Shown here piece by piece: positions 1 to 64,000 of a stretch of 64,000 nucleotides of DNA. The notes below the pieces were generated by a model, which was given only the letters and a program-made list of their open reading frames with translations, was not told the origin of the DNA and searched no databases. The position numbers and the translations under genes were made by a program. The first letter of the stretch is position 1. Every line of letters begins with the position of its first letter. Location: positions 124,001-188,000 of the forward strand of contig NZ_JABUFE010000004.1 in the NCBI RefSeq assembly GCF_013315265.1, given 5' to 3'. Origin of the DNA: Parasulfitobacter algicola (GTDB lineage: Bacteria > Pseudomonadota > Alphaproteobacteria > Rhodobacterales > Rhodobacteraceae).

Positions 1-275
1 AGACCACGTCTGCCACGAAAGACCCGAGGACGCGTTTCTTCGGCCAGCAATGCATCGGTTGTGGTCGTTGTCAGACCGCTTTGCTTTTTCACCCAATCCA
101 CAACTCTGGGATGCTTGTGGTCCATATGCATCCACAAGGGACCATCCGTATTGGTCCATTTGTCGATATCATCCCACCCTAAAAACCTTGCCCCGCCTTC
201 ACCGTCTAATGTGCAGGCAAATAATAACCCTTCGTCTTCAATCAGATCAGGGTGATCCAAAGTTGTATTGGGCAT
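1..275 (-). CDS. zntB: ZntB/CorA-family divalent cation transporter, N-terminal part
   Basis: Only the first 91 codons lie in the window; the gene runs off the left edge, so its C-terminal membrane part and GMN pore motif are not visible. Reading the minus strand from 275 gives MPNTTLDHPDLI, then LLFACTLDGEGGARFLGWDD, DGPLWMHMDHKHPRVVDW and LLAEETRPRV. This string is characteristic of the cytoplasmic N-terminal domain of ZntB-type CorA proteins, which move Zn2+ or other divalent metals across the inner membrane. A GGAG ribosome site lies about 12 bases before this ATG. A second ATG four bases upstream is in another frame and stops after ten codons. rimK lies upstream on the same strand, 123 bases away. 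The family assignment is from recalled family sequence; metal specificity is not shown. Confidence 0.8.
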   Translation of the reverse strand, partial: MPNTTLDHPDLIEDEGLLFACTLDGEGGARFLGWDDIDKWTNTDGPLWMHMDHKHPRVVDWVKKQSGLTTTTTDALLAEETRPRVFRGRRG

Positions 276-398
276 TCATTTACTCCGCTTCATGGGCATT
301 TAATCAAACCTGATTACCGGAAGCTGCAATCAGGTAAAACATTACTGCGCTGCATTCTAATTATGAACGGATGCACACTTATTCTAGCAGGCAGCCGA

Positions 399-1304
399 TC
401 AGCCTTTGCCCTTTGTCTTGGTATTGCCGGGCTTTGCATTTTTTTCCAAATGTTCGATGATCTTGCCAGCAACATCCAAGCCGGTGGCGATCTCAACCCC
501 TTCAAGACCAGGTGACGAATTTACTTCCATCACAACCGCGCCGTGATTGGCACGCAGCATATCAACGCCGCAGACGCTAAGCCCCATGGATTTCGCTGCT
601 CGCACAGCGGTTGACCGTTCCTCTGGTGAAATCTTGATCAATTTTGCAGACCCGCCACGGTGTAGGTTAGATCGAAATTCGCCTTCGGCGCCGGTTCGTT
701 TCATTGCCGCAATGGCTTTGCCGCCAACCACGATCACACGGATATCTGTACCACCCGCTTCCTTGATAAATTCCTGCGCAAGAATGTTAACATTGGCGCC
801 GCGAAACGCTTCAATCACAGACTTTGCAGACCGTTCCGTATCGGCCAGAACAACACCTATACCTTGCGTGCCTTCCAGCAGCTTGATGACCACAGGCGCA
901 CCACCAGCCAGGCTGACAACTTCGCCCGCTTGTTTTGCATCATGCGCAAATGCTGTCACGGGCAGACCGATCCCATCGCGGGCAAGCAGTTGCATTGATC
1001 TAAGCTTATCACGTGACCGTCCAATCGCGACGCTTTCATTCAGAGGATAGACGCCCATCATTTCGAATTGTCGTAAAACGGCCAGCCCATAAAAGGTCAC
1101 TGATGCCCCGATCCGCGGGATAACAGCATCATAGCCTTTCAGGGATTCGCCATTATAATAAATCTCTGGCCGCCGTGATGCGATATTCATATAGCACTGA
1201 AGCGTGTTAACGACGTCAATCGTATGACCCCTTTGTTCAGCGGCCTCGATCAACCGTCTGTGTGAATATAGTTTGGGATTGCGCGCCATAAGTGCGATTT
1301 TCAT
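399..1304 (-). CDS. rimK: RimK-type ATP-grasp ligase (ribosomal protein S6 glutamate ligase)
   Basis: The 301-residue protein matches RimK in length and sequence. It has an N-terminal [18 protein letters not shown], an ATP-grasp core with [14 protein letters not shown] and [15 protein letters not shown], a segment with [16 protein letters not shown], and the metal-binding end [12 protein letters not shown]. RimK enzymes add glutamate residues to the C terminus of ribosomal protein S6, and some relatives make other glutamyl peptides. The C-terminal tail is short, lysine-rich and low in complexity ([11 protein letters not shown]). The upstream region (1305-1511) is shared with the divergent ATP-grasp gene, so both promoters must lie within about 200 bases. 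The zntB-like gene follows on the same strand and may be co-transcribed. Family assignment is firm; the exact peptide substrate is inferred. Confidence 0.92.
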
Positions 1305-1511
1305 TCAATGTTCCTTTCAGGACTAACCCAAACGTAGAATATTTTTGCCTGCTACAAAACAGACTTATCCAATCGCGACCAGAATATTAGGGTTGAACTG
1401 CCAAAACACGTTCAGATCTGTGTATGTATGGGGGTCTATCCGGATTTTATAAATTTATTTCCAAAGACAGCAACACGTTGCACCCATCAGCTAAAACTGT
1501 AATCTGATCAT

Positions 1512-2936
1512 ATGACATCAAACAAAATCCATTTCAGTGAAATGCAATCCCCACAGGGTGTTCGACCTCCCTACACAGAATACGATGAATGGTTTTCGGA
1601 TCAAGACGCAGCGCGACTGTCCAAAAAATCAAAAGAAGCCGAAGCCTTTTTCCGACGTACTGGCATTACGTTCAACGTCTATGGCGCGTCAGATGCCGAA
1701 GAACGTCTGATCCCATTCGATCTTGTGCCCAGGATTGTGTCGAATAAAGAATGGACCAAACTATCCAAAGGGATTGATCAGCGCGTTCGCGCAGTGAATG
1801 CGTTTTTGCATGATATCTATAATCGCCAGGAAATTCTGCGCGCAGGGATCATTCCGACAGAACTAATTGCAAAAAACGATGCCTTTTTACCCCAAATGAT
1901 GGACTTTGTCCCACCCGGGGATGTTTATACGCATATTGTTGGTACGGATATTGTGCGAACTGGCGAAGACGATTTCTTTGTATTGGAAGACAATGCGCGT
2001 ACGCCCTCTGGTGTCAGCTATATGCTTGAGAACCGCGAGACGATGTTGCAAATGTTTCCCGAACTTTTCAGCAAAATCAAAGTGCAGCGGGTCAGTGATT
2101 ATCCCAAACATTTGCGCAGATCGCTTGCATCCTGTGCACCACAAGGCTGTTCAGGGCGCCCTTGTGTGGCTGTTCTGACGCCTGGCATTCACAATTCAGC
2201 CTATTATGAACACAGTTTTCTGGCTGACCAGATGGGTGTTGAACTGGTCGAAGGCCATGATCTGCGCGTTGTCGATGGTCATATCGCGATGCGGACCACC
2301 CGCGGATATAAAACAATCGATGTTCTATATCGCCGAGTGGATGATGAATATCTTGATCCGTTGACCTTTAATCCAAATTCCATGCTTGGCGTTCCAGGCA
2401 TCATGGATGTCTATCGGGCGGGTAATATCACAATCGCGAATGCACCGGGCACAGGGGTGGCCGATGATAAGGCAATCTATAGCTATATGCCCGATATTGT
2501 GGAATTCTATACTGGCGAACGCGCTATTCTAAAAAATGTCGAAACACACCGATGTTCTGAACCGCAAACCCTGAAATATGTACTGGATAATCTGGCCGAT
2601 CTTGTCGTGAAAGAGGTCCACGGATCAGGTGGGTACGGGATGCTGGTTGGCCCTGCCGCCAGTAAAAAGGAACTATCGGATTTTGCCGAAAAATTGAAAG
2701 TGCGCCCTGCCAACTATATCGCACAGCCGACACTTTCACTGTCTACTGTGCCGATCTTCACGAAAAAGGGCTTGGCCCCCCGTCACGTTGATCTACGCCC
2801 TTTTGCGCTGGTTTCTCCAAACGGCGTCGAGATCACGCCAGGTGGTCTGACGCGTGTCGCACTGAAGGCAGGTAGCCTTGTCGTCAATTCAAGCCAGGGC
2901 GGCGGCACCAAAGACACTTGGGTATTGGAAGACTGA
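1512..2936 (+). CDS. Circularly permuted ATP-grasp type 2 protein (Anbu operon)
   Basis: A 474-residue protein of the circularly permuted ATP-grasp family (DUF404/DUF407-like). Recognisable parts are the N-terminal helical region ending in AVNAFLHDIYNRQEILRAG, the central VLEDNARTPSGVSYMLENR, the VLYRRVDDEYLDPL segment, and the nucleotide-binding KEVHGSGGYGMLVGP. ATP-grasp enzymes join a carboxylate to an amine through an acyl phosphate, so a peptide or amide product is expected, but none is known for this family. It is the first gene of a tight operon: its TGA is followed one base later by the alpha-E gene ATG, then transglutaminase and Anbu. This gene set recurs with Anbu in many proteobacteria. 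The start ATG at 1512 is the first in frame after the intergenic region. Confidence 0.9.
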   Translation: MTSNKIHFSEMQSPQGVRPPYTEYDEWFSDQDAARLSKKSKEAEAFFRRTGITFNVYGASDAEERLIPFDLVPRIVSNKEWTKLSKGIDQRVRAVNAFLHDIYNRQEILRAGIIPTELIAKNDAFLPQMMDFVPPGDVYTHIVGTDIVRTGEDDFFVLEDNARTPSGVSYMLENRETMLQMFPELFSKIKVQRVSDYPKHLRRSLASCAPQGCSGRPCVAVLTPGIHNSAYYEHSFLADQMGVELVEGHDLRVVDGHIAMRTTRGYKTIDVLYRRVDDEYLDPLTFNPNSMLGVPGIMDVYRAGNITIANAPGTGVADDKAIYSYMPDIVEFYTGERAILKNVETHRCSEPQTLKYVLDNLADLVVKEVHGSGGYGMLVGPAASKKELSDFAEKLKVRPANYIAQPTLSLSTVPIFTKKGLAPRHVDLRPFALVSPNGVEITPGGLTRVALKAGSLVVNSSQGGGTKDTWVLED

Positions 2937-2937
2937 T

Positions 2938-3879
2938 ATGCTGGGAAAAACTGCAGGCGGTCTGTATTGGATGTTTCGCTCGCTTGAGCGCGCCGAAAAC
3001 ACAGCTAGGTTAATTGAGGCCGGGTTTCGCATCGCATTGACCCGATCCAATGACGCTGAAACCGAATGGAAATCTGTGATTTCAACCTCGGCTGCACAAA
3101 TCGCGTATGAACAAAAGCACGACACATATGATAGTGCCCAAGTGGTCAACTTTCTGCTGCGCGAGGCGGATAACCCGAACTCTGTTTATTCCGTGGTCAA
3201 ATCGGCCCGTGACAACGCCCGAATGGTACGCACTGCCCTAACGACCGAAGTTTGGTCAGCGGTGAATGAAACGTGGATGCTATTTTCAGACTTGTTGAAA
3301 AACCCGGTTCACGAGACCGACCTGCCCGGCGTTTTGGCCACCATCCGCCAGCAATCCGCCCTTGTCCGCGGTGCGCTGCATGGCACAATGTTGCGTAATG
3401 ATATATATGATTTTTGTCGGATCGGCACCTTTATCGAACGAATGGACAATACCGCCCGGATCATCGATGTGAAGTATTACGCGCTGCTGCCCGCCCCATC
3501 CTTTGTGGGCAGTCGAATGGACAATGTACAATGGGAAACGATTTTGCGGTCCGTTTCAGCACATCAGTCTTTCCGCTGGGCTGTCGATGATGACTTCAAT
3601 GCATCAGCAATCGCGAATTTTTTGATACTTGATCGCAGGTTGCCAAGATCTTTGTCATTCTGCACAGCACAAATCGTATCAAATCTTGACTATCTTGCCG
3701 AACAATATGATGCGCGCATGCCTTGTCATGATCTGGCCGATGGATTGCGTGCCCGGCTAAAAGATCGCGATATCGCGTCGATTTTTGAAGAGGGTCTGCA
3801 TGAATTCCTAAGCTCAGTTATTCAGGACACCGCAAATCTTGGTTTTCAGATCGAACAGAATTACAGGTTCAATAATTAG
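2938..3879 (+). CDS. Alpha-E domain protein (DUF403)
   Basis: The ATG at 2938 sits one base after the preceding stop and starts the typical MLGKTAGGLYWMFRSLERAE sequence of alpha-E proteins, so I prefer it over in-frame starts inside the previous gene. The product is 313 residues and predominantly helical. It has the conserved early ERAENTARLIEAGFRIAL, a central VRTALTTEVWSAVNETWM, and the CRIGTFIERMDNTARIIDVKYY signature near two thirds of its length. The family has no established biochemical activity but almost always neighbours a circularly permuted ATP-grasp protein, sometimes fused to it, which suggests a partner or regulatory subunit. The stop is directly followed by the next gene's ATG, so translation is probably coupled through the operon. 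Confidence 0.9.
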   Translation: MLGKTAGGLYWMFRSLERAENTARLIEAGFRIALTRSNDAETEWKSVISTSAAQIAYEQKHDTYDSAQVVNFLLREADNPNSVYSVVKSARDNARMVRTALTTEVWSAVNETWMLFSDLLKNPVHETDLPGVLATIRQQSALVRGALHGTMLRNDIYDFCRIGTFIERMDNTARIIDVKYYALLPAPSFVGSRMDNVQWETILRSVSAHQSFRWAVDDDFNASAIANFLILDRRLPRSLSFCTAQIVSNLDYLAEQYDARMPCHDLADGLRARLKDRDIASIFEEGLHEFLSSVIQDTANLGFQIEQNYRFNN

Positions 3880-4677
3880 ATGCAGCTTCAGATCAGCCAC
3901 ACAACACATTACCGATATGATCAACCTGTTGATTATTCATTGCAAAAGGTGCGCTTGCGACCCAAAGCATCAGAGCTTCAGGATATTATCGACTGGTCCT
4001 TGATCATTGAAAACGGCAAGCTGGAAACAAGCTATACCGACCATTACGGCAATCACACGGATCTGATTAGCATCGAAAAAGGTGCGCAAGATCTGACGAT
4101 CACAGCAAGCGGCACCGTTCATACCAGCGATACTTCGGGGATTTTGGGCAAGATCTATGGCCGGGCACCGCTGTGGCATTTTTTGCAACCCACTCCCCTG
4201 ACCACACCCGGTGAGCGAATTAAATCACTGGCCCGGATCGTCAGCAACGGTGAAAATGCATTGAATGATCTGCACACATTGTCTGCAGCAATTCTTAAGA
4301 CTGCGCCTTATCAGATTGGACAAACCCAAGCGGACACCAATGCCGAAGAGGCACTGCAAATCGGATCTGGCGTGTGTCAGGATCACGCAAACATCTTTGC
4401 ATCTGCGGCCAGACAAGCAGGCTTTCCAGCGCGTTACGTCAGCGGCTATCTGATGATGAATGATCGGGTTGATCAGGATGCCAGTCACGCCTGGGCCGAA
4501 GTTCATCTGGATGATCTGGGCTGGGTCGGTTTTGATATATCCAACGGCATAGCGCCTGATGAAAAATACGTACGCATCGCAACTGGGCGCGATGCCCATG
4601 ATGCAGCCCCCATTTCCGGCATGCGAATGGGATCATCAGACGAGTCAATGATTGTATCTTTGCAAGTCCAGCAGTAG
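3880..4677 (+). CDS. Transglutaminase-like cysteine protease/amidase (Anbu operon)
   Basis: A 265-residue cytoplasmic protein with no signal peptide. It has a bacterial transglutaminase N-terminal beta domain (residues 1-80, beginning MQLQISHTTHYRYDQPVDYS) and a transglutaminase-like core. The catalytic triad is visible: Cys166 in GSGVCQDHANIF, His203 in SHAWAEV and Asp219 in GWVGFDISNG. Such enzymes hydrolyse or transfer peptide and isopeptide bonds. Its ATG begins at the base after the alpha-E stop codon. In the operon it could cut or remodel a peptide tag made by the ATP-grasp partner, which is the functional scheme suggested for this gene set; the substrate itself is unknown. Confidence 0.92.
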   Translation: MQLQISHTTHYRYDQPVDYSLQKVRLRPKASELQDIIDWSLIIENGKLETSYTDHYGNHTDLISIEKGAQDLTITASGTVHTSDTSGILGKIYGRAPLWHFLQPTPLTTPGERIKSLARIVSNGENALNDLHTLSAAILKTAPYQIGQTQADTNAEEALQIGSGVCQDHANIFASAARQAGFPARYVSGYLMMNDRVDQDASHAWAEVHLDDLGWVGFDISNGIAPDEKYVRIATGRDAHDAAPISGMRMGSSDESMIVSLQVQQ

Positions 4678-4717
4678 AGATCAGGAATTCGCTCCTTTAA
4701 TTCAGGTAAACAGTAAG

Positions 4718-5449
4718 ATGACATATTGCGTTGGCATGCGGATCAATCGCGGTTTGGTTTTCATGTCGGACACCCGCACAAATGCCGGTGTCGATAATTT
4801 TGCAACCACAGGCAAGATGTTCACATGGACCATCGAAGGTGAACGCAAAATCACCATTATGACGGCTGGTAACTTGGCAACCACACAAGCCATGATCAGC
4901 TTGCTTGAGGAACGGTCAAAAGCTGTCGAAGATCGCGACCCAAGCATATTGCGGCAAAATACAATGTTTCAGGTGGCACGCCTTGTCGGTGCCACGCTAA
5001 AGGAGGTTATTTCCGACAGCAGTCCGAATGGTCAAACCTCGGACGATCAGTTCCATGCCTCGATCATTGTTGGCGGCCAGATCAGTGGCGGCAAGCCCAC
5101 TATTTTCATGATTTATCCCGAAGGCAATTTTATCGAGATTACCGATGACACGCCTTTTTTCCAGATTGGTGAAACGAAATATGGCAAACCTATTCTTGTG
5201 CGTGCCTATGATCCTGAGATGAGCTTTGAGGATGCCGTTAAGTTGCTTCTGGTTTCGTTCGATTCAACGGTGAAATCTAATCTATCTGTCGGGTTGCCGT
5301 TTGATCTAGAAATTTACGAGACGGACACCTATAATTCAGATCGACATAAACGGATTGATGCGTCTGATCCTGTCTATCAGTCAATTTCAAACGGTTGGGG
5401 TGATGCGCTTAAAGACGCATTTCAGAAGCTGCCAACCTATCGTATCTGA
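4718..5449 (+). CDS. Anbu-type bacterial proteasome-like peptidase
   Basis: The protein is 243 residues if started at 4718, where the sequence becomes MTYCVGMRINRGLVFMSDTR, the conserved Anbu N terminus. After removal of Met, Thr2 becomes the N-terminal nucleophile. Asp18 and Lys33 (TTGKMF) sit where the Ntn-hydrolase catalytic residues of proteasome beta subunits are expected, so the active site looks intact without a propeptide. An upstream in-frame start at 4652 would overlap the transglutaminase gene and add 22 unrelated residues, so I reject it. Anbu is a proteasome homologue known to form open-ring oligomers; its natural substrate is not settled. It ends the four-gene operon and stops only five bases from the convergent dctM stop. 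Confidence 0.93.
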   Translation: MTYCVGMRINRGLVFMSDTRTNAGVDNFATTGKMFTWTIEGERKITIMTAGNLATTQAMISLLEERSKAVEDRDPSILRQNTMFQVARLVGATLKEVISDSSPNGQTSDDQFHASIIVGGQISGGKPTIFMIYPEGNFIEITDDTPFFQIGETKYGKPILVRAYDPEMSFEDAVKLLLVSFDSTVKSNLSVGLPFDLEIYETDTYNSDRHKRIDASDPVYQSISNGWGDALKDAFQKLPTYRI

Positions 5450-5454
5450 TTATC

Positions 5455-6765
5455 TTAGTTAAGGCTTGGAAGCCAAAGCGCGATACCGGGAAATGCAATC
5501 AGTAGGCCGACCAAGAAAAGTGAACACAGAATGAATGGCATCGCCGAAATGTAAATTTCGCGCATCGTCGTGTCTGGTGGCGCAACCCCTTTCATCACAA
5601 ATAACAACAAGCCAAATGGTGGTGTTGTAAAGCTGATCTCAAGGGCCAGCAGCATGATCAGGCCGAACCAAATCGGATCAAACCCAAGGGTTTGAGCAAG
5701 CGGAAAAAAGATCGGCACGGTCAGCAGCATGATCGAAATCTGTTCCATGAACATGCCAAGCAATAGCAGGACCGCAAACATCGCCAACAGCATCGCCAGC
5801 GGCGCTAAATCAAAAGATGTGGCCCAACCGATCAACCCGCGTGACGCGCCAGAGAAAGCAAGCAGTTGGCTGAATGTTGCAGAGCCGAAAACGATTAGAT
5901 AGGCCATCAATGTCACCCGCAACGCGCCTGTTACGGATTTCCGCAGCGCGTCCCATGTCAAACGGCCATATACGGCAGCCAATATCAACACACCGAAAGC
6001 CCCAAACGCAGCAGCTTCGGACGGGGTGACGATGCCATTAATCATCAGCACCACAATAACGACCATTACGCCAACCATCGGTACAACTTCTGTCATAAGC
6101 AGTTTAATTTTTGTCCCGAACGACATTGGTTCCACATCATAGGCGGGCGCGGCTGTCGGATCGATTTTGGTCTGCAGCCAGATCATCGCAATATAAAGTG
6201 CAGCCAGGATCAGACCTGGTATCACACCAGCGATCAGCAATCCTGCAACATCAATCTGGGCCAGCGTGGCCAGCAGTACGGCAAGCGCAGATGGTGGAAT
6301 AATGATAGCCAGACCGCCCGTGCCAAGAATCGGTCCGATGCTCATGTATTTCTTATAGCCACGGCTGTTCATTTCAGGAACCATAAGCGACCCCAGCAAA
6401 GCCGTTGATCCCATTGATGATCCAGACAGCGTCGAAAACGCCGTGCCCCCAAGGACCGTCACATAGCTTAACCTGCCCGGCAAACGCCCCAATAATCGAT
6501 CAATAGCGTTGAACATCCGTCCGCCCAGACCGGTGTGAAAAAATATCTCGCCCATCAGCAGAAACAACGGTATCGGCACCAGCGCATATTTCGTTAGCGA
6601 TCCAAGTCCATTGTTCAGCAACTGCCCGATGCCACGTTCGCCGCCCATAAAAATCCAGGCCCCGATGATATTTGCCGCCAAAAACGCAATTGATACAGGC
6701 ATTCCGATCGCCATTAGAAAAACGATTGTGCCAAGCAGCAGAAAAAGTGCCTCATACCACTCCAT
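5455..6765 (-). CDS. dctM: TRAP transporter large permease, DctM family
   Basis: A 436-residue, very hydrophobic inner-membrane protein with about a dozen predicted transmembrane segments, the usual size for DctM. Family-typical stretches include GMPVSIAFLAANIIGAWIF, LLMGEIFFHTGLGGRMFNAI, GSSMGSTALLGSLMVPEM and ALEISFTTPPFGLLLF. With DctP and DctQ it takes up an organic acid using the sodium gradient. Its ATG overlaps the dctQ stop by one base (TAATG), so the two subunits are probably translationally coupled. It is the last gene of the minus-strand arm gntR-leuC-leuD-dctP-dctQ-dctM, which suggests the cargo is a carboxylic acid processed by the LeuCD-like hydratase and neighbouring enzymes. 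Confidence 0.95.
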   Translation of the reverse strand: MEWYEALFLLLGTIVFLMAIGMPVSIAFLAANIIGAWIFMGGERGIGQLLNNGLGSLTKYALVPIPLFLLMGEIFFHTGLGGRMFNAIDRLLGRLPGRLSYVTVLGGTAFSTLSGSSMGSTALLGSLMVPEMNSRGYKKYMSIGPILGTGGLAIIIPPSALAVLLATLAQIDVAGLLIAGVIPGLILAALYIAMIWLQTKIDPTAAPAYDVEPMSFGTKIKLLMTEVVPMVGVMVVIVVLMINGIVTPSEAAAFGAFGVLILAAVYGRLTWDALRKSVTGALRVTLMAYLIVFGSATFSQLLAFSGASRGLIGWATSFDLAPLAMLLAMFAVLLLLGMFMEQISIMLLTVPIFFPLAQTLGFDPIWFGLIMLLALEISFTTPPFGLLLFVMKGVAPPDTTMREIYISAMPFILCSLFLVGLLIAFPGIALWLPSLN

Positions 6766-7289
6766 TATTCATGGATCCCCGCTTCGCCTGAATGCATAAG
6801 CTCGCGCTCAAATACAAAACGCGCAAATTCTATCGCCATAAGACCGAAGCTAAGCGGGAAGACGAAAGTCAGCAGCCAACGCGGATAATAATAGGGTCGC
6901 ACATCGAAATCTCGGCGTTCGATGTTGGTCAGTAACAATTCAACCCCTTTCCACGCTAGGATTAGGCAAACGATCACACAAGCCATTGCTACAAGGCGGC
7001 TGACAACCTGCCGGATCGTGCGGGGCAAGGCCGCAGTGACCAGTTCGATATGCACATGGCCCTTTTCGCGCACCAGCCACGGCGCACCCAGCATTGTCAT
7101 GTAAAGAATGCCATATTGAGCCGAGGTGAAAAGCCATGCAAAAGGCTGCAGGCCCAGATTTCGCATCAACACCGATAGTATAACCGATATCATCAACCAA
7201 ATCAGCGTTGCCGCTGCCAGCGCCGCTATGACGTACAGCAAACCCGTATATGCCTGCGCCACATATTTCATCTGGCCTGCCCCGATCAT
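6765..7289 (-). CDS. dctQ: TRAP transporter small permease, DctQ family
   Basis: A 174-residue protein with four hydrophobic segments, the DctQ pattern. It contains the family-like LGAPWLVREKGHVHIELV, and ends with a pair of segments around RPYYYPRWLLTFVFPLSFGL. It bridges the binding protein and the DctM channel in the inner membrane. Two starts are possible. The ATG at 7289 gives MIGAGQMKYV. The ATG at 7271 gives MKYVAQAYTG and has a G-rich stretch before it. The gene is separated from dctP by a 28-base hairpin and overlaps dctM by one base. Confidence 0.92.
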   Translation of the reverse strand: MIGAGQMKYVAQAYTGLLYVIAALAAATLIWLMISVILSVLMRNLGLQPFAWLFTSAQYGILYMTMLGAPWLVREKGHVHIELVTAALPRTIRQVVSRLVAMACVIVCLILAWKGVELLLTNIERRDFDVRPYYYPRWLLTFVFPLSFGLMAIEFARFVFERELMHSGEAGIHE

Positions 7290-7307
7290 TGCATTTCGTT
7301 ATTCATA

Positions 7308-7335
7308 CCCGGTCTGACCATTCAGAAAGACCGGG
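7308..7335 (-). terminator. Intercistronic hairpin after dctP
   Basis: CCCGGTCT at 7308-7315 pairs perfectly with AGACCGGG at 7328-7335 across a 12-base loop. It lies just downstream of the dctP stop on the minus strand and upstream of dctQ. There is no long T run, so partial termination or 3' end protection of the binding-protein message is likelier than full termination. Confidence 0.6.
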
Positions 7336-7341
7336 GGGATA

Positions 7342-8355
7342 TTATCTATCCGCTGCAGGGTCGTAATAAAGTGAGATCAGAGTGTCATAGTTGCCATCCC
7401 CCTGTGGGCTTTCAGACATCAACGTTTTCATCCGTTCCCACGTCGTTTCACGTGCAGCAGCCAGATAATTCACCCGTGCATCACCTTCCAGATCGACAAC
7501 CTGCATGCCAGCGGCTTCCAGGGCTGCAAAGTCCTCATCGCGCTTTGCACGCAAGGCTTCAACGCTGTCCTTTTCATGCTGAATTGCAACATTCTGCAGG
7601 ATTTTCTGCGCCTCAGGGCTAAGGCTGTTCCACTTGTCATTATTTACGATGACCCCAAGATCGGTTGAGAAAAAGCAAGGCTCGATCCGATAGTTCAGAA
7701 ACTCATTCCATTTCAGATCAATCAGACCGATCTGCGTCCAACCGGTCGCGTCAACCACACCGCGTTGTAGGGCCGAATAGACCTCGCCTGTGGGAAGATC
7801 GATCACCTGGGCATTTAGATAGTTTGAGAAGAAAGCATTATAAACCGCGTTGCCACGTAACTTCAGCCCATCAACATTCAGGTTGCCATCAGCGTCGAAT
7901 TCTGGTGCATCGCGGGTCCAAAGATTGTAACAGACACCGCTGTCGAACCAGCCCAGATATTTCAGGCCCATCTTTTCCTGATGAATTTGATCCATTAGCG
8001 CAGTGCCCCCATTTGCGCGGGTTTCAACGGCTGTCAGGTTTGATGTCACCATGGCATCTTTTTCTGGCAGTGCACCGCCATAGAAACTGCCAGGCGTATA
8101 GACCATGTCAACGATGCCATCGCGTACGGCATCGGGTTGCTGGAACATGCCAATCGCCTCGGGCCCGCCGCGGACTTCGATCTGAACAACGCCTTTACCC
8201 GCTTCATTCACCTTATCGACGAAACTCAGAAAGCTTTTCGTATAGATCAGTGTTTCAGGAAATGCATGCACGGCCGTCACTGTGTCTTCTGCTTTGGCAA
8301 TACTGGCTATCAGGACTGATCCGGCGATCAGACTGCCTAAAATGGTATTTTTCAT
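7342..8355 (-). CDS. dctP: TRAP transporter substrate-binding protein, DctP family
   Basis: A 337-residue secreted binding protein. The ATG at 8355 is chosen because it is preceded by a GGAG site and starts a signal peptide (MKNTILGSLIAGSVLIASIAKAED); a longer frame from 8394 adds 13 residues without one. Family-typical segments include the conserved GLKLRGNAVYNAFF region that contributes the arginine binding the substrate carboxylate, followed by QVIDLPTGEVYSALQRGVVDA. It captures a carboxylate in the periplasm and delivers it to DctQM. It sits between leuD and a hairpin preceding dctQ. The substrate cannot be read from sequence; context suggests a diacid or related acid used by the supercluster. 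Confidence 0.93.
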   Translation of the reverse strand: MKNTILGSLIAGSVLIASIAKAEDTVTAVHAFPETLIYTKSFLSFVDKVNEAGKGVVQIEVRGGPEAIGMFQQPDAVRDGIVDMVYTPGSFYGGALPEKDAMVTSNLTAVETRANGGTALMDQIHQEKMGLKYLGWFDSGVCYNLWTRDAPEFDADGNLNVDGLKLRGNAVYNAFFSNYLNAQVIDLPTGEVYSALQRGVVDATGWTQIGLIDLKWNEFLNYRIEPCFFSTDLGVIVNNDKWNSLSPEAQKILQNVAIQHEKDSVEALRAKRDEDFAALEAAGMQVVDLEGDARVNYLAAARETTWERMKTLMSESPQGDGNYDTLISLYYDPAADR

Positions 8356-8453
8356 AGTCTTCTCCTCTGTATGTGGGACGGCTATGCCGTTCATCCCTTA
8401 TTATATGAATGCCTTTGCGACATTTGGATTTGACCAGTCGTTGCCGGCCCATT

Positions 8454-9068
8454 TCAATGTGTTTCATGGGGCCAAACCCACGGTGCATTATGTCTGCGCG
8501 TTTTAGAAAAAGTTTGAATATCGCTCTGATGGCGTTGCGTCAGGTCGATGTCGTCCCATCCGTTGATCAGTTTGATCCGCCACGCGCCGTCCAAAGCAAA
8601 TTGGATACTCATTGTGCCGATCATCAGGCGACCCGTCTCAAGATCAACAGAAGCACTTTCAGGTTTTCCTGAAAGCGCCATAAGCAAAGCGGCACCGTCT
8701 GCATCGCTAACGCGCGCTGGCAGCAGACCATTGTTAACAGCATTACTGGCAAAAATATCCCCGAAACTGGGCGCGATGACAGCCCGCACGCCTGCATCAA
8801 CCAACGCATAAACAGCAGCCTCACGCGATGATCCGCTGCCAAAATTGCGACCTACCACAAGGATGCTGGCTTGGCTGTCACAGTTCAGCGGAAATCCGGG
8901 ATCAAGGTTACCATGTGCATCCCGGCGCATGTCGTACAGAAGAAAGTCATCATATCCTGCATCGCGCGGTTGTGACATGAAACGCGCAGGGATCAGTTGA
9001 TCTGTGTCCAGATTATCGAACGGCAATGCCAAGGCGGTGCCTGTATGTATGCGCCACCCTTCCATCAA
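8454..9068 (-). CDS. leuD: LeuD-type small subunit of an aconitase-family dehydratase
   Basis: A 204-residue swivel-domain subunit. It shows LPFDNLDTDQLIPARF near the N terminus, the GRNFGSGSSREAAVYAL motif that presents the substrate-binding serine and arginine, and ASNAVNNGLLPARV. With LeuC it forms a 4Fe-4S enzyme that moves water on a malate-type skeleton. It overlaps the leuC stop by four bases (ATGA), a sign of matched synthesis. Its place in a GntR/TRAP catabolic operon, with no leuB or leuA nearby, argues for a degradative hydratase (for example citraconate, dimethylmaleate or a similar alkylmaleate) rather than leucine synthesis. That substrate proposal is inference. Confidence 0.9.
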   Translation of the reverse strand: MMEGWRIHTGTALALPFDNLDTDQLIPARFMSQPRDAGYDDFLLYDMRRDAHGNLDPGFPLNCDSQASILVVGRNFGSGSSREAAVYALVDAGVRAVIAPSFGDIFASNAVNNGLLPARVSDADGAALLMALSGKPESASVDLETGRLMIGTMSIQFALDGAWRIKLINGWDDIDLTQRHQSDIQTFSKTRRHNAPWVWPHETH

Positions 9069-10471
9069 GCAGCCCGACCTTTCAGCAATGGCCGCACGTC
9101 TGCGATGGTTCCCGTGATCGCCGCGGCAGCAACCATGGCAGGTGACATAAGATGTGTCCGTGCGCCGCGCCCCTGTCTGCCACGAAAATTACGGTTAGTC
9201 GAAGATGCACAACGCTTTCCTGCTCCGACAAGATCACCATTCATTCCCACGCACATTGAACATCCCGAAGCAACCCAATCCAGACCCGCAGATACAAAAA
9301 TCTGATCTAATCCTTCCTGTTCTGCTTGTTGCTTGACCAATGCTGACCCAGGCGAGACCATGCCAGGCACTTTTGCCGTTTGTCCGCTTAAAACTTGCGC
9401 TGCAACTCGCAGATCTTCGATCCGCGCATTGGTACATGATCCCAGGAAAACCTGATCTATTGGCGTTCCCGCAATCGGTCGCCCTGGCGCAAGGCCCATA
9501 TAGTCAAGGGCTGCACGGGCAGCATCTGCGCGGCCTGCTTTCAAAAAATCCGGGTTCGGGATTGATCCGTTAATCGGGATCGCCTGGTCAGGGCTGGTGC
9601 CCCATGTAACGGTTGGGGCAATCTTTGCCGCGTCTATCGCTACATCATGATCAAAAACAGCTTCGCCATCTGTTTTCAGATCACCCCATGACTGCATTGC
9701 GCGGTCCAAGGCCGCCCCCTGCGGCGCAAAAGGGCGCCCTTTTATGTATTCAAATGTGGTTTCATCCGGTGCGATCATTCCAAATCGCGCACCGCCTTCG
9801 ATGGACAGATTACACAATGTCATACGCGCCTCCATCGACAGGTCACGTATGGTTGAACCTGAATATTCAACGGCATGACCACGTGCGCCATCACTGCCCA
9901 GCCATGCGATCCAGTTGAGTGCAATATCCTTAGCGGTCACTGCTGGGCCAAGTATACCATCAACCTTGATCCGCATCGCTTTTGGCTTTTTCTGCCAGAT
10001 CGTCTGGGTTGCCAGAACATGCGCAACTTCAGTCGCACCAATGCCAAAAGCCAACGCGCCAAAAGCACCATGGGTTGATGTGTGGCTATCGCCACAATTG
10101 ATCAAAAGTCCCGGCAGCGTCAGCCCCTGTTCGGGGCCGATAACATGTACGATCCCTTGGTTTGGATCATTAAGCCCAAAAAGCTGGATACCATGCTGTG
10201 CTGCGTTTTGTTCCAGCGTGTTAATCATGCGCGCAATGTTAGGGTCCGCAATCGCATCCCGGCCCCGGGTTGGCGCATAATGATCAACAACCGCAAAAGT
10301 CAGCTCCGGATTGGCAACCCCAAACCCGCGCGCCTTTAGTTTTGCAAAAGCATGATGTGATCCTTCATGCACAAGATGGCGATCCACCCATAACAGCGAT
10401 GCACCATCTTCAGCCCGGTATACTTCGTGGGCTGACCATAGTTTGTCCAGCAATGTTGCGTGCGCACTCAT
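9065..10471 (-). CDS. leuC: LeuC-type large subunit of an aconitase-family dehydratase
   Basis: A 468-residue catalytic subunit. The start ATG at 10471 overlaps the gntR stop as ATGA; a longer frame from 10510 lies wholly inside gntR. Iron-sulfur ligands are visible as Cys in LGSCTNARIEDLR and the pair in ASGCSMCVGMNGD. Substrate-binding motifs include INCGDSHTSTHGAFGALAFG, and STNRNFRGRQG near the C terminus. The family contains isopropylmalate isomerase, citraconate hydratase and dimethylmaleate hydratase, which cannot be separated by eye. The catabolic setting, next to a TRAP transporter and opposite a malate-type C-C lyase, makes hydration of an unsaturated diacid the favoured role. Confidence 0.92.
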   Translation of the reverse strand: MSAHATLLDKLWSAHEVYRAEDGASLLWVDRHLVHEGSHHAFAKLKARGFGVANPELTFAVVDHYAPTRGRDAIADPNIARMINTLEQNAAQHGIQLFGLNDPNQGIVHVIGPEQGLTLPGLLINCGDSHTSTHGAFGALAFGIGATEVAHVLATQTIWQKKPKAMRIKVDGILGPAVTAKDIALNWIAWLGSDGARGHAVEYSGSTIRDLSMEARMTLCNLSIEGGARFGMIAPDETTFEYIKGRPFAPQGAALDRAMQSWGDLKTDGEAVFDHDVAIDAAKIAPTVTWGTSPDQAIPINGSIPNPDFLKAGRADAARAALDYMGLAPGRPIAGTPIDQVFLGSCTNARIEDLRVAAQVLSGQTAKVPGMVSPGSALVKQQAEQEGLDQIFVSAGLDWVASGCSMCVGMNGDLVGAGKRCASSTNRNFRGRQGRGARTHLMSPAMVAAAAITGTIADVRPLLKGRAA

Positions 10472-11271
10472 GTCTGCGTCTCGTCGTGTTGACCGATCGC
10501 AGGTTCCCAATGGCGCGCATTGCCTTTGCCGACACGCGCCAACGTCATGTCCAGACGGAAAAGATCAGGCCGGTAAAGTGCGGAAAGATATTCAACCCCG
10601 TTACCATTCACATCACGCACTACCCTGCGTAACGATAACAAAGCTGATCCAACAGCAATCTCCAGCGCCTCTGCAACATCGGGTCCGGCAAGGGCTGCTG
10701 AAACGGACTGATGTGCGCTGTCAATTTGAACACCGCTGCGTTCAAGCAGGGAAAAAAGCGGCATGCTGGCCAGATCGCTTTCGCTATAGTTACCGGCAAT
10801 CGCTTCGGGGACATAGGTCGTCAAATGCGAAAAAGGGCGATCATCTGCAACGCGTACCCGTGTGGCGATCTGGACCCGCGCACCAGATGGCAGACGCATG
10901 GCATCAGCTATTTGTTCGGGTGCTGCGCCATAAGAAAATGACAAAAGCCGCGCCGTGGTGCGTTGCCCCATTTCGACCAACTGAGGCATCAAAGTATTAA
11001 AGTTCATGGCAATGGGCGCGTCTGCATCGGCCTTTGTTCGCACAAGCGTTCCGCTTCCTGCCCGACGCTCGATTAAACCATCGGAAGACAGCGCATCCAA
11101 CGCACGCCTTACGGTCACACGCGATACCCCGAAGCTGGCCGCAAGACGCTGTTCTCCTGGCAGCAGATCGCCATCCGTCCGCAAGCCATTGGAAATTTCA
11201 TCGCGTAAAGACAGGTAAACCCTGCGTGCTTTGCCGCCTTCGGGAAGCAGTGTTTTACCGATTTCGACCAA
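10468..11271 (-). CDS. GntR-family regulator with UTRA domain (HutC type)
   Basis: A 267-residue regulator with an N-terminal winged helix (residues about 15-80; LPGEQRLAASFGVSRVTVRRALDAL is the recognition part) and a C-terminal UTRA ligand-binding domain with SFSYGAAPEQIADAMRL and FSHLTTYVPEAIAGNY. The start is a TTG: there is no in-frame ATG or GTG before the DNA-binding domain, a TAG lies five codons upstream, and a strong AGGGGG site precedes the TTG. It heads the minus-strand arm and faces the tautomerase gene, with the likely operators between them. HutC-type proteins usually repress until a pathway intermediate binds, so this is the probable switch for the supercluster. Confidence 0.92.
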   Translation of the reverse strand: MVEIGKTLLPEGGKARRVYLSLRDEISNGLRTDGDLLPGEQRLAASFGVSRVTVRRALDALSSDGLIERRAGSGTLVRTKADADAPIAMNFNTLMPQLVEMGQRTTARLLSFSYGAAPEQIADAMRLPSGARVQIATRVRVADDRPFSHLTTYVPEAIAGNYSESDLASMPLFSLLERSGVQIDSAHQSVSAALAGPDVAEALEIAVGSALLSLRRVVRDVNGNGVEYLSALYRPDLFRLDMTLARVGKGNARHWEPAIGQHDETQT

Positions 11272-11326
11272 ATAGATGTCCCCCTAAGTGACACTGACCC
11301 TAAATACGTTCAACAAAAATGCAAGC

Positions 11327-11396
11327 ATTTGTATTTTTGAGTTTCAAATTTATGATCTATCAAGAGATAAATATCTGTATTATATAAAATACAAAT
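11327..11396. promoter_or_regulatory. Long inverted repeat and palindrome in the divergent gntR/tautomerase promoter
   Basis: ATTTGTATTTT at 11327-11337 is repeated exactly in inverted form at 11386-11396. Inside the second copy lies a palindrome, TGTAT-n8-ATACA, at 11376-11393, ending 20 bases before the tautomerase GTG. The whole intergenic region (11272-11412) is AT-rich. The same 10-base core TTTGTATTTT occurs before phnD at 18601-18610. Position and symmetry fit an operator for the adjacent GntR/UTRA regulator, but no binding consensus was matched. Confidence 0.5.
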
Positions 11397-11412
11397 CTCT
11401 TGGGGAAAATAC

Positions 11413-11982
11413 GTGCCAATTGTCGAAATTCATTTGATCAAAGGGTATAGCGCCGACGAAAAAAAACGTCTGGGCGAGGTACTGACAGATGCTGTGCGAC
11501 TTGTTGTGCCCGCAGAGCCTGACGCCATAACCGTTATGATGCACGAATTAGATCCGACAAATTATTACCGCGGTCGTACCACGCGATCCCCTGCGCCCGC
11601 TGTACTCGATCCAGCAAAAATTGTGCGTGATTATCTGAGCTTGATGGAAACACGCGATCTGGATGCAGCTCAATCGATGCTGGCAGAAGGATTCATGATG
11701 ACATTCCCGGGCACCCTGCCAATGACCTCTTTGAAAGATCTGATCGACTGGGCAGCACAACGTTATCAATTCGTCACTAAAGCCTATGAAGGCTTTGATG
11801 TGCTGCAAGGGTCAGGCGACGCGGCAATCGTCTATTGCCGTGGCACCCTATCCGGCGCATGGCCTGATGGGAAACGTTTTGAAAACATACGCTTTATTGA
11901 CCGTTTCGAAGTTGTCGCAGGCAAGATCACAAAACAGGACGTTTGGAATGACATCGCAGAAAAAAGGTCCTCGCATGAGTGA
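11413..11982 (+). CDS. 4-oxalocrotonate tautomerase domain fused to a SnoaL/NTF2-like domain
   Basis: A 189-residue two-domain protein. Residues 1-60 are a tautomerase of the 4-OT type: it starts GTG-Pro (MPIVEIHLIKGYSADEKKRL), so Met removal would expose the catalytic Pro1, and continues with EPDAITVMMHELDPTNYYRG. Residues 65-185 resemble a SnoaL/NTF2-like fold, with VRDYLSLMETRDLDAAQSML and RFIDRFEVVAGKITKQDVWND. Tautomerases shift enol/keto double bonds of unsaturated oxo acids; SnoaL-like domains act as small-molecule isomerases, cyclases or hydrolases. It is the first gene of the plus-strand operon, and its last eight bases overlap the hyuB start. The exact reaction is unknown. Confidence 0.8.
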   Translation: MPIVEIHLIKGYSADEKKRLGEVLTDAVRLVVPAEPDAITVMMHELDPTNYYRGRTTRSPAPAVLDPAKIVRDYLSLMETRDLDAAQSMLAEGFMMTFPGTLPMTSLKDLIDWAAQRYQFVTKAYEGFDVLQGSGDAAIVYCRGTLSGAWPDGKRFENIRFIDRFEVVAGKITKQDVWNDIAEKRSSHE

Positions 11983-13669
11983 TATTGACCCGATCACACT
12001 GGCTGTTCTGGCTGGCCGGATGGAGCAGATTGCAGATGAAATGGATGCCACATTGTTTCGTGCGGCATTTAACCCAATCATCGCCGAAGCGCATGATGCC
12101 AGTCATGGCCTTTATCACGCCATTAACGGTGACACGTTGGTTCAGGGCAAATCAGGGCTGCCAATCTTTGTGGGTGTTATGTCCTTTGCCGTGCAAGCAG
12201 TGATCGAAAAGGCAGATGCTGATGGAGATCTGGCTGACGGGGATATCTATATCTTTAACGATGCGCATATCGGCGGCACCCATCTGTCCGACATGCGGCT
12301 TGTGCGCCCCTATTTTCGCGATGGGATATTGTTTTGCTATCTTGCCTCGGTCGGTCATTGGCATGACGTCGGCGGCGCAGTTCCCGGAAATTATAATCCA
12401 GCAGCGACCGATGTTTTCCAAGAGGCGTTTGTATTACCGCCGGTCAAACTGGCGCGCGCAGGCACCATCAATCAGGATATTATTGATATACTGATGCGCA
12501 ATACGCGTTTGCCACAATCTGCGATGGGTGATTTGAACGGTCAACTTGGCGCGCTTGATCTGGGTATCAGGCGGATGGATGAATTGCTGGATGAATACGG
12601 TGCCGATACGGTCCAGAACGCACTAGATGCGTTGGGACACAGGGCTGAAACACTGATGCGATCGGAACTTGAAACGCTGCCTGATGGCCGATGGGAAGCG
12701 ACTGATTATCTGGATAACGACGGCATCACGGACACGCCCCTTGCCATTCGCGTAGCACTGGAAATTTCAGGCGATCAGATGACACTTGATTTCGCAGGAA
12801 GCGCGCCGCAATGCGCAGGACCTGTGAATATCGCTTTGCCAACAACAGTGGCTGCGGCGTATGTCGCGGTTAAGCATATCTTTCCCACACTTCCCGCAAA
12901 CGCTGGTGTTATGCGCCCAATTCAAGTGCTGGTTCCAGAAGGATCAATCCTATCAGCTGAATTCCCAGCCCCCACTGGCGGTTATACCGAAACGATCTTG
13001 CGAATGATTGATGTGATCTTTTCTGCCGCAGCTCAGGCCGCGCCAGACCGCGTGGTGGCGCACGCTTATGGCACGATCAACGCGCTTTCGATTGCAGGAA
13101 AACGCAGCAACGGTCAGCCATGGGTTATGTTCAGCTTTTATGGGGGCGGGCATGGCGGTTCAATCGACGGGGACGGCTTGAACCACGGGAATGCGCCGAT
13201 TTCAACCGCCACGATCCCACCTATGGAAATTCTTGAGGCCGCATACCCGGTGATGTTCCGGCAATGGGCATTGCGGCCCGACAGTGCGGGCGCAGGAACA
13301 CATCGTGGCGGATTTGGCGCCACCTATGAGATTGAAGTGCTTGAAGAAAATGGTGCTGAGGCTTTCTTGTTCGGCGAACGTGGCAGGTTCGCCCCCAAGG
13401 GCATTGCTATGGGGGGTGACGCCGCAATGAATGTCTTTTCTTATGAACAAAATGGGGGCTGGGCCCACCCGCCACTTGCTTCAAAAATGCGGGGTATCAC
13501 ATTGGCCCAAGGACAAGCGGTGCGGCTAGAAACCCCCGGTGGTGGCGGTTATGGCGCAGCAGATGATCGTGATCCTGACCGCATTACCCGGGATGTCAGG
13601 CGCGGTCTGGTCAGTGCCGAACAAGCCGATAAAAGCTATGGCCCTATATGGCGCGAGGTGCCGTTATGA
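11975..13669 (+). CDS. hyuB: Hydantoinase B / oxoprolinase beta-like subunit
   Basis: A 564-residue HyuB subunit starting at MSDIDPITLAVLAGRMEQIA. Longer frames add tautomerase-overlapping sequence, and the ATG at 11975 has an AAGG site. Family features are FNPIIAEAHDASHGLYHA, the metal-site region FNDAHIGGTHLSDM, GHWHDVGGAVPGNYNP, and a glycine-rich C-terminal part with ETPGGGGYGAADDRDPDR. HyuA and HyuB form an ATP-dependent enzyme that opens cyclic amides (5-oxoproline, N-methylhydantoin) or carboxylates ketones in the acetone and acetophenone carboxylase branches. No gamma subunit of a carboxylase is present, so ring opening is favoured. It overlaps the tautomerase gene by eight bases and hyuA by four. 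Confidence 0.9.
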   Translation: MSDIDPITLAVLAGRMEQIADEMDATLFRAAFNPIIAEAHDASHGLYHAINGDTLVQGKSGLPIFVGVMSFAVQAVIEKADADGDLADGDIYIFNDAHIGGTHLSDMRLVRPYFRDGILFCYLASVGHWHDVGGAVPGNYNPAATDVFQEAFVLPPVKLARAGTINQDIIDILMRNTRLPQSAMGDLNGQLGALDLGIRRMDELLDEYGADTVQNALDALGHRAETLMRSELETLPDGRWEATDYLDNDGITDTPLAIRVALEISGDQMTLDFAGSAPQCAGPVNIALPTTVAAAYVAVKHIFPTLPANAGVMRPIQVLVPEGSILSAEFPAPTGGYTETILRMIDVIFSAAAQAAPDRVVAHAYGTINALSIAGKRSNGQPWVMFSFYGGGHGGSIDGDGLNHGNAPISTATIPPMEILEAAYPVMFRQWALRPDSAGAGTHRGGFGATYEIEVLEENGAEAFLFGERGRFAPKGIAMGGDAAMNVFSYEQNGGWAHPPLASKMRGITLAQGQAVRLETPGGGGYGAADDRDPDRITRDVRRGLVSAEQADKSYGPIWREVPL

Positions 13670-15735
13670 GCACATCGCGTATGGTCGGTGTCGATGTCGG
13701 CGGCACTTTTACGGACGTGTTTGTCCTGAACGAAACAGACGGAACCGCAACCGTTGCCAAAGTTCCAACAACCCGGCCCGATCAGTCCGGTGGCTTTCTG
13801 GACGGTATCAGACAAGATATCAAAGATCTGCGTCACATCGCCGTGGTTGTGCATGGTACTACGGCCGGCACCAACGCCTTGCTGGAACGCAAAGGCGCCA
13901 AAATCGGTATTATCACCACTCAAGGACTGCGCGATGTGCTGGAGATGCGTAGGCGTGATCGCCCCAGAACATGGGGGCTGCGTGGTGATTTTGAACCAGT
14001 CGTCGACCGTGAACATCGTCTTGAGGTGCCCGAGCGCACTTTGGCAGACGGCACAATTCGCACACCTGTCGATCTGGATGCAGTACGGACTGCAGCGCAA
14101 CAACTGATGGATGCCGGATGTCAGGCCATCGCGATCCTGTTTGCAAATTCCTATGCCAATCCAGAAAACGAAGCGGCGGCCGTCAAGGCTGTTCGGGCAA
14201 TTTGGCCAAACGCACATGTGTCCGCATCCTGTGAAATTCTTCCGGAAATCCGCGAATTCGAACGGTTTTCTACAACGGCCCTGAATGCCTATCTTCAGCC
14301 TGAAGTGTCGGGTTATCTGGAGCGCTTGGAAACCGCCCTGACCCAAGGCGGCTTTGGCGGTGAATTCATGATCGTTCAGTCCAACGGCGGTGTAATGGGC
14401 GTTGATACCGCTTGCCGCCTGCCCGTTCGTACCGCTTTGTCTGGTCCGGCTGCTGGCGTGATCGCCGCAGGCTATATTGCGCAGAACGCGGGCTTTGATA
14501 ATGTGATTACAGGTGACATGGGCGGAACCAGCTTTGATGTTTCGCTAATTGCCGGGGGGCAGTCGATGTTGTCGCCACAAACATCAATTGATTTCGGAAT
14601 GGTTGTGCGCACGCCTATGATCGAAATTACCACCATAGGTGCGGGCGGCGGTTCAATCGCGTGTGTGGACAAGGGTGGCTTGCTGAATATTGGCCCCGAA
14701 AGTGCTGGATCAGATCCCGGTCCTGTTGCCTATGGCCAAGGCAATGACAGACCAACTGTGACGGATGCAAATGTCGTTCTGGGTCGGATTGCCCCGGACA
14801 ACCCAATCGGTGGCAAACTGGACCGTCTGGATATCAACGCGGCAGAACGCGCAATTGATATTCATGTGGGGCAGCCGCTGAACTTGGACACAATGCAGGC
14901 CGCCGAAGCGATTTTGCGTATCGCAAATTCCCGCATGGCCGGGGCCATACGATTGGTCAGCATTGAACGTGGATTTGACCCGAAGCATTTTGCCTTTATG
15001 CCCTTTGGCGGGGGTGGCGCATTGCATGCAGGCGCAATGCTGGCTGATGTTGGTATCGCCCGCGCCATTGTGCCAAGATACCCCGGTGTTACAAGTGCGA
15101 TGGGCTGTGTAATTGCCGATATGCGGCAGGACTTTGTACAAACCATCAATAGCCTTGTGGATACATTGGACGAAAGCGCCTTGGGTCGTTTCATGCAGTC
15201 TCACGTGGATCAGGGTATGCAGATGTTAGATGCTGCACAAACCCGCTTTGACGCACGCGAAAACATGTTTGAGCTGGACATGGCATATATCGGTCAGACA
15301 CATACGGTGTCGGTTGCGATTGAGGTGCAGATAGATGACGGTCGCGTTGTTTGCCCCACCAAAACGCAGATCGCAGGGGCGTTCGACATTGCTTATCAAT
15401 CCACCTATGGCCGTTTACTGGCAAAAGGAACGCGTCGCATTTTAAACCTGCGAAGTGCCGTTATCGGCAAACGCCCTAAATTCGATCTAAAGACAATGGC
15501 GCCCACATCAACCCAAGCGCCAACCCCAAAGGCAACGCGCAAAGTGCATTTTGGCGATACTTGGCATGATACGGTAATCTATGATCGCTTAGAGTTGCCT
15601 GTCGGTAGCCGCATACACGGTCCCGCCATTCTGGAACAACCAGACACAACCGTTTTGATCGAACCCGGGCTTCAAGGTCGGGTCGATCCATTTGGGAACA
15701 CAATTATCGAAGCAATAGGGGCACATCATGAGTGA
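13666..15735 (+). CDS. hyuA: Hydantoinase A / oxoprolinase alpha-like subunit
   Basis: A 689-residue ATPase-like subunit that begins MSTSRMVGVDVGGTFTDVFV, the first phosphate-binding loop of the ASKHA-type fold; the ATG at 13666 overlaps the hyuB stop as ATGA. The second loop, GDMGGTSFDVSLI, and the TIGAGGGSIACVD segment lie in the middle. FMPFGGGGALHAGAMLAD occurs near two thirds. It supplies ATP-dependent activation of the amide or ketone that HyuB acts on. The gene order B then A is the reverse of the common A then B. The 3' end overlaps the isochorismatase-like gene by eight bases. The true substrate, a hydantoin, lactam, imide or something else, is not determinable here. Confidence 0.9.
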   Translation: MSTSRMVGVDVGGTFTDVFVLNETDGTATVAKVPTTRPDQSGGFLDGIRQDIKDLRHIAVVVHGTTAGTNALLERKGAKIGIITTQGLRDVLEMRRRDRPRTWGLRGDFEPVVDREHRLEVPERTLADGTIRTPVDLDAVRTAAQQLMDAGCQAIAILFANSYANPENEAAAVKAVRAIWPNAHVSASCEILPEIREFERFSTTALNAYLQPEVSGYLERLETALTQGGFGGEFMIVQSNGGVMGVDTACRLPVRTALSGPAAGVIAAGYIAQNAGFDNVITGDMGGTSFDVSLIAGGQSMLSPQTSIDFGMVVRTPMIEITTIGAGGGSIACVDKGGLLNIGPESAGSDPGPVAYGQGNDRPTVTDANVVLGRIAPDNPIGGKLDRLDINAAERAIDIHVGQPLNLDTMQAAEAILRIANSRMAGAIRLVSIERGFDPKHFAFMPFGGGGALHAGAMLADVGIARAIVPRYPGVTSAMGCVIADMRQDFVQTINSLVDTLDESALGRFMQSHVDQGMQMLDAAQTRFDARENMFELDMAYIGQTHTVSVAIEVQIDDGRVVCPTKTQIAGAFDIAYQSTYGRLLAKGTRRILNLRSAVIGKRPKFDLKTMAPTSTQAPTPKATRKVHFGDTWHDTVIYDRLELPVGSRIHGPAILEQPDTTVLIEPGLQGRVDPFGNTIIEAIGAHHE

Positions 15736-16348
15736 TCCAAAAACCTGGGATTTGGCGCGTACAGCTTTGCTGACGATAGATCTGCAAAACGATTTTCTTC
15801 ATCCCAATGGTGCGTATGGGCGCGCAAACCAGCGCGCTGACAGCATCGCGGCATTGCCGGAACGGATCGCACCGTTGATCACGGCTTTGCGCGAAAAAGG
15901 CGGGACTTATATATCGGCCCAGTTCACCCTTGTGCCCGGCCCCGATAATGAACCGCTGATTGCGCCACACCTTAAAACGCTTAGACCGTTTTTAGGTAAA
16001 GGCGATTTTGCCCCCGGCGGCTTTGGTCACAGTCTTGTCGACGTGCTGGCACCTGCTGATTATACCGTTGAAAAGGTTGCCTATTCCGCGTTTTATCAGA
16101 CCAGATTGGAATACATCATGCGCGCGTTGGATATTGATCAGATTATCGTGGGCGGCATTGTCACCAACGGCGGTGTGGCCAGCACCATTCGCGACGCACA
16201 TCTGCGCAATATTGAAACCGCGATACTGACCGATGGCTGCGCCGCATTTCGGGGCGATGTGCATGATGCCACGCTGTTATCGCTTTCGTCTGTGACACAT
16301 CAAATGACTTGCGCCAATGCGTTAACATGGATCGAGAACGGGTCATGA
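15728..16348 (+). CDS. Isochorismatase-family hydrolase lacking the nucleophilic cysteine
   Basis: A 206-residue alpha/beta protein with the isochorismatase-like fold. Asp18 (LLTIDLQNDF) and Lys116 (VEKVAYSAF) of the usual triad are present. The third position, Cys in the amidase members (pattern TxxCV), is Gly149 here: GGIVTNGGVAST, codons GGC GGT GTG. True isochorismatases (PhzD, EntB type) also have Gly at this site and use only Asp for vinyl-ether hydrolysis, whereas carbamoylsarcosine and nicotinamide amidases need the Cys. So this is unlikely to be an amidase. It overlaps hyuA by eight bases and the lyase by four, placing it firmly in the catabolic operon rather than in siderophore synthesis. 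Confidence 0.88.
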   Translation: MSDPKTWDLARTALLTIDLQNDFLHPNGAYGRANQRADSIAALPERIAPLITALREKGGTYISAQFTLVPGPDNEPLIAPHLKTLRPFLGKGDFAPGGFGHSLVDVLAPADYTVEKVAYSAFYQTRLEYIMRALDIDQIIVGGIVTNGGVASTIRDAHLRNIETAILTDGCAAFRGDVHDATLLSLSSVTHQMTCANALTWIENGS

Positions 16349-17211
16349 GCCTTAGAGTACGGCTTGCCCAAGACAAAATTCTTATGGCCCCCGGTGTTTA
16401 TGATGCATTGACGGCATCGCTGGCCAGTGACGCAGGTTTTGAGGCGCTATATTTAAGCGGCGCCGCGGTGGCATACACCCGGCTTGGGCGACCTGATATC
16501 GGACTGACATCTGTGACCGAGATGGCAGATACAATGGCATTGATCGCCGATCGCACTGATTTGCCCGTCATTATTGATGCAGACACCGGTTTCGGAAACG
16601 CGCTGAACGCACAACGTACCATGCGGCAATACGAACGTGCGGGGGCTGCAGCATTGCAGGTGGAAGATCAGTCGCATCCCAAACGATGCGGCCACCTGGC
16701 CGATAAATCCCTGATCAGCCCACAGGAAATGGCAGGCAAGATATCAGCCATGGCCGATGCGCGCAGATCATACGGTACGCTGATCATCGCACGCACAGAT
16801 GCCATCGCGGTCGAGGGATTTCAGGCAGCAATCGACAGGGCCGAAACGTATGTGGCGGCCGGTGCGGATGTGCTGTTTATCGAAGCGCCGCAATCGCGTG
16901 ATCAGCTGCGCGCTATTGCTGAACATTTCGCCGGACGCCTGCCGCTTTTGGCGAATATGGTCGAAGGCGGGGCAACGCCCGTGACAAATGCAGATGATCT
17001 AGAAGCTCAGGGATTTTCCATTGTCATTTTCCCCGGTGGTATTGTCAGAGCTTTGGCGCGTTCGGCACAGGATTATTATGCCAGCTTGCACATGAATGGG
17101 TCCAACACGCCTTTTGCAGATCGCATGTTCGATTTCAGCGGATTGAATCAAGTCATTGGAACGTCCGAAATGCTGGAACTTGGCAAACGCTATGACGGTT
17201 CAGATGATTGA
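16345..17211 (+). CDS. C-C lyase of the isocitrate lyase/PEP mutase superfamily
   Basis: A 288-residue TIM-barrel enzyme. The start at 16345 (ATGA overlap with the previous stop) gives MSLRVRLAQDKILMAPGVYD. Metal and substrate residues appear at Asp78 and Asp80 (IIDADTGFG), Glu107-Asp108 (QVEDQ) and the gate loop KRCGHL with Cys115. A cysteine in this loop marks the lyase branch (2-methylisocitrate lyase, dimethylmalate lyase, oxaloacetate hydrolase) and argues against PEP mutase or phosphonopyruvate hydrolase. It probably splits a 2-hydroxy diacid into pyruvate or glyoxylate plus another acid. This would directly follow the LeuCD-type hydration encoded on the opposite arm. The particular substrate is inference. 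Confidence 0.88.
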   Translation: MSLRVRLAQDKILMAPGVYDALTASLASDAGFEALYLSGAAVAYTRLGRPDIGLTSVTEMADTMALIADRTDLPVIIDADTGFGNALNAQRTMRQYERAGAAALQVEDQSHPKRCGHLADKSLISPQEMAGKISAMADARRSYGTLIIARTDAIAVEGFQAAIDRAETYVAAGADVLFIEAPQSRDQLRAIAEHFAGRLPLLANMVEGGATPVTNADDLEAQGFSIVIFPGGIVRALARSAQDYYASLHMNGSNTPFADRMFDFSGLNQVIGTSEMLELGKRYDGSDD

Positions 17212-18565
17212 TGTGGCCGCACCGCCGTCAGGTGGGTTTGACCTACAGACCGGCACACTGATCATCGGGGCCGGAGCTTGCGGTATGGTTGCCGCGCTAG
17301 CCGCTAAAGAGGTTGGGCAAAACGTACTGATCATCGAAGCCGACGCAATTCCCGCCGGGTCAACCGCGCTGTCGGCAGGCCTGATCCCTGCCGCAGGAAC
17401 GGAAATTCAGCGCGCCGCCGGGATAGAAGATACGCCCGATCTTTTCGCAAGCGACATCCAATCCAAGGCGAAAAATGAAAACCCAGCAGATTTAGTTGCA
17501 GAAATGGCAACACAGGCAGGACCGACAATCGACTGGCTGGTCAATCGTTATGGATTGCCATTTTCGTTGGTGGCGGATTTCGATTATCCCGGACACAGCC
17601 GTCGCCGTATGCATGGGCTGCCGACACGTTCAGGCGCTGAACTGATCAACGCATTGCGTGCAACATGCGAAGACGAAGACATCGATATTATATGCGAACG
17701 CCGGGCCACCGAACTGTATCACGACGGTCTTATGATAAAGGGCATCGCGGTATCTGTACCGGACGGAACGACAGAAACCATTGCCTGCGACAAACTGATC
17801 CTGGCCTGCAACGGCTTTGGGGGTAATCGCGATATGGTTGCCAAATATATGCCTGCGATCAAAGACGGTCTTTGGTTCGGCCATGATGGTAATCGTGGCG
17901 AGGCGGTTTTGTGGGGTGAAAAATTAGGCGCAAAGCTACATCATCTAGGGGCCTATCAGGGACACGGAAATGTCGCACATCCGCACGGAATTTTGATCAC
18001 ATGGGCCGTTATCACAGAAGGCGGTGTTCAAGTGAATGACAAGGGTGAACGCTTCTGGAGCGAGGCGCAGGGATATTCCGAGGCCGCGCAAGCCGTTCTG
18101 TCACAACCCGGCGGTCAGGCATTTGCAATCTTTGATGCACGGATCGCCGATATTGCAAGGCAATTCGAAGATTTTAAACAAGCCGAAGCTGTCGGTGCCA
18201 TTCACACTGCGGATACGCTGGTCAAACTTGCAAGTCTTCTGGGTCTGCCTGCGACCACTTTGCAAAAATCCATTTATGGCATTCCGCTTGGGCAGCGCGA
18301 TGAATTTGGCCGCCATTTTGGCCAAACACCCCTGTCCCCACCCTATTACGGTGTTCGCGTGACCGGCGCACTATTTCACACTCAAGGCGGTCTTATGACT
18401 GACATCTCGGGACGCGTTCAGCACAAAAGTGGGCGTTTCTTTCCAAATTTTTTTGCCGGTGGCGGTGCTGCATGTGGTGTGTCGGGGGACGCAGATACAG
18501 GATATCTTTCTGGAAACGGCTTGCTAAGCGCTGTTGTTTTAGGTCGAAATGCAGGGCGCGCCTAA
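17192..18565 (+). CDS. FAD-dependent dehydrogenase of the fumarate reductase/KsdD family
   Basis: About 457 residues. An N-terminal FAD-binding loop (TLIIGAGACGMVAALAAKE, then VLIIEADAIPAGSTALSAG) is followed by a capping domain with NRYGLPFSLVADFDYPGHSR. The C-terminal flavin segment runs GGLMTDISGRV, then FPNFFAGGGAACGVSG and GNGLLSAVVLG. Members oxidise or reduce an activated C-C single or double bond next to a carbonyl (fumarate reductase, tricarballylate dehydrogenase, ketosteroid dehydrogenase). Starts at 17192 (MTVQMIDV) or 17204 (MIDVAAPP) both overlap the lyase gene, by 20 or 8 bases; the second matches the 8-base overlaps seen elsewhere in this operon. It could create the unsaturated acid that is later hydrated. 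No signal peptide, so it is cytoplasmic. Confidence 0.86.
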   Translation: MTVQMIDVAAPPSGGFDLQTGTLIIGAGACGMVAALAAKEVGQNVLIIEADAIPAGSTALSAGLIPAAGTEIQRAAGIEDTPDLFASDIQSKAKNENPADLVAEMATQAGPTIDWLVNRYGLPFSLVADFDYPGHSRRRMHGLPTRSGAELINALRATCEDEDIDIICERRATELYHDGLMIKGIAVSVPDGTTETIACDKLILACNGFGGNRDMVAKYMPAIKDGLWFGHDGNRGEAVLWGEKLGAKLHHLGAYQGHGNVAHPHGILITWAVITEGGVQVNDKGERFWSEAQGYSEAAQAVLSQPGGQAFAIFDARIADIARQFEDFKQAEAVGAIHTADTLVKLASLLGLPATTLQKSIYGIPLGQRDEFGRHFGQTPLSPPYYGVRVTGALFHTQGGLMTDISGRVQHKSGRFFPNFFAGGGAACGVSGDADTGYLSGNGLLSAVVLGRNAGRA

Positions 18566-18600
18566 TCGTTTTGCAAAACACTGAACAATTTCTTTGTGAT

Positions 18601-18610
18601 TTTGTATTTT
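18601..18610. promoter_or_regulatory. Third copy of TTTGTATTTT, upstream of phnD
   Basis: The 79-base gap between the FAD dehydrogenase and phnD contains TTTGTATTTT, the same core as the inverted pair before the tautomerase gene. A palindromic TTTTGCAAAA lies a little upstream. A strong GGGAGG site precedes phnD. The gap could hold an internal promoter under the same regulator. Confidence 0.4.
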
Positions 18611-18644
18611 CCCTAATAGCTTCACATCGTAGGGAGGATACCAA

Positions 18645-19619
18645 ATGAAAATAATGACGACACTTCTGTCCGGCGCCGCTTTTGCCATTGGCGCAACACT
18701 TGCCATTCCTGTGGCGGCCCAGGATTGCGAACGCGGCGATCTGGACACCCGGTTTTGCGATACGGATGGCGATCTTCTGGCGGATACACCGACAGACCCG
18801 GCCCAGCAACTTGATCCATCCACTTTGATCTTTGCTTACACCCCGGTCGAAGACCCCGCGGTTTACAAAGAAGCGTGGTCTGATTTCCTGACACATCTCG
18901 AAGCGGAAACCGGCAAGTCTGTTGTCTTTTTTCCTGTACAAAATAATGCAGCGCAGATCGAAGCGATGCGATCAGGCCGTCTGCACATCGCAGGATTTAA
19001 CACCGGATCAAACCCGTTAGCTGTGAACTGCGCAGGCTTCAAGCCATTCACCATTATGGCTGCTGCAGATGGCAGCTTTGGATATGAAATGGAGATATTG
19101 ACCTATCCCGGATCAGGCATCGAAAAGGTCGAAGATATCAAAGGGAAATCACTGGCCTTTACATCACCCACATCAAATTCGGGCTTTAAAGCGCCATCGG
19201 CGATTTTGAAAAGTGACTTTGACATGCTGCCGGACCGCGATTTTGAACCGGTCTATTCGGGTAAGCACGACAACTCTATTCTTGGCGTGGCGAACAAAGA
19301 CTATCCGGCAGCTTCTATTGCGAACTCAGTTTTGGCACGCATGCTGGAACGCGATGTGGTCAGCGAAGATCAGCTGGTCTCAATCTATAAATCGCAGACT
19401 TTTCCAACAACAGGCTATGGTGTTGTTTATAATTTGAAGCCGGAATTGCAGGACAAAATCCGCAATGCGTTCTTTAGCTTTGATTGGGAAGGGACGTCTT
19501 TGCAGGAAGAGTTTGAAAAGAACGGCGAAGCCCAATTTCTTGAGATGAATTATAAAGATTTCTGGGACGTGATCCGCAAGATCGACACCGCAAACAACGT
19601 CAGCTATTCCTGCCAATAA
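18645..19619 (+). CDS. phnD: Phosphonate-type ABC transporter substrate-binding protein, PhnD family
   Basis: A 324-residue secreted binding protein with a clear signal peptide ([20 protein letters not shown], cut after AAQD) and a GGGAGG ribosome site. The mature N terminus has an acidic [15 protein letters not shown] segment that looks like a small calcium-loop repeat. The ligand region shows [13 protein letters not shown], where PhnD proteins use serines and threonines to bind a phosphonate or phosphate oxyanion. [12 protein letters not shown] lies near the C terminus. PhnD relatives bind phosphonate, phosphite or phosphate, but no C-P bond-breaking gene is present in the window, so another anion must be considered. 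It is followed by a hairpin and the ATPase gene. Confidence 0.9.
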
Positions 19620-19636
19620 AAGTTAACAAAGTAATT

Positions 19637-19665
19637 GATAAGGCAGGCCATGTGCTTGCCTTATC
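19637..19665 (+). terminator. Intercistronic hairpin after phnD
   Basis: GATAAGGCA at 19637-19645 pairs perfectly with TGCCTTATC at 19657-19665 over an 11-base loop, between the phnD stop and the phnC start. No T run follows, so it probably reduces rather than abolishes readthrough, or protects the phnD message. Confidence 0.6.
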
Positions 19666-19693
19666 CAACAATAACCATGTGGCGGGGGGCTTC

Positions 19694-20485
19694 ATGCTGC
19701 GGCTTGAGAAGCTTGTGAAGACATATAAAACTGGGGATCAGGCGCTGAAAGCTGTCGATCTGGACATCCCCGAAGGCCAGGTTCTGGCATTGATCGGACC
19801 ATCGGGCGCAGGCAAGTCCACACTGATACGGTGCATCAACAGACTGGTTGAACCATCATCTGGCCAAGTCTATCTGGGCGAAACAGAACTGACAGGCCTG
19901 TCATCTGGTGCATTGCGCCGCGAACGCCGCCGCATGGGAATGATTTTTCAGGAATACGCGCTGGTCGAAAGATTAACGGTCATGGAAAATGTGCTTTCAG
20001 GCCGATTGGGCTATGTCGGATTCTGGCGAAGTTTCCTGCGAAAATATCCCCAAAAAGATGTTGATGAAGCATTTCGCTTGCTGGATCGAGTAGGCCTTTT
20101 GGAAATGGCCGACAAACGCGCGGATGAACTCTCCGGCGGACAGCGCCAACGGGTTGGTATTTGTCGCGCATTGATCCAGGATCCCGCGCTTTTGTTGGTC
20201 GATGAACCAACCGCATCCCTTGATCCCAAAACATCGCGTCAGATCATGCGCTTGATTTGCGAGCTGTGCAAAGAACGCGGATTGGCAGCCATCATCAACA
20301 TTCATGACGTGGCCCTGGCACAGATGTTCGTGCAGCGCGTTATCGGCTTACGTTTTGGCGCAATCGAATTTGATGGCCCGCCCGACGCATTAACACCGGA
20401 TGTTCTAACCACGATTTACGGCGAAGAAGATTGGGAAGCGACAATCGAAAGCGTCGATGAAGAAGATCTTGAGGTCGCTGAATGA
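19694..20485 (+). CDS. phnC: Phosphonate-type ABC transporter ATPase, PhnC family
   Basis: A 263-residue ABC ATPase. The Walker A loop is [10 protein letters not shown], the signature [16 protein letters not shown], and the Walker [13 protein letters not shown]. The length and the [29 protein letters not shown] segment (Q-loop region) are typical of PhnC. I start at 19694 ([14 protein letters not shown]), which follows a G-rich site; the 14 residues upstream in frame do not look like family sequence. It powers the two PhnE permeases, and its stop overlaps the first phnE start by four bases. Confidence 0.92.
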
Positions 20486-21291
20486 CCACACTTGATCAAA
20501 AATTGGGTCAACCTTGGAAAAAGCCACCCTTTATTCAACGCGCATGGTTGCGGTGGGGGTTACTTTTGGGCTTTGCCGCCTATCTGATCGCCGCTTTTCT
20601 AACCATCGAAGTAAACTGGTCCCGCGTGTACGAAGGTCTGGAGCGCGGCAAACAATTCATTCTGGCCTTTACCAGCCCCGACTTTGTAACGCGTTCAGGT
20701 GATATCTGGGAGGGAATGTTGGAAAGCATCATCATGACCGTCGCAGCGTCTGTGATTGGGATTGCCATCTCAATCCCGATTGCCCTTGGCGCTGCCCGAA
20801 ATGTGGCACCATTACCTGTCTATCTGATTTGTCGCAGCATCATTGCGATCAGCCGTGCCTTACAGGAAATCATCGTTGCGATTCTTTTAGTAGCCATCTT
20901 TGGTTTTGGGCCATTGGCCGGTTTTCTGACCCTAAGTTTTGCAACAATTGGCTTTTTGTCAAAGCTGTTGGCCGAAGATATCGAAAGCATGGACCGCGTT
21001 CAGGCCGAAGCCATCAAGGCATCGGGCGCAAGCTGGTTACAATGGATCAATTATGGCGTTCAGCCCCAGGTTATGCCACGTCTTATCGGGCTATCGATGT
21101 ACCGAATTGATATCAATTTCCGTGAAAGTGCCATTCTGGGCCTCGTCGGAGCGGGGGGTATCGGCGCGACGCTGAATACCTCATTTGACCGATACGAGTA
21201 TGATACCGCTGCTGCCATATTACTGATCATTATCGTGATCGTTATGGCGCTGGAATATTTGTCAGGCATCATCCGCGCGAGGGTTCAGTAA
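20482..21291 (+). CDS. phnE: Phosphonate-type ABC transporter permease, first PhnE
   Basis: A 269-residue inner-membrane permease with about six transmembrane segments. The coupling region carries the PhnE-type pattern [25 protein letters not shown], and [21 protein letters not shown] follows. The N terminus is cytoplasmic and hydrophilic. The gene overlaps phnC by four bases and the second phnE by one, so the four transporter genes form one translational unit. Confidence 0.92.
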
Positions 21292-22106
21292 TGCCCGTTC
21301 ATGATTGGAAAGGCCAAAAGGTATGGCAGCTTAGAACACAGCGCGAAAGCTTGGCCCATTGGGTAATGTGGCTTGTCGGAGTGGCTATTTTTGCCTATTG
21401 CTGGCAACAAATATCACAAGCGACCACTTGGGCATTCGTCTGGGATGCACCGCGCATTGCAGGCGATATCTGGACACGCGCAACGCCACCAAGATGGGAA
21501 TATATTACCCAATTGGGCGAACCAATCTGGGACACATTGAATATCGCCACCATGGGAACGATCATTTCATTGATCCTGGCTGTTCCAGTGGCATTTCTGG
21601 CGGCACGCAATACCACGCCATCTGCCTTGTTTATCCGCCCAATTGCGCTGCTGATCATCGTATCAACACGGTCGATCAATTCATTGATCTGGGCATTGCT
21701 GCTGATCGCCATCATCGGCCCCGGTGTTTTTGCGGGCGTTATCGCCATTGCAATTCGGTCAATCGGATTTTGTGCCAAGCTGTTGTATGAGGCCATCGAA
21801 GAGATCGACGAAACACAAGTAGAGGCCATAACAGCCACAGGTGCGTCGCGCTGGCAGGTCATGGCGTATGGAATTGTACCACAAATCTTGCCAGCCTTTG
21901 CTGGCATCGCAGTCTTTCGATGGGATATCAATATTCGCGAATCCACAGTACTGGGCCTTGTCGGCGCGGGCGGGATCGGTCTTCAACTGTCAGCTTCGCT
22001 TAATATCTTGGCCTGGCCACAAGTGGCTTTGATCCTGCTGGTTATTCTTGCCGCTGTCGTCATATCGGAATGGGTATCCGCGAAAGTTCGGGGCGCGATT
22101 ATTTGA
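21291..22106 (+). CDS. phnE: Phosphonate-type ABC transporter permease, second PhnE
   Basis: A 271-residue permease clearly related to its neighbour: it repeats the EAITATGASRWQVMAYGIVPQ coupling region and the [22 protein letters not shown] motif. Two PhnE genes in tandem are common and give a heterodimeric channel. The ATG overlaps the previous stop as TAATG. The 3' end overlaps the HAD gene by 37 bases if that gene starts at its first ATG, or by four bases (TTGA) if it starts at the TTG at 22103. Confidence 0.92.
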   Translation: MPVHDWKGQKVWQLRTQRESLAHWVMWLVGVAIFAYCWQQISQATTWAFVWDAPRIAGDIWTRATPPRWEYITQLGEPIWDTLNIATMGTIISLILAVPVAFLAARNTTPSALFIRPIALLIIVSTRSINSLIWALLLIAIIGPGVFAGVIAIAIRSIGFCAKLLYEAIEEIDETQVEAITATGASRWQVMAYGIVPQILPAFAGIAVFRWDINIRESTVLGLVGAGGIGLQLSASLNILAWPQVALILLVILAAVVISEWVSAKVRGAII

Positions 22107-22996
22107 ACCGGGATGACGCGTTTACTGCATACGAAGCTGTGCGACATAGGTTGCCTGACGCACAGCGTGGCGGGCTTTGTCGAAGGCTGCCGGACTTAGA
22201 TGCAATCGCAGATGACTTTGACGTTTTTCTTTTAGACGCATTCGGCGTGCTTAACATCGGTGATACCGCAATACCAAGTGTACCAGAGCGCGTCGCTGCC
22301 CTTCAAAACGCGGGCAAACGTATCATGGTTGTGTCGAACGCCGCCGGGTTTCCGCATGCTGATTTGATGGCAAAATATACCCGTCTGGGATATAATTTCG
22401 TGCCAGACGACGTGATCACCAGCCGCAAAACAGTATTGCATAGCCTTTCAAACGAACCGCAAATGCATTGGGGTCTGATGGCAACGCTAAGCCTTGGGCG
22501 TGCGGATATTGAACATCTTAACGTGACATATCTTGCCGAAGACCCTGCCGATTATGACTCTGTTGATGGCTTTATCATGCTGGGCAGTGCAGCATGGACT
22601 GAAGACCGCCAGGCTTTGCTTGAAGCCTCACTGATCCGCCGTAAACGAGAGGTGTTTGTAGGTAATCCTGACATCGTTGCACCACGCGAAAACGGGTTTT
22701 CCACAGAACCAGGCAGCTACGCACATCGTTTGGCCGACGCAACAGGTGTTGAACCAGAGTTCTTTGGCAAACCATTTTTAAACATCTTTGATTTGGCGTT
22801 CGCTCAATTAGGGGATTTTGACCCTGCCCGCACCATCATGGTTGGTGATAGTCTGCATACGGACATTCTGGGGGGACAAACAGCTGGTATAAAAACGGCC
22901 CTTATTGCCGGATTTGGCTTTTTTGATGGATCAGATGTGCATACACCGATTGAAACGTCGGGAATTCGGCCAGACTATATTTTGGAAAGACCGTAA
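22070..22996 (+). CDS. HAD-superfamily subfamily IIA (NagD-like) hydrolase
   Basis: A 308-residue HAD protein. Motif I is FLLDAFGVLN, with the nucleophilic Asp kept but the usual acid at +2 replaced by Phe. Motif II is MVVSNAAG, motif III has Lys in FGKPFLN, and motif IV is MVGDSLHTDILGG. Subfamily IIA proteins are phosphatases with a C2 cap. Loss of the +2 Asp is known in phosphonatase (DxA) and in a DxWG group of IIA proteins, so activity could be altered. It closes the phn-type operon. The start may be the ATG at 22070 or the TTG at 22103, which would make a TTGA overlap with phnE. A role in splitting a phosphorylated intermediate is possible but unproven. Confidence 0.85.
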   Translation: MGIRESSGRDYLNRDDAFTAYEAVRHRLPDAQRGGLCRRLPDLDAIADDFDVFLLDAFGVLNIGDTAIPSVPERVAALQNAGKRIMVVSNAAGFPHADLMAKYTRLGYNFVPDDVITSRKTVLHSLSNEPQMHWGLMATLSLGRADIEHLNVTYLAEDPADYDSVDGFIMLGSAAWTEDRQALLEASLIRRKREVFVGNPDIVAPRENGFSTEPGSYAHRLADATGVEPEFFGKPFLNIFDLAFAQLGDFDPARTIMVGDSLHTDILGGQTAGIKTALIAGFGFFDGSDVHTPIETSGIRPDYILERP

Positions 22997-23008
22997 TCCC
23001 GATAAAAA

Positions 23009-23034
23009 GAACGCAGCCAAATTTAGCTGCGTTC
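23009..23034 (-). terminator. Rho-independent terminator of katG
   Basis: GAACGCAGC at 23009-23017 and GCTGCGTTC at 23026-23034 form a perfect nine-base-pair stem with an eight-base loop. Read on the minus strand, the hairpin is followed by TTTTTATC, so it should terminate katG. On the plus strand, past the HAD gene, there is no T run, but the stem may still block convergent transcription. Confidence 0.8.
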
Positions 23035-23053
23035 AAACATATTTATTATAACA

Positions 23054-25496
<2,443 letters not shown>

Positions 25497-26414
25497 ATGA
25501 TGAATTTCACCTTAAAACAGCTTCGTTATTTCGAAGCATTGACACGCCATGGTCATTTTGGGCGCGCAGCGGATGCATGTGCGATTTCCCAACCGGCCTT
25601 GTCAGTACAAATTAAAGAACTAGAGCAGACTCTGAAGGCATCCCTATTTGAACGGGGATCAAAGCAGGTACGCCTAACCGCTTTCGGTGAGAAGTTTGCT
25701 CTTCGTGTCCGCGACATATTGCGTTCAGTTGATGAATTGGCGGATTGGGCACGTGCGTCCCAAAATGAGATCATCGGGCGTCTGCGCATTGGCGTTATAC
25801 CAACTGTCGCGCCATATCTGTTGCCAGGTTTCATCAAGGATCTGAAAAGATCGCACCCTGAATTGGATATACGCATACGCGAAACAGTTACATCAAGGCT
25901 TATTGAGGAATTGGAAGATGGCCTGCTTGATACTGCAATCGTTGCGCTTCCCTTATCCGAACCATCATTGACGGAAATTGCTCTCTTTACCGAAGATCTT
26001 GTGCTGATCCGCCATAATAAGGATCATGGAAAGCCCGTGCCAACCCAAAAAGAATTACAGAACATGCGGCTGCTTTTGTTGGAAGAAGGACATTGTTTTC
26101 GCACTCAGGCGCTTTCGTTCTGTAACATCCTATCGGCTTCACCCAAGGAAGAACTGGACGGAAGCTCACTATCAACGCTTGTTCAAATGGTTGGCGCAGG
26201 AATGGGCGTGACATTAATACCTGAAATGGCAGTGGGTGTCGAAACACGATCAGCACCCGTTTCAATAGCGCGCTTTGAAAACGCACAACCCGCAAGAACT
26301 GTTGGTATGGTTTGGCGTAAGACAAGCCCATTGTCCAAACAGCTAATGGAAATTTCTAAAATTGTTTGCCACTCAGCCAAAGGCCTGCGCCAACAGAATA
26401 CTTCTGATCATTAA
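25497..26414 (+). CDS. oxyR: Hydrogen peroxide-sensing LysR-type activator OxyR
   Basis: A 305-residue LysR protein. The N-terminal helix-turn-helix (MNFTLKQLRYFEALTRHGHF, then QPALSVQIKELE) is followed by the effector domain. The redox switch is present: EEGHCFRTQALSFC holds two cysteines nine residues apart. If translation starts at the second ATG (25500), they fall at positions 199 and 208, exactly the numbering of Escherichia coli OxyR. They form a disulfide when peroxide rises, turning on targets such as the divergent katG. The gene converges on the chemoreceptor gene, whose stop lies 62 bases away. Confidence 0.96.
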   Translation: MMNFTLKQLRYFEALTRHGHFGRAADACAISQPALSVQIKELEQTLKASLFERGSKQVRLTAFGEKFALRVRDILRSVDELADWARASQNEIIGRLRIGVIPTVAPYLLPGFIKDLKRSHPELDIRIRETVTSRLIEELEDGLLDTAIVALPLSEPSLTEIALFTEDLVLIRHNKDHGKPVPTQKELQNMRLLLLEEGHCFRTQALSFCNILSASPKEELDGSSLSTLVQMVGAGMGVTLIPEMAVGVETRSAPVSIARFENAQPARTVGMVWRKTSPLSKQLMEISKIVCHSAKGLRQQNTSDH

Positions 26415-26476
26415 ATCCTAAGATTTAGCAGACGCAGGGTTTACAACTTTAAACGGCAGAGCTTTGCCATTGTACA

Positions 26477-29293
26477 TTACGCACTCAGCTGAGTTCGCCC
26501 CTCTTCGCTCACCTCTGAAATATCCATGATAGTCGTATCATTCCCAAAGTTTGCTGCATCATGTTGTTTTGCAATATTGAATATGGATAAAGCCTGCGCC
26601 AAGGAATTGGTTTCTTGACTTAGTGTAGCAGCTGCAGCTGTTGTTTCTTCAAACATGGCTGTATTTTGTTGAGTAACGTGATCCAGATCAGCCAAAGCAG
26701 TATTAATTTCTTGAATGCGAGTTGCCTGCTTTTTCGCCGAGGTTGCGATTTCAGTCACTTGTTCGGTAGTTTCCGAAACAGATGTTGTTATCGCCTCCAA
26801 AGCATCGCCTGTTTTACCTACCATATCGACACCACGACCGACATGATCGCTACTTTCTGCGATAAGTGTACTGATTTCTTTCGCAGCATCCGATGAACGT
26901 TGCGCAAGTCCGCGGACTTCTGATGCGACGACAGCAAAGCCGCGCCCAGCATCCCCCGCACGCGCTGCCTCAACTCCTGCATTCAAAGCCAAAAGATTGG
27001 TCTGAAAGGCAATTTCATCGATAACCTTCGTTATTGTTTTAATCTTTTCAGAAGACTCGGCGATCTGTGACATGACCTCTACCGTTGCGCTGACAACTTC
27101 ACGTCCATTGTTGGCGCGATCTTTTGCGTCTGTAACGACGGAATATGCTTTTTCGGCGCCTTCGGACGATGATTTGACAGATTCAGTCAATAAATCCATA
27201 GCCGCAGCCGTTTCTTCAAGGGTTGCCGCAGAATGCTCTGTTCGGCGGGATAGATCTACGGCCGAGGAGCTGATTTCAGCCGTTGAGCCGTGTATGATTT
27301 CACCGCTATTGCTAATGCGCGCGATCACATCTGACAGGTTTGCAATAGCTGCGTTAAAGTCAGATTTTAACTTCAGATAGCTTTCAGGGAAATCCTGTTT
27401 GATTTCGGCATCCAAATCTCCGTTTGAAAGCTTGCCCAAACCTTCTGCCAGCGCCTGCATCACAACCTCTTGCTCTGCCATACGTTGCTTGCGTTCTTCA
27501 TCGGCAATATGCCTCAGCGCTCTGCGTTCGGCATCTGCCTTTGCTTGAAGTGCTCTATCGGCTTCCTCTTGATCAAGTTGGCGCTGACGCTCCGCTTCTT
27601 CACGGCGCTTTTCTTCAGCCTCAGTAATTTTGCGTTCATACTCGGCCGTTTCTTTACGCTTTACTTCTTCCACCTGAAGCTGTTCTTTTTCGACCAACCC
27701 ATCACGGAAGACTTGCAGCGCTGTGGCAAGCCGACTGATTTCCCCTGCCCGTTGCGAGAAGCCCGTGACCGGCGCAAGATCCCCAGAAGCCAGCCTTTCT
27801 GTGGTACGGCAAATCCTGTTCATAGGAACCAAAATCAAGAAATATGTGACAGAAATTGCGATTATGAAACCAACAAACCCAACAACAACAATCACAAAAA
27901 TGCGCGATTTTGCCGTTGTCGCCTGAGTAATAATCGTATCAGCAGACTTTTCGATTTCAATTAATGCAGTATAACCATTTTTCGAAACAATATTACCAAT
28001 TTCAGCTACTTTTTCTGCGGCTTTCTGCGAAGCTGTGATTGTATTTTCACGTGCGGTCAAAACATCAACACGTATAGAACCCAAACCGATTTCAGGGGCT
28101 GCAATTTCAGCAAGGGTAGTAACATGTTCACGAAGTGCTTCTGGCGCAGATAGTGCTGCGGTTTGCAGCTTGTTTGCAGATTCCAAAAAGTTCTGCTGGG
28201 CAATATTTAATGTGGCGACGTCATCCGCAACTGCAACATTCAGACCTGCCGCCAGAAAGCCATTCAAGGCGGCGTCCAATTCACCCATCGCTCTGATTGC
28301 AGTGACTTCATTATCCATAAGCGATTGAATCGTTTCAGAGTTTTTCTCAATACCGTCAGAGCTGTTTATCGTCAAAGAAAACACAAGGTCATCCACCAAT
28401 GTCGCCATTGTCTTATCAATACCCTGGCGTGCGGAAAGAATATCATCTCGGCGCAGGATGGCGGTGGATAGATCACTGTCCAGCAAATCGCGAAACACTT
28501 GAATTTTGGCCTCAATAGCCTCTTGATCCAATTCCACATCAGCGTTTGACAGTAATTCTGGGATAACTTCATCGACGTTATGCAAAGCACCATCTGCAAG
28601 ATCTTGAAGGATCGATATCAAAGCAGGATCATCTGTTCCTGAAAGGGCAAGTGATACGCCACCCAACAAGTTAACATCAGCACGCGCATGCAGTGCCAAT
28701 TGAGCCAGGTACATGTCTTTTTCAACGATTTTTTCAACTGTATCCGCAACTTCTAAAACAGTCTTTTCCCCGCCAATTACAAGATCAAAGTAAGCAGTAT
28801 CCCCCAATTCAATAATTTGCCCACGTATGGCCTCGGCGTTCTTGCTAAGCAGATCCAGCGATGCATGGATTTCTGCAATACTTTCAAATTCCTGTGCACG
28901 ACTAGTAAAAAGTATCCCTAAAGACTGATCAACAGAAGCAACCATAGGTTCCAATTCGGAAGACACATCCACATCAAAATCGCGAACCATAACAGCGATT
29001 TGGTCCAGTCTTTCCTCTGCTAGGCCATAAATCGTTGCAAGTTTCCCTTGTTGGGTCGCAAGCAGCATTGATGTCATGTCCGTCTTCAGATCATCTGTTG
29101 CGTTGCGAAGTTCATTGTTTCTGCGCAATTGCGGAAGCTTATTTTGCTCCAACTGTGAAAGATTTGAAACAGTCGTCTCAAAGACGCTGTAACTGATGTA
29201 AAAACCGGTACCAGCAGCCCCTCCAAGGATCAAAAGAACAATCCCGAATTTTGTTGCCATGCTTCCAAATGCGGCCAAAATTTTATCGATCAT
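26477..29293 (-). CDS. Large methyl-accepting chemotaxis protein
   Basis: A 938-residue chemoreceptor. Transmembrane helix 1 is at about residues 15-35 and helix 2 at 464-488, enclosing an unusually long, almost wholly helical periplasmic region of some 430 residues with no Cache or PAS motif I recognise. A first HAMP follows (about 488-540). A very charged coiled coil (540-610, rich in Glu, Arg, Lys and Gln) leads to a second HAMP-like segment (610-665; [14 protein letters not shown]). The signalling domain has the conserved hairpin tip near 757-800 ([18 protein letters not shown]). It would control CheA and swimming. The gene lies 81 bases downstream of a periplasmic binding protein gene on the same strand, which may supply its ligand. 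Confidence 0.92.
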
Positions 29294-29374
29294 TGTAAAC
29301 CTGTCAATTGAATTGGAGTGGGGGGTGAGTTGGATGATCCAAACCGGATCATCCTTTGCTTACGCGGGACATTT

Positions 29375-30517
29375 TTAAAAAGCGTCGAACTTGCCATCCG
29401 CATTGATACGGGTCAGAAAAACGCTATCCATTCCTTGATTATCCCCCGATCCGAAAATCAACTCAGCGCCATTAAGATCAATTTTTTCAAGTTTGCTCAT
29501 GGCTTTCATAAGTTCTTCACGGGTCACTTCGGGGCCAGCTTGACGAAGAGCTTCAATCGCCAGGCGACCAACAATATAACCTTCTAAAGACACGAATTCG
29601 GGTTCTGCAGCAGGATCAATCGCGCTTAATGCAGCCTGATATTGGGCCACGACTGGCAAAGAATTATCCCATGGAAACGGAACAACCTGCGAGATAATAA
29701 CACCTTCGCCATCCGGACCAAGCTCATGGGCAAGCGCATTTGAGCCAACAAATGAAATTGTCACGAACTCTGGGTCAAACTTTAGTTTTCTGGACAGCCG
29801 TACAAATTCTGCAATCGGCTTATAAGATCCGACCATTACAACAGCATCTGGCTTGGCTCTTTTAATATCCAGAAGTGCTGATTTTACAGCTGTGGTGTTG
29901 CGTGTATATGTTCCTTCGGCCACCAAAGTCATATTACGACGTTCTAATGCGGCTGTCACACCAGCCAAACCGACACGTCCGAAACCATCATCCTGATACA
30001 GAATGGCGATATTTTTCATGCCGTTCTCATCGACCAGATGGCGAATCCACTCTTCAGTTTCCGCGCCATATGATGCGCGCACATTCAGAACATTTTCCAA
30101 GCCTGCATCGCGAAGAAATCCCGCACCGGTAAATGGCCCGATCAAGGGTATCATCGCATCTGTTGTAATGGGTTGAATGGCCTTTGTCGTTGGCGTTCCA
30201 ACCGAACCAATAAGGCCAATGTATTTATCGCTTTCAATAACATCGCGAACCTGGACGATAGACCGATCAGGTTCATACCCGTCATCCATACTTTCCAGCG
30301 CCAGTTTGCGGCCATATACGCCACCAGCTTTATTCACTTCTTCAAATGCTGCTAAAATTCCACGTCGCATTCCTGCCCCAAGCGACCCTGCAGGGCCTTC
30401 AAGTGCAGCTACTTGTGCGAAGCTAATGGAATCTGATGTGACCCCTTCATTCGCAAATAGCGGTGTTGTTGCAAGCGATACGGCAACCGTTAATATTAGG
30501 GGTCGACCAAACTTCAT
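29375..30517 (-). CDS. Periplasmic ligand-binding protein, LivK-like (Peripla_BP_6), next to a chemoreceptor
   Basis: A 380-residue secreted binding protein. The ATG at 30517 has a GGAG site 11 bases upstream and begins a signal peptide (MKFGRPLILTVAVSLATTPL); the in-frame start at 30550 only adds an unlikely leader. Family features are ISFAQVAALEGPAGSLGAGM, GLIGSVGTPTTKAIQPI, IAILYQDDGFGRVGLAGV and KPDAVVMVGSYKPIAEFVR. Such proteins normally feed Liv-type ABC importers or act as receptors. No permease or ATPase gene is adjacent. Instead the next gene on the strand is a chemoreceptor, so indirect ligand sensing is a reasonable reading. The ligand class, amino acid or other carboxylate, is not shown. 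Confidence 0.85.
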   Translation of the reverse strand: MKFGRPLILTVAVSLATTPLFANEGVTSDSISFAQVAALEGPAGSLGAGMRRGILAAFEEVNKAGGVYGRKLALESMDDGYEPDRSIVQVRDVIESDKYIGLIGSVGTPTTKAIQPITTDAMIPLIGPFTGAGFLRDAGLENVLNVRASYGAETEEWIRHLVDENGMKNIAILYQDDGFGRVGLAGVTAALERRNMTLVAEGTYTRNTTAVKSALLDIKRAKPDAVVMVGSYKPIAEFVRLSRKLKFDPEFVTISFVGSNALAHELGPDGEGVIISQVVPFPWDNSLPVVAQYQAALSAIDPAAEPEFVSLEGYIVGRLAIEALRQAGPEVTREELMKAMSKLEKIDLNGAELIFGSGDNQGMDSVFLTRINADGKFDAF

Positions 30518-30846
30518 TTCTGACACTCCATAAACTGAATCACCTGACAAGCATTGGTCGTAATGATTAAGCCATGGTTATTTCGTGTGTCCCACAAGGT
30601 CGAAAATCAGGAAAATTTGAAGTATCACTAACACTATCGATCGTGGTGTCAGTGCATATTTAAATAAAAACCATGGGATTCTACACAGTCAACTTGCAAC
30701 ATTGCGACCCTGCAATTTACTGGCGTCATATCCAACAAGCTTTGGCAAAAAGCCAATTTTACATAACCCTATCAGCTTGCAAAGCCATATGAGCCGCGAC
30801 AATCTTCTGGCGATTATTCAGGTATAAGTTAGAAGCCTTATATCGC
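30518..30846. other. Non-coding gap between valS and the binding-protein gene
   Basis: These 329 AT-rich bases hold no convincing gene. They must contain the promoter of the binding-protein/chemoreceptor unit and the 3' end of valS; both are on the minus strand. A small hairpin, TTGGC-AAAAA-GCCAA at 30742-30756 followed by TTTT on the plus strand, is too weak and wrongly oriented to be called a terminator. I see no tRNA or repeat here. Confidence 0.5.
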
Positions 30847-33800
30847 CTAACCCAGCTCGGCCAGCCGTTCTAGCGCGGCCTTGACCTTGGTCGCCTCGCC
30901 CTCACGTGCGGCCAGGTTTTCGCGGGCCTCGGCCACCACATCCTCGGGCGCGCTGGCCACGAATTTGGGGTTGTTTACCCGGCCTTTCAGCCCGCCGATT
31001 TCCTTTTCCAGCTTACCCAGGCTTTTTTCCAGCCGCGCCTTTTCCTCGCCCACGTCGATGATATCGGCCAGCGGCAGCGCAAAGGTGCCGCCCTCAACCG
31101 CTAGGGTCACGCAACCCTTAGGCAACGTGTCCACTTGCGCCAGGCTTTCAATCCGCGCCAGCCGCTTGATCAGCGCCTCATTGCGCTCCCAAGCCCCCCG
31201 ACCGGTCGCGTCAAGCTCGGTCATCAGCATCGGGATACGCAGACCCACAGGCACGTGCATTTCGCCGCGGGCAGACCGGATCGCCTCGATCAGGCTGATC
31301 ACCCAGTTCATCTCGTGATCGGCTTTTTCATCAACAATATCAGAGGCTTGATAGGCAGGCCAATCCGCATGAACTAGCATCTTGTCGCGCTTGCCCCACA
31401 GCTCTTCGGTGATGAATGGCATAATCGGATGCAGCAGGATCAGGCACTGGTCCAGCACCCAGCCCATAACCTTTTGCGTTTCCTCGCGCTTGGCCGCGTC
31501 ATCGCCAGACAGTAGGGGTTTTGAGAACTCAACATACCAGTCGCAGACCTTGCCCCAAACAAAGGCGTAAAGCGTATTGGCGGCATCGTTAAAGCGGAAG
31601 GCCGTCAGCGCCGCGTCGACCTCTTCCCGGACGCGGGCGGTTTCGCCGATGATCCAGCGGTTCAGCGTTTCCTGCGCGTCGGGCAGGCTGTCGTGTTTGC
31701 CAAGTGCGTCGTTCATCTCGGCAAAGCGGAAGGCGTTCCACAGTTTGGTGCCAAAGTTGCGATAGCCCGCGATGCGCTGCGTCGACAGCTTCAGATCGCG
31801 GCCCATAGCGGCCATCGCCGTCAGCGTAAAGCGCACGGCATCGGCGCCATATTCGTCAATCAATTCAAGGGGATCGAGCACATTGCCCAGCGATTTCGAC
31901 ATCTTCTTGCCCTTCTCATCGCGGACAAGAGCGTGGACATAGACGGTGTCGAAGGGCTTTTGACCCACCACCGCATATTGCATCATCATCATCCGCGCGA
32001 CCCAGAAAAAGATGATGTCAAAGCCGGTCACCAACACGCTGGTGGGGAAGTATTTTTTCAGCTCAGGTGTGTCTTCGGGCCACCCCAGAGTGCCAATGGG
32101 CCAGAGCCCGGACGAGAACCACGTGTCGAGGACATCTTGATCTCTACGAAGACTAATTGTAATTGTTTGCTCTTCTGTTTCTTTATCATTTTTAACATTA
32201 AATCGCCACTTACGTGACTGCTCTAGTCGTTGAACTGGGTACAAATTTTCAAGGTTGGTACCCTCCATCATCTCACGAAACTGGGCATAGTCATCATCTG
32301 TAATGGGCCAAGTTGGCTCAGGTTCTGTCAATAATTCTTCCACAATAATTTCAGCATGTGGAAAAAGATTTTGATAATAAAACAGTGCGTCAGATCTAAG
32401 GCTAGGAAAATCTTTGTCACAAAAAAACTTAGAACCTGTCTGCGAATATCTACCATTCTCATTTTTTGAGTAATCTGGCCCGTACCAAACCGGAATCTGA
32501 TGCCCCCACCAAAGCTGGCGGCTGATCGTCCAGGGCTCGATATTTTCCAGCCAGTTGAAATAAACCTTCTTATGCTGCTCGGGCAGGATCTCGGTTTCGC
32601 CATTGCGCACGGCATCAATCGCGGGCCTTACGATTTTGGCGGTATCGACAAACCATTGATCGGTCAGCATCGGCTCGATCACGACCTTGGACCGGTCGCC
32701 AAAGGGCTGCATGATTTTCTTGTTTTCGACGTATGGCACCATCCGAGGTCCCGGCTCGGGGGCCGGGACTGCGCCCGCGTCATCATCCGTGCTGTCCCGG
32801 ACTTGATCCGGGACCTCTACCATCACCGCCAACCCCTCGGCTGTGATATCGGCCACAACGCGTTTGCGGGCATCGAAGCGGTCCAGCCCGCGGTATTCGT
32901 CGGGCACCAGGTTCATCGCGGCGACCATAGCCTCGTCCCAGTGTAGTTCGCCATTGGCGATTTTCTGAGCCTTTTCAGCTTCTTCCGCATAGGGGGCGCC
33001 GTCAGCGCGCATGTGACCTTTGGTGTCCATCAGCGCATACATCGGGATGTTGCCGCGCTTGGCGACGGCGTAGTCGTTAAAGTCATGCGCCCCGGTGATC
33101 TTGACCGCGCCAGAACCGAAATCGGGATCAGGATATTCATCGGTGATGATCGGGATCAGGCGGCGATGTTCCTTGGGGCCCACCGGAATTTCGCAAAGTT
33201 TTCCGACAATTGGCGCATAGCGTTCGTCGTCGGGGTGCACCGCAACAGCCCCATCCCCCAGCATGGTTTCAGGCCGTGTGGTGGCGATACTGATATAATC
33301 GCGCTGTTCTTCCAGCGTGATATTCCCATCCTCGTCCCGCTCGACATAGGTATAGGTTTCGCCGCCCGCCAGCGGGTACTTGAAGTGCCACATGTGGCCG
33401 TCGACTTCGATATTTTCGACCTCAAGATCACTGATCGCCGTTTCGAACTTGGGGTCCCAGTTGACCAGCCGCTTGCCGCGATAGATCAGGCCTTTGTTAT
33501 ACATATCGACAAAGACTTTGATGACGGCGTCGTGAAAGTTGCCCTCTTCGCCCGCGGGGGCGCCTTCGGCGCCGGACATCGTAAAGGCGTTGCGCGACCA
33601 GTCGCAGCTGGCGCCAAGGCGTTTGAGCTGATCAATGATCGTGCCGCCGGATTTTTGCTTTTGCTGCCAGACGAGGTCGGTGAATTCCTCACGGCTCATG
33701 TCCGTGCGGCGGCGGTTGGTTTTGGCCAGTTCGCGTTCGACGACCATTTGCGTGGCTATACCTGCGTGGTCCTGGCCCGGCTGCCACAGGGTGTCAAAGC

Positions 33801-34017
33801 CGCGCATCCGGTGCCAGCGAACCAGGATATCCTGCAGGGTGTTGTTGAAGGCGTGGCCCATGTGCAGGCTGCCCGTGACATTCGGCGGCGGGATCATGAT
33901 GCAGAAGGTTTCATCTCGGCTGGCATTGGCCCCGGCTTTGAAACACCCGGCCTCTTCCCAGGCTTTGTAAAGGCGCGCCTCGGCTTCAGTTGCGTTGAAT
34001 GTCTTTTCCATCGGCAT
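30847..34017 (-). CDS. valS: Valine-tRNA ligase with two unusual internal segments
   Basis: About 1056 residues from the ATG at 34017 ([20 protein letters not shown]); an in-frame extension to 34149 is unsupported. Class I motifs are present: HMGH in [14 protein letters not shown] in KKMSKSLGN, the editing domain with [10 protein letters not shown], and a C-terminal coiled coil ([19 protein letters not shown]). The enzyme charges tRNA-Val in the cytoplasm. Two oddities stand out. About residues 400-430 are encoded by paired palindromes that look like an inserted repeat. About residues 513-628 (32130-32480) are encoded by AT-rich DNA inside an otherwise very GC-rich gene. Both stay in frame and the catalytic motifs are intact, so the gene is probably functional. 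Its composition differs from all neighbours. Confidence 0.96.
32130..32480 (-). other. AT-rich patch inside valS
   Basis: Sample lines counted by hand give 19, 27, 19 and 22 G+C per 60 bases (32161, 32281, 32341 and 32401), against 35 at 33001 and 44 at 30901 in the same gene. The patch encodes a segment starting [17 protein letters not shown] and ending near [18 protein letters not shown], just before the conserved [13 protein letters not shown]. It may be an insertion or a retained stretch of an older allele. Confidence 0.75.
32748..32814. repeat. Pair of GTCCCGG palindromes inserted in valS
   Basis: Two perfect eight-base-pair hairpins sit 24 bases apart: GTCCCGGC-TCGGGG-GCCGGGAC at 32748-32769 and GTCCCGGA-CTTGA-TCCGGGAC at 32794-32814. 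The second matches a palindrome I know as a frequent intergenic repeat in alphaproteobacterial genomes. Here both are translated in frame, giving a Pro/Asp/Gly-rich stretch ([18 protein letters not shown] and following). Confidence 0.75.
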
Positions 34018-34205
34018 ATGGGTCTGTCCCGTCATCTGGTTTGACGGACCATCTAGCGAATGAAAGGGCAAAGGGAAAGGGGGCGCGTCTGTCGTACCGT
34101 CTATCTTGTCTAAACCAGCAAGCGCGCCGACAGAACCAATCGCTGCCACTGGACAGCGCGTTCAGGAAGACTAATGTCGCGATGAACAGCAAACAAAGGT
34201 GTATC

Positions 34206-36503
34206 ATGGAAAAGTTCGGGAAAAGTCAGGCCGTTCGGCGTGTGGAAGACGTGCGTTTTCTGACCGGACACGGTCGCTATGTGGATGACATTACGCCGAA
34301 TGATGCGCTCCATGCCTTTGTTTTCCGATCATCCGTGGCACATGCGCAAATCAATAAGTTGAATACGGATGATGCCAAATCATCTGCTGGCGTCCATATG
34401 GTTCTGACTGCAGACGATCTTGAGGCCGCAGGATTAAAGCTGAACATGCATTCCAATACTGTCAAAAATATCGATGGCAGCCGTGGTGCTGCGCCAAAAC
34501 GCCCGCTTCTTGCCAAAGATCGCGTGCGGTTTGTGGGTGAACCTATCGCAGTGATCATCGCCGACACGCTGGAAAAGGCCAAAGATGCGGCAGAGCTGAT
34601 CGAATTTGACTATGACGATTTACCCACGCATGTCAGTGTCACCCCCGGGGGGCCTGAGTTGCACCCCGAAGCGCCTGATAATGTTGCCTTTACCTATGGC
34701 AAAGGCGATTTGTCTGTCGTCGAGGATACCTTTGCAAAAGCGGCCCATGTGGTGGAAATGCAAATCGACGACAACCGCATCATCGTCAGTTCTATGGAAC
34801 CACGCGGATGTTGGGCAGAATGGACTGATAATCGCCTGCATCTTTGTGTGAACGGGCAAGGCGTGTGGGATCAGAAAGATGCATTGGCCCGTACCTTTGG
34901 GATGGATGCAGAACAAATCCGCGTGACAAATCCTGATGTGGGTGGCGGGTTCGGGATGAAGGCGATGACCTATCCTGAATATTATATTGTTCCCCATGCG
35001 GCCCGCGCCCTTGGCAGACCCATCCGCTGGATGAGCGAACGAACAGAAGCCATGCTAAGCGATAATGCCGGGCGCGATCTGACCTCAACCGTTGCGCTGG
35101 CATTTGACGCCAATCACAAGATTAGCGCCTATCGCGTTGATACGCTGTGCAATCTGGGCGCTTATAATTCAGAACTTGGACAAGCCATTCAATCCGATCT
35201 GTTCGCCAAAGTTCTGATGGGGACATACGATGTGCAGACCACATGGCTGGGGGTCAAGGGCATCTATACCAATACCACTCAGGTCGATGCATACCGTGGT
35301 GCAGGTCGGCCCGAAGCAATTTATGCCCTTGAACGCGCTATTGATAATGCCGCGCGGGTCCTGGGTGTCGATCCATGGGATTTGCGGCGGAAAAACTTTA
35401 TCAAGCCCAACCAGTTCCCATATAAAACGGCAACGGGTGAATTATACGACGTTGGCGATTTTGATCGCGTGCTCAGCCGGGTCGAGATTGAAGCCGACAA
35501 AGCAGGTTTCCCTGCCCGCAAAGCCGCAAGTAAAGCACAAGGAAAACTGCGTGGTCTTGGTTTGTGCTATTATATCGAAAGCATTCTTGGCAGCCCAACC
35601 GAAGATGCAAAAGTCACATTCAACGATGATGGAACGGCGTCTATCTATGTTGGCACCCAATCAAATGGTCAGGGTCACGAGACCGTCTTTGCCCAATTTC
35701 TTTCCGATCAAACCGGCATCCCAGCTGAAAAAATCAACGTAATCCAGGGCGATAGCGACCTGATTGCCACTGGTGGTGGAACGGGTGGGTCGCGGTCTGT
35801 CACTGTACAAAACACAGCAACCCTTGCCGCGGTCGAAACAATGATAAAGGATTTCACTGCGTTTCTGGCCGATGATCAAGGTATTGCGGCAAGCGCGATC
35901 CGTTTTGACGATGAACGCTTTCGGATTGATGGATCAAACCTGACCCCCACAATGCTGGAAATCGCCGAAATGGCTCGTGATGCCGGGCGCGATGATCTGC
36001 TAACGGTCTCAGCCCGCACAACCCTGCCCGGTCGCAGCTATCCCAACGGCGCCCATGTGGCCGAGGTTGAGATTGACTCTGATACGGGCGTTGTTCAAGT
36101 CGTGAAGTACACCGTCACCGACGATTTTGGCAATCTGATCAATCCTATGCTGGCAGAAGGGCAGGTACATGGCGGTGTCGCCCAGGGTATTGGGCAAGCC
36201 GTGATGGAACGTGTTGTCTATGATGAGGACGGCCAATTGCTGACGGCCAGCTTTATGGATTACGGCCTGCCACGTGCAAACGATATGCCGATGGTGGCCT
36301 TTTATTCTGAACCCGTGCCTTCAACAGCGAACCCGATGGGGATGAAGGGCTGTGGCGAAGCAGGCACAGTTGGGGCGCTTGCTGCGGTTGCCAATGCTGT
36401 GTTGGATGCAGTTTGGGACGAAGGGATTTACAAAGTGGATATGCCATTTACGCCCAATCGGGTATGGACCATATTACAAGAGGCAAAAGGTGCCGCTGCG
36501 TGA
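34206..36503 (+). CDS. Molybdopterin-binding large subunit of the xanthine dehydrogenase/CoxL family
   Basis: A 765-residue molybdenum hydroxylase large subunit. The start at 34206 has an AAAGG site and gives MEKFGKSQAVRRVEDVRFLTG; a longer frame overlaps the promoter region. Cofactor motifs are PDVGGGFGMKAMTYPEYY, AYRGAGRPEAIY and GCGEAGTVGALAAVANAV with the probable catalytic glutamate. The AYRGAGR loop is that of form II enzymes, not the AYRCSFR of true CO dehydrogenase. These proteins normally work with a FAD subunit and a 2Fe-2S subunit. Neither is encoded beside it, so partners must lie elsewhere. Its GTG-started neighbour overlaps it by 14 bases. The substrate is unknown, presumably an aromatic, purine or aldehyde compound. 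Confidence 0.92.
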   Translation: MEKFGKSQAVRRVEDVRFLTGHGRYVDDITPNDALHAFVFRSSVAHAQINKLNTDDAKSSAGVHMVLTADDLEAAGLKLNMHSNTVKNIDGSRGAAPKRPLLAKDRVRFVGEPIAVIIADTLEKAKDAAELIEFDYDDLPTHVSVTPGGPELHPEAPDNVAFTYGKGDLSVVEDTFAKAAHVVEMQIDDNRIIVSSMEPRGCWAEWTDNRLHLCVNGQGVWDQKDALARTFGMDAEQIRVTNPDVGGGFGMKAMTYPEYYIVPHAARALGRPIRWMSERTEAMLSDNAGRDLTSTVALAFDANHKISAYRVDTLCNLGAYNSELGQAIQSDLFAKVLMGTYDVQTTWLGVKGIYTNTTQVDAYRGAGRPEAIYALERAIDNAARVLGVDPWDLRRKNFIKPNQFPYKTATGELYDVGDFDRVLSRVEIEADKAGFPARKAASKAQGKLRGLGLCYYIESILGSPTEDAKVTFNDDGTASIYVGTQSNGQGHETVFAQFLSDQTGIPAEKINVIQGDSDLIATGGGTGGSRSVTVQNTATLAAVETMIKDFTAFLADDQGIAASAIRFDDERFRIDGSNLTPTMLEIAEMARDAGRDDLLTVSARTTLPGRSYPNGAHVAEVEIDSDTGVVQVVKYTVTDDFGNLINPMLAEGQVHGGVAQGIGQAVMERVVYDEDGQLLTASFMDYGLPRANDMPMVAFYSEPVPSTANPMGMKGCGEAGTVGALAAVANAVLDAVWDEGIYKVDMPFTPNRVWTILQEAKGAAA

Positions 36504-37548
36504 TCAATTGCTGGGCCTTGTCGGGCACAGTCCAGACATAAACACAGATATCCCACCGCATCCTCGGGGGCGTGTGGACCATTTGATCATTCTTGATGGT
36601 ACCTTATCGTCATCGCGACCCGGGCATGAAACAAACGCAGGCCAGGCTTATAACGTCATCAAGCGCATAAAATCCCGAAAATTCATGTCACTTTATTATG
36701 CACCTGGATTGCAATTTCACGATGTACGCAGTGGATTTGATGCGGCAATTGGACGTGGCATGGATACACGTATCAAAGAAGCCTATGGCTTTCTGGCATG
36801 CCGTTATCGACCCGGTGACAGAATTTTTCTGATCGGCTATTCCCGCGGTGCCTATGCGGCAAGATCGCTTGCAGGATTGATTGGACGTGTTGGATTACTT
36901 AGGTCTGAATATGCAACAGTTCGACACATTCGAAAAGCTTATCGGCGCTACAAAAATCCAGACGCTAGCGATATCGCAATAGCCTTTCGCAATGCCTATT
37001 GTCACCCGCACACCCAGATCGAAGCGTTAGCATTGTGGGAAACGGTTAAGGCCCTTGGTGTACGTCTGCCGATCATCCGTCACTTTTCAGACAGAAAACA
37101 CAGCTTTCACGATCATAAGTTAGGCGACCACGTGAACCACGGGTTTCATGCATTGGCCATCGATGAAACGCGCAAGATTTTTGAACCTATCATGTGGGAA
37201 CGCTGCGGTACGGTGGGGCCAAAAATCGAACAGATGTGGTTTCGCGGTGTGCATGGCGATATTGGCGGTCAAGTGGGTGGCTATCCTGCAGCGCGGCCCT
37301 TGTCGAATATTCCATTGGTGTGGATATTAAAAAAACTGGAAGATCTTGATGTCAAACTGCCCGCAGGCTGGCATGATGAAATCAAACAGGACGCGCTCGC
37401 ACCTTCCGTGGGTAAATGGCGCCGGGGCGGTTTTCTTTTTCTATCACGGGGAAAGCGGCGCGTCGGTATGCATAAAACAGAGATGTTTCACCCGACACTT
37501 GCACATGACATCAAAACCTTGTCTCAAATAACGCAAGCGGCCGAATAA
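36490..37548 (+). CDS. DUF2235 alpha/beta hydrolase (Tle1-like lipase fold)
   Basis: About 352 residues from a GTG at 36490 preceded by AAGAGG, giving VPLRDQLLGLVGHSPDINTD. A longer frame from 36352 would sit inside the molybdenum enzyme and adds unrelated residues. Features of the DUF2235 family are LIILDGTLSSSRPGHETNA near the start, the nucleophile elbow GYSRG with Ser118 (IFLIGYSRGAYAARSLAGLI), and WFRGVHGDIGGQVGGY, which carries the likely catalytic Asp and His. Relatives include Tle1 phospholipase effectors of type VI secretion, but there is no secretion gene or signal peptide here. A cytoplasmic esterase or lipase role is the cautious reading. The 14-base overlap suggests co-transcription with the molybdenum enzyme. 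Confidence 0.85.
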   Translation: MPLRDQLLGLVGHSPDINTDIPPHPRGRVDHLIILDGTLSSSRPGHETNAGQAYNVIKRIKSRKFMSLYYAPGLQFHDVRSGFDAAIGRGMDTRIKEAYGFLACRYRPGDRIFLIGYSRGAYAARSLAGLIGRVGLLRSEYATVRHIRKAYRRYKNPDASDIAIAFRNAYCHPHTQIEALALWETVKALGVRLPIIRHFSDRKHSFHDHKLGDHVNHGFHALAIDETRKIFEPIMWERCGTVGPKIEQMWFRGVHGDIGGQVGGYPAARPLSNIPLVWILKKLEDLDVKLPAGWHDEIKQDALAPSVGKWRRGGFLFLSRGKRRVGMHKTEMFHPTLAHDIKTLSQITQAAE

Positions 37549-37615
37549 GGTAAGAAAGCGCTTATCAGTTTTTACAGCTTTGTTTCCTGTTATTGGCCCT
37601 CATATAAAGCAAAGA

Positions 37616-37632
37616 AAACCCGACCAGGGTTT
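37616..37632 (-). terminator. Small hairpin between convergent genes
   Basis: AAACCC-GACCA-GGGTTT at 37616-37632. On the minus strand it is followed by TCTTTGCTTT, so it may end the aminotransferase transcript. A wider inverted repeat, CGCTTATCA at 37559-37567 and TGATAAGCG at 37632-37640, encloses it. The stem is short, so confidence is limited. Confidence 0.4.
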
Positions 37633-37650
37633 GATAAGCGGTTTGTTTGC

Positions 37651-38847
37651 CTAACTCCTTGCCATCAAAGTGCTTGCCGCAGTCAGTGCACCTTCACCGT
37701 GCGGGATCTTCAGCGCTTTTAACCCAGTATCCAGCGTTCCCAAAAGCCCCATCACCATATGCGCATTTACATGCCCCATGTGACCCACGCGAAAAAAACC
37801 ATCACCATTGGGATCATCAGGCGTATTCATTCCCAAACCAATCCCAAGGGTCACGCCTGCATTATTAATCATCCAATTACGCAAGGCAGTTCCATTGGGC
37901 GCGCCAATGTTGACCGATGTCACAGCATGGCTGCGTTTGGCGGGATCTGAAATGTTCAATTGCATTGGACCTTCTGTGCCCCACACCTCAAACGCGGCCC
38001 ATATCATACGCGACAGCTTTTCATGGCGGGCCCAGACGTTATCCAAACCTTCCTCAAAAATCATATCAAGTGCGGCACGCAGACCGTAAAGATGATGCGT
38101 GGGCGCAGTACCGTCGAAATACTGATAATACCCATTGGGATTGATCCGCGGGCGCCAATCCCAATAATGGGTCACGCAATCCGCTTTTTCACGCAATGTA
38201 TCTGCCTTTTCGTTAAAAAACACAAAAGACATGCCCGGTGGTGTCATCAGACCTTTTTGACTTCCGGTCACCATGACATCGACACCCCATGCGTCCATTT
38301 CAAAGACATCACAACCCAGACAGGCAATACAATCGACCATCAAAAGCGCCGGATGTCCTGACTGATCCATCGCACGGCGCAACGCAGGGATGTCATTGCG
38401 TACACTGGTTGATGTGTCGACCTGCACAGATAAAACCGCGCTGATTTTATGATCGCCATCGGCACGCAATGCATCTTCGACTTGGCTTGCATCAATATCA
38501 CCCTGCTTGCCGAAATCAATTGTCTGAACCTGCACACCCATTTTGGCGGCCATTTCACCCCAACCATGGCAAAATCGACCCGTGCCAAGGACCAAAACCG
38601 TATCACCACGGGACAATGTATTGCTTAAAGCAGCCTCCCACGCGCCGTGGCCATTGGCGACATACATCGCAACTTGCTGATCGGTGCGTGCAACCTTCTT
38701 AAGATCGGGTATCAGCGCATGGGTCATTTCGACCAGCTCACCGGCATAGATATTCGGAGCCGCACGATGCATTGCGTTCAAAACCCTGTCGGGCATAACC
38801 GAAGGCCCTGGAATAGCAAGATAATGGCGACCGTTGGCAAGGCTCAT
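37651..38847 (-). CDS. Class V aminotransferase, serine/alanine-glyoxylate type
   Basis: A 398-residue PLP enzyme. The ATG at 38847 has a CGGAGC site and starts MSLANGRHYLAIPGPSVMPD, the usual beginning of serine-glyoxylate and alanine-glyoxylate transaminases. Cofactor features are VANGHGAWEAALSNTL (phosphate contact), LLMVDCIACLGCDVFEMD (Asp to pyridine nitrogen) and VMVTGSQKGLMTPPG (Schiff-base Lys). The C-terminal FFRVGHMGHVN is also conserved. The enzyme would transfer an amino group from serine or alanine to glyoxylate, or act in a related pyruvate pathway. It stands alone between a convergent hydrolase gene and a divergent phosphatase gene. The exact amino donor is not decided by sequence. 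Confidence 0.92.
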   Translation of the reverse strand: MSLANGRHYLAIPGPSVMPDRVLNAMHRAAPNIYAGELVEMTHALIPDLKKVARTDQQVAMYVANGHGAWEAALSNTLSRGDTVLVLGTGRFCHGWGEMAAKMGVQVQTIDFGKQGDIDASQVEDALRADGDHKISAVLSVQVDTSTSVRNDIPALRRAMDQSGHPALLMVDCIACLGCDVFEMDAWGVDVMVTGSQKGLMTPPGMSFVFFNEKADTLREKADCVTHYWDWRPRINPNGYYQYFDGTAPTHHLYGLRAALDMIFEEGLDNVWARHEKLSRMIWAAFEVWGTEGPMQLNISDPAKRSHAVTSVNIGAPNGTALRNWMINNAGVTLGIGLGMNTPDDPNGDGFFRVGHMGHVNAHMVMGLLGTLDTGLKALKIPHGEGALTAASTLMARS

Positions 38848-38966
38848 GGAATAGCTCCGAAATGAATTCACACAGTGGTAATCGGGTCGGACTGCAGCGT
38901 CAATTCGCGCGCCATCTTGTCAGATAGCCCCTTTGTGCGTAGATCAACGCGATGGGAAAGGCAGCA

Positions 38967-39659
38967 ATGATGTTTCAGGCAGTCACAAATAAGCTGAACA
39001 AGTTTGAACGCAAGCTGCGTCGGGCGTTTGGTGATGATATTTCAACCCCGCTAAAACGGGCCGAGGCGATTGCTCATTACCAACTGATGGATCACGCCTT
39101 TTTCCGGTTTTTATGGACCAATTTCGACAAGGTGGCCGATGGTGTCTTTAGATCAAACCAACCCACTGACTGGCGCTGGAAAGCCTATAAAAAAATGGGG
39201 ATAAAGGCTGTTTTGAACTTACGCGGTCCAGATAACTACAGCCCGTATCTGTTCGAAAAAGAAACGCTTGATGATCTTGGTATTTTGCTGGTGGATGCCA
39301 AAATTTATGCTCGCAAACCGCCAAAAAAAGATGAGCTTCTGCATCTGATAAACTGCCTGAAAACCATGCCAAAGCCGTTTTTGCTGCACTGCAAGTCAGG
39401 GGCGGACCGTGCCGGACTGGCAAGTGCATTATATTTGCTGATCGTCGAAGGCGAACCGCTTGAAGTGGCGCGCCAACAACTGTCTTGGCGCTATCTGCAT
39501 CTGAAGTTCACCAAAACCGGTATAGTTGATCACATCCTTGACGTCTTTGAGGAACAAACCAAAGATACAGGCATGGATTTTGAAACCTGGGTACACCAAC
39601 ATTATAGCCGCGACGCAATGAAAGAAAGTTTTGCGGCTGAAAAAAGGGCGTGGTTTTGA
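38967..39659 (+). CDS. Dual-specificity/tyrosine phosphatase-like protein
   Basis: About 230 residues. The active-site loop HCKSGADRAG (His141, Cys142, Arg148) is the HCx5R signature of cysteine phosphatases; the upstream FRSNQPTDWRWKAYKKMGIK and AVLNLRGPDN fit the dual-specificity group. I prefer the ATG at 38967, which has an AAAGG site at about -9; an earlier ATG at 38952 has none. The last ten bases overlap the GTG start of an MsbA-like exporter, so the two are co-translated. Candidate substrates are phosphotyrosine or lipid phosphates of the envelope; the coupling with a lipid-type exporter favours an envelope role, which is inference. Confidence 0.88.
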   Translation: MMFQAVTNKLNKFERKLRRAFGDDISTPLKRAEAIAHYQLMDHAFFRFLWTNFDKVADGVFRSNQPTDWRWKAYKKMGIKAVLNLRGPDNYSPYLFEKETLDDLGILLVDAKIYARKPPKKDELLHLINCLKTMPKPFLLHCKSGADRAGLASALYLLIVEGEPLEVARQQLSWRYLHLKFTKTGIVDHILDVFEEQTKDTGMDFETWVHQHYSRDAMKESFAAEKRAWF

Positions 39660-41395
39660 CCCCCAGGACTGGCCTTTTCAAATGGCTGTGGCAGAAGTAT
39701 CTGCGCAAACACACGCCCCTGATGATCGTCGCAATGATACTGCTTTCCATCGAAGGCGTTATGGTTGGGGCCTTTGCCCTTATGATGAAACCTGTATTTG
39801 ACGATATTCTCGTCGGGCAAAATACAGACGCAATTTGGTATGTTGGCGTTGCAATAATGACAATTTTCTCGATCCGCGCTGTTGCCGGTATCGGTCAAAA
39901 ATTGATCATGAGTAACATTGTCGAAAAGACATCAGCCCAGATGCAACGTGAACTGATGCGACATCTTATGACGCTGGATACGATGTTTCACCAGAAACAC
40001 CCGCCCGGCTATCTGATTGAACGCGTCCAAGGGGATGTGCGCAGTATTAACGTGATTTGGCGCCAATTCATTACCGGTGCATCACGCGATGTGATCCAAC
40101 TCATCACGCTATTCTCTGTTGCTTTATATACAGATCCGCTGCTGACACTTATTGCCTTGGTCGGTATTCCCCTAATGGTCCTGCCAACGATTCTAATTCA
40201 ACGTTACGTGCGTCACGCAACAAAGGACGCGCGTGAAGTTGCAGGCAAAATGTCCCTTCGGCTGGATGAAGTATTTCATGGAATTAACCCTGTTAAATTG
40301 AACTCACTCGAAAATTATCAAGCTGGGCAATATCGAAACCTTTTGAAAGAACGTGTCGATGCCGAGGTGAAATCAGCCGTAGGCAAAGCATTCATTCCAG
40401 CGATGGTAGATATCTTGATGGGTATCGGGATCGTCGCGATCTTGATTTACACTGGAAACGAAATTGCTTCAGGTGAGACATCTCTTGGCGATTTTATGAC
40501 GTTTTTTGTGGCGATTACAAATGTCTTTGATCCCTTACGACGACTTGCCAAATTGTCGGGTGCCTGGATCACAGCATCCGTTAACCTGAACAGAATGCGC
40601 GATCTGTTTGAGACAAAACCAACACTGATGTCCCCAGAACGGCCTGTGCCAATCCCGCAAAAACGCCCCAATATCGTGTTACAGAATGTTGAATTCTCGT
40701 ACGGCGACCTGCCAGTTCTGCACAAAGCCAGCTTTACGGCCGAAGCGGGCAAGACAACAGCACTGGTTGGCGCGTCAGGGGCGGGTAAAAGTACAATTTT
40801 CAATATCCTGACACGGCTGGTTGATCCCCAGACAGGATCGGTCAGCATCGGCGGGACAGAAATCAAAGACATTGATCTGGGTGAATTGCGCAATCTGTTT
40901 TCCGTTGTCACACAAGATGCGCTTTTGTTTGACGAAACCATTCGTGACAACATTCTTCTGGGTCGCAAAGATGTCGATGAAACGCACCTAAAATCGGTGT
41001 TGGATGCTGCGCATGTCAGCGATTTTGTAGCTGGTCTAAAAGACGGGCTTGATACACATGCGGGCCCTCGCGGCTCAGCCTTGTCAGGTGGTCAACGACA
41101 GCGGGTGGCCATCGCCCGCGCCTTGCTTAGAGATACGCCAATCCTTTTACTGGACGAAGCAACCTCTGCCCTTGATACACAATCGGAGGCCATCGTGCAG
41201 GAAGCATTGGACAAGCTTAGCCAAGGCCGCACAACCCTGGTCATCGCGCATCGCCTTTCGACAGTTCGCAATGCCGACAAGATCGTTGTCATGAACGCTG
41301 GGCAAGCTGTTGAACAAGGCACGCATGACGATCTTTTGGCAAAAAACGGCGTGTATGCCGCGCTTTACAACATGCAATTTCGCGACGAAACCTGA
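39650..41395 (+). CDS. MsbA-like ABC exporter (fused permease and ATPase)
   Basis: A 581-residue half-transporter with a GTG start inside the end of the phosphatase gene. Six transmembrane helices occupy about residues 20-310, and QRELMRHLMTLDTMFHQKHP and RVQGDVRSINVIWRQF mark the membrane-domain family. The ATPase has Walker A GASGAGKSTIF, signature [18 protein letters not shown], Walker B ILLLDEATSALD and the H-loop VIAHRLSTV. It would act as a homodimer flipping a lipid or lipid-linked molecule outward across the inner membrane. The match is to the MsbA/lipid A export branch in general; a specific cargo cannot be assigned. ygfZ follows 60 bases later. Confidence 0.92.
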   Translation: MVLTPRTGLFKWLWQKYLRKHTPLMIVAMILLSIEGVMVGAFALMMKPVFDDILVGQNTDAIWYVGVAIMTIFSIRAVAGIGQKLIMSNIVEKTSAQMQRELMRHLMTLDTMFHQKHPPGYLIERVQGDVRSINVIWRQFITGASRDVIQLITLFSVALYTDPLLTLIALVGIPLMVLPTILIQRYVRHATKDAREVAGKMSLRLDEVFHGINPVKLNSLENYQAGQYRNLLKERVDAEVKSAVGKAFIPAMVDILMGIGIVAILIYTGNEIASGETSLGDFMTFFVAITNVFDPLRRLAKLSGAWITASVNLNRMRDLFETKPTLMSPERPVPIPQKRPNIVLQNVEFSYGDLPVLHKASFTAEAGKTTALVGASGAGKSTIFNILTRLVDPQTGSVSIGGTEIKDIDLGELRNLFSVVTQDALLFDETIRDNILLGRKDVDETHLKSVLDAAHVSDFVAGLKDGLDTHAGPRGSALSGGQRQRVAIARALLRDTPILLLDEATSALDTQSEAIVQEALDKLSQGRTTLVIAHRLSTVRNADKIVVMNAGQAVEQGTHDDLLAKNGVYAALYNMQFRDET

Positions 41396-41455
41396 AGACA
41401 TGCTTTCTAACTTGGGATCCGACCTTATATGTCGATCAACAATAAGGAACCTTCG

Positions 41456-42193
41456 ATGTCAAAGACCCTTTTAGATCGTGCAATTTTTGAAATCAGCGGC
41501 ACTGACCGCTATGATTTTCTGGAAGGTCTTGTGACAAATCACATCGCGCCAGACAGTCCGTTGACTTACACAGCACTTTTGACACCCCAGGGAAAATACA
41601 TCGCTGATTTCTTTTTGTTGCCCCATGGCGACAAAATCCTGTTGGACGTTTTTGAAAGTCTGTCTGCAACGTTAATTCAGCGGCTGACCATGTATAAGTT
41701 GCGTGCCGATGTAACGATTACGCCGTCAAATCTGAACCTTCATCGCGGTATCACCACCCCACCCATTGGCTCCCACGCAGACCCAAGGCATCCTGACATG
41801 GGCTGGCGGCTTTACAGTGATACACCAACACCGCCAAACGACGTGGACTGGGACGCCATCCGTGTCGCACACTGTATCCCTGAAAGTGGCATAGAACTAA
41901 CATCTGACACGTATATCCTTGAAGCAGGGTTTGAGGCCCTAAATGGTGTAGATTTCAAAAAAGGATGCTATGTCGGGCAAGAAATCGCAGCGCGTATGAA
42001 ACATAAAGCAGAACTGAAAAAAGGTCTGAAGACCGTTCAGATCGACAAAGCCGTTCCGGTTGGAACGCCTATCACATCCAACGGCAAACCTGCCGGACAT
42101 ATTTTCACCCAATCCGGCAATCAGGCAATCGCCTATCTGCGCTTTGATCGTATTGAAAATATGCAAGCTGATGGCGCTAATGTTTCGATTTAG
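41456..42193 (+). CDS. ygfZ: YgfZ/GcvT-like folate-binding protein (iron-sulfur cluster maintenance)
   Basis: A 245-residue protein. The ATG at 41456 follows an AAGGA site; an in-frame ATG at 41429 adds nine residues. The family signature is present as VDFKKGCYVGQEIAARMKHK, the KGCYxGQE motif whose cysteine is essential in YgfZ. The N-terminal FEISGTDRYDFLEGLVTNHI and TALLTPQGKYIADFF match the GcvT-like fold. YgfZ uses tetrahydrofolate to help assemble or repair Fe-S enzymes such as MiaB. The LeuCD-type enzyme in this window is an example of an Fe-S client, but no direct link is implied. The gene is single, between the exporter and a broken gene. Confidence 0.92.
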   Translation: MSKTLLDRAIFEISGTDRYDFLEGLVTNHIAPDSPLTYTALLTPQGKYIADFFLLPHGDKILLDVFESLSATLIQRLTMYKLRADVTITPSNLNLHRGITTPPIGSHADPRHPDMGWRLYSDTPTPPNDVDWDAIRVAHCIPESGIELTSDTYILEAGFEALNGVDFKKGCYVGQEIAARMKHKAELKKGLKTVQIDKAVPVGTPITSNGKPAGHIFTQSGNQAIAYLRFDRIENMQADGANVSI

Positions 42194-42281
42194 GTGCCTT
42201 TCATGCGATACGCGCCCACAGCATGCAGTGCCAGAAGACGTGCATGCGAAGCGTGCTCAATTTAGCTAAAAGTTGCAAAAT

Positions 42282-42921
42282 ATGATGTTGCATCGCAATT
42301 TGGTTTTGGTTGCATTTATAATGGCAGCTTTCACAGTCACATCACCAGCACAGGCCGACGAATCTTGCGTGGATTATAATCAAACACAAACCATAGACAT
42401 GACATCAATGGCCGATAGCATGGCAGAGACGTTTGGTCCCATTCTGGCTGAACTGATCCAGGCAGGTAAAGAAGATGCTATCGTGAACGGTGTTTTTACC
42501 GCTGTCCCATGATACCAAAACAGCCTTTTCGTCTTATTTTGATCCGGATCTTCTTGACCAGGTTCGATATCGTGTCGGGTTTGAAGGTACAAACCTGCAA
42601 GCTTTGTCGATCCGATTGGGGGGTGCTGACGGTGTGACTTTGGATAACGTCATTCTGTTTCGATCTGACGCTGATCTGACTGACAAACATCTTATGGCTC
42701 ATGAAATCGCGCATGTGATGCAATATCAGGAATGGGGGGTGGGCGAATTTGCACGTCGTTATGTTCGCAACCCGCAGTCAGTCGAAGATGAAGCCCATCA
42801 GATCGCCCTATCTTGGAAACCGGGCCAGCAGGCTAAGATTACCCCCAAAGACGCCCCCTTGGACCCCGTAATATTGACGCTTCCCAACTATGATACGGCA
42901 TGCCCAGAAAACGCGCAGTAA
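42282..42921 (+). pseudogene. Secreted DUF4157-like protein with a +1 frameshift
   Basis: The first part (42282-42512) encodes a signal peptide (MMLHRNLVLVAFIMAAFTVT, cleaved near AQADES) and about 55 residues, ending prematurely at the TGA just after GVFTAVP. The second part, in another frame from about 42490, encodes LPLSHDTKTAFSSYFDPDLL, then HLMAHEIAHVMQYQEWG with a zinc HExxH motif and RYVRNPQSVEDEAHQIAL. These two parts join perfectly if one T is removed from the TTTTT run at 42492-42496, giving a 212-residue protein. This is either a real frameshift or a sequencing error in the homopolymer. The intact form would be an exported metalloprotease-like protein of unknown target. Confidence 0.75.
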
Positions 42922-42956
42922 CGTGCTTTAAAGCTGTAACGGCCCACAGACCATGG

Positions 42957-43925
42957 CTACAGAGTTTTCAAAACCTTAGTTGCCGCAGCAGATGCGCTTA
43001 TTTTGCCTTGCCCGACATCTGTACGCAGTTGGTCCATCAAATCGCGGGTCCCACCATGCGATGTAAGATGGCTTAGCACCCCCTGCCGCACTTCTTCATC
43101 AAACCAATGCGTTGCCTGTTGCGCCCGTCGTGATGTCCAATGTCCATTGTCTTTGCGCCATTTCGCCAAGGATTTCATCTGATGCCACACGTCAGCTAAA
43201 CCGTGATCATGCAACGCCGACACCAGCATCGCCTTTGGAAAATCCTGCGGATCCTGCGGGCGCTTGCGCAGCAAACGCAACGCACCGGTATAATCAGCGC
43301 AAGTTCGTGTCGCGGCAGCTTTCAAGTCACCGTCCGCTTTGTTTACCAGGATCAGATCAGCAATTTCCATGATCCCGCGCTTGACACCTTGCAATTCATC
43401 GCCACCCGCAGGCGCCATGAGCAAGGCAAAGATGTCAGACATTTCTGCGACCATCACCTCAGACTGGCCAACGCCCACGGTTTCGATCAAAACCACATCA
43501 AAACCGGCGGCTTCGCACAGTTGTACAACCTCGCGCGTGCGTCGGGCAACACCCCCCAGATGAGTTTGCGATGGCGATGGACGGATAAAGGCGTTCGGAT
43601 CACGGCTCAGCTGTTCCATCCGCGTTTTATCACCCAAAATCGATCCACCTGACCGGCTTGATGACGGATCAACAGCCAGAACCGCCACACGCAAATCTTG
43701 CCTCGTCAGCATCAGCCCAAAAGCTTCAATAAAGGTTGATTTTCCGACACCCGGCGTACCTGACAGACCAATCCGAAGCGCTTCGCGGTCTTTTGGCAAA
43801 GCCTCAATCAGTTGTGTTGCCTGTTCGCGGTGATCCTCCCGCCCACTTTCAATCAACGTGATCGCCCGCGCCAGGGCACGACGGTTACCGCGTATCACAT
43901 CATGGGCAATTTGGGTTGGGGTCAT
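42957..43925 (-). CDS. meaB: MeaB/ArgK-type GTPase, methylmalonyl-CoA mutase chaperone
   Basis: A 322-residue G protein. Walker A is GLSGTPGVGKSTFIEA, followed by AVLAVDPSSSRSGGSILGDKTRM, the switch VVLIETVGVGQSEV and the guanine specificity motif LVNKADGDL. MeaB protects and reloads the cobalamin cofactor of methylmalonyl-CoA mutase. The mutase gene is not in this window. Products of the C-C lyase in the supercluster could include propionyl units that need this enzyme, but that is only a suggestion. It converges with the frameshifted gene and is transcribed away from hrpB. Confidence 0.93.
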   Translation of the reverse strand: MTPTQIAHDVIRGNRRALARAITLIESGREDHREQATQLIEALPKDREALRIGLSGTPGVGKSTFIEAFGLMLTRQDLRVAVLAVDPSSSRSGGSILGDKTRMEQLSRDPNAFIRPSPSQTHLGGVARRTREVVQLCEAAGFDVVLIETVGVGQSEVMVAEMSDIFALLMAPAGGDELQGVKRGIMEIADLILVNKADGDLKAAATRTCADYTGALRLLRKRPQDPQDFPKAMLVSALHDHGLADVWHQMKSLAKWRKDNGHWTSRRAQQATHWFDEEVRQGVLSHLTSHGGTRDLMDQLRTDVGQGKISASAAATKVLKTL

Positions 43926-44083
43926 GGCAGCTCACTGGTTTAAGAGCTTTGTGTTTGCACGAAGTGACCTGCCGATGTCTAGCCACAAGCGTCTGATGGG
44001 CCTTTAACGGAATTTGCTAAATGCACATGACGCAAGTTCCAACGGTACTGGTCATTGCATTTGCCGTATCGCATAAGTTTTCA

Positions 44084-46531
44084 ATGACACTGCCGATTGA
44101 CGCTATTCTGCCCAAACTGATCAAGGCTCTGCAACACCAGGGCCGTGCTGTATTACAGGCACCACCTGGGGCAGGCAAGACAACCCGCGTTCCGCTGGCA
44201 ATGCTTGATGCCGAATTGTGTCAGAACCGCATTTTGATGCTGGAACCACGCAGATTGGCCACCAAGGCCGCAGCTGAACGCATGGCCCAAACATTGGGCG
44301 AGCCCGTCGGGCAGACTGTCGGCTACCGTATGCGCGGTGAAAGCAAAGTGTCGAAACACACCCGAATCGAAGTCGTGACCGAAGGCATTCTGACCAGAAT
44401 GCTGCAAAGCAATCCTGAATTGCCCGGCGTCAGTGCTGTGATCTTTGACGAATTCCACGAACGATCTCTGAATGCCGACCTTGGTTTGGCGTTGACATGG
44501 GAGGTGCGTGAAGCCCTGCGCGATGATCTGATGATCCTTGTCATGTCGGCAACTCTTGATGCAGAACCTGTCGCCAAAATCCTTGGCGATGCCCCAGTCA
44601 TAACATCCGAAGGGCGCGCCTTTCCTGTTGATATAAAGTGGCTAAACAATCCCGTTCCTAAAACCATATGGTTTGATACGGCGATGGCCGATCTGATCGT
44701 CAAAGCCGCCAATGAAACTGACGGCAGTATCCTGGCATTTTTACCGGGCGAAGGCGAAATACGCCGCACGCAGGCCGCTTTGGCTGATCGCCTCCCAGCC
44801 GATTGCATGGTCCAACCCTTATTTGGCGCCATGGACTTCAAAATACAACGCGCAGCTATCGCTCCGGCTAAAACAGGCCGCAAAATTGTGCTGGCAACCG
44901 CTATTGCAGAAACATCCCTGACCATTGATGGCATCAAAGTGGTTGTGGATGGTGGCAAATCCCGACGCGCCCGCTTTGATCCCGGATCGGGGATGTCACG
45001 GCTGATCACGGAACGCGTCACCCGGGCCGAGGCCACGCAACGCACAGGCCGCGCCGGACGCGTGTCTGCCGGTACATGTTATCGCCTTTGGACCAAAGGC
45101 GAAGAAGGCGCACTGCAACCTTTCCCCCCAGCCGAGATTGAAGCCGCAGATTTGACCAGCCTTGTTCTGGAATTAGCAGTATGGGGCACACAACCGGGCG
45201 ATCTGGCCTTTCTGACGCCACCGCCGCCCGGTGCTTGGGCCGAGGCGCAAGCGTTACTACATATGCTGGGCGCATTGCATGATAATCGTATCACCGACCA
45301 TGGCCGCACACTTTCTGCAATTCCGCTGCACCCACGCCTGGCGCATATGCTGACCCATGCAGGCAAAGATGCAGCGCCTTTAGCCGCAATTCTGGCCGAT
45401 CGCGATCCATTACGTCGCGCCCCAACCGATCTGTCATTGCGTCTTGAGGTCTTGCAAAACCCTGGAAAATTCGTGGCCAATCGCCCTTATCAGCTGAACC
45501 GCGCTACGATTGAACGCATCAGACAGGAAGTAACCCGCCTGCAGGCTATCGCCCCAAAAGCCAGGGCTGTCAGCCTGCCTTGCATGGCAGCCCTTGCATA
45601 TCCCGACCGCGTTGGTTTGCGACGCAAGGGCGATGCCCCACGCTTTGTTCTGTCTGGCGGCAAAGGGGCAATCATGGCTGATGATGATCCTTTGGCAGGA
45701 CAACGTTTAATCATTGCCACCGACCTTGATGGCGACCCGCGCGAGGCAAAGATTAGACAGGCCATCCCCATCACAGACGCCGATCTGCGCGATCTGTTTT
45801 CAGATCGGATAGAGTGGACGAATGTCTGCGAATGGTCCCGTCGAGATGCCCGTGTGATCGCACGTCAACAGGAATGTCTGGGGGCGATTGTTCTGGATGA
45901 CCGTATTTGGAAAGACGTACCTGACGACATGGTCGCGCAGGCGATGCTGGATGGCATTCGCCAATTAAGCCTGCGCCTGATTGGCCCTGCGCGTCGTTTT
46001 CAGGTCCGTGTAGAATTGCTGCGCCAAGGGGGCGTTCAGTTGCCTGACTTCTCGGACGAGACACTGATAGACACTATCCAGGACTGGTTGTTGCCCCATA
46101 TCACAGGCGTGAAAACGGCTGATCATTGGCAGCGGTTTGATCCTTTGCCCGCCCTTCGCACGCGGTTGAATTGGGCACAACAACAGCAATTGGATACACT
46201 GGCACCAGCACATTTTGAAACACCTATGGGTCGCAAAACTCCGATCGATTACAGTACCACACCACCATCGATAGATGTTCGCCTGCAAGAAATGTTCGGG
46301 ACCAAGACCCACCCGGCAATTGCGAACCAACCCCTGCGGATAACCCTTTTGTCCCCGGCGCAACGCCCGATCCAGATCACAACAGATTTGCCAGGGTTTT
46401 GGGCCAACAGCTATGCAGATGTCCGCAAAGACATGCGCGGCCAGTATCCAAAACACCCGTGGCCCGAAGACCCAATACAGGCCGAACCGACCCTAAGGGC
46501 AAAACGTCGAAATCCTGCATCTGGTAAATGA
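44084..46531 (+). CDS. hrpB: ATP-dependent helicase HrpB
   Basis: About 815 residues from the ATG at 44084 (MTLPIDAILPKL), where family similarity begins; an ATG at 44021 would add 21 residues of doubtful origin. Helicase motifs are Walker A QAPPGAGKTTRVPLAML, the DEFH box VIFDEFHERSLNADL, VMSATLDAEPVA, TAIAETSLTIDGIKVV and the QRTGRAGRVSAGTCYRLW motif VI. The C-terminal HrpB domain (GQRLIIATDLDGDPREAKI onward) is complete. HrpB is a DEAH-type helicase of uncertain RNA substrate, common in proteobacteria. The gene converges on the sensor kinase. Confidence 0.95.
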   Translation: MTLPIDAILPKLIKALQHQGRAVLQAPPGAGKTTRVPLAMLDAELCQNRILMLEPRRLATKAAAERMAQTLGEPVGQTVGYRMRGESKVSKHTRIEVVTEGILTRMLQSNPELPGVSAVIFDEFHERSLNADLGLALTWEVREALRDDLMILVMSATLDAEPVAKILGDAPVITSEGRAFPVDIKWLNNPVPKTIWFDTAMADLIVKAANETDGSILAFLPGEGEIRRTQAALADRLPADCMVQPLFGAMDFKIQRAAIAPAKTGRKIVLATAIAETSLTIDGIKVVVDGGKSRRARFDPGSGMSRLITERVTRAEATQRTGRAGRVSAGTCYRLWTKGEEGALQPFPPAEIEAADLTSLVLELAVWGTQPGDLAFLTPPPPGAWAEAQALLHMLGALHDNRITDHGRTLSAIPLHPRLAHMLTHAGKDAAPLAAILADRDPLRRAPTDLSLRLEVLQNPGKFVANRPYQLNRATIERIRQEVTRLQAIAPKARAVSLPCMAALAYPDRVGLRRKGDAPRFVLSGGKGAIMADDDPLAGQRLIIATDLDGDPREAKIRQAIPITDADLRDLFSDRIEWTNVCEWSRRDARVIARQQECLGAIVLDDRIWKDVPDDMVAQAMLDGIRQLSLRLIGPARRFQVRVELLRQGGVQLPDFSDETLIDTIQDWLLPHITGVKTADHWQRFDPLPALRTRLNWAQQQQLDTLAPAHFETPMGRKTPIDYSTTPPSIDVRLQEMFGTKTHPAIANQPLRITLLSPAQRPIQITTDLPGFWANSYADVRKDMRGQYPKHPWPEDPIQAEPTLRAKRRNPASGK

Positions 46532-46592
46532 AACTTATAATGCATTCATAAATCAAAACAAATCTGCTGAAATCGGTTGTTTGGTCAACAGA

Positions 46593-48056
46593 TCACGCGC
46601 GACTAATTTTCAAAACAGCCCGCATACCCGATGACAGACGTTCAAAGCTAAGGCCGCCGCCATGCTGACGTGCAATTGTTGATACAATCGTCAAGCCCAG
46701 CCCAACTCCTTCGGTCAGCCCAGTGTTATCGCCACGAATGAAAGGGGCGGTTAATTTGTCTAACATCTCTTCCGAGATATTCATGCCTTCGTCTTCAATC
46801 ATGACGGAAGCCATCTCGGCGTCAGCGACAACCGATACCCTTGCGCGGCGCCCATATTTCAAAGAATTGTCTATTAGATTGCTGATCGCACGTCGCAACG
46901 ACAAAGGACGCGCCATCACCAGAATACGCCGCGCATCTTCGGCAGGGAAATTCAGCCGCTGACCACCGCCCCCAAAAACAGATCGGCTTTTCTCTATGCT
47001 TGAACTATGCGCTTGCTGCAATTGCACAGGTTTTCCAATATCTTCGTAATCCGCTACGATCGCTTCGACGAGTGATGTCAGTGAGACCTGAACCATCTCT
47101 TCAAGGTTAATTTCGGTTCGGGTATAGGTCAGCGCGCTATCGATCATCTCGGTCATTTGATCAATGTCAGCCTCAAGCCGGTCACGCAGATCATGATCTT
47201 CAATCAACGCCGTGCGCAGCCGTAGCCGCGTAGCAGGCGTGCCCAGATCATGACTGACCCCCGAAAGCACCATGGCGCGTCGATCCAAGCGGTCACGTTC
47301 AAAGGCCAGATGATCATTCACCGTGCGCACGATTTCTCGTAATTCCTCGGGTCCGGTTTCCTGAAACGCCTCGCGACGGCTAAATTGGCCACGTTTTTTC
47401 AAAGCATTTGCAAACTGTGTAAACTGCGCGCCCGCCTCGGTGATCTGAGACAGGATAATCACGATACCCAACCCCAGAACGAAAATTGCCAATAATCGAT
47501 AGTCACGCGGCGCGGCCTGGCAACCCCAGATGCCCAGCCCATCAATGCGCTGCCACGCGTTTGCATCGACACGCGCAAAGATAACCGGATCGCTACAATA
47601 GCTGGCCACCAAGCGGATCAGGTTTCCGGTAATCACCGCAGGATCTTCACCGCCATCCACCGTGATATCCGACACCGGATAACGCAGATCGGGTGATACA
47701 ATATAAAACTGCACGCGCGTACCTGCGAAATCCGTTGAATTGGCAAGCACCGAAACGGATGTGATCCGCGCGGGGACAATGCCATCGGGGATCGGCGGCA
47801 ACGTTGCTTCGCGCATTGCAGGGTCAGGCGGCAAAGCAGGCGGTTCAATTGTGATCCCGGCAGGTGGTGTACGGCCCGTTTGCAGCAGGCTTTCATACAT
47901 GCGCACACCCGTCACGAACGCCTGATCCTGATGGGTTTGCCAAGCCATCTGCGACGCCATCCAAAGCCATGCAGCCAAAATACCCAAGATCATTGAACCC
48001 ACGCTCCAAACAATCGCCTTGGCTCGCAATGTTCGAAAAATACGTGCCTTAAGCAT
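46593..48056 (-). CDS. Sensor histidine kinase, probably for sugar transport
   Basis: About 487 residues starting at 48056 (MLKARIFRTLRAKAIVW), eight bases inside the end of the regulator gene; longer frames run through that gene. Two membrane helices, near residues 13-35 and 187-204, flank a periplasmic domain with a Pro-rich stretch. A HAMP-like linker leads to the HisKA box SGVSHDLGTPATRLRLRTAL with His269. The ATPase domain has LRRAISNLIDNSLKYG, a somewhat altered G1 (EDEGMNISEE) and GVGLGLTIVSTIARQHGG. With the response regulator and the divergent glucose-type ABC operon, the layout matches the GtrS/GltR systems of pseudomonads, which sense glucose metabolites. The signal here is inferred. 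Confidence 0.9.
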   Translation of the reverse strand: MLKARIFRTLRAKAIVWSVGSMILGILAAWLWMASQMAWQTHQDQAFVTGVRMYESLLQTGRTPPAGITIEPPALPPDPAMREATLPPIPDGIVPARITSVSVLANSTDFAGTRVQFYIVSPDLRYPVSDITVDGGEDPAVITGNLIRLVASYCSDPVIFARVDANAWQRIDGLGIWGCQAAPRDYRLLAIFVLGLGIVIILSQITEAGAQFTQFANALKKRGQFSRREAFQETGPEELREIVRTVNDHLAFERDRLDRRAMVLSGVSHDLGTPATRLRLRTALIEDHDLRDRLEADIDQMTEMIDSALTYTRTEINLEEMVQVSLTSLVEAIVADYEDIGKPVQLQQAHSSSIEKSRSVFGGGGQRLNFPAEDARRILVMARPLSLRRAISNLIDNSLKYGRRARVSVVADAEMASVMIEDEGMNISEEMLDKLTAPFIRGDNTGLTEGVGLGLTIVSTIARQHGGGLSFERLSSGMRAVLKISRA

Positions 48057-48789
48057 TGCGCACATCGACGTTACTGGCCAGAACATAACCAACACCCCGT
48101 TCGGTACGCAGCACTTTGGGGTCCTTGGGGTTGGTTTCGATCTTGGATCGCAGGCGACCGACCAGAACATCAATTGCACGGCTTTCGCTGTGATCCAGCC
48201 CACCTGCCGCATTGCGGGTGACATCCAGACCATCGGCGATCTCTTCGCGGGTCAGGGGAATGTGCGGGTTGGCCAAAAACACCTTTAGCAAGCCCGTTTC
48301 ACGTTTGGACAAAGCCACCTGAAACCCGTCAGGGGCTGTGACCACATCACGCTTGCCGTCATAGGTCCAACCATTGAATGCATAAAGCGCGGTATTGCGA
48401 CGATAAGATAAAGATGCAGATCTGCGCCCGCGTCGCAGTACTGCGCGCACCCGCGCCAATAGCAGATCAGGATTAAAAGGCTTAGCGATATAGTCATCCG
48501 CTCCGACCTCGTACCCGGCCATGCGTTGATGATCCGCAGATAAGGCTGACACCAAAATGATCGGCACATCCTGCTGATTGCGCAAACGGCCACAGATATC
48601 GACGCCATTTTCGGCCCCCAGCATCACATCAAGCAAGATCAGATCAATACGCCCACTGCTCAGATGAACCTCCATCTCGGCCTCGGTCGCGGCAGTCAGC
48701 ACAAAGAATCCGTTCGCCTGCAAAAACTGCGTCATCATCAACCGCATTTCATCGTCATCATCGACAACCATCAGGCGTGGAATCGTCAT
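48049..48789 (-). CDS. OmpR-family response regulator (GltR-like)
   Basis: A 246-residue regulator. The receiver domain contains the acidic cluster VVDDDDEM and the phosphoacceptor Asp54 in LILLDVMLG, with Lys in DYIAKPFNP. The C-terminal winged helix has RETGLLKVFLANPHIPLTREEI and RAIDVLVGRLRSKIETNPKD. It overlaps its kinase by eight bases and is divergent from the sugar ABC operon, whose control region carries a direct repeat suited to this family. It is probably the activator or repressor of that operon. Confidence 0.92.
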   Translation of the reverse strand: MTIPRLMVVDDDDEMRLMMTQFLQANGFFVLTAATEAEMEVHLSSGRIDLILLDVMLGAENGVDICGRLRNQQDVPIILVSALSADHQRMAGYEVGADDYIAKPFNPDLLLARVRAVLRRGRRSASLSYRRNTALYAFNGWTYDGKRDVVTAPDGFQVALSKRETGLLKVFLANPHIPLTREEIADGLDVTRNAAGGLDHSESRAIDVLVGRLRSKIETNPKDPKVLRTERGVGYVLASNVDVRNA

Positions 48790-48870
48790 CTATGATCCTT
48801 CAGTCTTTTCACTCATCACCGCAAAACGGCGCTTTAACTGGTCGCACATCGCGCCAAAATCAATCTTATC

Positions 48871-48886
48871 GTAACATCAGGTAACA
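48871..48886. promoter_or_regulatory. Direct repeat GTAACA, likely response-regulator site
   Basis: GTAACA occurs at 48871-48876 and again at 48881-48886, exactly ten bases apart, between the divergent regulator and sugar-transport genes. OmpR-type regulators bind such tandem repeats with one DNA-turn spacing. It is about 125 bases before the binding-protein start. Confidence 0.4.
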
Positions 48887-49011
48887 GGATACGGGAATTT
48901 CCCATGTGCAAAGACGTCTGCGGCAAAATTCGGTCTTTCCGTAAGGTCGCTGACATGTCTACCATTGCGGTGTCCCTGCACTATGCGGGTTAGACACTTG
49001 GGAGGATAACT

Positions 49012-50259
49012 ATGAAAACCACATCCGTTTTTGCGGCTGGCGCAGCCGTATCTTTTTTCGCGGCAAGTTTCGCCGTGGCTGGACCAGAGGCAGAGGTACT
49101 GCATTATTGGACATCCGGCGGCGAAGCGAAATCCGTGGCCGTACTGCAAGAAGAATTCAAAGCCAATGGCGGCACCTGGACTGATATGCCAGTTGCAGGT
49201 GGCGGTGGCGATGCGGCCATGACAGCGCTGCGTGCGCGCGTTCTGTCTGGGAACGCACCGACAGCCGTTCAGCTAAAAGGTCCCGCCATTCAGGAATGGT
49301 ACGAAGAAGGCGTGTTGGCCGATATTTCAGCCGTCGCTGAAGCACAAGGCTGGGCTGACGTCTTGCCGGATTCCATCGCAGGTCACATGAAATGCGACGG
49401 TACATGGTGTGCCGCCCCAGTGAACGTTCACCGCGTCGACTGGATCTGGGCAAATGCTGAAATTCTGGCCGCTAACGGTATTGATATGCCCACCACATGG
49501 GATGAATTCAACGCCGCAGCTGAAAAACTGCAGGCGGCTGGCATCATTCCTTTGGCCCACGGCGGACAGGCCTGGCAGGATGCAACGGTTTTCGAAACCG
49601 TTGTTTTGGGCATCGGCGGGCCCGACTTCTTTAAACGCGCGCTTGTCGATCTGGACACCGAAGCACTGACATCCGACACAATGGTCGCAGCGTTCGACCA
49701 GATGCGCACTTTGCGTGGCTATGTCGATGACAGCTTTTCAGGGCGCGACTGGAACCTGGCCACAGCGATGGTCATGAACGGTGAAGCGGCGTTTCAGATC
49801 ATGGGTGACTGGGCCAAGGGCGAATTCCTGGCGGCTGGTAAAGTACCCGGCAAAGACTTCATCTGCGCTTCAACACCTGGTGACGGGTATCTGTACAATG
49901 TGGACAGCTTTGCCATGTTCGAAGTTGGTGGTGCAGACAAGCAAGCTGGTCAAGCACTGTTGGCAGAACTAATCATGGGTCAGAAATTCCAAAGCGTGTT
50001 CAACCTGAACAAAGGGTCCATTCCAGCACGTACTGACGTTGCACTTGATGGTTTTGACAGCTGCGCGATCACATCAGCCGAAGACATGGCATCGACCAGC
50101 GAAGCTGGGTCCCTTTTGCCTTCATATGCTCACGGAATGGCTTTGCGCGGGGCATCAGCCGGCGCAATTACTGACGTTGTGACAGCACACTTCAATTCAG
50201 ACATGTCGTCTGAAGATGCTGTCCAGATGTTGGCCGACGCTGTCGCCAACTCAATGTAA
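49012..50259 (+). CDS. Sugar ABC transporter substrate-binding protein (glucose/mannose type)
   Basis: A 415-residue secreted binding protein with signal peptide MKTTSVFAAGAAVSFFAASF and a GGGAGG ribosome site. Features are EVLHYWTSGGEAKSVAVLQE, MPTTWDEFNAAAEKLQAAGI, AHGGQAWQDATVFETVVLGI and YLYNVDSFAMFEVGG, all typical of GtsA-like glucose-binding proteins of the solute-binding family 1. It delivers a monosaccharide, probably glucose or mannose, to the two permeases that follow. A terminator-like hairpin separates it from them. The neighbouring two-component system supports sugar-responsive control. Confidence 0.9.
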   Translation: MKTTSVFAAGAAVSFFAASFAVAGPEAEVLHYWTSGGEAKSVAVLQEEFKANGGTWTDMPVAGGGGDAAMTALRARVLSGNAPTAVQLKGPAIQEWYEEGVLADISAVAEAQGWADVLPDSIAGHMKCDGTWCAAPVNVHRVDWIWANAEILAANGIDMPTTWDEFNAAAEKLQAAGIIPLAHGGQAWQDATVFETVVLGIGGPDFFKRALVDLDTEALTSDTMVAAFDQMRTLRGYVDDSFSGRDWNLATAMVMNGEAAFQIMGDWAKGEFLAAGKVPGKDFICASTPGDGYLYNVDSFAMFEVGGADKQAGQALLAELIMGQKFQSVFNLNKGSIPARTDVALDGFDSCAITSAEDMASTSEAGSLLPSYAHGMALRGASAGAITDVVTAHFNSDMSSEDAVQMLADAVANSM

Positions 50260-50267
50260 ATCGTCAT

Positions 50268-50300
50268 GGCCTTGCCCCTGATTTAGGGACAAGGCCTTTT
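50268..50300 (+). terminator. Terminator-like hairpin between sugar-binding protein and permease genes
   Basis: GGCCTTG at 50268-50274 pairs with CAAGGCC at 50290-50296. After one mismatch, CCCT pairs with AGGG across a GATTT loop, and TTTT follows. This is a strong intrinsic-terminator shape inside an operon, so it likely gives partial termination and extra binding-protein mRNA. Confidence 0.75.
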
Positions 50301-50316
50301 GAAGTGGAGCATCCCC

Positions 50317-51189
50317 ATGACCGAATGGTTGGAACGACATGTGCCAAAAATGGTGCTTGCACCCTCTTTCGTGGCCATCCTTATATTTGTCTATGGCTTT
50401 ATCGCCTGGACGGCATGGGTGTCACTGACAAGATCCCGTCTTTTGCCCCGTTACGATATCGAAGGCTTTATTCAATACGAACGCCTGTTTGCATCGCCCC
50501 GGTGGGATACCGCAATGAACAACCTGTTCATTTTCGGCGCGCTGTTCATCATAGTTTCGATGTTCTTGGGCCTGATGATCGCGATCTTTCTGGATCAGAA
50601 AATCCGGGCCGAAGGCATCTTGCGCACCATCTATCTGTATCCCATGGCTCTGTCGCTGATCGTAACCGGCACTGCCTGGAAATGGATCCTGAACCCCGGT
50701 TTGGGGATCGAAGCGGTGATCAAAGGCTGGGGATTTGAAAGTTTCGAATTCAACTGGCTGGTTGATCCCAATATGGCGATTTATACTGTTGTAATCGCGG
50801 GTGTCTGGCAGGCTTCGGGTTTTGTGATGGCGCTGTTTCTGGCGGGTCTCAGATCGGTGGATCAGGAAATCATCAAAGCCGCACAAGTCGATGGCATCCC
50901 TACGCACCGCATCTATTCTGCCATTATTATCCCATCGATGGCCCCGATCTTTTTGTCCGCCTTTATCGTTCTGTCGCATCTGGCTATCAAAAGCTTTGAT
51001 CTGGTCATCGCACTAACGGGCGGCGGTCCTGGTTATGCCACCGATCTGCCGGCCACATACATGTATGCCATGGCTTTTTCTCGCGGTGACATCGGCCAAG
51101 CGGCCAGTTCTGCCATGATTATGATGATGGTCGTTTTTGCCATTGTCGTGCCTTACCTTTATTCCGAATTAAGGGCGAAAAATGACTGA
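50317..51189 (+). CDS. Sugar ABC transporter permease (MalF/UgpA type)
   Basis: A 290-residue inner-membrane protein with six predicted helices. The ATG at 50317 (MTEWLERHVPK) has a GGAG site eight bases upstream; a TTG at 50299 in frame is less likely. The coupling-helix segment EIIKAAQVDGIPTHRIYSAI is the EAA motif contacted by the ATPase. It forms the channel with the next permease, which it overlaps by eight bases. Confidence 0.92.
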   Translation: MTEWLERHVPKMVLAPSFVAILIFVYGFIAWTAWVSLTRSRLLPRYDIEGFIQYERLFASPRWDTAMNNLFIFGALFIIVSMFLGLMIAIFLDQKIRAEGILRTIYLYPMALSLIVTGTAWKWILNPGLGIEAVIKGWGFESFEFNWLVDPNMAIYTVVIAGVWQASGFVMALFLAGLRSVDQEIIKAAQVDGIPTHRIYSAIIIPSMAPIFLSAFIVLSHLAIKSFDLVIALTGGGPGYATDLPATYMYAMAFSRGDIGQAASSAMIMMMVVFAIVVPYLYSELRAKND

Positions 51190-52072
51190 TATGCCCCATC
51201 CCAAGGCAAAAACCAGCAGCCTGTCAAAAACTGTTTTGCGCTGGTTACTTTACATCATCCTGTGTCTGTTCGCGCTGTACTATCTGATGCCGCTGTTCGT
51301 GATGCTGACGACATCACTGAAAAGCCTTGAGGAAATCCGCACCGGATCGCTCATCTCACTTCCGCGCGATATCACGTTCGACGCTTGGAAAACCGCTTGG
51401 TCAGGCGCCTGCACAGGCATCCAATGCGAAGGGCTGCGCCCCTATTTCTGGAATTCAATTCAACTTGCTATTCCGGCGGTTCTGATTTCAACCCTGATTG
51501 GGGCGTTGAACGGCTATGTCGTTGCGCAATGGCGCTTTAAAGGGGCCAACCTGATCTTTTCGATGATGCTGTTTGGTTGCTTCATTCCTTTTCAGGTTGT
51601 TTTGTTGCCCATGGCACGCATGCTGGGGCTGATGGGTGTCGCGGGCACTATCCCAGGGCTGATCTTTGTACATGTGATTTATGGCATTGGCTTCACGACA
51701 CTGTTTTTCCGCAACTACTATGTCACGATCCCGCACGAATTGGTCAAAGCGGCCAAAGTTGATGGTGCTGGGTTCTTCCGAATCTTCTGGTCTATTTTCC
51801 TGCCCTTGTCGTTACCCATCGTAGTGGTGACCGTGATCTGGCAATTCACCCAGATCTGGAACGATTTTCTATTTGGTGTCTCGTTCAGCCAAGCAGGCAC
51901 GCAGCCTGTGACCGTGGCCCTGAACAACATCGTCAATTCAACTACCGGCGTCAAAGAATACAACGTCGATATGGCCGCCGCTATCATCGCCGCCCTTCCG
52001 ACACTGCTTGTCTATGTTGTTGCTGGCAAATATTTCATCCGCGGACTGACCGCGGGATCAGTCAAAGGATAA
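51182..52072 (+). CDS. Sugar ABC transporter permease (MalG/UgpE type)
   Basis: A 296-residue inner-membrane protein with about six helices. It includes LMPLFVMLTTSLKSLEEIRT early on, typical of MalG-type partners, and the EAA-like coupling segment ELVKAAKVDGAGFFRIFWSI. The start overlaps the previous gene by eight bases, and the stop lies four bases before the ATPase gene, showing a compact operon. Confidence 0.92.
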   Translation: MTDMPHPKAKTSSLSKTVLRWLLYIILCLFALYYLMPLFVMLTTSLKSLEEIRTGSLISLPRDITFDAWKTAWSGACTGIQCEGLRPYFWNSIQLAIPAVLISTLIGALNGYVVAQWRFKGANLIFSMMLFGCFIPFQVVLLPMARMLGLMGVAGTIPGLIFVHVIYGIGFTTLFFRNYYVTIPHELVKAAKVDGAGFFRIFWSIFLPLSLPIVVVTVIWQFTQIWNDFLFGVSFSQAGTQPVTVALNNIVNSTTGVKEYNVDMAAAIIAALPTLLVYVVAGKYFIRGLTAGSVKG

Positions 52073-52076
52073 TCCA

Positions 52077-53174
52077 ATGGCCCCCATCCTGAATATCCAA
52101 AATCTGTACAAAAGCTATGGGTCGGTCGAGATCCTGAAAGACATCAATGTCACGATTGAGCCGGGTGATTTTCTGGTCCTTGTCGGTCCATCGGGCTGCG
52201 GCAAGTCTACCCTGCTGAACTGCATTGCTGGGCTGGAACCGATCACTGGCGGGTCAATTGATATTGGCGGTCAAGACATGACTCATGTCAGCCCCAAGGA
52301 CCGCAATATCGCGATGGTGTTCCAATCCTATGCACTTTACCCAACGATGTCGGTGGCCAAAAACATCACTTTTGGCATGAAAGTTCGTGGCGTGAATGCA
52401 ACGATGCAGGCTGAAAAGCTGGCCGAGGTCGCAAAGCAACTACAGATCGAACCATTGCTGCAACGTCGCCCGGCGCAGCTGTCAGGTGGGCAACGTCAAC
52501 GTGTGGCCATGGGGCGTGCGTTAGTGCGCGATCCGAAACTGTTCTTGTTCGATGAACCCTTGTCCAACCTAGATGCAAAACTACGGGTCGAAATGCGGAC
52601 CGAGATGAAAAAGCTTCATCAAAAACTTAATGCATCTATCGTCTATGTGACCCACGATCAGATCGAAGCGATGACATTGGCCACAAAGATCGTTGTTATG
52701 AAAGGCGGCGTGATCCAACAGATCGGCACACCGTCTGAAATTTATAACAAACCTGCAAATCTGTTCGTTGCCGACTTTATGGGGTCGCCTGCGATGAATT
52801 TGATCCCAGCGCGTGTGCACAAGGACGCAAGTGGATCACGCATTGAAATTGAGCGCGAAGATGGACAATCCCTTGTCTTGAATGATGCGCACCATACTAA
52901 TTTGCCAGAAGATGTGATTATTGGTCTGCGCCCCGAAGATATTGCCGAAGCAGGATATCGCCAAGGCGATGATGTCCAAAGTGCTGTCTGTCTTGTGGAT
53001 GTTGTGGAACCAGCCGGTGCCGATACCTATGTCGTGTCAAAACTAGGCGGTAAAGAAGTTACCGCCCGTTTGCATGCAGAAACGAATGCAACGCCGGGCG
53101 GCAATCTGACTTTTGCCTTTGATCTGGCAAAGGTCTCGTATTTTGCCCCTAAAACAGGCGAGCGACTAAACTGA
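52077..53174 (+). CDS. Sugar ABC transporter ATPase (MalK/UgpC type)
   Basis: A 365-residue ATPase with Walker A GPSGCGKSTLLN, signature [17 protein letters not shown], Walker B LFLFDEPLSNLD and an H-loop VTHDQIEAM. Residues from about 240 form the C-terminal OB-like (TOBE) regulatory domain seen in MalK and UgpC. It energises the preceding two permeases. The operon ends here: no further sugar enzyme follows, and the next gene is convergent and unrelated. Confidence 0.93.
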   Translation: MAPILNIQNLYKSYGSVEILKDINVTIEPGDFLVLVGPSGCGKSTLLNCIAGLEPITGGSIDIGGQDMTHVSPKDRNIAMVFQSYALYPTMSVAKNITFGMKVRGVNATMQAEKLAEVAKQLQIEPLLQRRPAQLSGGQRQRVAMGRALVRDPKLFLFDEPLSNLDAKLRVEMRTEMKKLHQKLNASIVYVTHDQIEAMTLATKIVVMKGGVIQQIGTPSEIYNKPANLFVADFMGSPAMNLIPARVHKDASGSRIEIEREDGQSLVLNDAHHTNLPEDVIIGLRPEDIAEAGYRQGDDVQSAVCLVDVVEPAGADTYVVSKLGGKEVTARLHAETNATPGGNLTFAFDLAKVSYFAPKTGERLN

Positions 53175-53207
53175 TCCGCTTCGCTCGTTAGGGATGATAA
53201 GGTTTGG

Positions 53208-54839
53208 TTAACGTCCACCAAGCAATTGCACAGCAGTTTCCTGCGAGATATAGCCAGTCACCTCAATGTTGCGTGCACGTTGAAATTGGCGAATGGCGCG
53301 GCGGGTTTTGTCAGTAAACCGACCATCGATCCTGCCTGGGTCGGTGCCATTGGCGGCTAGACCTTGTTCAGCCAGCAAACGGGCAATCTGATTACCTGCA
53401 ATGCGACCTTCTTCGGCGCGCGCCTGTGCAACGGCATCGCTATTGCGATCATCGCTTTGTAATTCTGTGATTGAAGCTTCGGCAACAGGCACAAATGATC
53501 CATCTGGATAACGTTGCAAGTATTCACGGTATGCTTCGACGCTATTGCGCTCTTTCACCTGATCCCAGTATTCACGTTCTTCGCCCTTGGCTTCTGCGCG
53601 TTTTTCGGCCTCGTATTCTTCCAGTTGTTCACGTGCCTGATCGGAATAAATTCCATCGGGGTAGCGTTCAACATAGGCGCGCAGATCATCTTCATCGCCA
53701 CTCGTACCAGTCCGTTCCCAGTAAGCGCGATCTTCACGATCCTGCTCTTCCTGTCTGCGTCGTGCTTCTTCTTCCAGAACAGCAGCCCGTTCTTGGGCTT
53801 GTGCGCGCATAGCAACGATTTGCGGACGGGTAATATAACTTGATGCCTCATACCCATTCTCTCGTTGCCATTTCGTGATTGCACCCCGCGTGCCAGGTCC
53901 AAAAATACCATCTATACCGCGCGTATCATATTCAAGAAGTGTCAGATCACGTTGAATTTGCCTGCGATCATCGCGCGACAATTCAAGCGCTTCTTCGGTC
54001 TGGCGTGCACCCCGTTCAGGGTCACCGCGCAAAGCAACAATCTGACGGTTGGCGTCATCTACATATTGTCCACGCGGATACGCGCGCAAATAGGCACGAT
54101 AAGAATCTTCCGTTCCCAAATCCTGTGTTGCTTTCCAATATCCATCTTCCGCTGAGGCAGACGATACATCGGATTGTCCCTCTTCATTTTGGGCAAAACC
54201 AGATTGATACGTCATAAAACCACGCACGAGGACACCATCGGGTGCCGTAACTGCCATATCGGAATAACTGCGACCCGATAAAAGTGTCTCAAGTGTTTCA
54301 TTCAGACCATCCACGTCGCCGCTTGCATATGTCACACCTTGCGGAAACGTCCACATCTCTTCAAGTTTTCCAAGCAACCTTGGGCCTGTCGGCGCATTAT
54401 CTGATGGCGACAACATCACCACAGCGCTACCTTGGCGTGCGCTGATCAAATCCATCAAAGGGGCAATCGGTAATGCATTCCGACCGATGTTCACAGACGT
54501 AATATCATTCGCATCTGTTCCCAAAAGATACGCATCATCCTGCCACATCACCACGTGCCCGGCCAAAAATACCAGCAATCGGCTTGGATCACCCAGGCTG
54601 ACCTCATCGAACATCTTGTCGGACAAATTCTGCATTTCAACCGCGGTCAGGTCACGCCCATAAAGAACTGTAAACCCGTCATCTTCTAGCAAATCCGCCG
54701 TTTCGCGGACTTTGGATGCATCAGAAACACGTGGCGCATCATCATAGCTGCGGTTTCCAATCACCAATGCAACATCTTGGGCAAAAGCGGGTACGACCCC
54801 AACTGATGCTATGAAAGTAGAAAGCAAGAAACGTCGCAT
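53208..54839 (-). CDS. Secreted caspase-fold protein with two peptidoglycan-binding domains, active-site Cys absent
   Basis: A 543-residue exported protein (signal peptide MRRFLLSTFIASVGVVPAFA). Residues 22-200 follow the caspase-like fold: DVALVIGNRSYDD, then FLAGHVVMWQDDAYLLGTDA with His95 where the catalytic His lies. The second strand, which normally ends in DACR, reads VVMLSPSDNAP, so the cysteine position is Ser144. The middle has repeats of the form YxxYLxRYPxGxY (three times: YRAYLRAYPRGQY, LRAYVERYPDGIY, YREYLQRYPDGSF) and a charged helix. Two PG_binding_1 domains lie at about 290-340 and 480-540. It probably acts at the cell wall as a non-catalytic or altered protein. The stop is close to the convergent sugar operon end. 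Confidence 0.85.
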   Translation of the reverse strand: MRRFLLSTFIASVGVVPAFAQDVALVIGNRSYDDAPRVSDASKVRETADLLEDDGFTVLYGRDLTAVEMQNLSDKMFDEVSLGDPSRLLVFLAGHVVMWQDDAYLLGTDANDITSVNIGRNALPIAPLMDLISARQGSAVVMLSPSDNAPTGPRLLGKLEEMWTFPQGVTYASGDVDGLNETLETLLSGRSYSDMAVTAPDGVLVRGFMTYQSGFAQNEEGQSDVSSASAEDGYWKATQDLGTEDSYRAYLRAYPRGQYVDDANRQIVALRGDPERGARQTEEALELSRDDRRQIQRDLTLLEYDTRGIDGIFGPGTRGAITKWQRENGYEASSYITRPQIVAMRAQAQERAAVLEEEARRRQEEQDREDRAYWERTGTSGDEDDLRAYVERYPDGIYSDQAREQLEEYEAEKRAEAKGEEREYWDQVKERNSVEAYREYLQRYPDGSFVPVAEASITELQSDDRNSDAVAQARAEEGRIAGNQIARLLAEQGLAANGTDPGRIDGRFTDKTRRAIRQFQRARNIEVTGYISQETAVQLLGGR

Positions 54840-54854
54840 GGGTACTCCTATCTG

Positions 54855-56072
54855 TTAATCGTAAGTCCGCTGATCTTCGATCAAAAGACCGTCTTTCGGC
54901 AAACTTCCCACTGGTACAACCTTTATACGGCCTCTTAGTTTCAATAAATCTTGAACCGAGGCCGCGTAAGCCGCGCCATCGCCCGTCGGGCTTTCGATCT
55001 GTACCGTCATCACATCGGTTTCACCGTCACGTGTGGCAATGACCCGTACGCGCGTGATTTCATCATGTTTAGCAACCAGCGCGGCCACCTGTTCGGGGCG
55101 TACAAACATGCCCTTTATCTTTGTCGTCTGATCAGCACGTCCCATCCAGCCCTTGATCCGCACGTTCGTGCGACCACAAGGGCTTTCACCAGGCATGACA
55201 GCGCTCATGTCACCTGTGGCAAAACGGATCAGCGGATAATCAGGGTTAAGACTGGTTACCACAACCTCGCCAACTTCACCTTCGGCCACTGGATCCCCGG
55301 TACCGGGTGTAACGATTTCGACAATCACGCCTTCGTCGACAATCATACCTTCCATCGCTGGACTTTCAAAAGCGATCTGCCCCAGATCAGCAGTCGCATA
55401 GCATTGCAAACACGCAATCCCGCGATCTGCATAGAACTGTCGCAACGATGGGAAAAGCGCGCCGCCACTGACTGCAGCGGTCTTGATCTTGAGTTTCAGC
55501 CCAAGTTCATCGGCTTTTTCCAAAATGACTTTCAGATAATCCGGCGTACCTGCATAGGCCGTCACTCCGATGGAGTGGGCCGCTTGCGCCTGCAGTTCTG
55601 TCTGACCTGTGCCTGCTGGTAACACGGCCGCACCGACGGCCCGCGCACCGTTTTCAAACATCATGCCCGCAGGGGTAAGATGATACCCAAAACAGTTCTG
55701 AATAATATCGCCTTTGCCAATACCAACCGCATGCAAAAATCGACCGAACCGCCACCAGTCATGGCTGACCATGCCCGGTTCATAAAGGGGCCCGGGTGAC
55801 TGAAAGATGTGATCAAACCCGGATGCGTCAAACGTCGTGAAGCCGCCAAAGGGCGCAGATGTCTTTTGTTTTTCACCCAGTTCGGATTTGCGTAAAACTG
55901 GTAAATGCGCCAAATCACTGACGGTTGTAATACTGGCCGGATCTATATCCGCCAAACCGGAATAGCCTGGCAAGCCTTGCGCATGTGCAATTTGCACAGG
56001 CAACACTTTGGCCAATGCCGCTGCCCGTACATCAGCTGTACAGGTTTCAAGTTCGTCGAAATATGACGCCAT
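54855..56072 (-). CDS. Phenylacetate-CoA ligase-like AMP-forming ligase
   Basis: A 405-residue adenylate-forming enzyme of the PaaK group. Seen are TFDASGFDHIFQSPGPLYEP, VLPAGTGQTELQAQAAHSIG, AYAGTPDYLKVILEKADELG, QCYATADLGQIAFES, the EVVVTSLNPDYPLIRFATGD segment, and the hinge motif GRADQTTKIKGMFV before the C-terminal lid. It activates a carboxylic acid as AMP ester and then CoA thioester in the cytoplasm. It ends the minus-strand liv cluster, 58 bases downstream of livF. A second ligase opens the cluster. The acid could be aromatic or aliphatic; none of the phenylacetate oxygenase genes is present, so phenylacetate itself is not implied. Confidence 0.9.
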   Translation of the reverse strand: MASYFDELETCTADVRAAALAKVLPVQIAHAQGLPGYSGLADIDPASITTVSDLAHLPVLRKSELGEKQKTSAPFGGFTTFDASGFDHIFQSPGPLYEPGMVSHDWWRFGRFLHAVGIGKGDIIQNCFGYHLTPAGMMFENGARAVGAAVLPAGTGQTELQAQAAHSIGVTAYAGTPDYLKVILEKADELGLKLKIKTAAVSGGALFPSLRQFYADRGIACLQCYATADLGQIAFESPAMEGMIVDEGVIVEIVTPGTGDPVAEGEVGEVVVTSLNPDYPLIRFATGDMSAVMPGESPCGRTNVRIKGWMGRADQTTKIKGMFVRPEQVAALVAKHDEITRVRVIATRDGETDVMTVQIESPTGDGAAYAASVQDLLKLRGRIKVVPVGSLPKDGLLIEDQRTYD

Positions 56073-56130
56073 TCCGGTCGCTCCTTCTTTTCAGATTAGG
56101 GCGCAAACCGGCCCGTTATTCAATAACACG

Positions 56131-56955
56131 TCAGCTAAGCCAACGTTTCCTGCGCCGATAACTGCGCACATCGCGAAACGATTTGCGCCCATCATCGCTG
56201 ACACCCAGATAGAATTCCTTGACGTCCGGGTTTTCGCGCAATTCATCTGCGGGGCCATCCATCACAACACGCCCGCTTTCCAGAATATAGCCATAATGCG
56301 CGAACCGCAGGGCGACGTTGGTGTTTTGTTCAGCCAAAAGAAAGCTGACACCTTCTTTTTCATTCAGGTTCTTGACGATTGTGAAAATCTCTTCGACCAA
56401 CTGCGGGGCCAGTCCCATTGACGGCTCATCCAGCAGGATTGTTTCCGGGCGGCTCATCAAAGCGCGACCAATGGCGCACATTTGTTGTTCACCACCCGAT
56501 GTATAGCCCGCTTGCGACTTTCGGCGTTCACGCAGGCGTGGAAAATAATCATAAACCATTTCAAGATCGGCCTTCACAGCGCTGGAGCCATCCTTGCGCG
56601 TATAAGCGCCAGTCATCAGGTTTTCTTCGATCGTCAAATGCTCAAAACAGTGGCGCCCTTCCATAACCTGGATGACGCCTTTCTGTACCAGATCCGACGG
56701 CGACAGATGCTGCACACGTTCACCGCGATATTCAATTGACCCTTTCGTCACCTCACCGCGTTCTGAATGCAGCAAGTTCGAAATCGCCTTTAGCGTGGTC
56801 GTCTTGCCGGCCCCATTGCCACCCAACAGCGCCGTAATCCCACCTTTGGGCACTGTCAGACTGACACCCTTCAGCACAAGGATCACATGGTTATAGATCA
56901 CCTCGATGTTGTTCACCTCAAGCAGTGTTTCTTCGGTATGCCCGGCATCCAACAT
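56131..56955 (-). CDS. livF: Branched-chain-type ABC transporter ATPase, LivF
   Basis: A 274-residue ATPase with Walker A LLGGNGAGKTTTLK, signature YTSGGEQQMCAIGRAL, Walker B ETILLDEPSMGLAP and the H-loop LAEQNTNVALRF. It is longer than usual LivF by a basic C-terminal tail ending RSYRRRKRWLS. It partners with LivG to drive the LivH/LivM channel. A terminator-like hairpin lies between it and the binding-protein gene upstream. Confidence 0.92.
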   Translation of the reverse strand: MLDAGHTEETLLEVNNIEVIYNHVILVLKGVSLTVPKGGITALLGGNGAGKTTTLKAISNLLHSERGEVTKGSIEYRGERVQHLSPSDLVQKGVIQVMEGRHCFEHLTIEENLMTGAYTRKDGSSAVKADLEMVYDYFPRLRERRKSQAGYTSGGEQQMCAIGRALMSRPETILLDEPSMGLAPQLVEEIFTIVKNLNEKEGVSFLLAEQNTNVALRFAHYGYILESGRVVMDGPADELRENPDVKEFYLGVSDDGRKSFRDVRSYRRRKRWLS

Positions 56956-57013
56956 GGTCTTACCCCGTTCAGGTTAACGCGCGATCTGCGGCTTCGTTGC
57001 TCTGTAAATACTC

Positions 57014-57047
57014 AAAACCCCCGGCCAGCCATTTGGCCCGCCGGGGG
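57014..57047 (-). terminator. Terminator-like hairpin between livK and livF
   Basis: On the minus strand the stem CCCCCGGC/GCCGGGGG (57018-57025 with 57040-57047 on the plus strand) is followed by TTTT. It is inside the operon directly after the binding-protein gene, like the hairpins after dctP, phnD and the sugar-binding protein. Confidence 0.75.
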
Positions 57048-57057
57048 GAAACGCGCT

Positions 57058-58341
57058 TTAGTTACAACGCATTTCGATGTTGTTTTCCGCAGCAAAGGCT
57101 TCGGAATCTTCCATCACCAACGGCATGATCACGTCCTGATCCGATGTGATCCAGTCACTGACCAGCTCCCATTGCCCGCTTGATGCATTCCACTGCTGCA
57201 CCTTGCCTTGGCCCGATCCACCATGGTTTTCACAAGACACGCTGAACTCAGGTCCGAAGTTTGGCATGCCCAATTCCGTCATGCGCGCTTCGGTCATAAC
57301 CAGTGCTTCCATGCCATCCCGCATCATCGCAGGTGTTATGTCAGCTTCGCCGTGGATTTCCTGCGCAGTACGTGCGGCTTCGGCAGCCAACATGGCTGCA
57401 TAAAGCCCGCGGTTATACAGCACCGTACCAACCTGATCGCCAGCACCTGCAGCCTTGCCCGCATCAACGACATATTTCTGGATATCTTCAAAAACAGGGA
57501 AATCTCTGCCCACATTGTGCATGTTCAACGATTTATAGCCATTGGCCGCAGCCCCCGCAGGACGCACATCATTTTCAGATCCGGACCACCAGACGCCGAT
57601 GAAATTCTCCATCGGGAAACGGATGTTTGCAGCTTCCTGAATAGCAACCTGGTTCATAACACCCCAGCCCCACATCAGAACATAATCGGGGCGTTCCCGG
57701 CGAATTTGCAGCCACTGAGATTTCTGTTCCTGGCCCGGATGATCCACTGCAATAGTCTTGAATTCAAACCCATGCTTTTCGCTTAGATCAGTCAGGGTGC
57801 GAATGGGTTCTTTGCCATAGGCTGAATTGTGATAGATCAGCGCGATTGTCTTTCCGCTTAGATCACCGCCGTTTTGGTCCAGCAGATATTTCACGGCAAT
57901 TGACGCGCCATCCCAATAGTTCGCAGGATAGTTAAAGACATTACCGAACACCTTCCCGTTGGCCGCCGATGTGCGACCATAGCCCATCGTATGCAGCGGA
58001 ATGCCGTCAGCCGCCGTTTTCGGGATTAGCTGATAAGTAATCCCTGTGGACAGCGGCTGATAGACCAATGATCCTTCACCTTTGGTCCGCTCATAACATT
58101 CGGCGCCCTTTTCAGTATTATAGGCTGTTTCGCATTCAATCACACGGATCGGCACACCGCCAATCCCGCCATCGCGTTCATTCAACAGCGTAAAATAATC
58201 CGCATATCCATCAGCAAACGGGATACCCCCCGCCGCATAAGGTCCTGTCCGATAGGACAGCGACGGAAACACCAGATCCGCCATTGCAGGGCCAGCCGCA
58301 AGCGCTGCGGTCAAAGCCAAAGTTACCAGTTTTTTTCTCAT
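57058..58341 (-). CDS. livK: Branched-chain-type ABC transporter substrate-binding protein, LivK-like
   Basis: A 427-residue secreted protein. The ATG at 58341 gives MRKKLVTLALTAALAAGPAMA and has GGAGG upstream; the extension from 58359 is not needed. Features are LSYRTGPYAAGGIPFADGYA, GGVPIRVIECETAYNTEKGA, LIYHNSAYGKEPIRTLTDLS and RPDYVLMWGWGVMNQVAIQE. This sub-branch is often found with CoA ligases, not amino acid enzymes, suggesting a carboxylic-acid ligand. It lies between livM and livF and is followed by a hairpin with a T tail. The ligand itself is unknown. Confidence 0.9.
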   Translation of the reverse strand: MRKKLVTLALTAALAAGPAMADLVFPSLSYRTGPYAAGGIPFADGYADYFTLLNERDGGIGGVPIRVIECETAYNTEKGAECYERTKGEGSLVYQPLSTGITYQLIPKTAADGIPLHTMGYGRTSAANGKVFGNVFNYPANYWDGASIAVKYLLDQNGGDLSGKTIALIYHNSAYGKEPIRTLTDLSEKHGFEFKTIAVDHPGQEQKSQWLQIRRERPDYVLMWGWGVMNQVAIQEAANIRFPMENFIGVWWSGSENDVRPAGAAANGYKSLNMHNVGRDFPVFEDIQKYVVDAGKAAGAGDQVGTVLYNRGLYAAMLAAEAARTAQEIHGEADITPAMMRDGMEALVMTEARMTELGMPNFGPEFSVSCENHGGSGQGKVQQWNASSGQWELVSDWITSDQDVIMPLVMEDSEAFAAENNIEMRCN

Positions 58342-58405
58342 TTCAAATATGCCTCCCACGCATTTTGATATTTTGGCCGGACATGTGCCCGACAGTCAGC
58401 CACCC

Positions 58406-59572
58406 CTAGTAAGGGAAGGGCCATAATCGCAGTTTTTCCTTTGCTAGACGCCATAACTGCGCCAAACCATGCGGCTCAACGATCAGGAAAAAGATGATCA
58501 AGCCGCCAACAATCACGAACTGAAAGTGCTCAACCAGATCCGATGGCCAACCTAACAGATCGGTTCCGATCACCCGTAAGGCAACCGGCAACAACACAAT
58601 GAACGCGGCCCCGGCAAAAGACCCGAAAATCGATCCCAGCCCACCGATAATGATGATGAACAACACTTGGAAAGATGTCTGAATGCCAAAAACATCACCC
58701 GCTTCGGCTGATCCTGAAACCACCGAAAACAACAGCGCCCCCGCGATCCCAATAAAGAAAGACGAAACCGCAAAGGCCGTCAACTTGGCCTTCAGCGGGT
58801 TCACGCCAATGATCTCGGCGGCGATATCCATATCACGAATGGCCATCCAGGTCCGTCCGACTGTTCCGCGCGTCAGATTGCGCGCAATCCAGGCGCAACC
58901 CACTGCAAAAACCAGGCAAATCATGTACAGCGCCCAAGGCTTTGTTTCTGCCCCCGTCACTTGGGTACCAAAGACGAATGTGTCCGGCGCAGTGATCTGG
59001 CCTGTGGCAGAAAAGTTGTAAAACCACGATGCGCTGTTGAACAGCCAGATCAGGAAAAACTGTGCAGCCAATGTGGCCACAGCCAGATAAAACCCTTTGA
59101 TCCGCAAAGATGGCAGACCAAAGAAAACCCCCACCGCGGCTGTAATCACACCCGCCATTAAGATCGACAAAAGGATGTTAAGCGGCGGCAACTGAAACCA
59201 GATCTCATACGTGGCATCGCCCGAACACCAGAAAAACAGTATACGCGATCCTTCGCACACCGCCGGATACCAAATGTCGACGCCGGTCATAAATTTGAAA
59301 CAGCTATAGGCACCCACGGCCATAAATCCACCTGTGCCCAAGCTGACCTGACCGCAATAGCCTGTCAGAATATTCAACCCGATGGCCGCAATGGAAAACA
59401 CCAAAAACGGTCCCAAAATCCGCCCCGCCCAATAATCGGTCAGGATAAATGGCAGGATCGCAAAGGCCACAAACAGTACGAAATAGTACCGATACCGGTC
59501 AAACTTGATCGGAAACGTCTGGCTGTCATTCGAATAAGAGGTCTTGAAATCCCCGGCTTCACGGTAGAACAT
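58406..59572 (-). CDS. livM: Branched-chain-type ABC transporter permease, LivM
   Basis: About 388 residues from the ATG at 59572 (MFYREAGDFKTSY), which has a GGAGG site seven bases upstream; the TTG two codons earlier is less likely. Roughly ten membrane segments occur. LivM features are GYCGQVSLGTGGFMAVGAYS, PSLRIKGFYLAVATLAAQF, MDIAAEIIGVNPLKAKLTAF and IGGLGSIFGSFAGAAFIV. It pairs with LivH. It is cut off from livH by about 450 bases that hold a small gene on the opposite strand, so a separate promoter or long leader is likely. Confidence 0.92.
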   Translation of the reverse strand: MFYREAGDFKTSYSNDSQTFPIKFDRYRYYFVLFVAFAILPFILTDYWAGRILGPFLVFSIAAIGLNILTGYCGQVSLGTGGFMAVGAYSCFKFMTGVDIWYPAVCEGSRILFFWCSGDATYEIWFQLPPLNILLSILMAGVITAAVGVFFGLPSLRIKGFYLAVATLAAQFFLIWLFNSASWFYNFSATGQITAPDTFVFGTQVTGAETKPWALYMICLVFAVGCAWIARNLTRGTVGRTWMAIRDMDIAAEIIGVNPLKAKLTAFAVSSFFIGIAGALLFSVVSGSAEAGDVFGIQTSFQVLFIIIIGGLGSIFGSFAGAAFIVLLPVALRVIGTDLLGWPSDLVEHFQFVIVGGLIIFFLIVEPHGLAQLWRLAKEKLRLWPFPY

Positions 59573-59658
59573 TAACAATCCTCCATCGTATATTTGCCAT
59601 TTTATCGTCGAAAATCACTGATAAATGTGAACTCAAACGACCAATCGAAAGCTTACGT

Positions 59659-59967
59659 ATGACTGAAAACACCACATCTATTGCAGATGAGCTGGCAAAG
59701 CTGGATAAAATGCGTAGTGCGCTGCAGATAAGTGAATGGGAATACGAACAGGCCAAGCGCAAAGTTCTTGGGCTTGAATCGACGGCCTCAAAATGGGCGA
59801 TGCCAAAGTATCTTTGGTATATAATTGCGGGCATGTTGGTCATCGGTGGCCTTGGTCTGGTTGGGTTTGTGATGGCTACCCACTTTGAAATCATCATGTA
59901 CAGCATCGGCGGGCTGTTGATTTTATTCTTACTTGTCGCCTTTTTAGCGTTCGGTGTGTCGCAATAA
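59659..59967 (+). CDS. Small SHOCT-like membrane protein
   Basis: A 102-residue protein. Residues about 10-40 (ADELAKLDKMRSALQISEWE followed by YEQAKRKVLG) have the pattern of a SHOCT oligomerisation segment. Two membrane helices follow (about 50-75 and 78-100). A GAAAG site precedes the ATG. It is the only plus-strand gene in the liv cluster, placed between livH and livM and pointing against them. Its sequence looks more like a real protein than the longer overlapping minus-strand frame there, which is poor in family features. No function is known to me; it could be a small membrane modulator or a recent arrival. Confidence 0.6.
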   Translation: MTENTTSIADELAKLDKMRSALQISEWEYEQAKRKVLGLESTASKWAMPKYLWYIIAGMLVIGGLGLVGFVMATHFEIIMYSIGGLLILFLLVAFLAFGVSQ

Positions 59968-60022
59968 TGCTTTGTCAGGCAGGCATGCTTCATAGAACTG
60001 TTTTCTGAAATCACTTGCACCC

Positions 60023-61009
60023 TCATACCCTCTCGATGATCTTTTCGCCGAACAACCCTTGTGGACGAAAAACAAGGAAGATCAGCGCCAGAACATAGGC
60101 AAACCAGTTTTCCGTGGCTCCGCCGATGATAGGGTTCATGAAGAAATCAAACAGCTTTTCGCCGACACCTATGATCAATCCGCCTACAATCGCACCGGGG
60201 ATGGATGTAAAGCCGCCCAGCATCAAAACCGGCAGTGCCTTAAGCGCGATCAGCGACAGCGAAAATTGAACGCCCGAACTGGCCCCCCAAACAATGCCAG
60301 CCACCAGTGCCACAAATCCCGCGATTGACCAGACCAAAATCCAGATAAAGTTCAGCGAAATACCCACAGACAGCGCCGCCTGATGATCATCCGCCACAGC
60401 ACGCAGCGCACGACCATGTTTGGAATACTGACTGAAAATCATCAGTGCCATAACTAATGCCGCCGCTATGACAGTCGCCAAGATGTCCAAACGTGCCAAA
60501 AAGAAGCCGTACCCAAACCAACTCTCTGTCGTATCTTCAACCCAGATCGACGCACCACTGGGCAGTCCCAGATTGATGGTCTTGATCTGGTCCCCCCACA
60601 TCAGTGCACCCATGCCCTCCAGAAGGTAAGCCAGACCGATGGTGGCCATAAACAGAATGATCGGCTCTTGGTTGACCAGATGGCGGAATATAAAACGCTG
60701 CACAGCCCAAGCCAGCAGTACCATCAAACCAACCGTCAGCGCGATGGCCACAAATCCGGGAATGGTCCACCCAAAATGATGGATCTTGGTCCCAAAGGTC
60801 GAATTGATCATATGCGCAAACGGCACCTGCCCCTCCATGATCCCGACCAGAGTCATCGCTGCAAAAAGCGCTATCACACCCTGCGCATAGTTGAAAATGC
60901 CCGACGCCTTGTAGATCAGAACGAACCCAAGGGCGACCAGCGCATAAAGTACCCCGGCCATCAGACCGTTTACAGCCACCTCCATCGCAAAAAACAGTTG
61001 ATCAGGCAT
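60023..61009 (-). CDS. livH: Branched-chain-type ABC transporter permease, LivH
   Basis: A 328-residue inner-membrane protein of about eight helices. Typical LivH stretches are VNGLMAGVLYALVALGFVLI, IYKASGIFNYAQGVIALFAA, GRALRAVADDHQAALSVGI and GGFTSIPGAIVGGLIIGVGE. A CGGAG site precedes the ATG at 61009. It forms the channel with LivM. It follows the gene for a small secreted protein by 20 bases. Confidence 0.93.
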   Translation of the reverse strand: MPDQLFFAMEVAVNGLMAGVLYALVALGFVLIYKASGIFNYAQGVIALFAAMTLVGIMEGQVPFAHMINSTFGTKIHHFGWTIPGFVAIALTVGLMVLLAWAVQRFIFRHLVNQEPIILFMATIGLAYLLEGMGALMWGDQIKTINLGLPSGASIWVEDTTESWFGYGFFLARLDILATVIAAALVMALMIFSQYSKHGRALRAVADDHQAALSVGISLNFIWILVWSIAGFVALVAGIVWGASSGVQFSLSLIALKALPVLMLGGFTSIPGAIVGGLIIGVGEKLFDFFMNPIIGGATENWFAYVLALIFLVFRPQGLFGEKIIERV

Positions 61010-61029
61010 GGTAGTCTCCGAATTGATAA

Positions 61030-61542
61030 TTATAGGTCAAGATCGACCTCTTCTGCGGCACGTAACAATATTCCAGTTTTCAAGAAGCGTAGTGTGACAC
61101 TCATCTTTGGCGTACGCCAAAATGCGCTGACGAGCATAAGCGCGTCTTGCTCTCCCTCGATCTCTTGATATCGATCTATAACCTCCAACTGACTGCTCCA
61201 CGCCAGAAACTCATTTGCAATATCAGCTGAGGCTTCAGTCTTTTCATTTGTCACAACCAGATAACACCACTGTCCGCTATCTGAAATTGACAAGATGTAT
61301 GCACCATTATCGAAGTTGTATTTTGAATAGGTATCGCCATCATTTTTGAAACTAGCGGACGGTGTCATATCGGTCAGTTGGACCAATTCGCCGCTTTCAA
61401 TCGGGAAGAGACAATTGTCGCGAAAGATCTGCCATGCGCCTGCATGTGCAAAATTGGGAATGACCATGGTACAGACCAAAATACTCAAGATCCCTGAAAA
61501 ATGGGGCTTTATACGATTAGATAGCCCCCACAATCTAATCAT
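61030..61542 (-). CDS. Unknown secreted protein embedded in the liv operon
   Basis: A 170-residue protein if started at 61542, where the ATG overlaps the livG stop region by eight bases; longer frames run into livG. The N terminus (MIRLWGLSNRIKPHFSGIL, then a hydrophobic core ending FAHAGAW) is a long signal peptide. The mature part has two cysteines (DNCLFPIES and GQWCYLVV) that could form a disulfide, and no motif I recognise. The DNA is clearly more AT-rich than the liv genes on either side. Its tight coupling to livG suggests it is expressed with the transporter, possibly as a periplasmic accessory. I do not assign a function. Confidence 0.7.
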   Translation of the reverse strand: MIRLWGLSNRIKPHFSGILSILVCTMVIPNFAHAGAWQIFRDNCLFPIESGELVQLTDMTPSASFKNDGDTYSKYNFDNGAYILSISDSGQWCYLVVTNEKTEASADIANEFLAWSSQLEVIDRYQEIEGEQDALMLVSAFWRTPKMSVTLRFLKTGILLRAAEEVDLDL

Positions 61543-62353
61543 GAGCGACACCCAGATAGGCATCGATGACAGCTTGGTTGTTGCGCACCTCATCGGGTGT
61601 TCCGTCACCGATTTTCTTGCCATAATCCATCACAACCACACGGTCGGACAAATCCATCACAACGCCCATATCGTGTTCGATCAAGGCCACTGTGGTGCCA
61701 AATTCATCATTCACATCAAGAATATAGCGGCTCATGTCCTCTTTTTCCTCAACGTTCATGCCCGCCATCGGTTCGTCCAACAGCAGCAATTTCGGTTCAG
61801 CCGCCAATGCACGTGCCAGTTCGACCCGCTTTTTTAGACCATAGGGTAAACGGCCAACAGGTGTCTTGCGAATAGCTTGGATTTCTAGAAAATCGATAAT
61901 CTTTTCAACGGCTTCTCGATTTTCAGTTTCTTCCTTTTCAGCCTTGCCCCACCAAAGAGCCTGCTGAAAGATATTCGTTTTCATATGCGTCAGTCGTCCG
62001 GTCATGACGTTGTCCAGAACGCTCATACCTTCGAACAACGCAATGTTCTGAAAAGTCCTTGCAACCCCTTGATTTGCAACCTCAAATGGCTTCATCAGCT
62101 TGCGTTTTTCACCCCGAAACCAAACTTCGCCCTCTTGTGGATGATAAAACCCGCTGATGACATTCAGCATCGACGATTTGCCTGCTCCGTTTGGCCCGAT
62201 GATGGCACGAATTTCACCTTCGCGGATGTCGAAACTGATGTCTTTGATGGCCACCACACCGCCGAACCGTAAGGTGATATTTTTCATTTCCATCAAAACG
62301 TTACCGATCTGGCGACCATCATCCGTCACATAGGGTTCATAGGTATCCTTCAT
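61535..62353 (-). CDS. livG: Branched-chain-type ABC transporter ATPase, LivG
   Basis: About 272 residues from the ATG at 62353 (MKDTYEPYVTDDGRQIGN). Frames reaching 62494 overlap the ligase gene and look unrelated. Motifs are Walker A GPNGAGKSSMLN, the Q loop VARTFQNIALF, signature LPYGLKKRVELARALA (YGLKKR in place of the usual SGGQR), Walker B LLLLDEPMAGMN and the H-loop ALIEHDMGVV. LivG signature sequences often vary this way. It pairs with LivF. The upstream ligase ends 49 bases before it, so both are probably co-transcribed. Confidence 0.91.
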   Translation of the reverse strand: MKDTYEPYVTDDGRQIGNVLMEMKNITLRFGGVVAIKDISFDIREGEIRAIIGPNGAGKSSMLNVISGFYHPQEGEVWFRGEKRKLMKPFEVANQGVARTFQNIALFEGMSVLDNVMTGRLTHMKTNIFQQALWWGKAEKEETENREAVEKIIDFLEIQAIRKTPVGRLPYGLKKRVELARALAAEPKLLLLDEPMAGMNVEEKEDMSRYILDVNDEFGTTVALIEHDMGVVMDLSDRVVVMDYGKKIGDGTPDEVRNNQAVIDAYLGVAHD

Positions 62354-62402
62354 GTCCAATACCCCAATTTCAGTGTTGCCAAAATACTCAAATCCGAACC
62401 CA

Positions 62403-64000
62403 TCATTCTGCAGCCATCTTCTGAGCAGAGGGCACCGTTCGCGCATCGCGTATCTCAAGCGTGGCCTTGATCGCCCCCTTACGCCCATCTTCATAGGTCA
62501 CTTCAGTAACCGTCGAAACTGTCTTGGATCCATCATAAAGCGCTGTAATCAAATCAGAATATTTTTCCTCGACAATCCGGCGGCGCACTTTCCGTGTCCG
62601 TGTCATCTCGCCATCATCAGCATCCAGTTCCTTGTGCAGAACCAGAAAGCGATGAATCTGGCAGCCCGACAACATATCATCCTGCGCAACCGAGGTGTTG
62701 ATCTCTTCCACATGACTCTGGATCATATCCAAAACGCGCGAATGGCCTGCCAATTCCTGATAGCTGCCATAGGCGATATTGTTGCGTTCCGCCCAGTTTC
62801 CGACCGCTGTCAGATCGATGTTGATAAACGCCGTACAATAATCTTGATCACTTCCAAAGACAACGGCTTCCAAAATATTGGAATAGAATTTCAGTTTATT
62901 TTCAACGTACTTTGGTGCAAACAACAGACCATTTGCCATTTTGCCCACATCTTTGGCACGGTCAATAATGCGCAGATGGCCGGTACCTTCTTCGATGAAA
63001 CCAGCATCACCCGTGGCCACCCAGCCTTCGGCATCTTTGGTCGACGCAGTACTGTCTGCATTCTTGTAATACTCGACAAAAACCCCGGGGGATCGATAGA
63101 AAACTTCGCCATTATCGGCGATCTTGATTTCAACATCAGGGCTGGGCACACCCACTGTGTCTGACCGAACCTGTCCATCAGGTTGCTGCGTGATGAACAC
63201 CGACGCTTCGGTCTGACCATAAAGCTGTTTCAGGTTGATCCCCAAAGACCGATAGAAATCAAAGATTTCCGGCCCAATAGCTTCACCAGCCGTATACCCG
63301 ACACGAACCTTACTAAAGCCAAGTGTATTTTTTAGCGGACCATAAACAAACAAATTACCCAGCCCATACTTGATACGATCCACCAGACCAGCGGACTTAC
63401 CGTCCAACAGATCAGGACCAATCTTGCGCGCAACAGACATGCCTTTATTGAACATCCATTTCTTGATCCGGCCTGCGTCTTCCATTCGGATCATGACATT
63501 GGTCAGCTGTGTTTCAAACACGCGTGGCGGGGCGAAATAATAAGTTGGCCCGATCTCGCGCAGATCGGTCATCATCGTGTCCTGGCTTTCAGGACAGTTC
63601 ACACAGAACGCTGTCCAATACGCCTGACCGATCGAAAATATGAAATCACCGACCCAAGCCATTGGCAGATAGGCCAAAATTTCGTCATCCGCACGCAGAT
63701 GATCAAATTCCGAAGAATTTTTCGATGTTTCGATAATGTTCCGATTCGACAGCACAACGCCCTTGGGCCGCCCCGTCGTGCCCGAAGTATAAAGCATCAC
63801 GCAAATGTCGTCATAGCCAAGTGACGTCCAGCGCTTTTCCAATTCTGCATCAAACCGGTCATGTGCGGCACGCCCTGTGGCCTGTATATCGGCTAAAGCG
63901 TTCATCTTACTGTGATCGTATTTCCGCATTCCGCGGCGATCATGATAGATGATGTGATCAATTCCTTTGACGGTTTCCTGAACTTCGATCACCTTATCAA
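62403..64000 (-). CDS. AMP-dependent acyl-CoA synthetase (long-chain type), 5' end outside the window
   Basis: The last 532 residues of an adenylate-forming ligase; the reading frame continues past the right edge, so the true start is not seen. Motifs are YTSGTTGRPKGVVLSN (P loop), YLPMAWVGDFIFSIGQAY, GYTAGEAIGPEIFDFY, LKQLYGQTEASVFITQ and VATGDAGFIEEGTGHLRIID. The C terminus shows KVRRRIVEEKYSDLI. The arrangement fits the long-chain or bile-acid-type synthetases often placed next to Liv-like transporters. It would activate the imported acid, with the second ligase at 54855 possibly serving a related acid. Confidence 0.92.
   Translation of the reverse strand, partial: DKVIEVQETVKGIDHIIYHDRRGMRKYDHSKMNALADIQATGRAAHDRFDAELEKRWTSLGYDDICVMLYTSGTTGRPKGVVLSNRNIIETSKNSSEFDHLRADDEILAYLPMAWVGDFIFSIGQAYWTAFCVNCPESQDTMMTDLREIGPTYYFAPPRVFETQLTNVMIRMEDAGRIKKWMFNKGMSVARKIGPDLLDGKSAGLVDRIKYGLGNLFVYGPLKNTLGFSKVRVGYTAGEAIGPEIFDFYRSLGINLKQLYGQTEASVFITQQPDGQVRSDTVGVPSPDVEIKIADNGEVFYRSPGVFVEYYKNADSTASTKDAEGWVATGDAGFIEEGTGHLRIIDRAKDVGKMANGLLFAPKYVENKLKFYSNILEAVVFGSDQDYCTAFINIDLTAVGNWAERNNIAYGSYQELAGHSRVLDMIQSHVEEINTSVAQDDMLSGCQIHRFLVLHKELDADDGEMTRTRKVRRRIVEEKYSDLITALYDGSKTVSTVTEVTYEDGRKGAIKATLEIRDARTVPSAQKMAAE

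Follow-up and report, generated by a model that had tools for sequence, protein, structure and literature searches.

A dispersed palindromic repeat in the reading frame of valS of Parasulfitobacter algicola and apparent recurrent capture of palindromes in the same loop of related valyl-tRNA synthetases

Introduction

The valS gene of Parasulfitobacter algicola, analyzed here within a window of 64,000 nucleotides, raises the question of how two hairpins built on the heptamer GTCCCGG came to stand in the coding sequence of an essential tRNA ligase. The original prediction, made from the letters of this stretch, placed both hairpins within the valS reading frame at 32748–32814, likened them to a common alphaproteobacterial intergenic palindrome and drew a parallel to Rickettsia. 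The placement was confirmed: both hairpins are in frame within the valS ORF and both have perfect arms of 8 bp. As described in the available text of two sources, the Rickettsia palindromic elements (RPEs) are repeats found between genes as well as in frame within protein genes, each encoding a conserved peptide (PMC2229807, PMC10969869), and their size is given there as 105–146 bp (PMC2229807) or about 150 bp (PMC2229807, PMC10969869). For CGTC-tagged alphaproteobacterial REPs, the accessible portion of the source describes stems of 8–9 bp, loops of 4–5 nt and pairs in opposite orientation (Di Nocera et al., 2013; PMC3733652), apparently without a dedicated transposase; some of these REPs are located inside ORFs, among them ORFs that encode tRNA synthetases in X. 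oryzae, E. litoralis and S. alaskensis, and the intragenic copies fall into one functional category and occupy differing sites, except in recB of two Xanthomonas (PMC3733652). REPINs, in the excerpt available, are inverted doublets of short palindromes dispersed in genomes with RAYT transposases (PMC3116915), and the part of PMC12306157 at hand contains nothing on intragenic copies. Since RPEs and intragenic REPs have been described (PMC2229807, PMC10969869, PMC3733652), one palindrome read in frame within valS adds a new member to an already known type of event. In the open-access literature searched, no report was found of recurrent capture of several palindrome families in a ValS loop with a near-constant frame.

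Results

The valS gene occupies 30847–34149 on the minus strand of the window, as an ORF of 1100 codons counted from a GTG at 34149; in the alignment of relatives the conserved columns begin at residue 45, which points to a probable true start around codon 45–47 (MPMEKTF). The product is valyl-tRNA synthetase (ValS), with an equivalog model above its curated cut-off: the ORF product scored 1195.5 bits with NCBIfam NF004349 (valine--tRNA ligase; cut-off 704) and 960.9 bits with TIGR00422 (cut-off 612.1), and it contains the Pfam domains tRNA-synt_1, Anticodon_1 and Val_tRNA-synt_C. The closest named relatives, among the best 80 of 591, are roseobacters (Cognatishimia, 74% in the best segment; Roseovarius, 72%), from which we assign the window to the family Rhodobacteraceae, and the nearest solved relative is the ValS of T. 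thermophilus (1gax).

Both hairpins are located in a variable loop of ValS (32737–32820, minus strand; residues 444–471, 28 letters, net charge −5), which is flanked by the conserved ITAEGLAVM and VPYVENKK. Hairpin 1 (32794–32814, minus strand; GTCCCGGATCAAGTCCGGGAC, or GTCCCGGACTTGATCCGGGAC when listed by rising window coordinate) has arms of 8 bp around a loop of 5 nt, is preceded by GAG (E445), is read as VPDQVRD (446–452) and is an exact member of a dispersed palindrome, here termed type A. Hairpin 2 (32748–32769, minus strand; GTCCCGGCCCCCGAGCCGGGAC, on the plus strand GTCCCGGCTCGGGGGCCGGGAC) combines the type-A stem of 8 bp, followed by CTC, with a loop of 6 nt and is read as VPAPEPGP (461–468). 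The two are united by an outer inverted repeat at 32745–32817 (GAGGTCCCGG...CCGGGACCTC), the 13-nt arms of which are 92% complementary. By itself, the heptamer GTCCCGG shows no enrichment in the window (5 occurrences against 5.66 expected), but four of the five are concentrated in 67 bases, and no Rfam family was detected above threshold anywhere in the window. A standard REPIN-like pair was considered for the two hairpins and dropped: the GAG/CTC ends of the window pair face outward, whereas those of the genomic pairs seen (e.g., L004) face inward, and the apical loop of hairpin 2, CCCCCGAG, was found with this stem once in the genome, namely at the valS site. Hairpin 2 thus shares its stem with hairpin 1 and has an apical loop absent from the rest of the genome; we regard it as a partner of hairpin 1 that either diverged or arose locally.

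In an AlphaFold2 model based on 50 sequences (mean pLDDT 74.9), residues 449–466 have a pLDDT below 50 and no predicted secondary structure, with strands on either side (443–446 and 469–472), which is consistent with the disordered-looking insert that had been predicted. Alignment to 1gax places the segment between residues 324 and 349 of T. thermophilus ValS, the upstream alignment anchor being weak (2.3 bits), and we take this site to be the return of the editing domain to the catalytic core of class I synthetases.

A gapped-pattern search of the genome of the window organism (G000) returned ten palindromes with this stem, two of them being the valS pair. With at most one mismatch, the 21-mer GTCCCGGATCARGYCCGGGAC occurs in 10 copies in G000, the valS one included, and in 60 copies in the sole other genome of the genus compared (G001, the genus mate); it was present in 12 of 20 chosen genomes, and a reversed control gave 0 hits in all 20. 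By this genome search, which had been proposed with the original prediction, the palindrome is dispersed, and the suggested likeness to an intergenic palindrome holds for hairpin 1, an exact member of a multi-copy, mainly extragenic and in this respect REP-like repeat, but not for hairpin 2, which is single-copy and has no exact counterpart.

The coding context of the copies was assessed by a codon-usage score on either side of each copy, trained on the window genes; in a leave-one-out analysis of these genes, 211 of 215 coding positions scored above 0 and 127 of 215 passed 0.25. The valS copy scored 0.26, narrowly passing the initial cut of 0.25, and the 68 others examined (9 of 9 in G000 and 59 of 60 in G001, the copy left out lying at a contig end) reached at most −0.06; lowering the cut to 0 gave the same outcome for these 68. 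By codon usage, none of the non-valS type-A copies is inside a gene (0 of 9 in G000 and 0 of 59 in G001), and within the genus we find the element, as judged from this score, to be intragenic in valS only, gene-end overlaps being possible (e.g., L327 and L361). A looser ORF test identified 8 of 69 loci with an open frame of at least 80 codons across the element, at scores of 0.03–0.21, and these we take to be spurious frames or gene-end overlaps. Three loci in G001 (L322, L328, and L338) appeared coding on both sides and were rejected, the element standing past the stop codon of the gene, within a few codons on its 3' side. A position just past stop codons is common for REPs. Copy number of the type-A element differs six-fold between these two genomes of one genus. 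No match to Y1_Tnp (PF01797, RAYT), which is present in 5 of the 20 genomes, was obtained in G000 or G001, and a RAYT was dropped as mobilizer within the genus, there being no PF01797 match although G001 has 60 copies.

The ValS of G001 is 86% identical overall to that of the window and, in accordance with what a near relative had been expected to show, has no palindrome in the corresponding segment. The segment in G001 is two residues shorter between anchors (63 versus 65), and its loop has diverged too far for the insertion site to be compared; since it is just two residues shorter and offers no clean empty site, loss by decay in G001 might also explain the difference. We infer that the palindrome was inserted into valS and not lost from G001, and that a repeat has here become protein is suggested by its place in a frame that stays open within an essential gene.

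For a broader view, 230 ValS loci were collected: 30 loci (own gene and genus mate included) from a search in which 345 of 394 genomes were above threshold, 80 named ones (the best 80 of 591) and 120 further regions. A loop was obtained from all 230, and removal of identical loop DNA left 218 distinct loops, which represent the best-matching ValS found and not a random sample. The loop proved hypervariable, extending from 5 to 56 residues after ITAEGLAVM (to a 17-letter downstream anchor). Conservation of the segment in distant ValS with different DNA, the finding that would have spoken against a repeat origin, was thus not seen within the family; beyond the family, ValS was compared via the T. 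thermophilus alignment.

Hairpins with arms of at least 8 were present in 21 of the 218 loops, as compared to 37 of 9296 windows of equal size taken from other parts of these valS genes. The density was 2.03 per kb in the loop and 0.12 per kb outside it, a 17-fold ratio. Across 100 codon shuffles of the loops, 2.04 loops on average and never more than 7 contained a hairpin of this arm length. For arms of at least 7, the counts were 31 of 218 loops versus 230 of 9296 windows, with a codon-shuffle mean of 6.73 and a maximum of 14, and the chance expectation of hairpin-bearing loops is accordingly about 2 or about 7, respectively. In a position profile of the 218 genes, hairpins with arms of at least 8 peak in the two 50-residue bins covering 400–499, which contain 51 of 105, some of them in the conserved flank. 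Six loops with arms of at least 7 (L097, L100, L102, L161, L213, and L249) were judged ordinary and excluded from the family counts given below.

The remaining palindromes were assigned by sequence to four families: family A, GTCCCGGATCARGYCCGGGAC-like, with 10 loops; family B, with ATCCTCCGGCTTGACCGGAGGAT and/or ATCCCCGATCAAGTCGGGGAT, with 4 loops; family C, palindromes with GGTGGG arms, with 8 loops; and family D, GCCGGGC...GCCCGGC, with 3 loops. Together these comprise 24 loops, L177 bearing both A and B, and L261, which bears a fifth, unassigned kind of palindrome, is counted only where any palindrome is considered. The loop of L055 (DVPNQAQD) is probably a decayed type-A insertion in which the stem is gone and the frame intact; it was kept outside the family counts. 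On a FastTree phylogeny of 218 ValS rows (491 columns, loop removed), which counts changes without telling gain from loss, the numbers of changes per number of loops were 10/10 for A, 3/4 for B, 8/8 for C, 3/3 for D and 23/25 for any palindrome, and a quick IQ-TREE phylogeny of 63 rows gave identical change counts for families A–D. The nearest neighbor lacks a palindrome for 20 of 26 loci (the 25 loops and L055). Because palindrome bearers are so rare, gain seems the simpler reading of these changes, and unrelated palindromes of several kinds seem to have been captured in one ValS loop of these relatives on more than 20 separate occasions. In family B, L068 and L078 are sisters with a common insertion, and in L068 the palindromes are decayed with the frame intact. 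The loop of L111 holds two copies of the family B partner hairpin (SSSGSTGGS and SSSGLTGGS), which looks like a duplication within the gene.

The reading frame of the captured palindromes is nearly constant. The forward type-A hairpin is read in one frame in all 10 loops (VPDQVRD, APGQARG and similar), despite all three of its forward frames being free of stops; all 4 family B loops agree in the frame of their second hairpin, and all 9 recognized family C hairpins, which come from 7 of the 8 loops, likewise share a single frame. Family D is read as RAEARP in all three loops, with the second D hairpin of L098 in a different frame. In L239, an A hairpin in reverse orientation is translated as PGLDPGP. 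The net charge of the loop is negative in 209 of 218 cases, with a mean of −3.2, and the used type-A frame has a charge of −2, versus +3 and 0 for the other forward frames. Hydropathy as the sole cause of the frame was rejected: values of −1.49 for RSRIKSG and −1.46 for EVPDQVRD do not discriminate. Net charge fits the choice of frame better than hydropathy, and from this pattern we infer selection on the peptide, mainly towards an acidic, unstructured segment. Marine proteomes may be acidic in general, which could contribute to the acidity of the loop.

In-frame type-A copies were also observed outside valS. In one genome (G081), 4 of 23 examined copies (of 26 in total) are in frame within genes, all reading EVP[DG]Q[VA]RD: in valS, in ileS (L377; 445.7 bits at a cut-off of 621.4, the fragment being ended by the locus boundary), in a pyridine-nucleotide-disulphide (FAD) oxidoreductase (L390; under the cut-offs of the models listed) and near the C-terminal part of bchB (L289; 600.5 bits at a cut-off of 490.35). 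L395 was rejected as a fifth such copy: it scored 0.26, yet is located between the stop of an ORF and a likely downstream start. Judged by these predicted genes, capture extends beyond ValS, and ValS is the recurrent case across genera. Because G081 has in-frame copies in other genes, tolerance combined with a frame filter is favored over a mechanism acting on ValS only.

Donor repeats were sought in the bearers' own genomes. Families C and D are dispersed in the genomes of their bearers. Each of the 7 bearer genomes searched for family C (all but that of L067) has it at 1–49 places, counting the valS copies, frequently in close pairs; it was found in neither G000 nor G001, and control hits were 0. 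The one family C place in G278 cannot be the valS hairpin, the stem of which misfits the pattern. With at most two mismatches, family D gave 49, 67, and 9 hits in G044, G399, and G130, where a palindromic copy counts once per strand; the controls gave 2, 0, and 3 hits, and G000 and G001 each had a single pattern hit. For family B, the partner hairpin is present in multiple copies in G395 and G397, has only the two valS places in G396 and gave no match at all in G055; a near-exact copy of the second hairpin outside valS exists in G397 only, with none in the other three of the four hosts. Type A, at no more than one mismatch, was found in G218 and G327 as the valS copy only. Since outside copies are missing for type A in G218 and G327 and in most B hosts, the donor repeat is no longer recognizable for some loops, and for this part of the loops it is presumably diverged or lost. 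In G364, G369, G044, and G399, palindromes of the form GGTGGGT...ACCCACC and GCCGGGCTGAAGCCCGGC are abundant and often paired about 30–60 bases apart.

Discussion

We consider it likely that a dispersed, REP-like palindrome was copied into a tolerant, acidic and unstructured loop of ValS and was retained there. A small element of the REP kind would have been copied into the part of valS that encodes the loop where the editing domain ends and the chain re-enters the catalytic core, and its retention would be due to this loop accepting almost any hydrophilic, acidic and unstructured sequence. Insertion would be largely indifferent to frame; selection at the level of the protein would discard insertions that yield a stop or a basic or hydrophobic peptide, and a surviving palindrome would decay by point mutation while its frame stays open, as the sister loci L078 and L068 suggest. 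The original reading of an in-frame repeat in valS is thus supported: the genome search, the ValS of relatives and the structure model agree.

An active landing site, i.e., a DNA, RNA or replication context of the valS region that attracts palindromes beyond what tolerance would explain, is in our judgment unlikely. It would be in line with the convergence of four unrelated families on a single loop of a single gene and with the valS copy being the sole intragenic one among the 69 examined in the own genus; however, the position inside the loop varies among lineages, a disordered acidic loop that tolerates insertions would show the same pattern, three other genes of G081 captured type A too, and G001 has 60 copies with none in valS. 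Retention of the hairpins for a role in RNA or DNA, for instance in slowing ribosomes on their way from the editing domain to the catalytic core, seems very improbable: several lineages have perfect stems and the loop would, from the 1gax alignment, be near a domain boundary, but 187 of 218 loops are without any hairpin with arms of at least 7, the 91-nt RNA of the window segment folds no better than its dinucleotide shuffles (z −0.89), and the frame of L068 is intact though its palindromes, as compared to those of L078, are decayed. Chance hairpins arising from GC-rich Pro/Ala/Glu linker codons without any repeat are scarcely credible, for despite PAPEPGP-type hairpins at a regular spacing of 42 and 82 bases in two genomes, like protein repeats, and despite 6 of the 31 loops with arms of at least 7 appearing ordinary in our judgment, the 21 loops observed stand against 2.04 by codon shuffle, and the 21-mer copies elsewhere in the genome are non-coding with reversed controls at 0. 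A chance origin is contradicted for hairpin 1 and may apply to hairpin 2.

Copying of a REP-like palindrome into the ValS loop resembles several known systems in part. As for RPEs, an alphaproteobacterial palindrome stands in frame in a conserved protein gene, probably by insertion and not by loss in G001, and to this extent the proposed parallel to Rickettsia stands; it does not extend to the element itself, since the type-A unit of about 21–24 bp and the pair of at most 73 bp, with GC-rich stems, are shorter than the RPEs of 105–146 bp in the available text of PMC2229807, and the host is not a member of the Rickettsiales. A further difference from RPEs, as described in that text, is that in the ValS survey unrelated families on many branches share one loop of one enzyme. 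With its stem of 8 and loop of 5, hairpin 1 falls within the size range given for CGTC-tagged REPs in the accessible portion of PMC3733652, and hairpin 2 (8 and 6) falls outside it; hairpin 1 differs, however, in being flanked by GAG and AGC, in a stem that begins with GT instead of AT and in having no unpaired CGTC tag. By contrast, the type B palindromes of L078 fit well, with CGTC outside on both sides, stems of 9 and 8 and loops of 5. The scattered intragenic sites reported in the same portion of PMC3733652 contrast with one ValS loop hit on more than 20 branches. Like the palindromes of REPINs, as outlined in the excerpt of PMC3116915, those of type A are short, dispersed and arranged as inverted doublets, but no RAYT match was obtained in G000 or G001 and the GAG/CTC ends of the window pair point outward.

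The suggestion that an instance in an essential tRNA ligase would be a clear case of a repeat becoming protein is borne out with regard to the in-frame repeat, and has to be modified in that the case is not isolated: the same loop bears unrelated palindromes in many lineages. Tentatively, and as a possibility rather than an expectation, the ValS loop could be viewed as a long-lived capture site with a filter for acidity and frame, in which palindromes act as portable linker peptides (EVPDQVRD and others) on more than 20 branches of one family; in the stronger form, palindromes would prefer inserting at this loop beyond surviving there. A similar mechanism of adding protein sequence in other prokaryotes is called "conceivable" in the available part of a review on MITEs (PMC10969869), and small repeats as a source of protein sequence outside Rickettsia, along with the filters acting on them, are so far represented by scattered cases. 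Four families in the loop of an essential enzyme would amount to replicated natural experiments on which frames survive, how fast a palindrome decays and how the enzyme responds. Moreover, repeat-derived segments in conserved housekeeping genes can mislead alignments.

A second length-variable block was noted in the same gene at 32155–32472 of the window (ValS residues ~560–665), where the alignments of relatives often break near residue 560; inside it, residues 608–617 and 627–643 have a pLDDT below 50 in the model.
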